From positions 80,793 through 130,075 of the forward strand of contig JALEUV010000024.1 of assembly GCA_022780515.1 (NCBI GenBank): 49,283 bases of DNA, read 5' to 3'. The notes beneath the pieces are model-generated. The model did no database searches. It saw only the letters and a list, made by a program, of their open reading frames with translations, and was not told the origin of the DNA. The DNA is from Anaerococcus sp. Lineage in GTDB: Bacteria > Bacillota > Clostridia > Tissierellales > Peptoniphilaceae. A program made the position numbers and the translations under genes. This document shows, in pieces, positions 1 through 49,283 of the stretch (the first letter of the stretch is position 1; each line of letters begins with the position of its first letter).

Positions 1-1728
1 TATAAGGCTGTAGATCATGGTATTGAATCAATCCACAAGGTAGAAGTACCAGAAAGCTGGATCAATGCAGAAGATGATGTTAAAGAAGAATTAAAAGCCT
101 CAGACTTTGTTAAAAACATTGTTAAACCAATGATTGAACAAAAAGAAGATGATATTCCAGTATCAGCTTTCGCAGATAGAACAGACGGATCATTTGAATC
201 AGGTACAACTCAATACGAAAAGAGAGGTATCGCTCTTACAGTTCCAGAATGGCAACTAGACAACTGTATTCAATGTAACCAATGTTCATTCGTATGTCCA
301 CACGCTGTAATTAGACCATTCTTAGTAACAGCTGATGAAAAAGCTAACGCTCCAGAAGGCTTCGATACTAAGAAAGCTATCGGTAAGGGCATGGATGAAT
401 ATGAATTTAGAATCCAAGTTTCCCCACTAGACTGTACAGGATGTGGAAACTGTGCTGATGTATGTCCTGCTCCAAACAAGGCTCTAATCATGAAACCTTT
501 CGAAGAACAAGTTGAAGCAGAAAAAGACAACTGGACATATGCTCACGAAGAAGTTGGATACAAAGATGAAGTTATGGATCCAACAACACTAAAGGGAAGC
601 CAATTCAGACAACCACTTCTTGAATTCTCAGGTGCTTGTGCTGGTTGTGGTGAAACTCCTTACGCTAAATTAGTAACACAATTATTCGGAGATAGAATGT
701 ATGTAGCTAACGCAACAGGTTGTTCATCAATCTGGGGAGCGAGTGCACCTGCTATGGCTTATACAAAGAACTGTGAAGGTAAGGGTCCAGCTTGGGGTAA
801 CTCACTATTTGAAGATGCAGCTGAATACGGATATGGTATGAAACTTGCTGCTGATGCAAATATGGCTCTACTTGAAACAAACATGAACCAATTCATCGAA
901 CTTGGTCTTGATACTCCATTCAATGAAGCATTTAAGGCTTGGATCGAAGGAAGACACGATGTAAAAGCTTCTAAAGAAGCAACAGCTAAAATACTAAATC
1001 TAAAAGACGAAAAAGTTGAAGGCGAAGAAGCTAACAAACTTCTAAACAATATCTTCGACCTAAAAGACTACATGATCAAAAAATCAATTTGGATCTTCGG
1101 TGGTGACGGTTGGAGCTATGATATCGGATTTGGTGGTGTAGACCATGTACTAGCAAGTGGTGAAGACATCAACATCCTAGTATTTGATACAGAAGTATAC
1201 TCAAACACAGGTGGACAATCATCTAAGGCAACTCCACTTTCTGCAGTAGCACAATTCGCTGCTAGTGGTAAGAAAGTAAGAAAGAAAGACCTAGGACTAA
1301 TGATGACATCTTATGGTTACGTATACTGTGCACAAGTAGCTATGGGTGCTAACCAAAACCAAACACTTAAAGCATTAAAAGAAGCTGAATCCTACAACGG
1401 ACCATCATTAGTAATAGCTTATGCACCATGTATTAACCACGGAATTAGAATTGGTATGGGTAAATCTCAATACAGAGAAAAACAAGCTGTTGATGCAGGT
1501 TATTGGCACTTATGGAGATTCGACCCAAGACTTGCAGAAGAGGGCAAGAATCCATTCCAATTAGATTCTAAAGAACCAAAAGAATCATTCCAAGAATTTA
1601 TCCAAGGCGAAGTAAGATACTCATCACTTAAGAGATCCTTCCCTGAAACAGCTGACGAACTATATGCAGAAGCAGAAAAAGCTGCTAAAGAAAGATACGA
1701 AACATATAAGAGATTAGCTGCAAAATAA
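1..1728 (+). CDS. nifJ: Pyruvate:ferredoxin (flavodoxin) oxidoreductase, C-terminal part (5' truncated by window)
   Basis: Frame is open from base 1; two 4Fe-4S ferredoxin motifs (CIQCNQCSFVCP, CTGCGNCADVCP) and TPP-binding GDGWSYDIGFGG region. Confidence 0.95.
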   Translation, partial: YKAVDHGIESIHKVEVPESWINAEDDVKEELKASDFVKNIVKPMIEQKEDDIPVSAFADRTDGSFESGTTQYEKRGIALTVPEWQLDNCIQCNQCSFVCPHAVIRPFLVTADEKANAPEGFDTKKAIGKGMDEYEFRIQVSPLDCTGCGNCADVCPAPNKALIMKPFEEQVEAEKDNWTYAHEEVGYKDEVMDPTTLKGSQFRQPLLEFSGACAGCGETPYAKLVTQLFGDRMYVANATGCSSIWGASAPAMAYTKNCEGKGPAWGNSLFEDAAEYGYGMKLAADANMALLETNMNQFIELGLDTPFNEAFKAWIEGRHDVKASKEATAKILNLKDEKVEGEEANKLLNNIFDLKDYMIKKSIWIFGGDGWSYDIGFGGVDHVLASGEDINILVFDTEVYSNTGGQSSKATPLSAVAQFAASGKKVRKKDLGLMMTSYGYVYCAQVAMGANQNQTLKALKEAESYNGPSLVIAYAPCINHGIRIGMGKSQYREKQAVDAGYWHLWRFDPRLAEEGKNPFQLDSKEPKESFQEFIQGEVRYSSLKRSFPETADELYAEAEKAAKERYETYKRLAAK

Positions 1729-1780
1729 GAAAATAAAAACCACTTAGGTGGCTTATAGGAATTAATTTCCAAAAAGAGAT

Positions 1781-1815
1781 CGGCATGAAGGAAACTTTGT
1801 GCCGGTTTTTTTATT
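1781..1815 (+). terminator. Intrinsic terminator after PFOR gene
   Basis: CGGCATGAAG-GAAA-CTTTGTGCCG stem with GNRA-type loop followed by a run of T. Confidence 0.85.
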
Positions 1816-2231
1816 TATCTAGGATGTGAGCTTAATAAATCTGAAACGATGTAGTAGCTTGTTCAATTATTTGTATCGAATTTTTATTGTAGTAATTTAG
1901 CTGCTAAATTAAGAAAATTACTTAGTATTATAATCCCACAACAAAAGCTTCATAAATTTATCATAAAACCAGCATAAGACTAGTTAAATAATAAATATTT
2001 AGGAAGAGCTTAAAAATATAGAATCTTTATTAGCTAGGATCGTAAAAAATAAGTAATTAAATATAATATTTTTAGGCAGCGATGATTATTAATATCTATA
2101 TGCAATTAAAAACTTGTAATAACAGAAATGAATAAAAGCCCTGACATTTTCTTTGGAAAATTTTATTTATTATCCTATCATATTTTCTATATTAGCCTTA
2201 TTTTACCTATATAAAAAAACTTAATTTATGG

Positions 2232-2237
2232 TATAAT
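2232..2237 (+). promoter_or_regulatory. Putative extended -10 promoter element upstream of asp23
   Basis: TATGGTATAAT about 45 bp before the ATG at 2283. Confidence 0.5.
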
Positions 2238-2282
2238 ATCCCTAAAAGATAAATAGATTTACTATTCATACTGGAGGTAAAT

Positions 2283-2636
2283 ATGACTATTAAGTATGTT
2301 AATAATTTAGGTAAAGTAACGATTGATGATTCAATAATTACCAATATTGCTGTGGCGAGCGTTATAGAGTCCTACGGAGTTGTAGGTCTTGCTAGTGTGT
2401 CTGCCAAAGACGGCATTTATGAACTATTAGGAATAAATAATTTACAAAAGGGAGTCAAGGTACAAAGACTTGACAATGGAACTATCAAAGTAAATATTTC
2501 CTTATTTATGAAATATGGAGTAAGTATTCCTGTAGTAGCACAAAACCTAATAGAAAATGTAAAATATAATATTGAAAAATCTTTGAAAGTTAGTGTATCT
2601 AACGTTGATATCTATGTTCAAGGAATTGAAAAGTAG
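2283..2636 (+). CDS. Asp23/Gls24 family envelope stress response protein
   Basis: 117-aa ORF with Asp23-like sequence (GVVGLASVSAKDG..., VSVSNVDIYVQGI); SD GGAGG; followed by DAK2 protein. Confidence 0.9.
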   Translation: MTIKYVNNLGKVTIDDSIITNIAVASVIESYGVVGLASVSAKDGIYELLGINNLQKGVKVQRLDNGTIKVNISLFMKYGVSIPVVAQNLIENVKYNIEKSLKVSVSNVDIYVQGIEK

Positions 2637-2644
2637 GAGTTTAA

Positions 2645-4222
2645 ATGAAGAGTATCGATGCAACAAAGCTTCAACAAATGATTATTGGAGCTTATGAATA
2701 TCTAAATGAAAATAAAGACCATGTAAATGAATTAAATGTTTTTCCAGTTCCTGATGGAGATACTGGAACAAATATGACAATGACTATAAAATCTGGTCTT
2801 GATAAGGTTAATTCTTCCAATCTATCATCTGTTGATGAAGTAGCTAAGGCCTTAAGCCAAGGGACCCTAATGGGAGCCAGGGGAAATTCTGGTGTAATTT
2901 TATCCCAATTAGTAAGGGGGCTTTCCAAAACTGTAAAAGGGAAATCTACAATAGAACTTGCTGATGTCAAGGATATCTTTAACCAAGCTGCAAAGACCGC
3001 CTACAAGGCAGTTATGCAACCAAAGGAAGGTACAATCCTCACAGTTGCAAACAAGATGGCAGAGAAGGCAGAAGAATCCTATGACGAAGATAAGGAACTG
3101 GATGAATACCTTGTAGAAATCCTAACAGCTGGCCAACAAGCCCTAGACAATACCCCTAACCAACTTCCAGTCCTAAAGGAAGCAGGAGTGGTGGACTCAG
3201 GTGGACAAGGTCTTATCTATCTACTAAGAGGTTCATTGAACGCTCTAAATTCTGACATAGCTAGGGACATCGACCTATCCACTAAAGTTGAAGAAGCAGA
3301 TGATGAAGACTTTATTTACAAGATAGAATTTGAACTAGCAGGTAAAAAATCTGACCTAGAAAAGTTAGACAACAACCTAAAGAGGATATCAAAAGACTAC
3401 AAGTCAACCCTAGGAGATGAAACTCTTGAAGCAAGCCTACTTACTGATTCCTACCAGAATACAGTTCAAATGATCCTACTTGATGGGGTTATTTTAAAGA
3501 TTAGCCTAGAAAATTTAAAGGCTAACGCAAAGGAGAGTCCCAGTAAGGAAGTAAAGGTATCCAAGAAATACGGCTTTATAGCAGTATCTCGTGGTGAGGG
3601 CTACGACTCTATTATGGAATCCATGAATATCGATAAGATTATAGCTGGTGGACAAACCATGAACCCATCAACAGAAGATATTTATAAGGCTATAGAAGAG
3701 GTCAACGCCGAAAATATAATAATTTTCCCTAACAACAAGAATATCATTTTAAGCTCTAAGCAAGCAGCAGAAGTCAGTGAGAAAAATGCCTTTGTCTTAG
3801 AAACCAATGCTATACCACAAGTATTTACTGCCCTCCTAGAGTTTGACGAAAGCCTAGATCCTCAAAGTAACATAAGAAACATGGAAGAAGCCATAAGTGA
3901 TATGCATATAGGAGAGGTATCTATTTCTATAAGGGATACTTCTGTCAATAATATCGAGATCAAAAAGGATAACTATATAGGCATATTGGATGGTCAAATC
4001 TCAACAAGTAAAGAAAGTATAGAAAAGACTAGCGAAGAGCTAATTAATAAGGCCCTTGAAGATTCTGAAATATCACTTGTTACAATTTATTATGGCCAAG
4101 AAATTGAGAAGAGAAAGGCTAAAGAATTAGCTAAGAAGATTAGTAAAAAACACAAGGATATAGATGTAGAAGTAGTTTATGGTGGCCAACCAGTTTATTA
4201 CTACACAGTCACCTTCGAATAA
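2645..4222 (+). CDS. fakA: DAK2 domain protein, fatty acid kinase FakA/YloV-like
   Basis: N-terminal NELNVFPVPDGDTGTNMTMT, GARGNSGVILSQ motifs; length 525 aa. Confidence 0.9.
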   Translation: MKSIDATKLQQMIIGAYEYLNENKDHVNELNVFPVPDGDTGTNMTMTIKSGLDKVNSSNLSSVDEVAKALSQGTLMGARGNSGVILSQLVRGLSKTVKGKSTIELADVKDIFNQAAKTAYKAVMQPKEGTILTVANKMAEKAEESYDEDKELDEYLVEILTAGQQALDNTPNQLPVLKEAGVVDSGGQGLIYLLRGSLNALNSDIARDIDLSTKVEEADDEDFIYKIEFELAGKKSDLEKLDNNLKRISKDYKSTLGDETLEASLLTDSYQNTVQMILLDGVILKISLENLKANAKESPSKEVKVSKKYGFIAVSRGEGYDSIMESMNIDKIIAGGQTMNPSTEDIYKAIEEVNAENIIIFPNNKNIILSSKQAAEVSEKNAFVLETNAIPQVFTALLEFDESLDPQSNIRNMEEAISDMHIGEVSISIRDTSVNNIEIKKDNYIGILDGQISTSKESIEKTSEELINKALEDSEISLVTIYYGQEIEKRKAKELAKKISKKHKDIDVEVVYGGQPVYYYTVTFE

Positions 4223-6210
4223 TGAATATTGATGTATTAAAGGGAATCGGAGCAAAGAAAAAAGATCAGCTAGCTAGGTTAAATATTTACTCGGTAGCTG
4301 ATCTTTATAACTACTATCCCAAAGCCTATGAGGATAGGTCAAAACTTACAAGGCTAGCTGAAGGAAGGGATAATAAAAAGCACTTCTTTATATGGACGAT
4401 AAGATCTAAACTCTACACCAAGAACCTAAGGAAGATGACCCTTTCTTACCTCTACGCTAGTGAAGAGGGAAGTAATGAGAGAATTAGGCTGGTATGGCTC
4501 TACGATCGTTATAGTCCTAGAAAGCTAAAGGTTAACAAGACCTATAAGTTTTTTACCAAAATAAAAGAATATAGGGGTGAAATAGAGGCGATAAACCCAG
4601 ACTTTAGCGAAATGGATGAGGACCAGATCGGCTCTATTGTATCGATTTATGGGCTAACTTCTGGTCTATCCAATAAGCAAGTTCACACTTTTATAAATGA
4701 GGCCCTAGAATATTTTGATTCAAAAGAAGACTTTGTAAATAAGGAAATAGCTCAGAAATTCGACTTGGGTTCAAGGCTATCTAACCTAAAAGAAGTACAT
4801 AATCCAACCAATATTTCTAAGTTAACTAGGGCAAAGTCAAATATCAAAGTCTTGGATTTATGTAAGGACCTAGTCTTTCTCGACCAAATTAAGAAAAAGA
4901 CCAAGCATCCCCATGAGCTTAAGCTCGAATACGACATTGATGCAATCTTAGGAAAACTTGACTTTGACCTGACCAAGTCCCAGTTAAGGTCTCTTAAGGA
5001 AATTCTTAGAGATTGTATATCTTCCTATAGTGCCAATAGGCTCCTCATAGGGGATGTAGGATCAGGTAAGACCATTGTCGCACTAATTGTGATGATAATT
5101 TTTGCCATGAATTCCTACCAAGCTGCAATGATGGTGCCAACAGAAGTCCTAGCCATCCAACACTATGAGAAGAATTTAGATTTCTTTAATAAATTTGGAG
5201 TAAGGGCAGCCTTGCTAACGGGATCTACCAAGGATAAGGAAAGCATAAAGGAAGACCTGGCAGAGGGAAAGATTGATATCTTGATAGGGACCCACGCCAT
5301 AATCCAAGAAGATGTAAGCTTTAATAATTTGAAGTTTGTGGTAAATGACGAGCAGCATAGGTTTGGAGTGAGTCAAAGGCAGATGCTAGCCCTAAAGGGT
5401 GAAGATGTCAATTACCTCACAATGACAGCGACCCCGATTCCTAGAACCCTATACCTAAAAATATCCAATATCTTGGATATGTCTGTGATAGATGAAGTCC
5501 CTAAGGGGAGAAAACCTATTGAAACTAAGATAGTAGGTCCAGGTAGCCAAGATATTTTATTTGACTTTATAGAAGAAAATATAAAAAATAAAAGACAAGT
5601 TTATGTTGTCACAAATAACATAGATAGCGATGATAAAAATTCTCTTATAAATTTGTATAAGGTCTATAAAGAAGCCTTCAAAGCCTTTAGGGTGGGTATC
5701 CTTCATGGGAAATTAAAGTCAAGTGAAAAAGACCAAGTTCTAAAGGATTTTGCCATGGGTAAGATTGATATATTAGTAGCGACTACTGTTATAGAAGTAG
5801 GAATAGATGTCGCAAATGCTAATATTATGCTCATCTACAACCCTAATAATTTTGGCCTCTCAACCCTCCATCAGCTAAGGGGAAGAGTAGGCAGGGGAAA
5901 CTATGAGTCCTACTGCTTTTTGGTCAATGAAAAAGATAGGACCGATGCCAAACTCAAGGTCCTAGAAGAAAATACCGATGGCTTTGAAATATCCAAGAAG
6001 GACTTTGAAATGCGTGGTGGGGGCAAGATTTTATCCCTCCTCCAACATGGTAAGAACCTATCAGATGTCGAATATCTCAATATGGACCAGGCTGAGATCG
6101 ATAAGAGCTTTGAAATATTTTCTAACCTAAGGGAAAATGACTACAAAGACTGCGACTTATCATTTATAAAAGAATTTTTTAAAGAAGACAAGAGGATAAT
6201 TTTAAACTAA
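4222..6210 (+). CDS. recG: ATP-dependent DNA helicase RecG
   Basis: LIGDVGSGKT, NDEQHRFGVSQR, TATPIPRTL, HQLRGRVGRG motifs. Confidence 0.95.
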   Translation: MNIDVLKGIGAKKKDQLARLNIYSVADLYNYYPKAYEDRSKLTRLAEGRDNKKHFFIWTIRSKLYTKNLRKMTLSYLYASEEGSNERIRLVWLYDRYSPRKLKVNKTYKFFTKIKEYRGEIEAINPDFSEMDEDQIGSIVSIYGLTSGLSNKQVHTFINEALEYFDSKEDFVNKEIAQKFDLGSRLSNLKEVHNPTNISKLTRAKSNIKVLDLCKDLVFLDQIKKKTKHPHELKLEYDIDAILGKLDFDLTKSQLRSLKEILRDCISSYSANRLLIGDVGSGKTIVALIVMIIFAMNSYQAAMMVPTEVLAIQHYEKNLDFFNKFGVRAALLTGSTKDKESIKEDLAEGKIDILIGTHAIIQEDVSFNNLKFVVNDEQHRFGVSQRQMLALKGEDVNYLTMTATPIPRTLYLKISNILDMSVIDEVPKGRKPIETKIVGPGSQDILFDFIEENIKNKRQVYVVTNNIDSDDKNSLINLYKVYKEAFKAFRVGILHGKLKSSEKDQVLKDFAMGKIDILVATTVIEVGIDVANANIMLIYNPNNFGLSTLHQLRGRVGRGNYESYCFLVNEKDRTDAKLKVLEENTDGFEISKKDFEMRGGGKILSLLQHGKNLSDVEYLNMDQAEIDKSFEIFSNLRENDYKDCDLSFIKEFFKEDKRIILN

Positions 6211-6773
6211 TGAGAGTTATTGCAGGAAAATACAAGGGATTTAACTTATTATCACCCAAGTCCAAGGACTCTAGGCCTACCGATAACAAGGTAAAAGAAG
6301 CAGTATTTGATATGCTCTATCCCTTCAAGGTTGAATTTGTGGGTCTAGATTTATTTGCTGGAACGGGCCAGATGGGTATAGAATTTTTATCTAGGGGAGC
6401 CAGGGAGGTATATTTTAATGAAAAAAATCTATCGACCTTAAGGATCCTCAAGGAAAATTTAGAGAAGATTAAGGCTGAAAATTACGAAGTATCTAAGATG
6501 GACTTCAAGAAGGCCCTAGCTACCTACAAAGATGAGGGGCTTAAGTTTGATTACATCTTCCTAGATCCACCCTACGATACAAATTATCTAGAAGAAAGCA
6601 TTAATTTAATTCTAGCTAATGAATTACTTGCTTTAAACGGTATAATAATAACTGAATCAGACAGAGATATAGATTTTTCCTATGAACTGGACCTAAGTTT
6701 GATAAAAGAAAAGTCTTATGGAAGGAAAATAATTAAGTTTTATATAAGAAATGAAGATAATATATCCAGGTAG
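6210..6773 (+). CDS. rsmD: 16S rRNA (guanine966-N2)-methyltransferase RsmD
   Basis: MRVIAGKYKGFNL..RPTDNKVKEAVFDML, DLFAGTGQMGIE, FLDPPY. Confidence 0.93.
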   Translation: MRVIAGKYKGFNLLSPKSKDSRPTDNKVKEAVFDMLYPFKVEFVGLDLFAGTGQMGIEFLSRGAREVYFNEKNLSTLRILKENLEKIKAENYEVSKMDFKKALATYKDEGLKFDYIFLDPPYDTNYLEESINLILANELLALNGIIITESDRDIDFSYELDLSLIKEKSYGRKIIKFYIRNEDNISR

Positions 6774-7233
6774 CTTCGACCCTCTTACTTTAGGTCACAT
6801 AGATCTTATAAAAAGATTGGCCAAGATGTATGATGAGGTAATCGTAGCTGTATTAATAAATGACAATAAAAATTCTCTCTTTACCTTAGAAGAGAGGGAA
6901 GAGATTATAAAAGAAGAAATTGAAGCAGAAAATCTAACAAATGTAAGTATAAAATCTTTTGATGGACTACTTGTTAACTTTGCCCAAAAAGAGGATGTCA
7001 AGCTAATAGCTAGGGGCCTAAGGCAAGTAACTGACTATGAGTATGAGAAAAATATTGCCATGTTTAATGCAGAGCTATATGAAGGGCTTGAAACTATTTT
7101 TCTTTTGTCAAATCCCAACTATTCCTTTATTAGCTCGAGTGGGGTTAGGGAAGTTATACGATTTAAAGGAGATGTGTCTGCATTTGTAAGTAGCAATGTT
7201 AAGAAAAAAATTGAAGAAAATTTTTATAAATAG
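6751..7233 (+). CDS. coaD: Phosphopantetheine adenylyltransferase
   Basis: MKIIYPGSFDPLTLGHIDLI, ARGLRQVTDYEYE, FISSSGVREV; overlaps rsmD 3' end by 23 nt. Confidence 0.95.
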   Translation: MKIIYPGSFDPLTLGHIDLIKRLAKMYDEVIVAVLINDNKNSLFTLEEREEIIKEEIEAENLTNVSIKSFDGLLVNFAQKEDVKLIARGLRQVTDYEYEKNIAMFNAELYEGLETIFLLSNPNYSFISSSGVREVIRFKGDVSAFVSSNVKKKIEENFYK

Positions 7234-7242
7234 GGGGTTCTT

Positions 7243-7734
7243 ATGGCACAAAATAAATTAATGGGTCTAATTAACGAAATGGAAGATATATTGGATGAGG
7301 CTTCTTCAGTACCATTTTCTAGGAAGGTCTCAGTTGATCCAGACGATATTTTTGATTTACTTAAAGAGATGAAAGATTCTCTACCTGAAGAAATCAAACA
7401 AGCTCAATGGGTAATTGACGAGAAGGATAGGATAGTAGGGGAAGCTAATGGCGAAGCTGAAAGCAGACTCAAGGAAACTGAAAACGAAATTAACAATATT
7501 AAAGAACAAGCAAGAAATAAGTTTAGACAACTAGTTTCAGAAAATGAAATCACTAGAGAAGCTAGGAATGAAGCTCAAAGAATACTAGCTGAAGCAAACA
7601 ACGAAGCAGCTAAACTTAGAGAACAATCTTATGTTTATGTTGATAGACTATTCAAAGGATCAGTTCAAAACTTCTCTCAACTTGCTGAGCAACTAGAAAA
7701 AAATAGACAAAATTTATTAAATGACAAAAACTAA
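7243..7734 (+). CDS. Coiled-coil protein of the clostridial 'ATPase'/subunit-b-like family
   Basis: 163-aa ORF with SD; long Glu/Ala/Asn-rich coiled coil. Confidence 0.7.
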   Translation: MAQNKLMGLINEMEDILDEASSVPFSRKVSVDPDDIFDLLKEMKDSLPEEIKQAQWVIDEKDRIVGEANGEAESRLKETENEINNIKEQARNKFRQLVSENEITREARNEAQRILAEANNEAAKLREQSYVYVDRLFKGSVQNFSQLAEQLEKNRQNLLNDKN

Positions 7735-7740
7735 TAATAA

Positions 7741-7806
7741 AAAATCGTCCCAGTCTGCTGGTATTAGGCTTTTCCTAGAACTTATTAAGACCAAGGGACG
7801 ATTTTT
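7741..7806. terminator. Putative bidirectional terminator between convergent genes
   Basis: AAAATCGTCCC ... GGGACGATTTT inverted repeat with A/T tracts on both sides. Confidence 0.7.
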
Positions 7807-7809
7807 CTT

Positions 7810-8964
7810 TTAAAACTTAACCTTGTAGTCCCTATTAAAATCCCTCCTACTTATAATAGAATAAAGGTTAGAGGCTTCGATCATTTTCTTATATACTAGC
7901 AAGTTATCATTATCCAAGTCTAAGCTCTCGGCTTTTCTCATAATTATTTTAATATCCTTACCCATATCTCCCAAGGCTGCCTTGGCTTTTTTATTTAGGG
8001 CAAGGATCTTTATAAAATTAATATCCACATCGTTTAAAGTACTCGTGTTATCTAGTAGGTAGTTTATTATAAGTCTTTTAATCCTCGAAGCAGGATATCT
8101 TGGACTAATAGCCTTATTTATGAAGTCATCAAGGCTTGGATTTACTACTAGGATTTTTTTGAAATATTCTTCCATCCCCTCTTCGTAGGCTAGGACTTTA
8201 TCAAAATTATTATTGCTTATCACAAGCTTATATTGGAAAATCCTAAACAAGCTGTCAGCTGAAGGAAGGATATTTGCTGCCATTGCCTTTTTTAACTCTT
8301 CATAGGAATCTTCTGGCATAAGGGAAGATAGGTCTTTATCAAGATTTGCCCTAATAGCACTTGACGATGCAAAATTAGGATGGCTTATATTTTTTTCTCT
8401 ATTTAAGGCTCCTCTTCTAGGGATAGGAAGATATTCTATCTTTGGATTAATATTTTTAATCGCCTTAATATACTCTAGGGCCAAGATATTATTTGATGAT
8501 AGAAATTCTATGCCGGCTATGTCCTCTAGGGCAAGGTAGCTTGCCTTGGTGTAAGAGTAGTTTTTATCTAAGTAGTCCCTGGTTTTTTTTTCTATCAGAT
8601 CATTTTTTTCTAGGATTGAGTCAATTTTTTTCTTAAAGTCATCTGACTCCATATTCTCGATTCCAAAGGCCAAGTAATCTATCCCTAGCTTATTTAAGAT
8701 ATCTATAGACTTTGAGGCAAAGAACTTGGCTGACTGGAGGGATATGAAGCTAGGCATCTCTATCACCAGGTCTAGACCGTTATTGAGGGCAATACTTGCC
8801 CTAGTAAATTTATCTAAGATGGCAGCTTCGCCCCTTTGGACAAAGTCCCCACTCATTATGGCTAGGGCTATATCTGGCCTTGTTAAGTCTCTGGCTTTTT
8901 CTATTAAATACTTGTGTCCCTCATGGAAGGGGTTAAATTCTGCTACAATTGCTAGTTTTTTCAT
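7810..8964 (-). CDS. tmcAL: tRNA(Met) cytidine acetate ligase TmcAL (YlbM family nucleotidyltransferase)
   Basis: MKKLAIVAEFNPFHEGHKYLIEKAR, MSGDFVQRGEAAILDKFTRA. Confidence 0.92.
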   Translation of the reverse strand: MKKLAIVAEFNPFHEGHKYLIEKARDLTRPDIALAIMSGDFVQRGEAAILDKFTRASIALNNGLDLVIEMPSFISLQSAKFFASKSIDILNKLGIDYLAFGIENMESDDFKKKIDSILEKNDLIEKKTRDYLDKNYSYTKASYLALEDIAGIEFLSSNNILALEYIKAIKNINPKIEYLPIPRRGALNREKNISHPNFASSSAIRANLDKDLSSLMPEDSYEELKKAMAANILPSADSLFRIFQYKLVISNNNFDKVLAYEEGMEEYFKKILVVNPSLDDFINKAISPRYPASRIKRLIINYLLDNTSTLNDVDINFIKILALNKKAKAALGDMGKDIKIIMRKAESLDLDNDNLLVYKKMIEASNLYSIISRRDFNRDYKVKF

Positions 8965-9133
8965 ACTATCACCCCTTTAATTATACATTTTTTTTACAAA
9001 TATACTAAGATAGCTTATAATATTTAGGGCATATCTATAGAAAAACGAATGATTTAAGAATTTTTATTTAAAATTATTATCAATTTATATGCTCTATGGT
9101 ATAATAATAAAAGAAACATTAACAGGAGGATTT

Positions 9134-9691
9134 ATGATTTCAGCAAATGATTTAAGAAAAGGTGTAACTTTTGTATACGATAATGGTGTTTACCAGGTAA
9201 TAGATTTTCAACACGTTAAACCAGGTAAGGGTGCAGCATTCGTTCGTGCAAAAATTAAATCTGTAATGAATGGTGGAGCTAAGGATGTTACTTTCAACCC
9301 AAATGAAAAGTTTGAAGAAGCTATTATTTCTACAAAGGAAATGACATATTTATACAATGATGGCCAACTATACTACTTTATGGATCCAGAATCTTTTGAA
9401 CAAATTGGTATTGAATATGAAAATGTAAAAGATGCCATCATCTATGTAAAAGAAAATGAACCAGTTCAAATCAAATTCTATGAAGGTAATCCATTCCTAG
9501 TAGAAGCACCAAACTTTGTAGAACTTCAAGTAACAGATACAGAACCAGCTGTAAAGGGTGACACAGCTACAAACGTAACAAAACCAGCTACAGTAGAAAC
9601 TGGTGCAGTTATCCAAGTACCTGTATTTGTAAATGAAGGAGACGTTATTAAGATAGATACAAGAACAGGAGATTATCTATCAAGAGTATAA
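9134..9691 (+). CDS. efp: Elongation factor P
   Basis: [13 protein letters not shown]..., [16 protein letters not shown]; start set at 9134 after AGGAGG rather than 9089. Confidence 0.95.
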
Positions 9692-9701
9692 GGAGTTAAT
9701 T

Positions 9702-10022
9702 ATGGCAAGTAATTTTGTAAATGGATCAGTAAAAATCGCAGATGAGATTCTTGATCAAATAGCAAATGCTGCTGCAAGTGATGTGTATGGGGTTATTAGT
9801 GAAGATCAAGGACATAACCTATTGAACAAGAACCCTAAGTCTAGGGTTACTAAGAATGGAGAGAAACTACATTTCCGTTTGACAGTAAACCTAGAAAACA
9901 ATGTTAAGGTAGTTAAAACTGTAAAAGACATCCAAAGCAATGTAAAAAATGTCGTAGAAAATATGACAGGCCTTAGCGTTGACAAAGTCGATGTAAATGT
10001 AGAAAATCTTGAAATAATATGA
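9702..10022 (+). CDS. Asp23/Gls24 family protein (second paralogue)
   Basis: 106-aa ORF with Asp23-like sequence, between efp and nusB as in many Firmicutes. Confidence 0.87.
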   Translation: MASNFVNGSVKIADEILDQIANAAASDVYGVISEDQGHNLLNKNPKSRVTKNGEKLHFRLTVNLENNVKVVKTVKDIQSNVKNVVENMTGLSVDKVDVNVENLEII

Positions 10023-10402
10023 GAAGGACTGAGCAAAGAGAACGGATCTTTAGATTAATATATGAAGATTCAATTAGCAAAATTGAAGAAGTAGATAGGT
10101 CCCTAGAAGATAAGGATCTTTTAGGGGAAGACTTTATACAAGATAGCCTAAATTCTTACCTTGACCACAAGTCAATGATAGATATAAAAATCGATGAAAA
10201 TTTAGATAATAAACATAAGAACTTGTCTAAGGTGGTTAGGGCTATCATTTGCCTATCTATAAATGAAATATATTTTATGGATATACCTACATCAGTTTCT
10301 ATAAATGAAGCAGTTAACCTTGCTAAGAAATATTCTAATCAAGATGACTATAGGCTAGTAAACTCTATTTTGGGAACTATTACTAGAAAAGATAATAAAT
10401 GA
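10019..10402 (+). CDS. nusB: Transcription antitermination factor NusB
   Basis: Length, position before xseA, IPTSVSINEAVNLAKKYS motif. Confidence 0.9.
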   Translation: MRRTEQRERIFRLIYEDSISKIEEVDRSLEDKDLLGEDFIQDSLNSYLDHKSMIDIKIDENLDNKHKNLSKVVRAIICLSINEIYFMDIPTSVSINEAVNLAKKYSNQDDYRLVNSILGTITRKDNK

Positions 10403-11586
10403 GAAAATCTTTAAGTGTCAAACAGTTTAATGAATATTTAAAATCTAATATAAAACATGACCCGATATTTCAAAATGTTTACATAAGTGGTGAGCTGGTT
10501 AATATAAAGTTTAATAAGTCCCATTTATATTTTTCACTTAGGGAAGATAGGGATCTAGTTGACTGTGTAATCTATTATTATGAAGACTCAGGCCTCGATA
10601 TTGATTTTAATGAAGGAGAGAAGGTCCTAGTAAAGGGGGTCTTGGTCTATAACAACTACTCCTCTAGAGTTACAATATCAGCCAAGGACGTTACTAACCT
10701 AGGTAGGTCTGAAGCCTATAGCAAGTTCTTAAAAATGAAAGAAGACTTTCAAAAGAGGGGATTTTTTGATAAGGATAATAAAAAGTCTATCAAGAAATTT
10801 CCCTCAAAGATAGGTCTAATAACATCAGCTGATGGGGCTGCCCTTGTGGACTTTATATCGGTAATTAATCAAAAACCCAATGATATTCATATATACTTTA
10901 ACCCTGTCAGGGTCCAAGGTAATGATGCCGTTGATCTAATAGTCAAGGCCCTAGAAAGACTTGATAGGATGGATCTAGATGTAATAGTTATAACAAGGGG
11001 TGGAGGATCTGAGGTTGACCTTTCCACCTTCAATGAGAAAGACCTTATAGAAAGTGCCTACAGGGCAGAGACACCCATCCTTTCTGCCATAGGTCACAAG
11101 ATTGATTCAAGTCTCTTGGACCTAGTAAGTGATCTAAGCCTCCAAACTCCTACAGAAGCGGGATCTTTTATAGTCAAGAATTATTCTGATTTTGATAAGG
11201 ACTTTAGGAATAAGTTGGAGAAGATAGATAGCCTTGTTAATAAAAAATATGGTGACCTATACTTTAAGCTAATCTACTACAAGGAAATCTTAGATAAGTA
11301 TAGTCCCAACCAAAAGATAGAAGCTAGGATAAAGGACTTAACTTATATAAAAAATGACCTTGATACTAAGTTACTTAGGACCTATGAGAAAAATATATCT
11401 AGGCTTGGGCTTATAGACTTAAGGTTAAAGAGGATAAAAGACCTAATAGATCTAAGGAAGAAGTCTATTAGACTAAGGGATAGGTCGGGGTATGATGTAT
11501 ATTCTTTAGGACAAGTGAAGGTAGGGGATGAGCTTGAAATCGATTTTTATGATGGGAGTATAAAGGTTAGGGTTATAGATGGATAA
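10399..11586 (+). CDS. xseA: Exodeoxyribonuclease VII large subunit
   Basis: SVKQFNEYLKSNIK..VYISGELVNIK, ITRGGGSEVDLSTFNEKDL, AIGHKIDSSLLDLVSDL. Confidence 0.95.
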   Translation: MRKSLSVKQFNEYLKSNIKHDPIFQNVYISGELVNIKFNKSHLYFSLREDRDLVDCVIYYYEDSGLDIDFNEGEKVLVKGVLVYNNYSSRVTISAKDVTNLGRSEAYSKFLKMKEDFQKRGFFDKDNKKSIKKFPSKIGLITSADGAALVDFISVINQKPNDIHIYFNPVRVQGNDAVDLIVKALERLDRMDLDVIVITRGGGSEVDLSTFNEKDLIESAYRAETPILSAIGHKIDSSLLDLVSDLSLQTPTEAGSFIVKNYSDFDKDFRNKLEKIDSLVNKKYGDLYFKLIYYKEILDKYSPNQKIEARIKDLTYIKNDLDTKLLRTYEKNISRLGLIDLRLKRIKDLIDLRKKSIRLRDRSGYDVYSLGQVKVGDELEIDFYDGSIKVRVIDG

Positions 11587-11764
11587 AAGTTTAGAAGAAA
11601 AATTTGAAGAATTAGAGGGACTCCTAGAGGAGCTTGAAAAAAGTGATACCAACCTTGATGAAAGTATCGAGATTTATCAAAGGGCAAAGGCCCTCTACAA
11701 GGAAGTAAATGACAAGTTAGAAGATTATAGGGCAAAGATTGAGATAATTAGTAAAGATGAATAA
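11579..11764 (+). CDS. xseB: Exodeoxyribonuclease VII small subunit
   Basis: 61 aa, SLEEKFEELEGLLEELEKSDTNLDESIEIYQRAKALY. Confidence 0.92.
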   Translation: MDKSLEEKFEELEGLLEELEKSDTNLDESIEIYQRAKALYKEVNDKLEDYRAKIEIISKDE

Positions 11765-12584
11765 AGATATATATAAGAAAAATTTAGAAGAAAATAAAAT
11801 TATAATAGAAAAAAGAATTAATGAATACTTTGATAGTACAAGCATCTTAGATGAAGCAATGAAATACTCTATGGAAGCTGGCAAGAGAATTAGAGCGAGT
11901 TTGTACCTTGAAACTTGCAAAATTCTAGGTCATGACCTAAGTGGAGCAGATATAGATTTTGCCTTGGCTATAGAGATGCTCCAATCTTATACCCTAGTCC
12001 ATGATGACCTACCTGCTATGGATAATGATGACTATAGACGTGGTAAGGAAAGCACCCACAAGCACTTTGGTGAGGATATAGGAATATTAACTGGAGATGC
12101 TCTATTAAATGAGGGGGCAAATTTAATCTTTAGCCTTGCTAAGGAAAATCCAGCTTACATAGGAGCAGGGGACTATCTCTTTAAAAAATTAGGCAAGAGA
12201 GGAGTAATCTATGGACAAGTCCTAGACCTAGAAGAAAGGAAGGACTATGACCTAGACTTTATCCTAAGGGTCTATGAGAAAAAAACTGCAGACTTTTTTG
12301 TAGCCTGTCTTGTAGCAGGTGGCCTTGTGGCTGGAGCTGATAGTAAGGTCATCGAGAGCCTTGAGAAATATGGCTATTATTTGGGATTAGGCTTTCAAAT
12401 TCAAGATGACTTACTAGAAAATGAATATACAGATGAGTTAAATATTTTAAATATAATGGATAGACAAAAAGCTAATTCGATTTTAGATGAGATTAATAAA
12501 AAATGTAAGTTAGCTATTAGCGATATAGAAAATAATGATTTTTATATATTTTTAATTGACTACTTGTCAAAAAGAAATTATTAG
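11757..12584 (+). CDS. ispA: Polyprenyl (farnesyl/geranyl) diphosphate synthase
   Basis: LVHDDLPAMDNDDYRRG and GFQIQDDLLE aspartate-rich motifs. Confidence 0.93.
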   Translation: MNKDIYKKNLEENKIIIEKRINEYFDSTSILDEAMKYSMEAGKRIRASLYLETCKILGHDLSGADIDFALAIEMLQSYTLVHDDLPAMDNDDYRRGKESTHKHFGEDIGILTGDALLNEGANLIFSLAKENPAYIGAGDYLFKKLGKRGVIYGQVLDLEERKDYDLDFILRVYEKKTADFFVACLVAGGLVAGADSKVIESLEKYGYYLGLGFQIQDDLLENEYTDELNILNIMDRQKANSILDEINKKCKLAISDIENNDFYIFLIDYLSKRNY

Positions 12585-12592
12585 AGGCGGAT

Positions 12593-13045
12593 ATGAAAAA
12601 ATATACTAGACAAAGATTAATTTTAGACATAATTCAAAATAATGATGTAAAAACTCAAAGCCAACTTTCAGAACTCCTTAAAGAGCATGGAATTAATGCT
12701 ACCCAAGCGACAATTTCTAGGGATATCAAGGAACTAAGGATTTCTAAGGTACAAAGTGATGATTATGACTACAAGTACACAGTAGTTGATAATGACTATG
12801 ATAGTTTTACTGAGAGAATGGAAAAGATATTTAAGGAATCAGTCCTATCAATCGAGAAGTCTAACCAACTTATTGTGATAAAGAGTATTTCTTATTGTGC
12901 AACAGTTTGTGGTGCCTATATAACCAATGCAAAGCTAGACAATGTAGGTGGTATAGTAACAGGTATTGATACTATATTTATTTCTCCAGTAGATGGAGAA
13001 AAGATTGATGTACTAGTAGAAGATCTTAGGAGTTTGATTAAATAA
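12593..13045 (+). CDS. argR: Arginine repressor ArgR family
   Basis: 150 aa; INATQATISRDIKELRISKV HTH; C-terminal GGIVTGIDTIFI. Confidence 0.93.
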   Translation: MKKYTRQRLILDIIQNNDVKTQSQLSELLKEHGINATQATISRDIKELRISKVQSDDYDYKYTVVDNDYDSFTERMEKIFKESVLSIEKSNQLIVIKSISYCATVCGAYITNAKLDNVGGIVTGIDTIFISPVDGEKIDVLVEDLRSLIK

Positions 13046-14739
13046 TGTTAGAGGAGTTATTTATCGATAACTTTGTAATAATTAAACGTGACCATATTTT
13101 TTTCGAAGATGGGTTTAATGTACTAACTGGTGAGACTGGTTCAGGTAAGTCACTTATATTTGAGGCAATAAACCTTGCCCTTGGCAAGAGGGCCGACAAG
13201 GATACTATTGGTAAGTTTGCTGACAAGACCCTAATCGAAGCAGTATTTGAGGTTGAAGAAGACCTTAAGGATAAGCTCTATGATATGGGCTTTTCTTTTG
13301 ATGATGATAATAAATTAATAATCACCAGAACTATTGGCAAGAAGTCCTCATCTGTAAGGATCAATGGCCGTATGGTAAGCCTTGCCCTACTTCGAGAGCT
13401 TGCAGGCTTATTAATAGATATATATAGGCAGGGCGATAGTAACTCCTTTATGAATTCATCCAACTATGGCGATCTTATAGATGAATATACCAAGGATAAG
13501 GAGAGCCAAGACTTACTAGATGAGCTTTATGGACTCAATAAGGAAAGGGAAGGATTCTTGGAGAGATTTTCCCATATCAACCTAAGTGATGAGGAAGTTA
13601 GGAGGGAAAAGGACCTCCTTAATTATCAAATAAATGAGATTGAAGATGTTGATATCTTTAATATTGACGAAGAAGCTATCAACATGGAATACCAAAAGTT
13701 AAACAGCATAACTTCTATTATAAATATTACCAACAAGATTAAGGAGATGCTCGATTCTTCTGACTTTACTACTCCATCAGTTACATCCTACATCAACGAA
13801 GCCATATCAGACCTGGATGATTTTACTTCTATGGATAATAAGATTGAAGACATCTATCAAAGGCTCATCACCTTATCTGATGAAGTAAATGACTTATACA
13901 ATGACTTGGATTCCTATGAGATGAACTTAGAGCAAGATCCAGAGAGGCTTTATGAGCTTGAAATGATTAACCAAGCAATATTTTCCCTAAAGAGAAAGTA
14001 TGGCTCAAGCCTTGATGAGATCAAGACCTATTATGAAGAAATTAAATCTAGGAGGTCAGAGCTTGAAGACATAGAAGATCTGAGGGCAAATATCAACAAG
14101 GAAATCTCAAAAATCGATAAAAAAATGGAAAAAACTGCAAGCGAGCTTTCTAATATAAGAAAGAAAAAAGCCAAAGTCTTAGAAAATGAGATTAATAGTG
14201 CCATAAGAGAGCTTAATATAAAAAATGGTAACTTTAAAATTTCCTTTGATACAAAAGATTCTATCAACAACAAGGGTCTAGATAAGATAGATTTTCTAAT
14301 TTCCACCAACAAGGGAGAGAGCCTCAAGTCCCTATCAAAGACTGCATCTGGTGGAGAGATTTCTAGGATAATGCTTGCCTTCAAGGAAGTTTTCTCAGAT
14401 TCTGATAAGGTAGGTACCTTAATATTTGATGAGATTGATACGGGTATATCTGGTAGAACTGCCCAACTAGTAGGTGAGAGAATCCTTAAACTATCAAGAA
14501 AGAGGCAAATTATAGCCATAAGCCACCTACCACAGATTGCATCTCTAGCAAGTAACCATATACTAATTAGCAAGGAGGATCTTGATTCCTTTACTATTTC
14601 CAAGACTGAAAGAGTCGAGGGAGCTAATAGAGTTAACGAAATTGCAAGACTTATAGGAGGGGTAGACATAACTCCAACTACTATAGAATCATCAAAAGAA
14701 ATGTTAAAAATGGCGGAGGATTTACGAAATGCAAGATGA
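13045..14739 (+). CDS. recN: DNA repair protein RecN
   Basis: GETGSGKSLIFEAINLALGKRADKD, LIFDEIDTGISGRTAQLVGE. Confidence 0.95.
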   Translation: MLEELFIDNFVIIKRDHIFFEDGFNVLTGETGSGKSLIFEAINLALGKRADKDTIGKFADKTLIEAVFEVEEDLKDKLYDMGFSFDDDNKLIITRTIGKKSSSVRINGRMVSLALLRELAGLLIDIYRQGDSNSFMNSSNYGDLIDEYTKDKESQDLLDELYGLNKEREGFLERFSHINLSDEEVRREKDLLNYQINEIEDVDIFNIDEEAINMEYQKLNSITSIINITNKIKEMLDSSDFTTPSVTSYINEAISDLDDFTSMDNKIEDIYQRLITLSDEVNDLYNDLDSYEMNLEQDPERLYELEMINQAIFSLKRKYGSSLDEIKTYYEEIKSRRSELEDIEDLRANINKEISKIDKKMEKTASELSNIRKKKAKVLENEINSAIRELNIKNGNFKISFDTKDSINNKGLDKIDFLISTNKGESLKSLSKTASGGEISRIMLAFKEVFSDSDKVGTLIFDEIDTGISGRTAQLVGERILKLSRKRQIIAISHLPQIASLASNHILISKEDLDSFTISKTERVEGANRVNEIARLIGGVDITPTTIESSKEMLKMAEDLRNAR

Positions 14740-15277
14740 AAAATTTTATGAGAAACCAATCAAATCTGATACTATATATGACGGTAAAATTTTAAAGCTT
14801 AAGGTAGAAACTGTAGAGCTTGCTAACAAAAAATATTCCAAAAGAGAGATAGTTGATCACCAAAAGGGTGTTGGAATCATAGCCCTTGATGGGGAAGATA
14901 AGTTATGGATGGTTAAGCAATACAGAAGGGCTATCGATAAGGTAACTATAGAAATACCAGCAGGCCTTGTAGAATCAAACGAACTTCCAGTAGAGGCTGC
15001 CAAGAGAGAACTCCAAGAAGAAGTAGGCTTTATTCCAAATGATATATCCTACCTCTTTGATATGCACGCATCTCCTGGCTTTACCAATGATAAGTTGTCA
15101 TTTTTCCTAGCCCAAGATTTTTCTGAATCTAAGCTTGACCAAGATGAAGATGAAAATGTCGAGGCTTTTTCTATGGAAATTGATGAGCTTTACAATATGG
15201 TAGAAAATGGCAAAATCACGGATGCCAAGACAATTATCGCTATTTTGTATGCTATAAAACTTAAAAATGAGCGATAA
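14729..15277 (+). CDS. NUDIX hydrolase, ADP-ribose pyrophosphatase-like
   Basis: Nudix box GLVESNELPVEAAKRELQEEVGF. Confidence 0.92.
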   Translation: MQDEKFYEKPIKSDTIYDGKILKLKVETVELANKKYSKREIVDHQKGVGIIALDGEDKLWMVKQYRRAIDKVTIEIPAGLVESNELPVEAAKRELQEEVGFIPNDISYLFDMHASPGFTNDKLSFFLAQDFSESKLDQDEDENVEAFSMEIDELYNMVENGKITDAKTIIAILYAIKLKNER

Positions 15278-15959
15278 GCTAAATATTGAGTTAGAATCCT
15301 TTAATGGGCCCTTTGACTTGCTATTAAGTCTTATAGAAAAGAAAAAGATCGATATCTATGATATAGCCCTAGAAGATATTACAAACTCATATTTGGAAGA
15401 AATTAATAAGCTTTCAGATATAGATAACCTGTCAGAATTTATCTATATAGCTTCAATTTTGTTAACTATCAAGGCCAACAAACTTACTCCAAAAGAAGAA
15501 AATGAAAATCTAGAGGAAGATTTTATTTCCTATCTTATAACCTATAAGAAGATAAAGTCGGTAGAAGACGACCTAAAGTTAATGGAAGCAGAAGCGAGGA
15601 AGATTTATTCTAAGTATCAGGAAGATCTAAGCCAATTTGAAATATATAACGAAGTAAAAATAGACAAGGATGTAAATATTCTAAAAACTGAATTCGAGAA
15701 GGTCCTCAAAAACCTTGACAAGAAAAGTCCTAGGCCAATATTTGAGCCTACTAGGATAGAAGATGTAAATGAATATGTCGAGAAAATAAGAAAGACCTTA
15801 AATTTTGCTAAGACCCTAAGACTTGATAATATTACCACAAGAATAAGGTCGAAGTCTGAGTGTATAGCGACCTTTCTAGCCTTGTTGGAACTAGTAAGGC
15901 TTAGGGAAATTGAACTTGAGGAAAAAGCTGAGAATTCTTTTTTTGTAATTAAGAGGTAG
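15267..15959 (+). CDS. scpA: Segregation and condensation protein A
   Basis: LESFNGPFDLLLSLIEKKKIDIYDIALEDITNSYLEEI; followed by scpB. Confidence 0.95.
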   Translation: MSDKLNIELESFNGPFDLLLSLIEKKKIDIYDIALEDITNSYLEEINKLSDIDNLSEFIYIASILLTIKANKLTPKEENENLEEDFISYLITYKKIKSVEDDLKLMEAEARKIYSKYQEDLSQFEIYNEVKIDKDVNILKTEFEKVLKNLDKKSPRPIFEPTRIEDVNEYVEKIRKTLNFAKTLRLDNITTRIRSKSECIATFLALLELVRLREIELEEKAENSFFVIKR

Positions 15960-15961
15960 GC

Positions 15962-16495
15962 ATGGACAAGAATTATTTGAAGGGACTAATTGAAGAAGTT
16001 TTGTACATATGGGCAGATCCTATTGATATAGACGATCTATCAAAAATCATCTATGACTATGGCAAAAAAGATATCGAAGAAGCTCTGATTGAAATAAAAA
16101 ACGAGAGAGATGAGAGAACTTCTGGACTAGTCATTAGGGATTATAATAAGGCTTACAAATTTACAACCAGGGATGAGCATAATAGGTATTTCGAAAAGGT
16201 TGTAAAAAAGAGTGAGAAAAAACTTTCTTCTTCAGCCCTAGAGACCCTATCAATTATTGCCTACAAGCAGCCTATAACCAGGGCTGAAGTCGACAAAATA
16301 AGAGGAGTCAATTCCCAGTCGTCCATTGACACCCTACTAGATAAGGACCTCATAGAAGAAAGAGGCAGACTTGATAAGATAGGAAAGCCTATTATCTATG
16401 GGACAAATACAAATTTTCTAGAATATTTTAATATCTCTTCCCTGGATGACCTCCCAGAAATTGAATTTACAATCGAGGAAGACGATGAGGATTAA
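15962..16495 (+). CDS. scpB: Segregation and condensation protein B
   Basis: LSSSALETLSIIAYKQPITRAEVDKIRGVNS. Confidence 0.95.
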   Translation: MDKNYLKGLIEEVLYIWADPIDIDDLSKIIYDYGKKDIEEALIEIKNERDERTSGLVIRDYNKAYKFTTRDEHNRYFEKVVKKSEKKLSSSALETLSIIAYKQPITRAEVDKIRGVNSQSSIDTLLDKDLIEERGRLDKIGKPIIYGTNTNFLEYFNISSLDDLPEIEFTIEEDDED

Positions 16496-17186
16496 TAAAT
16501 TTATTGCAAAAAGTGGAATAACTTCCAGGAGGAAGGCTGACGAGCTAATTAAAAATGGCCTTGTTAAGGTAAATGGACAAAGGATTAGTGAGCCTGGACT
16601 TGATATAAAGGATAGTGACCAGGTGGAGGTTAATGGCCAAGTAATAGGCATAGAAGAGAAATTTTATATCAAGGTCTACAAGCCAGTAGGTTTTATTACA
16701 AGTAATTATGATCCACACAATGACAAGGATTTAAATTACTTGGTCAAGGTTGACAAGAATTTTTTTGCGGCAGGGAGACTTGATAAGGATAGCGAGGGGC
16801 TCCTTATAGTAACTAATGATGGTGACTTCACCAATAGGATAATCCACCCTAGACAAAAACTTGATAAGGAATATATAGTAAAAGTCGATAAAAAATTAAG
16901 TAAAAAAGAAGAAGATCTTTTCCAAAGAGGCATCGATATAGGTAGGGGTGAAATAACCTCTGATGCTAAAATTAAGCTTTTAGATCCTAAAAAAAATACC
17001 TACCGAGTAATAATTCACCAGGGATTTAATAGGCAAATTAGGAGGATGTTTGGTTATTTTAATGTAAATGTCCTAAGCCTAAAGCGTATCAGGATTGGAG
17101 AAATAAAGCTTTCTGATATGAAGCCCTATGATAATAGGTATTTTGATGAAGGTGAGCTTAGTTTCGTTAAGAAAGTTAAGGGATAG
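16485..17186 (+). CDS. rluB: Pseudouridine synthase, RluB/RsuA family
   Basis: MRINKFIAKSGITSRRKADELI S4 domain; AGRLDKDSEGLLIVTNDG; start reassigned to 16485. Confidence 0.92.
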   Translation: MRINKFIAKSGITSRRKADELIKNGLVKVNGQRISEPGLDIKDSDQVEVNGQVIGIEEKFYIKVYKPVGFITSNYDPHNDKDLNYLVKVDKNFFAAGRLDKDSEGLLIVTNDGDFTNRIIHPRQKLDKEYIVKVDKKLSKKEEDLFQRGIDIGRGEITSDAKIKLLDPKKNTYRVIIHQGFNRQIRRMFGYFNVNVLSLKRIRIGEIKLSDMKPYDNRYFDEGELSFVKKVKG

Positions 17187-17213
17187 AAAAGGTCTATTTT
17201 TGTGGTGAAATTT

Positions 17214-18425
17214 ATGGTAAAAGTCGGTATCATAGGTGCAGGTCCGGCAGGAATATTTGCAGCTATCAATCTAAAAAATTCAAATAATGAAGTTTATCTA
17301 CTCGATAAAAATGACCGTATAGGTAGAAAGCTCCTTCTTACCGGCAATGGAAGGTGTAATATAACTAGTGGAAAATTCTATGATAATTTTTTGGACCATA
17401 TAATTAGAAACAAGGAATTCCTCTATTCTTCCTTTTCGACCTTTGATAACTTCGCTATGATCGATTTTTTAAATAGGGAGGGTATTCAAACAATAATAGA
17501 AGAAGATGACAAGGTCTTTCCTAAGTCAATGAGGGCAACTGATATTGTAAACTTATTTGAAAGGCTGATAAAAGAAAGAGATGTTAAATTCCTTCCTAAT
17601 ACCAAGGTCAAATCAATCACTAAGGATGAAAACTTTAAACTTGAAACTTCTAGGGGGCAGATGGATTTTGATATCTTGCTAATAGCCTGTGGTGGTCTAT
17701 CCTATCCAAAGACTGGATCTAGTGGAGATGGCTACAAGTTCGCCAAAAGTTTTGGCCACACTATAGTAGAGCCTCTACCATCCCTATGTCCTCTTTATCT
17801 AAAAAAGACTTTGCCAATAAAGGCCTTAAGTTTATCAGATATAGAGATAAGGACCTATACAGATGATAAAGACTTTAGTGAAGTGGGAGATATCTTGCTT
17901 ACCCCAAACTTTATCACAGGACCTGCCGCCTTAAGACTTCAGGCAAGGGCTGCTAGGGATAATATTAATAGGATATCTCTCGACTTTAAGAAAGATATGA
18001 GAGATGATGAACTTGATAAAATTATTTTGGATTATTTAGACAAGAACCCAAAGAAGACTATATCCAATAGTTTAAAAGGATTTATAAATGAGGGCTTAAT
18101 TGAAAAACTCTTAGATGAAGGGAAGATTAAGAAAAATAAGCCATCAAATCAAATTACCAAGGAGGAAAGGGAAAAACTTGCCTCCCTAATAAAAAATTTC
18201 ACATTAGAAACTAAAGAAAATAAAAACTTTAGTAGCGCTGTTGTAACGTCTGGTGGGGTCAAAACTGCAGAAATTAATCCCAAAACCATGGAGTCCAAAC
18301 TCGTAAAGGACTTATATTTTGTTGGTGAAGTCATCGATATAGATGGGTTAACTGGTGGTTTTAATTTGCAAATTGCCTTCACAACAGCCTATAGTGCAAG
18401 TCTTGCTATAAAGGAGAAATTATGA
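17214..18425 (+). CDS. NAD(P)/FAD-dependent oxidoreductase, HI0933/YhiN family
   Basis: VGIIGAGPAGIFAAINL, GRKLLLTGNGRCNITS, VTSGGVKTAEINPKTMESK. Confidence 0.9.
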   Translation: MVKVGIIGAGPAGIFAAINLKNSNNEVYLLDKNDRIGRKLLLTGNGRCNITSGKFYDNFLDHIIRNKEFLYSSFSTFDNFAMIDFLNREGIQTIIEEDDKVFPKSMRATDIVNLFERLIKERDVKFLPNTKVKSITKDENFKLETSRGQMDFDILLIACGGLSYPKTGSSGDGYKFAKSFGHTIVEPLPSLCPLYLKKTLPIKALSLSDIEIRTYTDDKDFSEVGDILLTPNFITGPAALRLQARAARDNINRISLDFKKDMRDDELDKIILDYLDKNPKKTISNSLKGFINEGLIEKLLDEGKIKKNKPSNQITKEEREKLASLIKNFTLETKENKNFSSAVVTSGGVKTAEINPKTMESKLVKDLYFVGEVIDIDGLTGGFNLQIAFTTAYSASLAIKEKL

Positions 18426-19060
18426 CTTATATTATTGCTTTAGATGGGCCAAGTGGGTCTGGTAAATCTACCCTGGCTGATTTACTTAGCAAAAGATTAA
18501 ATATTGAATACCTAAATACAGGCTCTATGTATAGGGCAGTAACAAGAAGATTCTTGGATCTAGGTATAAAGGAAAATGAAAATGATAAGATAAGGGAAGA
18601 ACTTGGAAATATTAGCATAGATATCAATAAGGGGAGAATCTACCTAAACGGTAGAGACCTTACTGACATGCTAAGAGATGAAGAAGTGACTGCCAATGTT
18701 TCTTGGGTCAGTGCCAATAAGGACGTTAGGGAAAAATTAGTTGACCTCCAAAGAAATATAGCAAAAGATACCTCTTTTATCCTAGATGGTAGGGACATAG
18801 GGACTGTAGTTTTTCCAGATGCAAGGTACAAATTCTATGTTACAGCATCACCTAGGGTTAGGGCTAAGAGACGTTTTGATCAAAATGAGCTAGACCAAAG
18901 CCTAGAAGAAATCGAAAAAGCCATAATAAAGAGGGACGAGTACGACTCTAATAGGGAAATAGCTCCCCTCAAAAAGGCAGACGACGCAATCCTTATTGAT
19001 AATTCAGACTTAAATATTAAAGAAACTATAGATTTGATGATAGATAAGATGGAGCTTTGA
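18422..19060 (+). CDS. cmk: Cytidylate kinase
   Basis: ALDGPSGSGKSTLADLLSKRL, NTGSMYRAVT, LDGRDIGTVVFPDA. Confidence 0.95.
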   Translation: MTYIIALDGPSGSGKSTLADLLSKRLNIEYLNTGSMYRAVTRRFLDLGIKENENDKIREELGNISIDINKGRIYLNGRDLTDMLRDEEVTANVSWVSANKDVREKLVDLQRNIAKDTSFILDGRDIGTVVFPDARYKFYVTASPRVRAKRRFDQNELDQSLEEIEKAIIKRDEYDSNREIAPLKKADDAILIDNSDLNIKETIDLMIDKMEL

Positions 19061-19061
19061 T

Positions 19062-19664
19062 ATGCTTTATAATTTTTTTGTTGCAATTTTAAAGGTTATT
19101 TTATTGCCATTTTTTAGGGTAAGGGTAGATGGAATAGAAAATTTGAAGGAAGATGAAAACTTTATAATTTGTGCCAACCATAAGTCAAACTTCGATCCCT
19201 TTCTCTTAGCCCTAGTCTTACCAGTTAGAATTCACTTTATGGCTAAAAAAGAACTATTCGAAAATCCTCTCTTGGCAAAACTCTTAAGCTCTGTAGAAGT
19301 ATTTCCAGTAGATAGGCATGGAAAAAATATGAAATCTCTTAGATTTTCTTTGAAACTTGTCAAGGAAGGCAAGACCCTGGGCGTATTTCCAGAAGGAACG
19401 AGAGTAAAGGAGACCAAGAGGGAAAATATGAAGGAGGGGGTAGCCTTTTTGTCCTTAAAGGGGAAGGCAAATATTTTGCCAGTGGAGCTTATATCTACCT
19501 ATAAACCCTTCAAAAAGTCCTACATCCATGTCCATGAGATGCTTAGGGTAGAAGATTACTTGCACCTTGATAATAAAACAGCCATGAAAAAAATAGAAGA
19601 TGATGTATTTGAAGCCATCTATAAAGATCATTATGTAGAAGAAGGGGAAAATAAATGGAAATAA
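19062..19664 (+). CDS. plsC: 1-acyl-sn-glycerol-3-phosphate acyltransferase
   Basis: NHKSNFDPFLL (HX4D-like) and FPEGTR motifs. Confidence 0.92.
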   Translation: MLYNFFVAILKVILLPFFRVRVDGIENLKEDENFIICANHKSNFDPFLLALVLPVRIHFMAKKELFENPLLAKLLSSVEVFPVDRHGKNMKSLRFSLKLVKEGKTLGVFPEGTRVKETKRENMKEGVAFLSLKGKANILPVELISTYKPFKKSYIHVHEMLRVEDYLHLDNKTAMKKIEDDVFEAIYKDHYVEEGENKWK

Positions 19665-21721
19665 TAATAGCCAGGTACTCAGGTTTTTGTGGGGGAGTGA
19701 GAAGAAGTGTCAACCTCGCCGATGAAGCAATAAAAAATAATAATGAGGCCTATTGCGTTGGTCCTTTGGTTCATAATCCTCAACTAGTAGAAAATTTTGA
19801 AGAGAAAGGACTCAAAGTAATTGATAAAGATGAGGCCCTTCTATTAAAAAACTCCACGATTTTAATAAGGGCCCATGGAGAAAGCGCAGAATTTAAAGGA
19901 AAACTCCAAGAAAACAACAATACAGTAGTAGATGCGACTTGTCCCCATCTGATGAATATTTATGATAAGATTATTCAGAAAGAAAATGAGGGCTACCAGG
20001 TAATAATTGTTGGAGATAAAACGCATCCTGAAATTATTGCTATGGACTCTTACTTAAAAAATGGTATAGTTATATCAGATGAGACTGAAGCAAAAAATGT
20101 AAAAGGATATGTCAAACTTTATGTGGTAAGCCAAACCACAAATAGGTTTGATTATTTTTATGATATTGCTAACAAGTTAAAAGAAAATAATGATAGTGTA
20201 GTAATAGAAAACACAATATGCAAGGCAACTGAAAATAGGCAACAGGCAGCCAAATCCTTAAGTGAGGAAGTTGATTGTATGATTGTAGTTGGTGGTTTTA
20301 ATAGTTCTAATACGAATAAGCTATATCAAGTAGCTAAAATGAATTGTAATAATGTTTTTAGGATTGAAACTGTTAATGAACTACCTTTGCAAAAGCTCTC
20401 TAAATTTAAAAAAGTAGGAATAATCGCAGGTGCCTCTACACCTGATGAGATTATCGAGGAGGTAGTAAGTAGTATGGATGAATTCACAAATGAAGAATTT
20501 ATGTCAAGTCTAGAGGATAGTTTGAAGAAGGTATACCCTAAGGAAATAGTAAAGGGTACTGTAATTGATGTTAAGGAAGATGAGGTATTCGTTGACATCC
20601 AATTCCGTGCTGATGGTATCATCAAACTAGATGAAATGACAGAAGAAGAAAGAGAAAATCCAAAAAACAGCTTTAATGTAGGCGATGAAATTGATGTATA
20701 TGTTATCAAACTAGATGATGGTGAGGGTAATGTATCTCTATCAACAAGAAGAGTCAAAGGAATGAAAGTTTGGCAAGAATTAGCTGAAAAAGCTGATAAT
20801 GAGGAATTAGTTCACGGTGAAGTTGTAGGTGCTAACAAGGGTGGACTAACTGTTAATGTGAATGGAATTAATGGTTTTATTCCAGCAAGCCAAATCGCAA
20901 CATATTTCGTAAGGAACTTCAAGAAATTTGTCGGAGAAGTTTGGGATCTTAAGATTATATCTATCGATGAAAGAAAAAATAGACTAGTTCTTTCTAGAAG
21001 AAAAGTAGTTGAAGAAGAAACTGATGCTAAATGGGAAGACCTAGAAGAAGGCCAAGTAGTTACTGGTAAGGTTGCTAGACTAACTGACTTTGGAGCTTTT
21101 GTTGAAGTTAATGGTCTTGACGGTTTACTTCACGTGTCAGATATAGCATGGTCTAGAGTTGAACACCCATCTGATGTCCTAAATGTAGGAGATGAAATCG
21201 AAGTTAAGATTCTAAGACTTAACAAAGAAAAGAATAGAATATCTCTTGGACGTAAACAACTTCTAGAAAAACCATTTGAAGCTTTCGTAAATCAACACGA
21301 AGTTGGTAGTGTTGTGACAGGAAAAGTTGTTAACCTACTAGACTTCGGTGCTTTTGTAGAAGTCGCTGATGGAGTAGAAGGACTTGTTCATGTATCAGAA
21401 ATTTCTTGGGATCATGTAGAAAAACCATCTGACGAACTAAACATTGGTGATGAAATCGAAGTTAAAATCATAAGCATCGACCGAGAAGAAGAAAGAGTTG
21501 GATTGAGCATTAAGGCTCTAAAGGAAGCTCCAGAAAGACCTGAGAGAAGACCTAGAAGAACTCAAAGAAATCAAGAAAGGCCAAGAAGAAGAGTTGAAAG
21601 AGAAGAATCTTACAACCTAGGTGATGATGATTTAAATAATAACCTTGGAAATCTCTTAGAACAAGCTCTATCTGACAAGGGACTTCTAGATAGCAACGAA
21701 TCTTCTTCTGAAGAAGAATAA
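19655..21721 (+). CDS. ispH: IspH-RpsA fusion: HMB-PP reductase domain followed by S1 RNA-binding domains
   Basis: SGFCGGVRRSV, VDATCPHLMN, TTNRFDYF (IspH), then several S1 repeats (GKVVNLLDFGAFVEV..GLVHVSEISW) in one frame. Confidence 0.93.
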   Translation: MEIIIARYSGFCGGVRRSVNLADEAIKNNNEAYCVGPLVHNPQLVENFEEKGLKVIDKDEALLLKNSTILIRAHGESAEFKGKLQENNNTVVDATCPHLMNIYDKIIQKENEGYQVIIVGDKTHPEIIAMDSYLKNGIVISDETEAKNVKGYVKLYVVSQTTNRFDYFYDIANKLKENNDSVVIENTICKATENRQQAAKSLSEEVDCMIVVGGFNSSNTNKLYQVAKMNCNNVFRIETVNELPLQKLSKFKKVGIIAGASTPDEIIEEVVSSMDEFTNEEFMSSLEDSLKKVYPKEIVKGTVIDVKEDEVFVDIQFRADGIIKLDEMTEEERENPKNSFNVGDEIDVYVIKLDDGEGNVSLSTRRVKGMKVWQELAEKADNEELVHGEVVGANKGGLTVNVNGINGFIPASQIATYFVRNFKKFVGEVWDLKIISIDERKNRLVLSRRKVVEEETDAKWEDLEEGQVVTGKVARLTDFGAFVEVNGLDGLLHVSDIAWSRVEHPSDVLNVGDEIEVKILRLNKEKNRISLGRKQLLEKPFEAFVNQHEVGSVVTGKVVNLLDFGAFVEVADGVEGLVHVSEISWDHVEKPSDELNIGDEIEVKIISIDREEERVGLSIKALKEAPERPERRPRRTQRNQERPRRRVEREESYNLGDDDLNNNLGNLLEQALSDKGLLDSNESSSEEE

Positions 21722-21738
21722 GTCAAAATATAATAAGT

Positions 21739-21772
21739 AAAGGGATGGATTTAATATTCATCTCTTTTTTTA
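21739..21772 (+). terminator. Putative intrinsic terminator after ispH-rpsA
   Basis: AAAGGGATG...CATCTCTTT stem followed by T-tract. Confidence 0.7.
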
Positions 21773-21785
21773 TGATAGGAGAATT

Positions 21786-23138
21786 ATGGAAACACTAAAA
21801 GAAAAGTATAAAGATTATTTCAAAGGTAAAAAATATAATATAACGACATTTGGCTGCCAAATGAATGAACATGACAGCGAAAGAATTTCTTATATTTTAG
21901 AAGATTTGGGCTATGAAAAAACTGATGATAGGAAGGCAGCAGACTTTATTTTATTTAATACTTGCTTGGTAAGGGAAAATGCCGAACTAAAACTATATGG
22001 CCAAGTATCATCTCTCAAAAAACTAAAGGCCGAAAACCCTGATAAAATAATCAGTGTATCTGGTTGTATGATGCAAACTTCTACTGCCAGGGAAGTAATT
22101 GTAAGTAAGCATGATGAGGTTGACCTGGTATTTGGTACAAAAAACATCAACTCCTTACCAGACCTAATATATAGGTACCTTGAAACAGGGGAGCGAGTAG
22201 TAGATATTTCAACAGATGATGTCAAGGATGACTTTGTTGAATATAATAACAAAAATGACTTCCAAGCCTATGTCAATATAATGAGGGGCTGTGATAACTT
22301 CTGCTCCTATTGTATAGTCCCACAATCAAGAGGCAGGGAAGAATCAAGAAGACCATCGGCTATACTTGCAGAATGTGAGCATTTGGTAGACCAAGGTTTT
22401 AAGGAGATAACCCTCCTTGGACAAAATGTAAATAGCTATGGGAACAAGGCTGACTTTGATATGACCTTCCCTGAACTACTCGATAGGATAAGTAAAATAG
22501 AAGGACTAAAAAGACTTAGATTTACAACAAGCCACCCCAAAGACCTATCAGATGAGCTAATAGAAGTTATCAAAAATAATGACAATATTTGCAAGTTCTT
22601 CCATTTACCTATGCAGTCAGGTTCATCTAAGGTCTTAAAGGATATGAATAGGAAGTACGACCAAGAAAAATACCTAGAAAGGGCCAAGAAATTAAAGAGT
22701 GAGATACCAGAACTTGCACTTTCTACTGATATAATTGTGGGCTATCCTACTGAGACAGAAGAAGACTTTGAAGAAACCCTCAAGGTTTGTAGGGAAGTAG
22801 GCTTTGACCAAGCCTTTACCTTTAAGTATAGTCCTAGACCAAAGACCAGGGCAGCTAAACTTGAGCCGATAGATGATGAGATAGTCCAAGATAGGTTTGA
22901 TAGACTCCTTGATACCCTTTATCCAACCTTCAATGAAAAAAATAAGGAATATATAGGTAAAACCGTAGAGGTCTTATTGGAGTCGGAAAGTAAAAATAAT
23001 GATAAGGTCCTAACAGGTAGGACTGATACCTTTAAGCTAGTCCATGTCAAGGCAGATAAGTCCTTAATAGGATCTTTTGTTAAGGTTAAGATAACTGATA
23101 ATACATCATTTACTATTACGGGAGAACTAGTAGAATAA
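21786..23138 (+). CDS. miaB: tRNA-2-methylthio-N6-dimethylallyladenosine synthase MiaB
   Basis: TFGCQMNEHDSE, radical SAM RGCDNFCSYCIVP, C-terminal TRAM. Confidence 0.95.
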   Translation: METLKEKYKDYFKGKKYNITTFGCQMNEHDSERISYILEDLGYEKTDDRKAADFILFNTCLVRENAELKLYGQVSSLKKLKAENPDKIISVSGCMMQTSTAREVIVSKHDEVDLVFGTKNINSLPDLIYRYLETGERVVDISTDDVKDDFVEYNNKNDFQAYVNIMRGCDNFCSYCIVPQSRGREESRRPSAILAECEHLVDQGFKEITLLGQNVNSYGNKADFDMTFPELLDRISKIEGLKRLRFTTSHPKDLSDELIEVIKNNDNICKFFHLPMQSGSSKVLKDMNRKYDQEKYLERAKKLKSEIPELALSTDIIVGYPTETEEDFEETLKVCREVGFDQAFTFKYSPRPKTRAAKLEPIDDEIVQDRFDRLLDTLYPTFNEKNKEYIGKTVEVLLESESKNNDKVLTGRTDTFKLVHVKADKSLIGSFVKVKITDNTSFTITGELVE

Positions 23139-23277
23139 ACCTGCCTTTAATGGTGGGTGTTTATGAAAAAGTTTTCTGTAAAGGTCTATATATCAATGGT
23201 TTATATAGAATATTTTTTATTCTTTTATTTAGCCTTACTAAGTGTTAAAATTGAAAAGTATCAAGAAAGGACTTATT

Positions 23278-24258
23278 ATGAAAGATGTAAGTGTGAAAGC
23301 AAAAGCGAAGATGGGAAAGCTCCCCACAAGGGATCTATACGATAAGTTGATTTCCGATACGTCATTAGAAAATAAAAAAGAATTATTAAACCATAAGTAT
23401 CCTTTTTTGAAAAATGTAAACACCAAGAAGGAGATGGAAGCAGGATTTTTTAATAATTTCTATACAGAGCTTAGAAGTATAGACTTTTTTCTAGGAGGTA
23501 TTGAAAGTCAATTTTTCAAAAATTATTTTTCGATATATGAGATCTACCTAATTCAAAAAGTTATCCAATCTATAGTTCATCATAGGCTGGAAAAAAATAT
23601 CCTGAATTTGCTCCATGATCCTTTTTCTAAAAACCTCCATATAAAAATAGGTATGGACCTTAAGGATTTTATAGAAGGTCTTAGGACTAGTCGTTATTAT
23701 AGGACCCTGCTTCCCTTTGTTAACGAAAATATGGACGAAGATGCCCTAATCTTTTTATCATCTAATGCCTTAATGAAATTTTATTATAGGGATTTATTGA
23801 AGCTTTCTAAGGAATTTAAGGGGAAGGAAAAGTCTTGGATAAAAGAGCTCTTGGGAGAGCAGATTAACCTAGCTAATTTTGAGATGGTTTTCAGGCTCAA
23901 AAAATTCTTTAAGTTAAATAATAATGAAATATTTAATTATTTAATTGAAGGAGGCAGGGGCTACAATGCCGAGAGACTAAAGCAATTAGCCAATATGCCC
24001 CTTGATGACTTCTTGGATAGGCTCAATCAAAGTAAGTACAAGGGAATATTTGATAGGGCAGAATTTTCTCATATAAAGATTAAGGAAAGAATGGCAAAAC
24101 TTTATATGTCTGAAATAAGAAAGCAAAGATCTGACATTCTTTATGTAATTTCTGTTATGAGTTTAATCCGAATTCATTATGAGAGCTTGGTAGGTATTCT
24201 AGAAATAGATGAGACCTTGGCAATGTCGGACAGGTATGATTTAGTAATAGGAAGGTAA
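23278..24258 (+). CDS. ntpC: V-type ATP synthase subunit C (AC39/d-like)
   Basis: AC39-like helical protein at head of V-ATPase cluster; start set at 23278 after AAGGA. Confidence 0.8.
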   Translation: MKDVSVKAKAKMGKLPTRDLYDKLISDTSLENKKELLNHKYPFLKNVNTKKEMEAGFFNNFYTELRSIDFFLGGIESQFFKNYFSIYEIYLIQKVIQSIVHHRLEKNILNLLHDPFSKNLHIKIGMDLKDFIEGLRTSRYYRTLLPFVNENMDEDALIFLSSNALMKFYYRDLLKLSKEFKGKEKSWIKELLGEQINLANFEMVFRLKKFFKLNNNEIFNYLIEGGRGYNAERLKQLANMPLDDFLDRLNQSKYKGIFDRAEFSHIKIKERMAKLYMSEIRKQRSDILYVISVMSLIRIHYESLVGILEIDETLAMSDRYDLVIGR

Positions 24259-24260
24259 GT

Positions 24261-25142
24261 ATGGCTGTAGAAAAAATGTACCTAGTTAATATAGCATCTC
24301 ACCTAGAAAATCTAGATGATTTTTTGGAAGATGTAATTAAGATAGGCGATATAGAGGTTGTTGATGCCTTTAATCAATTAGCATCAAGATCCTTTCAAAT
24401 AAGGGCAACTAGGGAGAATGTAGAACTTACAGAAGATGTTTCAACAATTTCATCTTTTGATAAGGACAACAAAAAAGCAAGTGAAAACCTAAGGGTCATC
24501 AGTGATCTTTTTAAGGTTTCTGATGATAATGTAAGGGATAAGTATATCTCTAAGGAAAATGTCCAAAAGATTTACTCAATCCTAGAACCCCTAATTGAGA
24601 AAAAAGAAGAGCTTATTAAAGAGCGTGAGAAGCTAATGGCCTACAAGGAAAACTTGGAGAGCCTAGATAGCTTTGGAATTGATATAAAAAAACTTAATAA
24701 TCTTAACTACTTCGATTACCGATTTGGTGACGTAAGCAAAGATGGAAGATTCATACTAAAAAATAATTATGAAAATCTACCATCTTTAATTTTGCACCTA
24801 GATAAATCTTTGGATGACCTATCTCTTGGCTATTTAAATCAAATCATAGCCCTAGATGAGGAAACTACAGATCTTAGGGATGCTACAGATAAGATTATAG
24901 AAAGTGAGAAAGAAAACACCCTAAGGGTTCTAAATGACTATAATAGAGAATATCAAATAGAAGCCAAGAAAAAAAGTGAAGAGATTTATATCTCTATTCT
25001 AAATGAAGCTGAACAAAAGGGAGAGGAAATTTATAAAATCTACAATGAAAAGAAGAAAGACCTTGACAATAAGTACAAGGAATTTAGGGATATCATAGTA
25101 GATGAAATTTTCGATTTAATAGTTAAAGGAGGGGATATATAA
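24261..25142 (+). CDS. V-type ATP synthase subunit I N-terminal part fused to G/H-like coiled coil
   Basis: MAVEKMYLVNIASHLENLDDFLEDVI matches subunit I N-terminus; residues ~183-293 are a charged coiled coil (AKKKSEEIYISILNEAEQKGEEIYKIYNEKKK...VDEIFDLIVKGG) resembling peripheral-stalk G/H. Confidence 0.75.
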   Translation: MAVEKMYLVNIASHLENLDDFLEDVIKIGDIEVVDAFNQLASRSFQIRATRENVELTEDVSTISSFDKDNKKASENLRVISDLFKVSDDNVRDKYISKENVQKIYSILEPLIEKKEELIKEREKLMAYKENLESLDSFGIDIKKLNNLNYFDYRFGDVSKDGRFILKNNYENLPSLILHLDKSLDDLSLGYLNQIIALDEETTDLRDATDKIIESEKENTLRVLNDYNREYQIEAKKKSEEIYISILNEAEQKGEEIYKIYNEKKKDLDNKYKEFRDIIVDEIFDLIVKGGDI

Positions 25143-26513
25143 TTGGCAGATAAGGTTATAAATAGCGATAGCAAAGAAAATTATTTGTTAGTTTATCCTA
25201 ATAAGGTTAAAGAAGATATTAATAGAGCTATAAATACCATGGGTTTTATAGACAAGGAAACTCCTGAAACCTATGATCTTGAAACAGTAAATAAAAAATT
25301 AGAAGAAACTAATAAAGAGATAGAAGAACTAGAAGAAGAAATTGAGCGATTTAAGAAAGAAAATCTAGACTTGATGGAAGAAATTCCCTACACCATTGAT
25401 TATTATGAAAAAAGCTCAGCCCTCAAGGAAAAGATGGCCAAGGGAGACAAGTACTTTTACCTATCCGGCTGGGTTCCAGAATCTAGGGTAGATGATTTTG
25501 AAAAGCTCGAAGAAAAATATGACCATACCAAGGTAAATGTAGACGACAAGGTTGTTAATAAAAAGCCTCCTACCAAACTTAGGAACAATAAAATATTTAG
25601 GCCCTTTGAGTTTTTGGTAAATATGTACGGCTCACCAAATTATAACGAGATCGATCCTACTCCATTTTTTGCAATAACCTATATGCTCTTGTATGGAATG
25701 ATGTTTGGAGACTTGGGCCAAGGGCTAGTTTTTGTTGGACTAAGCTTTTTCGTTGACAAAATCAACAAGGTATTTGGTCAATTACTTAGAAGGATAGGAA
25801 TTTCTGCTTCGATTTTTGGTCTAATGTATGGATCATTTTTCGGTATAGAGACTCTTATACCTACCCTACTTATTAAGCCATTTGACAATATTATGACTGT
25901 CCTAGTTGCATCAGTTGCCTTTGGTTTAATTCTTATGATTATATCCTATATTTTGGGAATTTATAACAAGGTAGTCAAACAGGAAAATATTGAAGAGGGG
26001 ATTTTTGGGAAGGAAGGTCTGGCAGGCCTTATGATGATGATCTCATTTATCCTTATTATCTTAAATATAGTAGGGGTAAATCCTCTGCCAATGGGGTTAG
26101 GACTAGGACTTTTGATATTATCAATTGTCATGATTATCTTTAAACAACCTATAGCAAGAAAGCTCACCAAAACTCAACCCCTTTATGATGCTCCAAAGGG
26201 AGACTACTATGTAGAATCATCCTTTTCTATTGTAGAAGCCTTACTTTCTGTATTTTCAAACCTAGTTTCTTTTACTAGGGTAGGGGCCTTTGCAATAAAC
26301 CACGTGGGACTTTATATGGCCTTTGAGGTTATGGCAAATCTTGCCGGTGGTGGTCTAGTCAGTACTATTATTTTAATCTTGGGAAATATTCTTATAATAG
26401 GACTTGAAGGAATGATAGTATTTATCCAAGGCTTAAGACTAGAATTTTATGAAATGTTTAGCAAATATTATGAAGGAAATGGTCGTAAATTTAGACCAAT
26501 CAAGGAAAATTAA
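25143..26513 (+). CDS. ntpI: V-type ATP synthase subunit I, remainder of cytoplasmic domain plus membrane domain
   Basis: TTG start preceded by AAAGGAGG; FFLSGWVPE-like FYLSGWVPESRVDDFEK, DPTPFFAITYMLLYGMMFGDLGQG, SFTRVGAFAINHVGL; same reading frame as preceding ORF. Confidence 0.88.
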   Translation: MADKVINSDSKENYLLVYPNKVKEDINRAINTMGFIDKETPETYDLETVNKKLEETNKEIEELEEEIERFKKENLDLMEEIPYTIDYYEKSSALKEKMAKGDKYFYLSGWVPESRVDDFEKLEEKYDHTKVNVDDKVVNKKPPTKLRNNKIFRPFEFLVNMYGSPNYNEIDPTPFFAITYMLLYGMMFGDLGQGLVFVGLSFFVDKINKVFGQLLRRIGISASIFGLMYGSFFGIETLIPTLLIKPFDNIMTVLVASVAFGLILMIISYILGIYNKVVKQENIEEGIFGKEGLAGLMMMISFILIILNIVGVNPLPMGLGLGLLILSIVMIIFKQPIARKLTKTQPLYDAPKGDYYVESSFSIVEALLSVFSNLVSFTRVGAFAINHVGLYMAFEVMANLAGGGLVSTIILILGNILIIGLEGMIVFIQGLRLEFYEMFSKYYEGNGRKFRPIKEN

Positions 26514-26522
26514 GGAGTTTGT

Positions 26523-26957
26523 ATGATTGTAAAAATAGCATTATTAGCACTAGCTGTTGTCATTATGACAATTTATTCAGGTTTATACTTATTAAAGAAC
26601 AATGATGATCCATCCAAGGCAAAAATTAAAAAAGCCTTGAAGTTAAATTTATTCACCTTTGTACCAATTATGGTAATGGTGGTAGTTTTACTCTTCCCTA
26701 CAGTAAGCTCTAGGGCAGCAGAAGTAGAAGCAGCTGCAGCAGCATCAAGTGATGGTCTCAAATATATAGGAGCTGCCCTTTCAACTGGTCTTGCTACAAT
26801 AGGTACTGGTTATGCCGTAGGTACTGTAGGTTCAGCAGCCCTTGGAGCAATTAGTGAAGACCAATCTATACTTGGTAGAACAATAATCTTCGTAGGTCTT
26901 GCTGAAGGTATAGCTATCTTTGGTGTAATCATCTCTATACTTATTCTTTACGCATAA
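26523..26957 (+). CDS. ntpK: V-type ATP synthase subunit K (proteolipid)
   Basis: YIGAALSTGLATIGTGYAVGTVGSAALGAISEDQSILGRTIIFVGLAEGIAIFG. Confidence 0.93.
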   Translation: MIVKIALLALAVVIMTIYSGLYLLKNNDDPSKAKIKKALKLNLFTFVPIMVMVVVLLFPTVSSRAAEVEAAAAASSDGLKYIGAALSTGLATIGTGYAVGTVGSAALGAISEDQSILGRTIIFVGLAEGIAIFGVIISILILYA

Positions 26958-26958
26958 A

Positions 26959-27198
26959 ATGAGGGCAAAGTTAATAAGCACAGATCCTAGTTTGAACTTG
27001 ATGTTTAGGCTAGGAGCCATAGAGACAGAGCCAGTAGGCGATAGAGATTCTATACTTAAAGCCTTCAAGGACTCTATAGAGGATGAGGGAATAGCTCTCT
27101 TGATCCTCACGAAAAAAGTGTATGAGGCAATAGGAGATGATGTGGACTACGTAAGGAGTCAGTCTACTAAACCTCTTATTGTTGTAATTGATGGCTGA
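26959..27198 (+). CDS. ntpG: V-type ATP synthase subunit F (short form)
   Basis: 79 aa; position between K and E; AIETEPVGDRDSILKAF..ALLILTKKVYEAI..KPLIVVIDG. Confidence 0.75.
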   Translation: MRAKLISTDPSLNLMFRLGAIETEPVGDRDSILKAFKDSIEDEGIALLILTKKVYEAIGDDVDYVRSQSTKPLIVVIDG

Positions 27199-27209
27199 TT
27201 GGAGGAGAA

Positions 27210-27815
27210 ATGCTCGATATTGAAGCTAAATTATCATCCTTTAGAAAAATGGTTTGGGGTGAAGAAAAAGAACAAAGCGAGGAAGAATTATACAAGTCTA
27301 CAGAAATTAATTCCAAGATTGTTAAAGATAAAAAGCTTGAACTAGATCAGAAGCTAAAGGAAAGAATCAGGGATAGGGAGGCCTTTGCAAAATCAAAGAA
27401 AAACGAGAGGCTTTCAAAAAAAGAAGCAGATGCCAAAAATAATATTTACGTCCATAGGCAATTTTTGGTAGAAGACTTGTACAAGAGGATTATGGAGAAC
27501 TTAAGAGCTTATACAGCAAGTGATGCCTATAAAACAAATCTTAACTCTAATATAAAAAACTCTATCAAAAGTCTAAATTTAAATGAAGAAGACCTCATTA
27601 TAGGGGTTGTGGGAAAAGACTTAGATGAGGTTGATTTTACTAACAAAGAAGCCATTCCTAACGAATATATAGGTGGCTATATCATTTCAAATAAAGATAG
27701 AGAATTTAGATATAATTTTACTTATTTAAATAAATTGAACGAGAAAAAATATGAAATTGGTAAGAGGTTGAACGAACTTCTTGAAAGTGAGAGTTTTAAT
27801 GAATCCAAAAATTAA
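27210..27815 (+). CDS. ntpE: V-type ATP synthase subunit E
   Basis: Coiled-coil N-terminus plus globular C-terminus; position upstream of subunit A. Confidence 0.75.
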   Translation: MLDIEAKLSSFRKMVWGEEKEQSEEELYKSTEINSKIVKDKKLELDQKLKERIRDREAFAKSKKNERLSKKEADAKNNIYVHRQFLVEDLYKRIMENLRAYTASDAYKTNLNSNIKNSIKSLNLNEEDLIIGVVGKDLDEVDFTNKEAIPNEYIGGYIISNKDREFRYNFTYLNKLNEKKYEIGKRLNELLESESFNESKN

Positions 27816-29553
27816 AACAATTAATGGACCTGTAGTAATAGCTGATAATGCTGATGCTCTAAGCATAAGGGAGATGGTAAGTGTAGGAGGGGCAAAACTT
27901 ATTGGGGAAGTAATTTCTCTAGAGGGCGACCTTGCTACTATCCAAGTCTACGAAGATACTTCAGGTCTTAAGGTAAATGAGGAAATAATTCCAACAGGTA
28001 GGCCACTTTCTGTAAGACTTGGCCCTGGTATGATTGGAAATATGTTTGATGGTATCCAAAGACCACTAAAATCTATAATGGATAAAAATGGAGCCTTTAT
28101 TCCAGCTGGAATTGGATTTGAAAATATAGATACAGAAAAGCTATGGGATGTTAAATTAAAGGTAAAAGTTGGAAATATAATCTCCCTAGGCGATATATAT
28201 GCTACAATCGATGAGAGCCAAACTATAGAGCATAGGCTCCTATCAGATGTTAAGGGGACCATTGTAGAAGTAGCTAAGGATGGCAAATACAAGTTAGAAG
28301 ATACCATAGTCAAGGTAAAAGATGATAAGGGCAATATAAAAGATCTCAAGCTCTACCAATACTGGCCAGTAAGGAAGGCCCGTCCAGTAAGGTCCAATAT
28401 GCCTATCAAGAAACTCTTGCAAACTGGTCAAAGGGTCCTAGACATATTTTTCCCTATAGCCAAGGGCGGTACTGTGGCTATACCTGGAGGTTTTGGTACA
28501 GGAAAAACCATGCTCCAACACCAACTAGCCCAATATAGTGATGTAGATATCATTATCTATATAGGCTGTGGTGAGCGTGGTAATGAGATGACCCAAGTCC
28601 TTGAGGAGTTCCCTGACCTAATCGACCCTAATACAGGCAAGGGACTTATGGAGAGGACTATCCTTATAGCAAATACATCTAATATGCCTGTTGCTGCAAG
28701 GGAAGCTTCTATCTATACTGGAATTACCATAGCAGAATATTTTAGGGATATGGGCTATGATGTGGCCTTGATGGCAGATTCTTCATCAAGATGGGCAGAG
28801 GCCCTCAGAGAAATATCTGGTAGACTTGAAGAAATCCCTGCTGAAGAAGGCTATCCAGCTTATCTAGGATCAAGATTATCCCAATTCTATGAAAGGGCAG
28901 GCTACGTTACAAACCTAAATGGCAGCGAAGGATCAGTTACCCTAATAGGGGCAGTAAGTCCGTCAGGAGGTGACTTCTCAGAGCCAGTTACAGAAAACAC
29001 TAGAAGGTGTGTCAATGTATTCTTGGGTCTTGATAGGAAACTTGCCTATTCTAGGCACTATCCAGCCATAAATTGGCTTACATCTTACTCTAAGTATATA
29101 GATCAAATTGGGGACTTTTACCAAGAAAGAATCGGCAAGAATATCGTAGGTCTTCGTAATGAACTTATGGATATTTTGCTTAAGGAAGATGAAGTTAGAT
29201 CAATTATGATGCTAGTTGGAGAAGATGCCCTATCTGATAAGCAAAAAAATATCCTAGATGTAGCTACCCTAGTAAGGGTTGGCTTTCTCCAACAGAACGC
29301 CTACAATGACATAGACAAGTATGTCCCTCTAGAAAAGCAAGTAAAGATGCTAGAGAGCATCTATAATTATTACAAAAAATCAGAGTCAGCTTTGGATAGG
29401 GGACTAAGTTATGATAGGATTTATGACCCTAAGCTTATAAATGATCTAACCCAAATGAAATATAATATCAAAAATGATGAGTTAAATAACTTTATAGACT
29501 TAGATTCTAAAGTTAATAACCATTTTGAAAGATTTAATGAGGCGAATAGATGA
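27799..29553 (+). CDS. ntpA: V-type ATP synthase subunit A (catalytic)
   Basis: [70 protein letters not shown]; start set at 27799. Confidence 0.96.
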
Positions 29554-30914
29554 GAAAAGAATACACAAAAATTAAAAAAATTGAATCATCTATGATAGAA
29601 ATAGAAAAGGTAACAGATGTTGCCTACAAGGCTGTAGTAAGCCTTCACGCCCTAGGCAGGGACTTTGTAGGTCAAGTTATAAAGATCGATGAAGATACTG
29701 TAACTATAGAAGTTTTTGGTAATACAGAAGAATTTTCACTTAATGATATAGTGGTTTCTTTTGAGGAAAAACCCCTAGAAATTCCACTAAATGAAACTAT
29801 CTTGGGTAGGACTTTCAATGGAATAGGGGAACCTATAGATAATGGTGGTCAAATCTATTCAGATAAGACCTATTCTATAGAAGGCCTTCCATTAAATCCT
29901 GTGGCACGTGAATACCCTAGGGACTTTATCCAAACAGGCATATCTTCAATAGACGTTCTTACAACCCTAATCCGTGGTCAAAAACTCCCTATATTTTCTG
30001 GATCAGGCCTTAGCCACAACCAAATAGCAACTCAAATAGTTAGACAAGCCAAGCTCAAAACCGACGATGATTTTTGCTTTGTCTTTGCTGCCATGGGAAT
30101 CAAGAAGGATGAAGCCATGTTCTTTGAAGATTCTTTCAACAAGGCGGGGGTTAGGGACAAGGTAGTCATGTATGAGAATTTCGCAGACTCACCTATTATG
30201 GAAAGACTTATTGCACCCAAATGTGCATTGACAGCTGCAGAATACCTAGCCTTTGAAAAGGGCTACCATGTTCTTGTCCTTATAACAGATATGACTTCCT
30301 ACAGCGAAGCCTTGCGTGAAGTGTCATCTATTAGGGGTGAGGTACCATCAAGGAAGGGCTACCCTGGCTACCTATATTCTGACCTTGCATCCATATATGA
30401 GAGGGCAGGGATGATAGAAGGGGTTGAGGGATCAGTTACCCTTATTCCAATCTTAACTATGCCAAATGATGATATAACCCACCCAGTAGCAGACCTTACA
30501 GGCTATATTACTGAGGGACAAATTGTAATCGATAGGCAACTATCTAACAAGGGAATATATCCACCTATCAATGTCCTCCCTTCCCTATCTAGACTTATGA
30601 AGGATGGTATAGGGGAAGGCTATACAAGGTCAGACCATGAGGACCTTATGAATCAACTCTACGAATCCTATTCCAAGGTTCAAGATGTAAGAAATATAGC
30701 ACAGATAGTTGGAGAAGACGATTTGTCAGATACTGATAAAAAATACCTAGAATTTGGAAGTGCCTTTGAAAATAAATTCTTGTCCCAAGACCAAAATGAA
30801 AATAGAGAACTTGACGAATCTCTTGACCTAGGTTGGGATATCTTAAAAATTCTACCAAGAACTGAACTTCACAGGGTTTCTAAGGAAAACTGTGATAAAT
30901 TTATAGGTGATTAG
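29550..30914 (+). CDS. ntpB: V-type ATP synthase subunit B
   Basis: [52 protein letters not shown]. Confidence 0.96.
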
Positions 30915-31547
30915 ATGGAAACCAACAAACTATCAGCAACTAAAGCAAATTTATTGAAGGCCAAAGAAGAGCTAAAGCTCCTAAGTGGTGGCTATGAAAT
31001 ACTCGATAAAAAACGCAAGGCCCTCATGAAGGCCTACGATGATAAGGTCAAAGACCGTAACAGTCTCAATGAAGAAGTAAATAAGACCCTGTCTAATATA
31101 AAGGAAAACTTTAAGAGGGTCATGATTACCCTAGGAGAGGCAGACCTTGATTCGATTTCGAGGTCTGTGCCAATTGATAATTCATTGGAGATTACTAGCA
31201 GCAAGTTTATGCAAACAGAGATTAGTAAGATTGAATTTGAGGAAGTAGGCCTAAACCTTTCATATTCCTTCTATGAAACAAATGCAGCCTTTGACCTAGC
31301 CATCCTAAGCTTTAACACCTTGAGGTCAAAAATTTTTAAATTAGCGGAGCTTGATACTACAATCACTTCCCTAAACAACGAAATATCAAAGACTAGCAAA
31401 AAAGTTAATTCTTTGGAGAAGGTTCAAATTCCAAAGTACAAGGAAATAATAAAAACCATATCTCAAAGCCTTGAAGAAAAGGAGAGGGAAGACTTTTCAA
31501 AGACAAAAATTGTCAAGGAAAATAAAATTAAAAAGCAAAAAAATTAA
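30915..31547 (+). CDS. ntpD: V-type ATP synthase subunit D
   Basis: LSATKANLLKAKEELKLLSGGYEILDKKRKALM. Confidence 0.93.
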   Translation: METNKLSATKANLLKAKEELKLLSGGYEILDKKRKALMKAYDDKVKDRNSLNEEVNKTLSNIKENFKRVMITLGEADLDSISRSVPIDNSLEITSSKFMQTEISKIEFEEVGLNLSYSFYETNAAFDLAILSFNTLRSKIFKLAELDTTITSLNNEISKTSKKVNSLEKVQIPKYKEIIKTISQSLEEKEREDFSKTKIVKENKIKKQKN

Positions 31548-31548
31548 G

Positions 31549-31571
31549 GTCCGAGCTAATCGGACCCCTTT
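31549..31571 (+). terminator. Intrinsic terminator after V-ATPase operon
   Basis: GGTCCG-AGCTAAT-CGGACC hairpin then TTTT. Confidence 0.7.
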
Positions 31572-31583
31572 TAAATTCTAGAT

Positions 31584-32972
31584 TTATGCTGAAATATCTT
31601 CTTTTTCAGCTTTCTTCATATATTGGTAAATCTTGATGGCTATGGCCATTTCTATTCTCTTTCTAAAGATCTTGCAAGAAAATTCGTAGGTATTGTTTAT
31701 ATCCCCTGTAGCGTTGTAGGAATTGGCTGCACAACCTCCTGAGCAGTACATATTGGCCCAGCAAGACCTACATTCTTCCTTAGAATAGCAATTACATTGT
31801 TTAAATTGATCCACTAGGTCAGATCTTTTTATCCCTTCATTTAAGTTACCTATGAGAAAATCTTCATTGCCTACGAATTGGTGGCAAGGATAAAGGTCAC
31901 CTGTAGGTGTTACTGCCATATATTCTGTACCAGATCCACAGCCTGATATTCTCTTGTGGACACAAGGACCATTTTCTAAATCTAGCATATAGTGGTAGAA
32001 GATAAATTCATCATCATTATCAATTTTTTCCATCATCATATCTGCCAATTTTTCGTATTGGTCATAGATTGTATCTAGGTGTTCATCCCTTAGGGCGTAA
32101 GGCTCGTCAGGATTACCTACAACTGGCTCTAGAGAAGTTCTATTGAAACCTAGGTCTAGGTAGGTTTTGATGTCTTCTGTAAAATCTAGGTTGTTGGCTG
32201 TGAAGGTTCCCCTCATATAGTATTCCTTATCGCCACGTTTTTTAACAAAATTTTGAAACTTTGGCACTACTGTATCATAAGATCCCTTACCAGCTATAGT
32301 TTTTCTAAAGGCATCATGTTTTTCCTTCCTACCATCTAAGGATAGGACTACATTTTTCATATTTTCATTGAGGTAGTCGATCACCTCATCATCTAAGAGC
32401 ATCCCGTTTGTAGTGAGGGTAAAGTTAAAGTGCTTGTTATATTCTTCTTCCTTGGATCTCGCGTAGTCTACGGTGTCTTTTACTAGGTCAAAGTTTAGTA
32501 GGGGTTCCCCACCAAAAAAGTCAATATCTAAATTGTAGTGGCTACCAGAGTTTTCTATAAGGAAGTCTATGGCAGACCTTGCCACATCCTTTTTCATAAT
32601 GGCATCAGGGCCATGGTACTTGCCACCCTTGGCGAAGCAGTATTCACAAGAAAGGTTGCAGGTGTGGGCAACATTTAGGCAGAGGGCCTTGATTTGGGTA
32701 GGTCTATTTACTATATCTATAGCAAGGTCCTTGTAGATATCCTCTGAAAATAAGAGGCCTTCGTCTTCTAGGTCCTTAATTTCTTGGTAGACTGCTTCAA
32801 ATTCATCATCAGTAAGGTTATATCTTTCTGTAATAATTTCTCTTATATGGTCTTTATCATTATCTTCATATAATCCGATAGTATCATAGGTTACATCGTC
32901 AACAGCGTGGACTGAACCGCTATATATATCTAAAACAATATTAAATCCATGGGATTTGTATTGGTGAATCAT
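31584..32972 (-). CDS. scfB: SCIFF (ranthipeptide) thioether-forming radical SAM/SPASM maturase
   Basis: CNLSCEYCFAKGGKYHG radical SAM motif, SPASM cysteines (CNCYSKEECRSCWANMYCSGGC), adjacent SCIFF precursor. Confidence 0.92.
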   Translation of the reverse strand: MIHQYKSHGFNIVLDIYSGSVHAVDDVTYDTIGLYEDNDKDHIREIITERYNLTDDEFEAVYQEIKDLEDEGLLFSEDIYKDLAIDIVNRPTQIKALCLNVAHTCNLSCEYCFAKGGKYHGPDAIMKKDVARSAIDFLIENSGSHYNLDIDFFGGEPLLNFDLVKDTVDYARSKEEEYNKHFNFTLTTNGMLLDDEVIDYLNENMKNVVLSLDGRKEKHDAFRKTIAGKGSYDTVVPKFQNFVKKRGDKEYYMRGTFTANNLDFTEDIKTYLDLGFNRTSLEPVVGNPDEPYALRDEHLDTIYDQYEKLADMMMEKIDNDDEFIFYHYMLDLENGPCVHKRISGCGSGTEYMAVTPTGDLYPCHQFVGNEDFLIGNLNEGIKRSDLVDQFKQCNCYSKEECRSCWANMYCSGGCAANSYNATGDINNTYEFSCKIFRKRIEMAIAIKIYQYMKKAEKEDISA

Positions 32973-33031
32973 AATATCTCCTTTGTTTAAATTGAAAGTA
33001 GTGAAAAAAATTTAACAACAATATACACAAT

Positions 33032-33064
33032 AAAAAACTTATCTAAGGGAAATCCCTAGATAAG
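33032..33064 (-). terminator. Intrinsic terminator/attenuator between scfA and scfB
   Basis: On minus strand: CTTATCTAGGG-ATTT-CCCTTAGATAAG followed by TTTTTTA. Confidence 0.75.
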
Positions 33065-33074
33065 TCAAAATCAA

Positions 33075-33224
33075 TTATTTATTTTTTTTGCTAACACATT
33101 CTTGATTAGCTACACCACAACTTGTTTTGCAAGCTGATTGGCAAGATGTTTGACATTCGCCACATCCACCGTTTTTCTTGCTCTTGTGGAGATTTCTTGT
33201 GTTTAAAGTTACAATTCTTTTCAT
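33075..33224 (-). CDS. scfA: SCIFF (six cysteines in forty-five) ranthipeptide precursor
   Basis: Manual translation: MKRIVTLNTRNLHKSKKNGGCGECQTSCQSACKTSCGVANQECVSKKNK (49 aa, 6 Cys); SD AAAGGAG; not in supplied ORF track. Confidence 0.96.
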   Translation of the reverse strand: MKRIVTLNTRNLHKSKKNGGCGECQTSCQSACKTSCGVANQECVSKKNK

Positions 33225-33248
33225 ATGTACTCTCCTTTTCTTTTCTTA

Positions 33249-33277
33249 ATAATATCAGTTTTTATTAACTTTGTCAA
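33249..33277 (-). promoter_or_regulatory. Consensus sigma-70-type promoter for scfA
   Basis: Minus strand TTGACA - 17 bp - TATTAT, just upstream of scfA SD and overlapping 3' end of decarboxylase gene. Confidence 0.8.
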
Positions 33278-34604
33278 TTATTGTATAAATAAATTCTTCA
33301 TCAATATTCAAATCAAAATCATTTGACTTAAAGTAGGAGATAGTGGAAAGGACATCTCTATCAATAACTTCTCCAGGCACAAGTAGGGGAATTCCTGGTG
33401 GATAGGCATAGACGTATTGGCTAGAAATTTTTCCTAGAGCTGCACCTAGTGGTGTCTTTTCCTTATTTGATGATATAGCCTCATAAATTTTCATTTTTTT
33501 CTTAGGTGTATTTATTGTGACTTGCCTAGGAGATTCTTTCTTATTTATCTCCTTATCAATTTCTACCAAGGCCTGGCTTAGTCTATCAAATCCTATATCC
33601 CTATCAAAGATTGTCCCAATAAGCAAGGTATATTCTGGATAAGCCATCTCGATTTCAATTTTTTTATCTCGAAGGAGCTCACCTAGGTGCTTACCTGATA
33701 TAGTTGTATCTTTTGTAGAAATTAAAATCTTGGACTTATCTTTTTTGTTATCATCTATAATTTTTAAATTTTTAAGGTCAAGGTCGTAAATTTTATTTAG
33801 CTTAATGTCTAATTTCCCATATAGGTCATAGAATTTTCCAAAATTTTCTATCATTTCATCTATGCTTTGTAAAATTAAATAAGAAGGAGATGATGTTTGA
33901 AAAATCGCTAGATTTCTCTTTATTTCACCAAATAGCCCCCTATCATTTATGAGTAGACCTGCGCTAGGTGTGAGGGCTGATAGGTTCTTGTGAAAGGATG
34001 TTACTGCCACATCAAAGCTATTTGTGTAGAGCTTATTTAATAGCAAGTGGCTACCATGGGCAAGGTCTACCAGGAGTTTGGTCTTATATTTTTGGCATGT
34101 TCCGTAGATTCTATCTAAGTCTAGATTATAGCCCTCATAGGATGGGGAAGTTACAACTAGGGTAGCATAATCTTTTTTAGCGAGCATTTCTTCTAGTCTT
34201 TCATAATCTATATCCTTCACTGCATTTACTTCATCTAGACTTACTTCAAGATAGTCAGGGTCAAGGTCATTTAATTCTATGGCATTGTAGACTGATTTGT
34301 GGGAGGATCTTTGCACTAGGATATTTTTATTATCCTTGGTCATGGCACGAATTGATGCAAGGATTCCACTAGTAGATCCATTTGTCGTAATAAGGGCTTC
34401 GTTTACTCTATAAATTTCTGCAAGTTTATTTTGCATTGCTACAAATAAATCCTTGGGGTCATTTAAGTTATCAAAGCCTTCAATCTCTGTCAGATCTCTT
34501 CCATAGCCCAGTCTTTGATCAAGTAATTCTGATCTTTTGTTACCAGGCATATGGAAGGGATAGTAATCTTCTTTTAAATATTGATCTAATTTTTCTTTTA
34601 ACAT
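33255..34604 (-). CDS. Orn/Lys/Arg decarboxylase family PLP-dependent protein (SpeA/YaaO-like)
   Basis: YPFHMPGNKR, TNGSTSGILASIRA, VDLAHGSHL, VTSFHKNLSALTPSAGLLI. Confidence 0.9.
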   Translation of the reverse strand: MLKEKLDQYLKEDYYPFHMPGNKRSELLDQRLGYGRDLTEIEGFDNLNDPKDLFVAMQNKLAEIYRVNEALITTNGSTSGILASIRAMTKDNKNILVQRSSHKSVYNAIELNDLDPDYLEVSLDEVNAVKDIDYERLEEMLAKKDYATLVVTSPSYEGYNLDLDRIYGTCQKYKTKLLVDLAHGSHLLLNKLYTNSFDVAVTSFHKNLSALTPSAGLLINDRGLFGEIKRNLAIFQTSSPSYLILQSIDEMIENFGKFYDLYGKLDIKLNKIYDLDLKNLKIIDDNKKDKSKILISTKDTTISGKHLGELLRDKKIEIEMAYPEYTLLIGTIFDRDIGFDRLSQALVEIDKEINKKESPRQVTINTPKKKMKIYEAISSNKEKTPLGAALGKISSQYVYAYPPGIPLLVPGEVIDRDVLSTISYFKSNDFDLNIDEEFIYTIIDKVNKN

Positions 34605-34667
34605 AGCTACCTCTCCTATACTTTACCCTAATCTTTTCTTAGGATATAATAGGGGTAGGAGACAAGT

Positions 34668-35525
34668 ATGAGTAAAAATTTTAAAAGATTTTTAAAGATA
34701 ATATTAATATTTTTGATGTTATTAGTTTTATTTTCTGGTATCCTCCTAATAATTAACTTTTTTAGGACTTCATCAGATGAAGGAAATCCTACAAACAATG
34801 AAGAATATTTATTTTTGCTAGGAGGGGTCGATTCTACTGGAGAGAAGGAAGGGACTAGGACAGATACATTAATGCTAGTTAAGATTGATGAAGGAGATAA
34901 TTCTATAGACCTTATTTCTATTCCTAGAGATAGCCTTGTTTATATAAATGGGTCAATGGATAAGATAAACGCAGCTCATTCATATGGGGGAATAGATCTC
35001 ACTATGGAGACCATAAGAGAGTTTTTAGGGATAGATCTATCCAAGTACCTGGTAATTTCCTTTGATGGAGTAATAAAGGCCATAGATGCCATAGGTGGCA
35101 TAGATATAGATGTAAGTGAGGATGTAGCCTATGCTATGGACATAGAGCCTGGCATCCACCATTTTAATGGAGAAGAGGCCCTAGACTATGTGAGGTTTAG
35201 GAAGGGCTATAATAATGCTGACCTTGGTAGGATTGATACCCAGCAAGACTTTATGGGTCAATTAATAAAAGAAACCACCAAGATTAAAAATCTGCCTAAA
35301 CTTCCCCTAGCCTACTTAGCAGCAAGGTCTCATATAGAAACAAATATTCCCTTTACCAAGCTCGTAAGCCTAGGTATGAGCTTAAAGAAAGTCAACAAGG
35401 AAGATATAAATAAAGTCAAACTTTATGGAGAAGTTGTAGACATAGATGGAACAAGTTATTACGATATTTACGATGAGTCTATTGAAGAGATTAGGAGGGA
35501 CTACCTCTATAATTTTTCCTATTAG
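34668..35525 (+). CDS. LytR-CpsA-Psr (LCP) family cell wall transferase
   Basis: N-terminal TM, GTRTDTLMLVKI, ISIPRDSLVYI, KINAAHSYGG, YVRFRKGYNNADLGRIDTQQDFM. Confidence 0.93.
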   Translation: MSKNFKRFLKIILIFLMLLVLFSGILLIINFFRTSSDEGNPTNNEEYLFLLGGVDSTGEKEGTRTDTLMLVKIDEGDNSIDLISIPRDSLVYINGSMDKINAAHSYGGIDLTMETIREFLGIDLSKYLVISFDGVIKAIDAIGGIDIDVSEDVAYAMDIEPGIHHFNGEEALDYVRFRKGYNNADLGRIDTQQDFMGQLIKETTKIKNLPKLPLAYLAARSHIETNIPFTKLVSLGMSLKKVNKEDINKVKLYGEVVDIDGTSYYDIYDESIEEIRRDYLYNFSY

Positions 35526-35604
35526 AAATAAATAGCTAACATTCTAAAGGGCAATTTATGTAAATTATCGTATAATGTCAATAGTGTTCTTATTGGAGGA
35601 TAAA

Positions 35605-36123
35605 ATGGATTTAAAATCAAAAATTAGAGTAATTGAGGGCTACCCAGAAGAAGGTATATCATTTAAGGATATAACTACCCTACTTAAAGATAGGGAAGCT
35701 TTTAGACAAGCCATTGATGAATTGACTAAGTCTATTGAAAGCTATGACTTTGATTATATAGTAGGAATAGAATCAAGAGGATTTATCTTTGGGGCAGTCC
35801 TTGCAGATAGATTAAATAAAGGATTTATTCCTATAAGAAAGCCAGGTAAACTACCAGGCAAGACCAAAAAAGTTTCCTATGATCTCGAATATGGGTCATC
35901 TGAGCTAGAAATGCATGAAGATTCTATCAAAGAAGGAGATAAGGTCATTATAATAGATGACTTGATTGCAACAGGAGGCAGTGCCAAGGCTGCAGCTGAA
36001 CTTGTTGAATCTTTGGGTGGTCAAGTCTTGGCCTTCGAGTTTTTAATAGAGCTAACAAGTCTTGAGGGAAAAGCAGTCCTAGAAGACTACAATGTAATTT
36101 CTATAGTTAAATACCACCACTAA
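35605..36123 (+). CDS. apt: Adenine phosphoribosyltransferase
   Basis: IRVIEGYPEEGISFKDITTLL, VIIIDDLIATGGSAKAAAELV; start reassigned to 35605 after TTGGAGG. Confidence 0.95.
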   Translation: MDLKSKIRVIEGYPEEGISFKDITTLLKDREAFRQAIDELTKSIESYDFDYIVGIESRGFIFGAVLADRLNKGFIPIRKPGKLPGKTKKVSYDLEYGSSELEMHEDSIKEGDKVIIIDDLIATGGSAKAAAELVESLGGQVLAFEFLIELTSLEGKAVLEDYNVISIVKYHH

Positions 36124-36129
36124 AGAATG

Positions 36130-36150
36130 GCCTCCTAGGGAGGCTTTTTT
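36130..36150 (+). terminator. Intrinsic terminator after apt
   Basis: GCCTCC-TAG-GGAGGC then TTTTTT. Confidence 0.85.
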
Positions 36151-36200
36151 GATGGGAAGGTAGTTTAAGATTTGGAAACTTTACTTATCCACAAGCTGAC

Positions 36201-36228
36201 TTGCAAAATCTTAAGGGCTTAGTATAAT
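36201..36228 (+). promoter_or_regulatory. Putative promoter of dnaJ-like/clpB operon
   Basis: TTGCAA - 16 bp - TATAAT. Confidence 0.6.
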
Positions 36229-36236
36229 AATTTTAA

Positions 36237-36253
36237 GGTCAGAGATGGTCAAA
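36237..36253 (+). promoter_or_regulatory. CtsR-type heat-shock operator
   Basis: GGTCAGA-GAT-GGTCAAA versus CtsR box RGTCAAANANRGTCAAA, just downstream of -10. Confidence 0.8.
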
Positions 36254-36269
36254 CATGATGGAGGTAATT

Positions 36270-37196
36270 ATGAAGTTTAGAGATTATTATGAAGTATTGG
36301 GAGTTGAAAAAAGTGCAAGTCCCGATGAAATTAAAAGCGCATATAGGAAATTAGCCAAGAAATATCATCCAGACCTTCATCCAAATGATAAGGAAGCAGA
36401 AAAGAAATTTACAGAGATAAATGAAGCCTACGAAGTTCTATCAGATAAGGATAAGAGAGATAAGTACGATAGGTTTGGTCAAAATGCAAATTTCCAAGGA
36501 GGTCAAAACTTCGATCCTCGAGATTTCGGCTTTGATTTTGGAAACTTTGGAGGCAACACTTACACATATACAAACACAAATTCTAGCGGTTTTTCTGACT
36601 TTTTTGATACACTTTTTGGAGGTTTTTCTAATTCTTCCAGGAGGAGTGGTGGATCAGGCAAGTTTTCTTCTTTTGGAAATGGATTTTCCAAGAAAAACAA
36701 GCAAGTACTCAACAAGTCCATAACGATATCCCTAGAGGAAGCCCTAAAGGGAACTACCAGGAAAGTCAGTATAAAGGCTGGTGGTAATTTAATAGATATA
36801 GATGTTAATATTCCCAAGGGAATCAAAAACAACAACAAAATAAAGATAGATGCTAGTAAATATGGCATAGATGCCGACTTAGTAGTCAAGGTAAAAATAA
36901 AAGATGAAGAGGGCCTTAGACTTGATGGAATTGACATAATCAAGGAAGTCAAGATGAAGCCATGGGAAGCATATTTTGGTGCCAAGAAAAAAATCTCAAA
37001 TCTCGGTAAGTCCTTTATGGTAAATATCCCAAAGAAGGTAAATACAGGTAGTAAAATTAGACTAAAAAATAGGGGATATGAGGACAGGAAGGGCAACAGG
37101 GGAGATTTGATCCTAGAAATTATAATAGAAAATCCAAGCTACTTAAGTGAAGAAGCTGAGAAACTCTACAAAAACTTACAAGCAATGGAGGCTTAA
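36270..37196 (+). CDS. DnaJ/CbpA-type J-domain co-chaperone (no zinc finger)
   Basis: [32 protein letters not shown]-rich linker, C-terminal DnaJ domain; start set at 36270. Confidence 0.9.
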
Positions 37197-37197
37197 T

Positions 37198-39783
37198 ATG
37201 GATATTAAAAAATTTACACAAAAATCTCAAGAAGCAATCAATGACAGTCAAGCCCTAGCTATCAAAAATTCTAATCCTGAAGTAAATGAGATTCATCTAG
37301 CCTATGCCCTAGTGAACTCTTCAGATTCTACAGTTAGCCAAATCATAAAGTCCATGGATGTGGACTATGAAGGTTATAGGAATAGGATTTTAAGTAGGGT
37401 AGAAGGGATGCCTAGTCAAGATGGCAATGTCAATATTTACCCATCGCAGCTATATCAAAGAATCCTCTTGAAGGCTGAAGATGAGGCGAAGGCTATGGGG
37501 GATAGCTATGTTTCAACAGAGCATATATTCTTGTCCTTACTAAAGGAAAAGACTGACCTCGATTCACTAAATAAGGACTATAATCTTACTTACAAGGCCT
37601 TTAAAAATTCTATTTCAAACGTCAGGAAAGGTCAAAAAGTCACCAACGATAACCCTGAAGAAACTACCAATCCCCTAGAAAAATTTGGTAGAAACCTAAC
37701 CCAAGAGGCCAAGGAGGGAAAGATCGACCCAGTTATAGGCAGGGATAGCGAGATTAGAAATGCCCTTAGGATCTTATCTCGTCGTAAGAAAAATAACCCA
37801 GTCCTTATAGGTCAACCCGGTGTTGGTAAGACTGCTATAGTGGAAGGCCTTGCCCAAAGGATTGTAAATAATGATGTGCCAGAGCCTATCCAAGGTAAGA
37901 CTATCTTTTCCCTAGATATGGGAGCCTTGATAGCAGGGGCCAAGTATAGGGGTCAGTTCGAAGAAAGACTAAAGGCAGTATTGGAAGAAATTCAAAAGTC
38001 TGATGGTCAAATTATAATGTTCATTGATGAGATCCACAATATAGTTGGTGCTGGTAAAAGTGAAGGTGCCATGGATGCATCAAATATTATGAAGCCAATG
38101 CTTGCCCGTGGTGAAATCAAGGTAATAGGAGCTACAACCCTCAATGAATATAGGCAATATATAGAAAAAGATGGGGCCTTAGAGAGAAGGTTCCAAAAGG
38201 TAATAGTTGACCAACCATCTGTTGAAGATACTATAAGCATCCTTAGAGGTATCAAGGATAAGTATGAAATCTACCATGGTATTAGAATCTCTGATAATGC
38301 AGTAATAGCTGCAGCAGAGCTATCAGATAGGTATATAACCGATAGGTTCTTGCCAGATAAGGCAATAGATTTGATGGATGAAGCCTGTGCCACTGTTAGA
38401 ACCGAGATAGATACCATGCCTACCTATATAGATGAGCAAAAGAGAAAGCTCCTCCAACTACAAATCGAAATAACAGCCCTCAAAAAAGAAGAGGACGAGT
38501 ATTCTGTGAAGAGAAGGGAAGACTTGGAAAAAGAATTGGCAGACCTTTCCGAAAAATATGACCAAGAATTTATGAAGTGGCAAGAGCAAAAATCTGCCAT
38601 AGATGATGTCAAAAATATAAAAGAAGAAATTGACATGGTTAAAAACAAAATAGACGAGGCAGAAAGAAATTATGACTTTGAGAAACTTTCTGAGCTAAAA
38701 TACGGCAAACTTCCTCAGTTAGAGCAAAAATTGGAAGTCGCCAACGAGGCTTCTAATGGCAAGGAAGATAGGTCAATAAAAGAAGTTGTTACAGAAGAGG
38801 ATGTGGCAGATGTAGTAAGCAACTGGACCAAGATACCAGTAAGTAAACTAGTCGAAAGTGAAAGGACTAAGATTCTCCACCTACCAGAGAAACTTCACGA
38901 GAGGGTAATAGGTCAAGAAGAAGCCATAGAATCTGTAACAGATGCCATAATTAGGGCAAGAAGTGGCCTCAAAAACCAAAATAGACCAATAGGATCCTTT
39001 ATCTTCCTTGGACCAACTGGAGTGGGTAAGACTGAGCTTGCCAAGGCCCTAACTGAAGCTATGTTTGACGATGAGAGGAATATGATCCGTATAGACATGA
39101 GTGAGTATATGGAAAAATATAGCGTATCAAGGTTAATAGGGGCTGCTCCTGGCTATGTTGGCTATGAAGAAGGTGGCCAACTAACTGAAGCAGTTAGACG
39201 TAAGCCATACTCAGTAATCCTCTTTGATGAGATCGAGAAGGCCCATCCAGACGTCTTTAACATTTTGCTACAAGTCTTAGATGATGGAAGGCTAACAGAT
39301 AGTCAAGGTAGGACTGCTGACTTCAAAAACACTATTATCATTATGACATCCAATATTGGGTCCCAATACCTAATAGATGGACTAAATAACGATGGAAGTA
39401 TAAATAAGGAAGTCAGAGAAAGGGTAGATGCTCTTCTAAGATCTTCCTTTAAGCCAGAATTCCTAAATAGGATTGACGATATTGTAATGTTTACTCCACT
39501 AACAAGTGAAGAAGTCTACAGGATAATAGACCTACAAATAGAAGATATAGGTAAGAGACTTGAGGATAAGAATATCACTCTTGAAATATCAAGTCCTGCC
39601 AAGGAATATATCCTAGCCAAGGCCTATGACGTAGAATACGGAGCAAGACCTGTAAAGAGATTCTTGCAAAGAGAAGTTGAAACAAGACTTGGTAAATTAA
39701 TCCTAGAAGGTAAATTAGCTGAAAAAGATACAGCGACCCTAGTCCTAGATGCTAATAAGGAATTAACTTTTGATATAAATTAA
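37198..39783 (+). CDS. clpB: ATP-dependent chaperone ClpB
   Basis: Two AAA+ modules ([37 protein letters not shown]), middle coiled coil; start set at 37198. Confidence 0.95.
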
Positions 39784-39789
39784 GATAGA

Positions 39790-39824
39790 CTCCCTGGGGA
39801 TAAGCCTTGGGGAGCTTTATTTTT
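39790..39824 (+). terminator. Intrinsic terminator after clpB
   Basis: CTCCCTGGGG-ATAAG-CCTTGGGGAG (with GT pairs) followed by T-rich tract. Confidence 0.75.
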
Positions 39825-39848
39825 ACAAATCCTCCTAGTATTTCTATA

Positions 39849-39864
39849 CCACAATATATTGTGT
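39849..39864 (+). promoter_or_regulatory. NrdR-box-like palindrome upstream of nrdD
   Basis: CCACAATATATTGTGT, 15/16 to the NrdR consensus acaCwAtATaTwGtgt as recalled. Confidence 0.65.
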
Positions 39865-39868
39865 TCTA

Positions 39869-39898
39869 TTTACATAATATGACTACATATGGTATAGT
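39869..39898 (+). promoter_or_regulatory. Putative nrdD promoter
   Basis: TTTACA - 18 bp - TATAGT, ~30 bp upstream of the nrdD ATG. Confidence 0.5.
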
Positions 39899-39928
39899 AT
39901 AGGTAGAAAATATTTAAAGGAGTAGATT

Positions 39929-42049
39929 ATGGTAGAAGTTATAAAGAAGGATGGGAGAAGAATCCCCTTTAATAAAAACAATACAATAAATTCAATAAAA
40001 AACTCTATGAATGATCCATCAGGATTTTTTGTCTCAAATCAGGCAGAAGAAATAACTGATCATATTGGAGATATAATTAAAGATAAAGACCAAGTATCGA
40101 CAAAAGAAATTGCTGAAATGGTAATTGATGGGCTTAAGGAAAGAAATAATTTAGCGACAGCAGAAGTTTATGGGTCCTATAAGTCAATCCTTTCTTACAA
40201 GAAGAAGGTAAATACGTCTGATGATGATATCCTAGGACTTTTAAACCAAACCAATATCGAAGTCATGGATGAAAATTCTAACAAAAATGCCTTAATAGCA
40301 TCAACTCAAAGGGACCTTATAGCAGGGGAAGCTGCAAAAGACATAGCCAAGAGAAAACTCATTCCCCAAGACCTAGTAGAGGCCCACGAATCAGGAGCCA
40401 TACATATCCATGACCTAGACTACCTAATCCAGCCAATATTTAACTGTTGCCTGGTAAATATGAAGGATATGCTAGATAATGGAACTGTTGTCAATGGAAA
40501 ACTTATCGAAAGCCCTAAGTCTTTCCAAGTAGCCTGTAATGTTATGACTCAAATCATAGCACAGATAGCTAGTAACCAATATGGTGGCCAGTCTATAAAT
40601 ATTTCTTGCCTAAGTCCCTACCTTAAAAAATCCTACGAAAAAAACCTAGACCTAGCTAGAAAGACCCTGGGAGACGAGGACTTAGCAAAAGATATGGCAG
40701 AGGCCCTTACAAAAAAGGACCTAGAGTCAGGTATACAAACTATCCAATATCAAATAAATACCCTCATGACCAGCAACGGTCAATCACCCTTTGTTACCCT
40801 CTTCATGCACACAGACGAAAAGGATGAGAACCTCGACCAAACTGTGAAGATTATAGAAGAAATACTAAATCAAAGGATAGAGGGAATCAAAAACGAACAG
40901 GGAGTCTATGTTACTCCAGCCTTTCCTAAGTTAATCTATGTCCTAGATGAAAACAATATAAACAAGGACTCAAAATATTTTTACTTAACAGAGCTTGCAG
41001 CCAAATGCACAGCTAAGAGGATGTATCCAGACTATATTAGTGCCAAGATTATGAGGGAAAATTACGAGGGAAATGTATTTTCTCCTATGGGCTGTAGGGC
41101 CTTCTTGCCTCCTTACAAGGATGAAAAGGGAGACTACAAGTTCGATGGTAGGTTCAATATGGGCGTTTGTACCATAAACCTCCCTCAAATAGGAATCCTC
41201 GCTAGGGGAGACTATGATAAGTTCTTTGAAATCCTAGACAAAAGGCTAGAATTAGTTAAGAGAGTTGGCCTTCTTAGGTATAACCACTTATCCAAGGTAA
41301 CAGCAGACTCATCTCCTATCCACTTTAGGCATGGAGCCATAGCAAGACTTAATAGTGGGGAATCTATAAAGCCCCTCCTTGAAAATGGTTATGCGACTGT
41401 AACAATTGGCTATATCGGTATCTATGAAGCAAGCATCCTAGTTACTGGCAAGTCCCATACTAGCAAGATTGGTCACGACTTTGCTATGAAAATAATGGAT
41501 GTACTCAATAAGAAAAAAGAAGAATGGTCCAAGGAATATGGGATAGCCTATGCAGTGTATGGCACACCTGCAGAGAATTTAACTCACAGGTTTGCATCAA
41601 TTGATAAGAAAAGATTTGGCTCAATTGAAAATGTCACTGACAAGGGATTTTATACCAATTCCTTCCATGTGGATGTTAGGGAAGAGATATCGGTCTTTGA
41701 TAAGTTTGACTTAGAGGCTGACTTCCAAAACCTATCTACTGGTGGATGCATATCCTATGCAGAAATACCTAATATGACTAACAATATCGAAGCCCTATTG
41801 ACCATGATAAGGTATATCTACGACCATATCCAATATGCTGAGTTTAATACCAAAAGCGATTATTGTGGAGAGTGTGGCTATGATGGAGAAATCCTCCTAG
41901 ATGATGATAATAACTGGTATTGCCCAAACTGTGGCAACAGAGATAGGAATACCCTTACAGTAGTCAGAAGAACCTGCGGCTATCTTGGAGAAAATTTCTG
42001 GAATGAGGGTAAGACCAAGGAAATAAAGGCCAGGGTTCTTCATATATGA
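39929..42049 (+). CDS. nrdD: Anaerobic ribonucleoside-triphosphate reductase
   Basis: ATP-cone N-terminus, C-terminal zinc cysteines (CGECGYDG..CPNCGNRD) and glycyl radical motif RRTCGYLG. Confidence 0.96.
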   Translation: MVEVIKKDGRRIPFNKNNTINSIKNSMNDPSGFFVSNQAEEITDHIGDIIKDKDQVSTKEIAEMVIDGLKERNNLATAEVYGSYKSILSYKKKVNTSDDDILGLLNQTNIEVMDENSNKNALIASTQRDLIAGEAAKDIAKRKLIPQDLVEAHESGAIHIHDLDYLIQPIFNCCLVNMKDMLDNGTVVNGKLIESPKSFQVACNVMTQIIAQIASNQYGGQSINISCLSPYLKKSYEKNLDLARKTLGDEDLAKDMAEALTKKDLESGIQTIQYQINTLMTSNGQSPFVTLFMHTDEKDENLDQTVKIIEEILNQRIEGIKNEQGVYVTPAFPKLIYVLDENNINKDSKYFYLTELAAKCTAKRMYPDYISAKIMRENYEGNVFSPMGCRAFLPPYKDEKGDYKFDGRFNMGVCTINLPQIGILARGDYDKFFEILDKRLELVKRVGLLRYNHLSKVTADSSPIHFRHGAIARLNSGESIKPLLENGYATVTIGYIGIYEASILVTGKSHTSKIGHDFAMKIMDVLNKKKEEWSKEYGIAYAVYGTPAENLTHRFASIDKKRFGSIENVTDKGFYTNSFHVDVREEISVFDKFDLEADFQNLSTGGCISYAEIPNMTNNIEALLTMIRYIYDHIQYAEFNTKSDYCGECGYDGEILLDDDNNWYCPNCGNRDRNTLTVVRRTCGYLGENFWNEGKTKEIKARVLHI

Positions 42050-42546
42050 ACTATGGACAAATAAGAAAATACGATGTAGCAAACGGGCCAGGGATTAGGA
42101 CGAGCTTTTTTCTAACTGGCTGCGACCGTAATTGCAAGAATTGCTTCAATAGGGACTATATGGACTTTAATTATGGAAAGGTCTGGGATGAGCTTGCCAG
42201 TTCAAAAATTATAGACTACCTAGCCCTTGACGAAGTAGAGGGCCTTACTGTCCTTGGTGGAGAGCCCTTTGAAAATATTCTAGGACTAAGTGAAGTAATT
42301 AAAAAGATAAGAAAATATAGCCAAAAGTCTATATGGGTCTATACTGGCTTTACCTACGAAGTCCTCGCCAATATCCCCCTAGCTAGGAGGCTCTTAGAGC
42401 AAATAGACGTCCTAGTCGATGGAGAATTTATTGAAGAGAAGAAGGATTTAAAACTCAAATTTAGGGGTTCATCCAACCAAAGAATAATAGATGTAAGAAA
42501 AAGTTTAGCTTCTGATGAAATAATATGGTTAGATGGGTATAAATAA
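42046..42546 (+). CDS. nrdG: Anaerobic ribonucleotide reductase activating protein
   Basis: Radical SAM CDRNCKNCFN, GGEPFE; overlaps nrdD end. Confidence 0.95.
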   Translation: MNYGQIRKYDVANGPGIRTSFFLTGCDRNCKNCFNRDYMDFNYGKVWDELASSKIIDYLALDEVEGLTVLGGEPFENILGLSEVIKKIRKYSQKSIWVYTGFTYEVLANIPLARRLLEQIDVLVDGEFIEEKKDLKLKFRGSSNQRIIDVRKSLASDEIIWLDGYK

Positions 42547-42569
42547 TCATATAAAAGTAAGGAGGCATT

Positions 42570-43154
42570 ATGACTGAAAAAAGAAAAAATAAATTTTCTG
42601 CTGTACTTATAGTTATTATTGTAGCAGTAGTGGCTATCATTGCCATAACAGTTCCAACTTATAACAACCTTGCTACAAGTAGGGAAGAAGTCAACAAGTC
42701 CTATGCACAAGTAGAAAATGTTGTTCAAAGAAGGGCTGACCTAATACCAAACCTTGTAAATACCGTAAAGGGCTATACAGACCACGAAAGTGAAACCCTA
42801 GAAGCTGTAACCAATGCAAGGGCAGGGGTTAGTGAAGCTGATTCTCCAGAAGAGCTTGCAGAAGCGAATGAAGCTGTTAGTAGAGCTATAGGAGATATAA
42901 ATGTAGTGGTAGAGAGGTATCCAGAACTTAAGGCAGACACCCAATTTGTTGCCTTGATGGATGAGATATCAGGATCAGAAAACAGGATATCTGTAGAGAG
43001 GAAAAACTATAACGAAGCTGTCCAAGCCTATAACTCAAAACTTGTAAGATTTCCAACAAACCTTATAGGAAATATAACAGGCTTTGATGAAGCTGAATAC
43101 TTTAAGGCTGACGAAAGTGCAAAAGAAGCGCCAGTTGTAGATTTTAATAACTAG
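42570..43154 (+). CDS. lemA: LemA family protein
   Basis: N-terminal TM; NNLATSREEVNKSYAQVENVVQRRADLIPNLVNTVKGY. Confidence 0.95.
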   Translation: MTEKRKNKFSAVLIVIIVAVVAIIAITVPTYNNLATSREEVNKSYAQVENVVQRRADLIPNLVNTVKGYTDHESETLEAVTNARAGVSEADSPEELAEANEAVSRAIGDINVVVERYPELKADTQFVALMDEISGSENRISVERKNYNEAVQAYNSKLVRFPTNLIGNITGFDEAEYFKADESAKEAPVVDFNN

Positions 43155-43162
43155 GTGATTAC

Positions 43163-43993
43163 ATGACAAAAAATAGGGCAATCAAATTAAGCCTTCTTAG
43201 CCTATTGCTAATAATTTTCTTGCCAAGCCTCGCTCTTGCAAGAGATTTAAAGGAAGAGGTTAGAGAATACTACTATGATGAGCTTGATATATTAGATGAT
43301 GAAACCAAAGCTCATATCATCAAAGTAAATAAAGAAATCGAGACCAAGACAGGCTCTCAAGTCCTAGTAATGAGTCTAGATAACCCTGATGGATTAGAAG
43401 CCCTAGATTATGGAACTACAATCTTTAATGACCTTAATATAGGGGATAAAGATAAAGACAACGGAGCCTTGATCTTATTCTTGGAAGATAAGAATGCTGA
43501 TAAGAGGCAGGTAGCTATAGTAACTGGCTACGGTCTAGAAGGTAGGCTAAACGATAGTAAGGTCGGTAGGATAATCGATAATTTTATGATGGATTCCTTC
43601 AAAGATGGAGACTATTCACTAGGCCTTAAGGAAGGATTCAATGCAGTAATAGCTGAGATTGCCACAGAATATGGAGTAGAACTCAATGGAGATTATAGCT
43701 ACTACCAAGATAATATGGAAGATAATACCTTTGCTACGATAATAGGAGCAGTATTTATAATCTTTACCTTCTTTTTTATGCTTAGTCTATTTTCTAGTCG
43801 AAATCGTGGCAGGAGGATCTACCGTAGGGGTGGATATTATCCTGGAACTTATTGGACCCTTTTTAATAACCTTGATGATGACGATGACTACGATGATGAT
43901 TCATTCTCCTCATGGTCGGGCTGGTCATCTGGTGGAAGCTTCTCTGGTGGAGGAGGTAGCTCCGGTGGAGGAGGCGCTAGCAGGTCCTTCTAA
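43163..43993 (+). CDS. TPM domain (YgcG/TLP18.3) membrane protein
   Basis: Signal peptide, TPM domain, TM, C-terminal SSGGSFSGGGGSSGGGGASRSF. Confidence 0.92.
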   Translation: MTKNRAIKLSLLSLLLIIFLPSLALARDLKEEVREYYYDELDILDDETKAHIIKVNKEIETKTGSQVLVMSLDNPDGLEALDYGTTIFNDLNIGDKDKDNGALILFLEDKNADKRQVAIVTGYGLEGRLNDSKVGRIIDNFMMDSFKDGDYSLGLKEGFNAVIAEIATEYGVELNGDYSYYQDNMEDNTFATIIGAVFIIFTFFFMLSLFSSRNRGRRIYRRGGYYPGTYWTLFNNLDDDDDYDDDSFSSWSGWSSGGSFSGGGGSSGGGGASRSF

Positions 43994-43998
43994 TAAAA

Positions 43999-44038
43999 AA
44001 GCTCTTGTAAGAATTAACTTACAAGGGCTTAATTTTTT
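43999..44038. terminator. Bidirectional terminator between convergent genes
   Basis: AAGCTCTTGTAAG-AATTAA-CTTACAAGGGCTT with flanking A and T tracts. Confidence 0.8.
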
Positions 44039-44801
44039 ATTCTTCGACTAACTTATTATCAAATAAGAAGCCTTGCCTTTTGGCAGTTTCAAACATCTTT
44101 GGTCTATTAAAGATGGCACTTCCTTGTTTTTTAGGTATTTGGGAAGTGAAGCTTTCACTTTTTTTGCCATTATTTCTTAGATCATAATAATTTTCCATCT
44201 CATTATCATATGCTTTTAAAGAATCAACATAACTATCGAACTTTTCATAAGAATTTTCAAAAACTTTAAGATCCTTAGGGAGTCTAGGTTTTAATTGGGG
44301 ATCTTGGTTAGGGTAGCCAAAACCTAGGCCAACTGCAGGGAAGGTATACTTTGGTAAGTTAAGTAGTTCTATTACCCTTGCATCATCGTTGTGGATATTG
44401 CCATAGTAATTAGTCCCAAGGCCCAAGGCTTCTGCTGTTACTACGACGTTTTGAGCAGCTATCATTGAGTCTGAGAAACCTTGCATAAAGGAATCAAAGT
44501 CTAACATCAAATCATTTTCGAGGCCCTTCTCCTTAGCTACATTATAATTTCTATAAAGGTCAACTACAAAGATCCATATCTCAGGTGCCCTAGCCACATA
44601 AGGCTGATTGCCTATTTTTGAAAGCTCATCCTTTATCTTTTGGTCAGTTATTCTAATAATTGAAGATAATTGTAAGCCATTACTACTTGCAGTATGGATG
44701 GCAACCTCCATCAACTTATTTATGATATCATCTTCTACCTTTTCATCCTTAAATTCCCTAATGGTTCTGTGACTTAAAGCCAAATCAACTATATTTTCCA
44801 T
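44037..44801 (-). CDS. Nitroreductase family / NADPH-dependent oxidoreductase
   Basis: SHRTIREFKDEKV, AAQNVVVTAEALGLGTNYYGNI, VGLGFGYP. Confidence 0.9.
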   Translation of the reverse strand: MENIVDLALSHRTIREFKDEKVEDDIINKLMEVAIHTASSNGLQLSSIIRITDQKIKDELSKIGNQPYVARAPEIWIFVVDLYRNYNVAKEKGLENDLMLDFDSFMQGFSDSMIAAQNVVVTAEALGLGTNYYGNIHNDDARVIELLNLPKYTFPAVGLGFGYPNQDPQLKPRLPKDLKVFENSYEKFDSYVDSLKAYDNEMENYYDLRNNGKKSESFTSQIPKKQGSAIFNRPKMFETAKRQGFLFDNKLVEE

Positions 44802-44977
44802 AGAAGCTCCTTTCTTTTACTAGACATATACCCAAGAAGCTAGAAAATCAACGTAAAATTAACCTTTAGTTAAAATATAAAAATAAAAATTCTTCAAGAT
44901 ATTTGTATAATCAAAGTACATTCCCTAAAAATGGTCTATACCTGGCTCTTGTGTTATAATTTATTTAGGTGATATAT

Positions 44978-47320
44978 ATGCTAGTAAAAACTTCTGTCAG
45001 AAATTTAATAGAATATGTTATGAGGTCTGGTGACATAGATACAAGTTTTAGAGATAATCAAAGGATGTTAAAGGGCATTAGGGCCCACCAAAAAATCCAG
45101 GCTTCCTATGGGAAAAATTATACCAAGGAATATTCCCTAAAAAATACGACAAGTTTGGGTGGAGTGGACTTTGAGGTAGAGGGAAGGGCCGATGGCATCA
45201 TTAAGGAAGGCAAGGCCTATACTATCGATGAGATAAAGTCAACTACAAGACCACTCGAGGATATTGATGGAGAAAATAAACTCCACTGGGCCCAAGCCAA
45301 GTGCTATGCCTATTTCTTTTCCTCTGATAAAAATCTCGAAAATATTTCTATTACCCTTACCTATGTTTCTACAGAAGATTATACAAGTAAGATTTTTAAA
45401 AAAGATTTTAATTTTGATGACCTAGAAAAATTTTACTTAGGCCTTTTAAGTGAGTACTTAAACTTTTCAAAAATAATCTCAACCAACACAGATAGAAGAA
45501 ATAAGTCCTCTAAAGACCTTGCCTTTCCCTATGAGTCCTATAGGAAGGGGCAAAGGAAGATGGCAGTTGGTGTATATAGGTCTATCTTGGATGAGAAAAA
45601 TATCTTTATTGATGCTCCTACTGGGATTGGAAAGACCGTATCTTCTACCTTTCCTGCTATAAAGTCCTTGGGGGAGGACCTGACAGATAAGATATTCTAT
45701 CTTACTTCAAAGATTACAACCGGCAATGAAGCCTTAAAGGCCCTAATCCTTATGGAGGATAAGGGGCTATATATCAAGGCCCTGCAAATTATATCAAAAG
45801 AGAGAATATGTCTTAATGATGAGGTAAAATGCAATCCTCAGGACTGCCCCTTTGCCAAGGGACACTTTGATAGGGTAAATGATGCCCTAAAGGATATCCT
45901 ATCCAAGGAAAGAATTATGGATTTTGACACTATAAGGTCATATTCTGAAAAATATAGGGTCTGTCCCTTTGAATTTGAACTAGATATAGCGACATACTCA
46001 GACTTTATAATCTGTGACTATAACTATGTCTTTGATCCAAGTGTTTATCTCAAGAGATTTTTTGATGAGCTAATAGGCCGTTTCGTCTTTCTAATAGATG
46101 AAGCCCATAATCTTTTGGATAGGTCTAGAGAAATGTATTCTTTTTCCTTTACTGATGAGCAGTTTATTGAAATCAAAGAATATTTTGACCAGAAAAAGGA
46201 TAAGCTTATAATAAGAAAATTAAACAAGGTCATAGAATTTTTTGACCAAACTTACATAAAATATGGGTCAAAAGAGGTATACTATACGAGTGAACATATA
46301 GATGAAGTAGATGAAAAGCTTATAGGCCTGCAAAAGTCTATGGAAAAGTTTTTGATTGATAAAAAAGACCACCCTAAGTATGAGGAGATTTTAAACTTAT
46401 ACTTCGATATAAACAAGTACCTCAGGATATCAGATAGCTTTATGGAAGGCTTCTACAATGTTATTAGCTATGATAAGGCAAGTGGGACAAAGACCTTTGA
46501 AATAAAATGCGTAGACCCTTCAAAGATTTTGAAGGAAAAGTATAAGTATAGCAGAAGCACAGTATTCTTCTCTGCAACCCTATCGCCTATGAAGTTTTTT
46601 ATGGATATGCTAGGGGCAGGGGATAGCCTAAAACTAAGACTCGATTCGCCATTTGATAGGGAAAACTTACTCATCTTGCAGAAGTCAATCAGCACCAGGT
46701 ATAGGGATAGGCAGGAGAATATAGGAGAAATTTGCGATACGATCAACAAGTTTGTTTCATCCAAGCCTGGTAATTACTTTATATTTTTCCCTTCGTTTAC
46801 ATATCTAAAGGAAGTAGCTGAAATATACAAATATTATTATGATGATAAAATTCTAATCCAAGATTCTTCTATGAGCCAAAAGGACAGGGCCAAGTTTTTA
46901 AGGAATTTTACATGCAAGTCATCAAGGGTAGGCTTTGTAGTCTTGGGCGGGATCTTCTCCGAAGGAGTAGACCTCATAGGTGATAGGCTTATAGGTTCTA
47001 TGATAATATCTGTAGGTATGCCAGGAGTAAGCTTTGATAGAGACTTGATAATGAAGCACTTTAGTTCTAAGGGGCTTTCTGGCTTTGACTATTCCTACAC
47101 CTTTCCAGGATTAAACAAAGTTTTCCAGGCGGCTGGTAGGGTTATAAGAAGTGAGGAAGATAGGGGTATAGTTTATCTAGTTGATGATAGGTATAGGTGG
47201 GATAAGTATAGACATCTGTATCCTAGCTATTGGAAAAATATAAAATATTTAGACAAAAAAGATGAAGATCTTTCCTACATAAATAAGTTTTGGAGTAATA
47301 ATGAGAAAAAAAGAGATTAA
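44978..47320 (+). CDS. DinG/XPD-family ATP-dependent DNA helicase with N-terminal PD-(D/E)XK nuclease-like domain
   Basis: DAPTGIGKTVSSTFPAI Walker A; DEAH (LIDEAHNLLDRSREM); four FeS-type cysteines; QAAGRVIRSEEDRG; N-terminal GRADGII..YTIDEIKST..HWAQAKCYAYF. Confidence 0.88.
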   Translation: MLVKTSVRNLIEYVMRSGDIDTSFRDNQRMLKGIRAHQKIQASYGKNYTKEYSLKNTTSLGGVDFEVEGRADGIIKEGKAYTIDEIKSTTRPLEDIDGENKLHWAQAKCYAYFFSSDKNLENISITLTYVSTEDYTSKIFKKDFNFDDLEKFYLGLLSEYLNFSKIISTNTDRRNKSSKDLAFPYESYRKGQRKMAVGVYRSILDEKNIFIDAPTGIGKTVSSTFPAIKSLGEDLTDKIFYLTSKITTGNEALKALILMEDKGLYIKALQIISKERICLNDEVKCNPQDCPFAKGHFDRVNDALKDILSKERIMDFDTIRSYSEKYRVCPFEFELDIATYSDFIICDYNYVFDPSVYLKRFFDELIGRFVFLIDEAHNLLDRSREMYSFSFTDEQFIEIKEYFDQKKDKLIIRKLNKVIEFFDQTYIKYGSKEVYYTSEHIDEVDEKLIGLQKSMEKFLIDKKDHPKYEEILNLYFDINKYLRISDSFMEGFYNVISYDKASGTKTFEIKCVDPSKILKEKYKYSRSTVFFSATLSPMKFFMDMLGAGDSLKLRLDSPFDRENLLILQKSISTRYRDRQENIGEICDTINKFVSSKPGNYFIFFPSFTYLKEVAEIYKYYYDDKILIQDSSMSQKDRAKFLRNFTCKSSRVGFVVLGGIFSEGVDLIGDRLIGSMIISVGMPGVSFDRDLIMKHFSSKGLSGFDYSYTFPGLNKVFQAAGRVIRSEEDRGIVYLVDDRYRWDKYRHLYPSYWKNIKYLDKKDEDLSYINKFWSNNEKKRD

Positions 47321-48671
47321 AGAAATAAAGATAGAAAATATGAAATACCCAAATATTTCCCAGGGCTATGATGAAAATGGCAGGCTCTATGAATTTAAGG
47401 GAGGCATACTCGGACAAAAAGTTAGGGTAAAGAGTCAAAAAAAGAATAAGATCAGGGTCAAGGCCAAGTACCTAGACCTTCTTGACCATTCCTACCTCGA
47501 AAATAATACTAGCCATTGCCCGAATGCTGATATTTGTGGAGGATGTGCTTACCAAAAACTAGCCTACGAAACAGAGCTAATGGTCAAATCTAAGATGGTA
47601 AAGGACCTAATAAGAGAAAATGACATAGATATTGAAGGTGATATAAGAATTAACCAAGCCCCTAAAAATACCGGCTATAGGAACAAGATGGAATACACCT
47701 TCGGAGATAGGGTTAAGGGAGGAGAACTAATCCTAGGTCTTCATAGGCAAAATAGGTTCTATGAAATAGTAAATCCTATAGATTGTAACATAATCGATGA
47801 AGACTTTAATACAATTAGGTCTGAAGTTCAAAAATACTTTAGAGAGAGAAAGACTTCATTCTACCACAAAAACACCCACGAGGGCCTACTAAGGCACTTA
47901 ATAATAAGAAAGGCCCATTATACTGGTGAAATTATGGTAGTCCTAGTCACAAGCAGTGATGAAAGCTTTGATGAGATTAGACAAAAACTCTTTGTAAACT
48001 TCCTCTTGGATATAAAGACCAAGGGACAAATTGTATCAGTCTTCCATGTTATAAATGATTCAGTTGCTGATGCTGTGGTTGTTGAAGATATCAAGCTCTT
48101 ATATGGCAAAGAATATATAACAGAGCTTATGCTAGACCTCAAATTTAACATATCTCCCTTCTCCTTCTTCCAACCAAATGTCTACACAGCCCAAAAACTC
48201 TACCAAAAGGCCTTTGACCTAGCTGGTGTAGATGAGTCCATGGATGTCCTTGACCTATATTCAGGAACAGGAACCATAACCCAAGTTATGGCAAGTAAGG
48301 CCAAATCAGCGACAGGCATAGAAATAGTAAAAGAAGCAGTGGATAAGGCTTGGGAAAATGCAAAATTAAATGGGATCGACAACATCAACTTCTTGTGTGG
48401 GGATGTCTTAGAAGAAATAGAAAAAGTAGGAGATCAATTCGACCTAGTAGTCCTAGACCCGCCAAGGGCAGGAATAAACCCAAAGGCCCTAGAGAAAATC
48501 CTAAAAATCCAAGCAAACAAATTTGTCTACATCTCCTGCAACCCAAAAACCCAAATGGAAAACCTAAAAGACTTCATAAAAGCAGGCTTTGAAATAAAAG
48601 ACTTCGAAATCTTCGACCAATTCCCAAGATCAAGACACGTGGAAGCTATAGCGTTGATACAAAAGATATAA
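47301..48671 (+). CDS. rlmD: 23S rRNA (uracil-5-)-methyltransferase RlmD/RumA family
   Basis: CPNADICGGCAYQKL FeS motif, DLYSGTGTITQVMA, LDPPRAGINPKALEKI, YISCNPKT. Confidence 0.93.
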   Translation: MRKKEIKEIKIENMKYPNISQGYDENGRLYEFKGGILGQKVRVKSQKKNKIRVKAKYLDLLDHSYLENNTSHCPNADICGGCAYQKLAYETELMVKSKMVKDLIRENDIDIEGDIRINQAPKNTGYRNKMEYTFGDRVKGGELILGLHRQNRFYEIVNPIDCNIIDEDFNTIRSEVQKYFRERKTSFYHKNTHEGLLRHLIIRKAHYTGEIMVVLVTSSDESFDEIRQKLFVNFLLDIKTKGQIVSVFHVINDSVADAVVVEDIKLLYGKEYITELMLDLKFNISPFSFFQPNVYTAQKLYQKAFDLAGVDESMDVLDLYSGTGTITQVMASKAKSATGIEIVKEAVDKAWENAKLNGIDNINFLCGDVLEEIEKVGDQFDLVVLDPPRAGINPKALEKILKIQANKFVYISCNPKTQMENLKDFIKAGFEIKDFEIFDQFPRSRHVEAIALIQKI

Positions 48672-48858
48672 ATTTAGAAATTCTGCATTTCAAGCAGTTT
48701 TATAAGCATTTTGTCTTCGATAAAGATGAAGAAGGATACGTCAAAAATACTCAAAAAAACTACATGGACGTAAGAGTAGTTTTAAGACTGGTATGAGGAA
48801 ACACAAAAAAAATAATTAACTCATTTTGGAGACTGTGTAAAATTTTGTGTATAGAAAG

Positions 48859-48892
48859 CTCCTGATTAGGGTAAGTAAAAACTAATCAGGAG
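48859..48892 (+). promoter_or_regulatory. Inverted repeat covering transposase Shine-Dalgarno
   Basis: CTCCTGATTAG (48859-48869) / CTAATCAGGAG (48882-48892), perfect 11-bp arms; SD AGGAGG at 48888-48893. Confidence 0.75.
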
Positions 48893-48900
48893 GAATTTTT

Positions 48901-49283
48901 ATGCCAAGAAAAAGACCAGAGACGAAAAGAAGTAAAATAGCAAAAATGTTAATTGAAGAATATCAGCCTCAAAGTGCACAAGATATTCAAGAAGCACTAA
49001 AAGCTCTTTTAGGCGATACAATGGAAGAGCTATTAAAAGCAGAATTGGATGAGCATTTAGACTATGAATATGGAGAAAAACCACTATCCTTAAATACAAG
49101 AAACGGCACAAGTAAAAAAACAGTTAGATCATCTTATGGAAACATAGATTTAAACATACCAAGAGATAGAGAAGGCACCTTCGAGCCACAAGCATTAAGA
49201 AAGTATACCCTACAGGGCACAAGCTGAAAAAGACATATCAAACATAGAAAATCAGATAATATCTATGTACGGGAAAGCAATAC
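48901..49283 (+). pseudogene. IS256-family transposase, apparently disrupted (stop at 49227), continues beyond window
   Basis: MPRKRPETKRSKIAKMLIEEYQPQSAQDIQEALKALLGDTMEELLKAELDEHLDYEYG...NIPRDREGTFEPQALRKY; homologous frame EKDISNIENQIISMYGKAI resumes at 49226. Confidence 0.7.

Follow-up and report, generated by a model that had tools for sequence, protein, structure and literature searches.

A predicted fusion of stalk subunit G with the first half of a split subunit I in a V/A-type ATPase of Anaerococcus

A V/A-type ATPase cluster in an Anaerococcus genome raises the question of how a stator is put together when subunit I is spread over two open reading frames and the gene for the peripheral-stalk subunit G is missing from the cluster. 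The cluster has the order C-ORF1-ORF2-K-F-E-A-B-D and spans 23278-31547 of the window, i.e., of the whole 49,283-nucleotide stretch of DNA analyzed here. A first-pass annotation made from the sequence had proposed that a G/H-like coiled coil is inserted in subunit I at the point where it is split, and had seen no separate G/H gene in the cluster. The latter observation held, with no separate G gene found within the cluster.

Layout of the cluster and identity of its pieces

All genes of the cluster are on the forward strand. The first encodes subunit C (23278..24258; Pfam PF01992, E 2.8e-32) and is followed by ORF1 (24261-25142; 293 aa, TAA stop) and ORF2 (25143-26513; 456 aa), which begins with a TTG start codon right after the ORF1 stop and in the same frame as ORF1. 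The Shine-Dalgarno sequence of ORF2, AAGGAGG, lies inside the 3' end of ORF1 (25126..25132), 10 nt before the TTG. Next come subunit K of the rotor ring (26523..26957; NCBIfam PRK06251, E 1.2e-18), the 79-aa subunit F (26959..27198; Pfam PF01990, E 3.5e-10), subunit E (27210..27815), subunit A (27781..29553), whose relatives are 58-83% identical and have the same place in the operons examined, subunit B (29550..30914), assigned by operon comparison, and finally subunit D (30915..31547; Pfam PF01813, E 2.8e-41). Subunit E, the presumed partner of the fused G, was missed by Pfam and was recognized through a family profile compared with solved E subunits (2dm9, E 2.9e-11). With ORF1 counted as both I and G, subunits A, B, C, D, E, F, I, K and G are thus all present in one cluster. 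The closest named relative is A. sp. AGMB09787, whose ORF1 is 97% identical.

The first part of ORF1 had been read as subunit I up to a beta-strand, and this was confirmed: residues 1-180 align over 180 columns with the complete, unsplit I of the sister genera (hhalign probability 99.9, E 1.9e-33). This part, I_N (residues 1-182; 24261..24806), has predicted strands and helices of both lobes and would comprise half of the proximal lobe, the first coiled-coil arm and half of the distal lobe. ORF2 aligns with the remainder of sister-genus subunit I (hhalign E 5e-145), resuming it at the partner strand as had been supposed. According to profile alignment and predicted structure, the cytoplasmic half of ORF2 (25143..25577) contains the distal-lobe partner strand and helix, the return coiled-coil arm and the other half of the proximal lobe; the membrane half of subunit I follows at 25578..26513 (Pfam PF01496 E 2e-25 and NCBIfam subunit I E 1.8e-54 for ORF2). 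The membrane domain (PF01496) keeps the motif SFTRVGAFA, corresponding to the invariant SFIRVGAFA of relatives, and the conserved arginine of the ion path. The two-lobed cytoplasmic arm with its coiled-coil hairpin is provided by ORF1 and ORF2 only together, and instead of one polypeptide chain there are two open reading frames in the window and in all 22 fetched relatives.

The tail of ORF1 matched the separate G of sister genera with an hhalign score of 86 (E 3.3e-15), whereas the best of 100 column shuffles reached 17 and the reversed profile 18. The match was repeated on other sequence sets (E 1.1e-14; scores of 83-86 overall, E 1e-14 to 3e-15). Against the profiles of subunits I, E and D the tail scored 10-18, none above noise, with 18 for subunit I. 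The match begins at ORF1 residue 189-192 (nucleotide about 24825), extends to the end of ORF1 and covers the free G from its first residues to its last, so that a whole G (residues about 189-293, 24825..25142 with the stop) follows a linker of about 8 residues. The linker (residues about 181-188; 24801..24824) connects the distal-lobe strand to G, aligns with neither G nor I and is predicted as coil at residues 180-185. The first-pass annotation had recognized the G-like segment of about 110 residues and placed it correctly after I_N; its start at 24807 falls in the linker, and homology to G sets in at about 24825. Whole-genome searches with the ORF1 profile, or with ORF1 itself, retrieved from many other genera the free-standing G encoded upstream of C, and the G-family profile matched solved stalk proteins weakly (chloroplast b', E 0.003; eukaryotic V-ATPase G, E 0.1). 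In addition to this homology, the segment has the one long helix of about 100 residues that characterizes G (predicted at 186-268); it is the C-terminal part of ORF1 in all fused genomes and not a separate polypeptide. Judged by these comparisons, ORF1 reads as the N-terminal half of subunit I, then a linker of about 8 residues, then a full-length G; what identifies the tail as G, beyond its coiled-coil pattern, is its homology to the free G encoded in sister-genus operons of the same type.

Coiled coils resemble one another, and the charged segment is recognized by no Pfam or NCBIfam model, which would also fit a segment native to subunit I, or an inserted coiled coil that is unrelated to G and merely similar to it. 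However, complete sister-genus subunit I runs directly from strand to strand without the segment, the full-length match to G is far above shuffles, reversal and other coiled-coil subunits, and the genomes that have the segment are precisely those that lack a separate G; we regard this reading as extremely improbable. Since ORF1 as a whole is matched by no Pfam or NCBIfam model above cut-off, automatic annotation is likely to miss the fusion.

The two-gene arrangement and its distribution

In the window and in several relatives, ORF1 and ORF2 are in frame with a single stop between them, as would be seen if the stop were a sequencing error or were read through to give I_N-G-I_C as one chain. 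The relatives argue strongly against this. Among the 22 fetched loci (20 from Anaerococcus and 2 from a sister genus), all of which show the same split, ORF1 ends with TAA, TAG or TGA, ORF2 occurs in all three frames relative to ORF1, and the two overlap, abut or lie up to 102 nt apart (the 102-nt gap being in L086), with Shine-Dalgarno-like sites before ORF2 in nearly all loci. An unbroken chain would also need to return from the far end of G, and a single-chain product is in our judgment almost certainly not made.

An 879-aa open frame in one genome (G059) had the appearance of a single-chain I_N-G-I_C, and was rejected after a TGA was found to separate the two open reading frames. In two loci (L084 and L085) ORF2 itself was broken between its cytoplasmic and membrane parts, an additional split that was also rejected: an A-run is one base shorter there than at the same site in the intact L082, and the extra breaks are most likely homopolymer errors. 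An internal start yielding a free G was dismissed as well, because no conserved start codon was found at the I_N/G boundary across the relatives. Broken reading frames were observed in drafts for both ORF1 and ORF2 of A. hydrogenalis DSM 7454 (L088) and for ORF1 of G120; these are possibly sequencing errors.

The survey of the arrangement found it in 31/31 Anaerococcus genomes and in 2 genomes of a sister genus, with the ORF1 profile matching end to end (in one of the matching genomes, G120, the ORF1 frame is the broken one just mentioned). No fusion-level scores were obtained outside Anaerococcus among 391 genomes of the class. Elsewhere in the order, subunit I is in most cases unsplit (about 645-670 aa); where a separate G was found, it has about 100-140 aa and lies some 1.4 kb upstream, giving G-C-I. 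The sister genera have the order G-C-I-K-F-E-A-B-D, while the fused clade has C-[I_N-G]-[I_C]-K-F-E-A-B-D, without G at the front. Their G (L058-L061, L063 and L064) is a full-length homologue of the fused one in an otherwise identical operon, but is a free gene of 102-119 aa before C, next to an unsplit I of 646-658 aa. No other G of the fused-G family was found in the 31 Anaerococcus genomes, where the remaining profile hits were at chance level. ORF1 remains single copy, and its G is full length in nearly all 31 genomes. The dN/dS values (G segment, 0.06-0.27; I_N and ORF2, 0.01-0.18) indicate that the fused arrangement is under purifying selection.

A G of a different kind is present elsewhere in the genome. 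A second complete V-ATPase operon, on contig C59 (L005), has its own G and its own E, and differs from the cluster in the window in its order, G-I-K-E-C-F-A-B-D, and in having a free 107-aa G, an unsplit 643-aa I and a 157-aa K. Such a second V-ATPase is encoded in 31/31 Anaerococcus genomes, in each case with a separate I gene immediately preceded by its own gene for a 107-aa G. The expectation that no separate G exists elsewhere in the genome therefore stands for the fused-G family and fails for G as such. The universal presence of the second enzyme and its G could mean that the fused G is a remnant, with the free G serving both enzymes and being the real partner of the E in the window. Against this, the two Gs differ greatly (hhalign probability 12), the fused G is full length in nearly all genomes and under purifying selection, and each operon has its own E. 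We consider this alternative very unlikely. The K subunits of the two V-ATPases are also different, with 144 aa in the window (26523-26957, matching a ~100-aa-type K model) and 157 aa in the second operon (L005:8279-8752); because the rotor subunits differ, the two enzymes may differ in ion-to-ATP ratio.

Predicted fold and proposed stator architecture

To place the split in the structure of subunit I, ORF1 was joined to residues 1-150 of ORF2, with the stop read as Gln, and modeled from a shallow alignment of 50 rows. A full-length joined-chain model was poor (pLDDT 60), and the cytoplasmic part was used instead. The joined model (mean pLDDT 79, pTM 0.58) contains the two lobes and the coiled coil, with G as a single long helix that directly follows the distal-lobe strand; it links two chains artificially, is weak at the G end and samples one G-I geometry. 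In the numbering of the joined model, and with strands assigned to lobes by strand order in subunit I, one lobe combines ORF1 strands 6-14 and 32-34 with ORF2 strands 398-406 and 424-428, the coiled coil is formed by helices 98-137 and 340-389, and the other lobe combines strands 151-157 and 176-179 with 308-313. The fused G is one helix from 186 to 268. The best Foldseek matches of the model were to subunit I/a (6r0z_N, E 2.6e-8; 3rrk, E 9e-5), with moderate TM-scores of 0.3-0.46 to solved subunit I.

In the yeast homologue, the proximal lobe comprises residues 14-53 and 331-406 and the distal lobe residues 183-256, with the coiled coil between them (PMC3470569). These boundaries, taken with the predicted secondary structure, place the split between two strands of the distal lobe. 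Stalk tips bind two different sites on the cytoplasmic domain of subunit a (PMC5758568), and the yeast model has one such site per lobe (PMC3470569); by analogy, a peripheral stalk is expected to dock at the distal lobe, the site of the split.

The arrangement may have arisen from an ancestral G-C-I-K-F-E-A-B-D operon, in which the G gene would have moved, with its own stop, into the part of the I gene that encodes a strand-loop-strand turn. A single insertion of this kind, carrying the stop, would at once fuse G to I and split I; the downstream remnant of I would then have gained a ribosome-binding site and a start codon for itself. The products would be two polypeptides, I_N-G and I_C. We infer that I_N and I_C pair non-covalently and rebuild the two-lobed cytoplasmic arm, and that G, tethered by its N-terminus at the distal lobe, pairs with E and extends with a free C-terminus up to the catalytic head. 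An unbroken I would be awkward here because G starts at the arm and ends at the catalytic head, from where the chain would have to return about 100 Å or more. Splitting I makes the tether possible, with no return chain needed. On this evidence, the enzyme is very probably a V/A-type ATPase with a rearranged stator, consisting of a two-chain arm and a tethered G.

The V/A-ATPase of Thermus thermophilus, with an A3B3E2G2 stator on I/a, has the same subunits, and its EG N-terminal tips bind the cytoplasmic domain of I (PMC5758568). There, however, G is free and I is a single chain, whereas in Anaerococcus I consists of two chains, the first of which carries G at its end. Fusion of peripheral-stalk parts is known among rotary ATPases from the N-type F-ATPases, in which b and delta are fused (PMC11738941); unlike in Anaerococcus, both fused parts belong to the stalk and no membrane-stator subunit is split. 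We found no description of an I_N-G / I_C arrangement for rotary ATPases in the open-licence literature. The joint between stalk and subunit I is poorly resolved in Thermus and is described as highly flexible (PMC5758568); in Anaerococcus, evolution would have nearly hard-wired it, and the clade gained an additional half-arm on at least two occasions. Such a tether may affect coupling, and the system makes testable whether rotary coupling needs loose joints, whether the arm of subunit I can be assembled from two chains, and what sets the number of stalks per motor.

The second stalk, duplicated half-arms and extra arms

The Thermus stator, A3B3E2G2a1, has two EG stalks per subunit I (PMC5758568), compared with the one docking half-arm offered by the enzyme in the window, whose ORF2 has a single half-arm. 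A second, untethered G might then be needed, with one stalk formed by ORF1 in the arm and the other by a second ORF1 with an idle I_N or by the free G that the second V-ATPase could supply. This proposal is compatible with the tethered-G architecture and concerns the second stalk of species with a single half-arm. The stoichiometry in Thermus, the single half-arm in the window and the lack of a conserved internal start to make a free G speak for it; nothing speaks directly against it, but duplicated half-arms elsewhere suggest a dedicated solution. We see it as a serious possibility, falling just short of an even chance.

The cytoplasmic half of ORF2 is tandemly duplicated in 7 Anaerococcus species and in the MAG S1A_St_7 (8/26 named loci), the species being A. 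nagyae, A. octavius, A. provencensis, sp. 9403502, mt242, Marseille-Q5996 and Marseille-P3625. The duplicated ORF2 has 585-687 aa, and the repeated module runs from the partner strand to the proximal lobe, with copies 33-59% identical to each other. In the tree, the copies of MAG S1A_St_7 form a group of their own (95/89), separate from the Anaerococcus copies (100/97), and the module was therefore duplicated at least twice. Copy 1 is under purifying selection (dN/dS 0.11-0.27). In two loci (L077 and L081), a long N-terminal extension of ORF2 (residues about 1-90) precedes the duplicated half-arms; that of L077 partly resembles a third half-arm copy, weakly (E 0.007).

The duplicated half-arm is most simply read as a place where another I_N-G chain could dock, and it would then explain how one fused gene supplies two stalks. 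In the A. octavius group and MAG S1A_St_7, the second I_C half-arm would thus dock a second I_N-G chain to give two tethered stalks. Subunit I of these relatives would be two-armed, with each half completed by I_N-G and both stalks covalently tied, and species with a single half-arm, including that of the window, would have one tethered stalk or a mix of tethered and untethered ones. We put this forward tentatively, both as a scheme for the two groups and for the two-armed form itself, and rate it as somewhat less than probable.

Extra arms were also found elsewhere in the order. Three genomes of one genus encode a soluble 344-aa copy of the whole I cytoplasmic domain just before the complete I (L102:3703-4737, L103:3964-4998 and the second I-like ORF of L104). 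In another family of the order, one genome (G220; L107:1778-3184) encodes a 468-aa cytoplasmic-I protein with a G-like tail, beside a free G and a full I; the tail matches G with E 2e-8 and a score of 49.8 (shuffles at most 18.7). Each extra arm copy groups with the I of its own genome in the tree (81/82 and 100/99), and these arms look like further, separate additions. The G220 protein, seen in this one genome, is an independent joining of I and G. Like ORF1, it joins I cytoplasmic sequence to a G-like tail, but it is an extra soluble whole arm with G at its end, and both the complete I and the free G are kept.

Other genes in the window include a 688-aa protein combining IspH and ribosomal protein S1 (19655-21721, forward strand), which scores above cut-off with the known bifunctional model PRK00087. 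A 49-aa SCIFF peptide with a six-Cys core (33075-33224, reverse strand) is followed by its radical SAM maturase (31584-32972, reverse strand; TIGR03974, E 5e-222), a known ranthipeptide pair.
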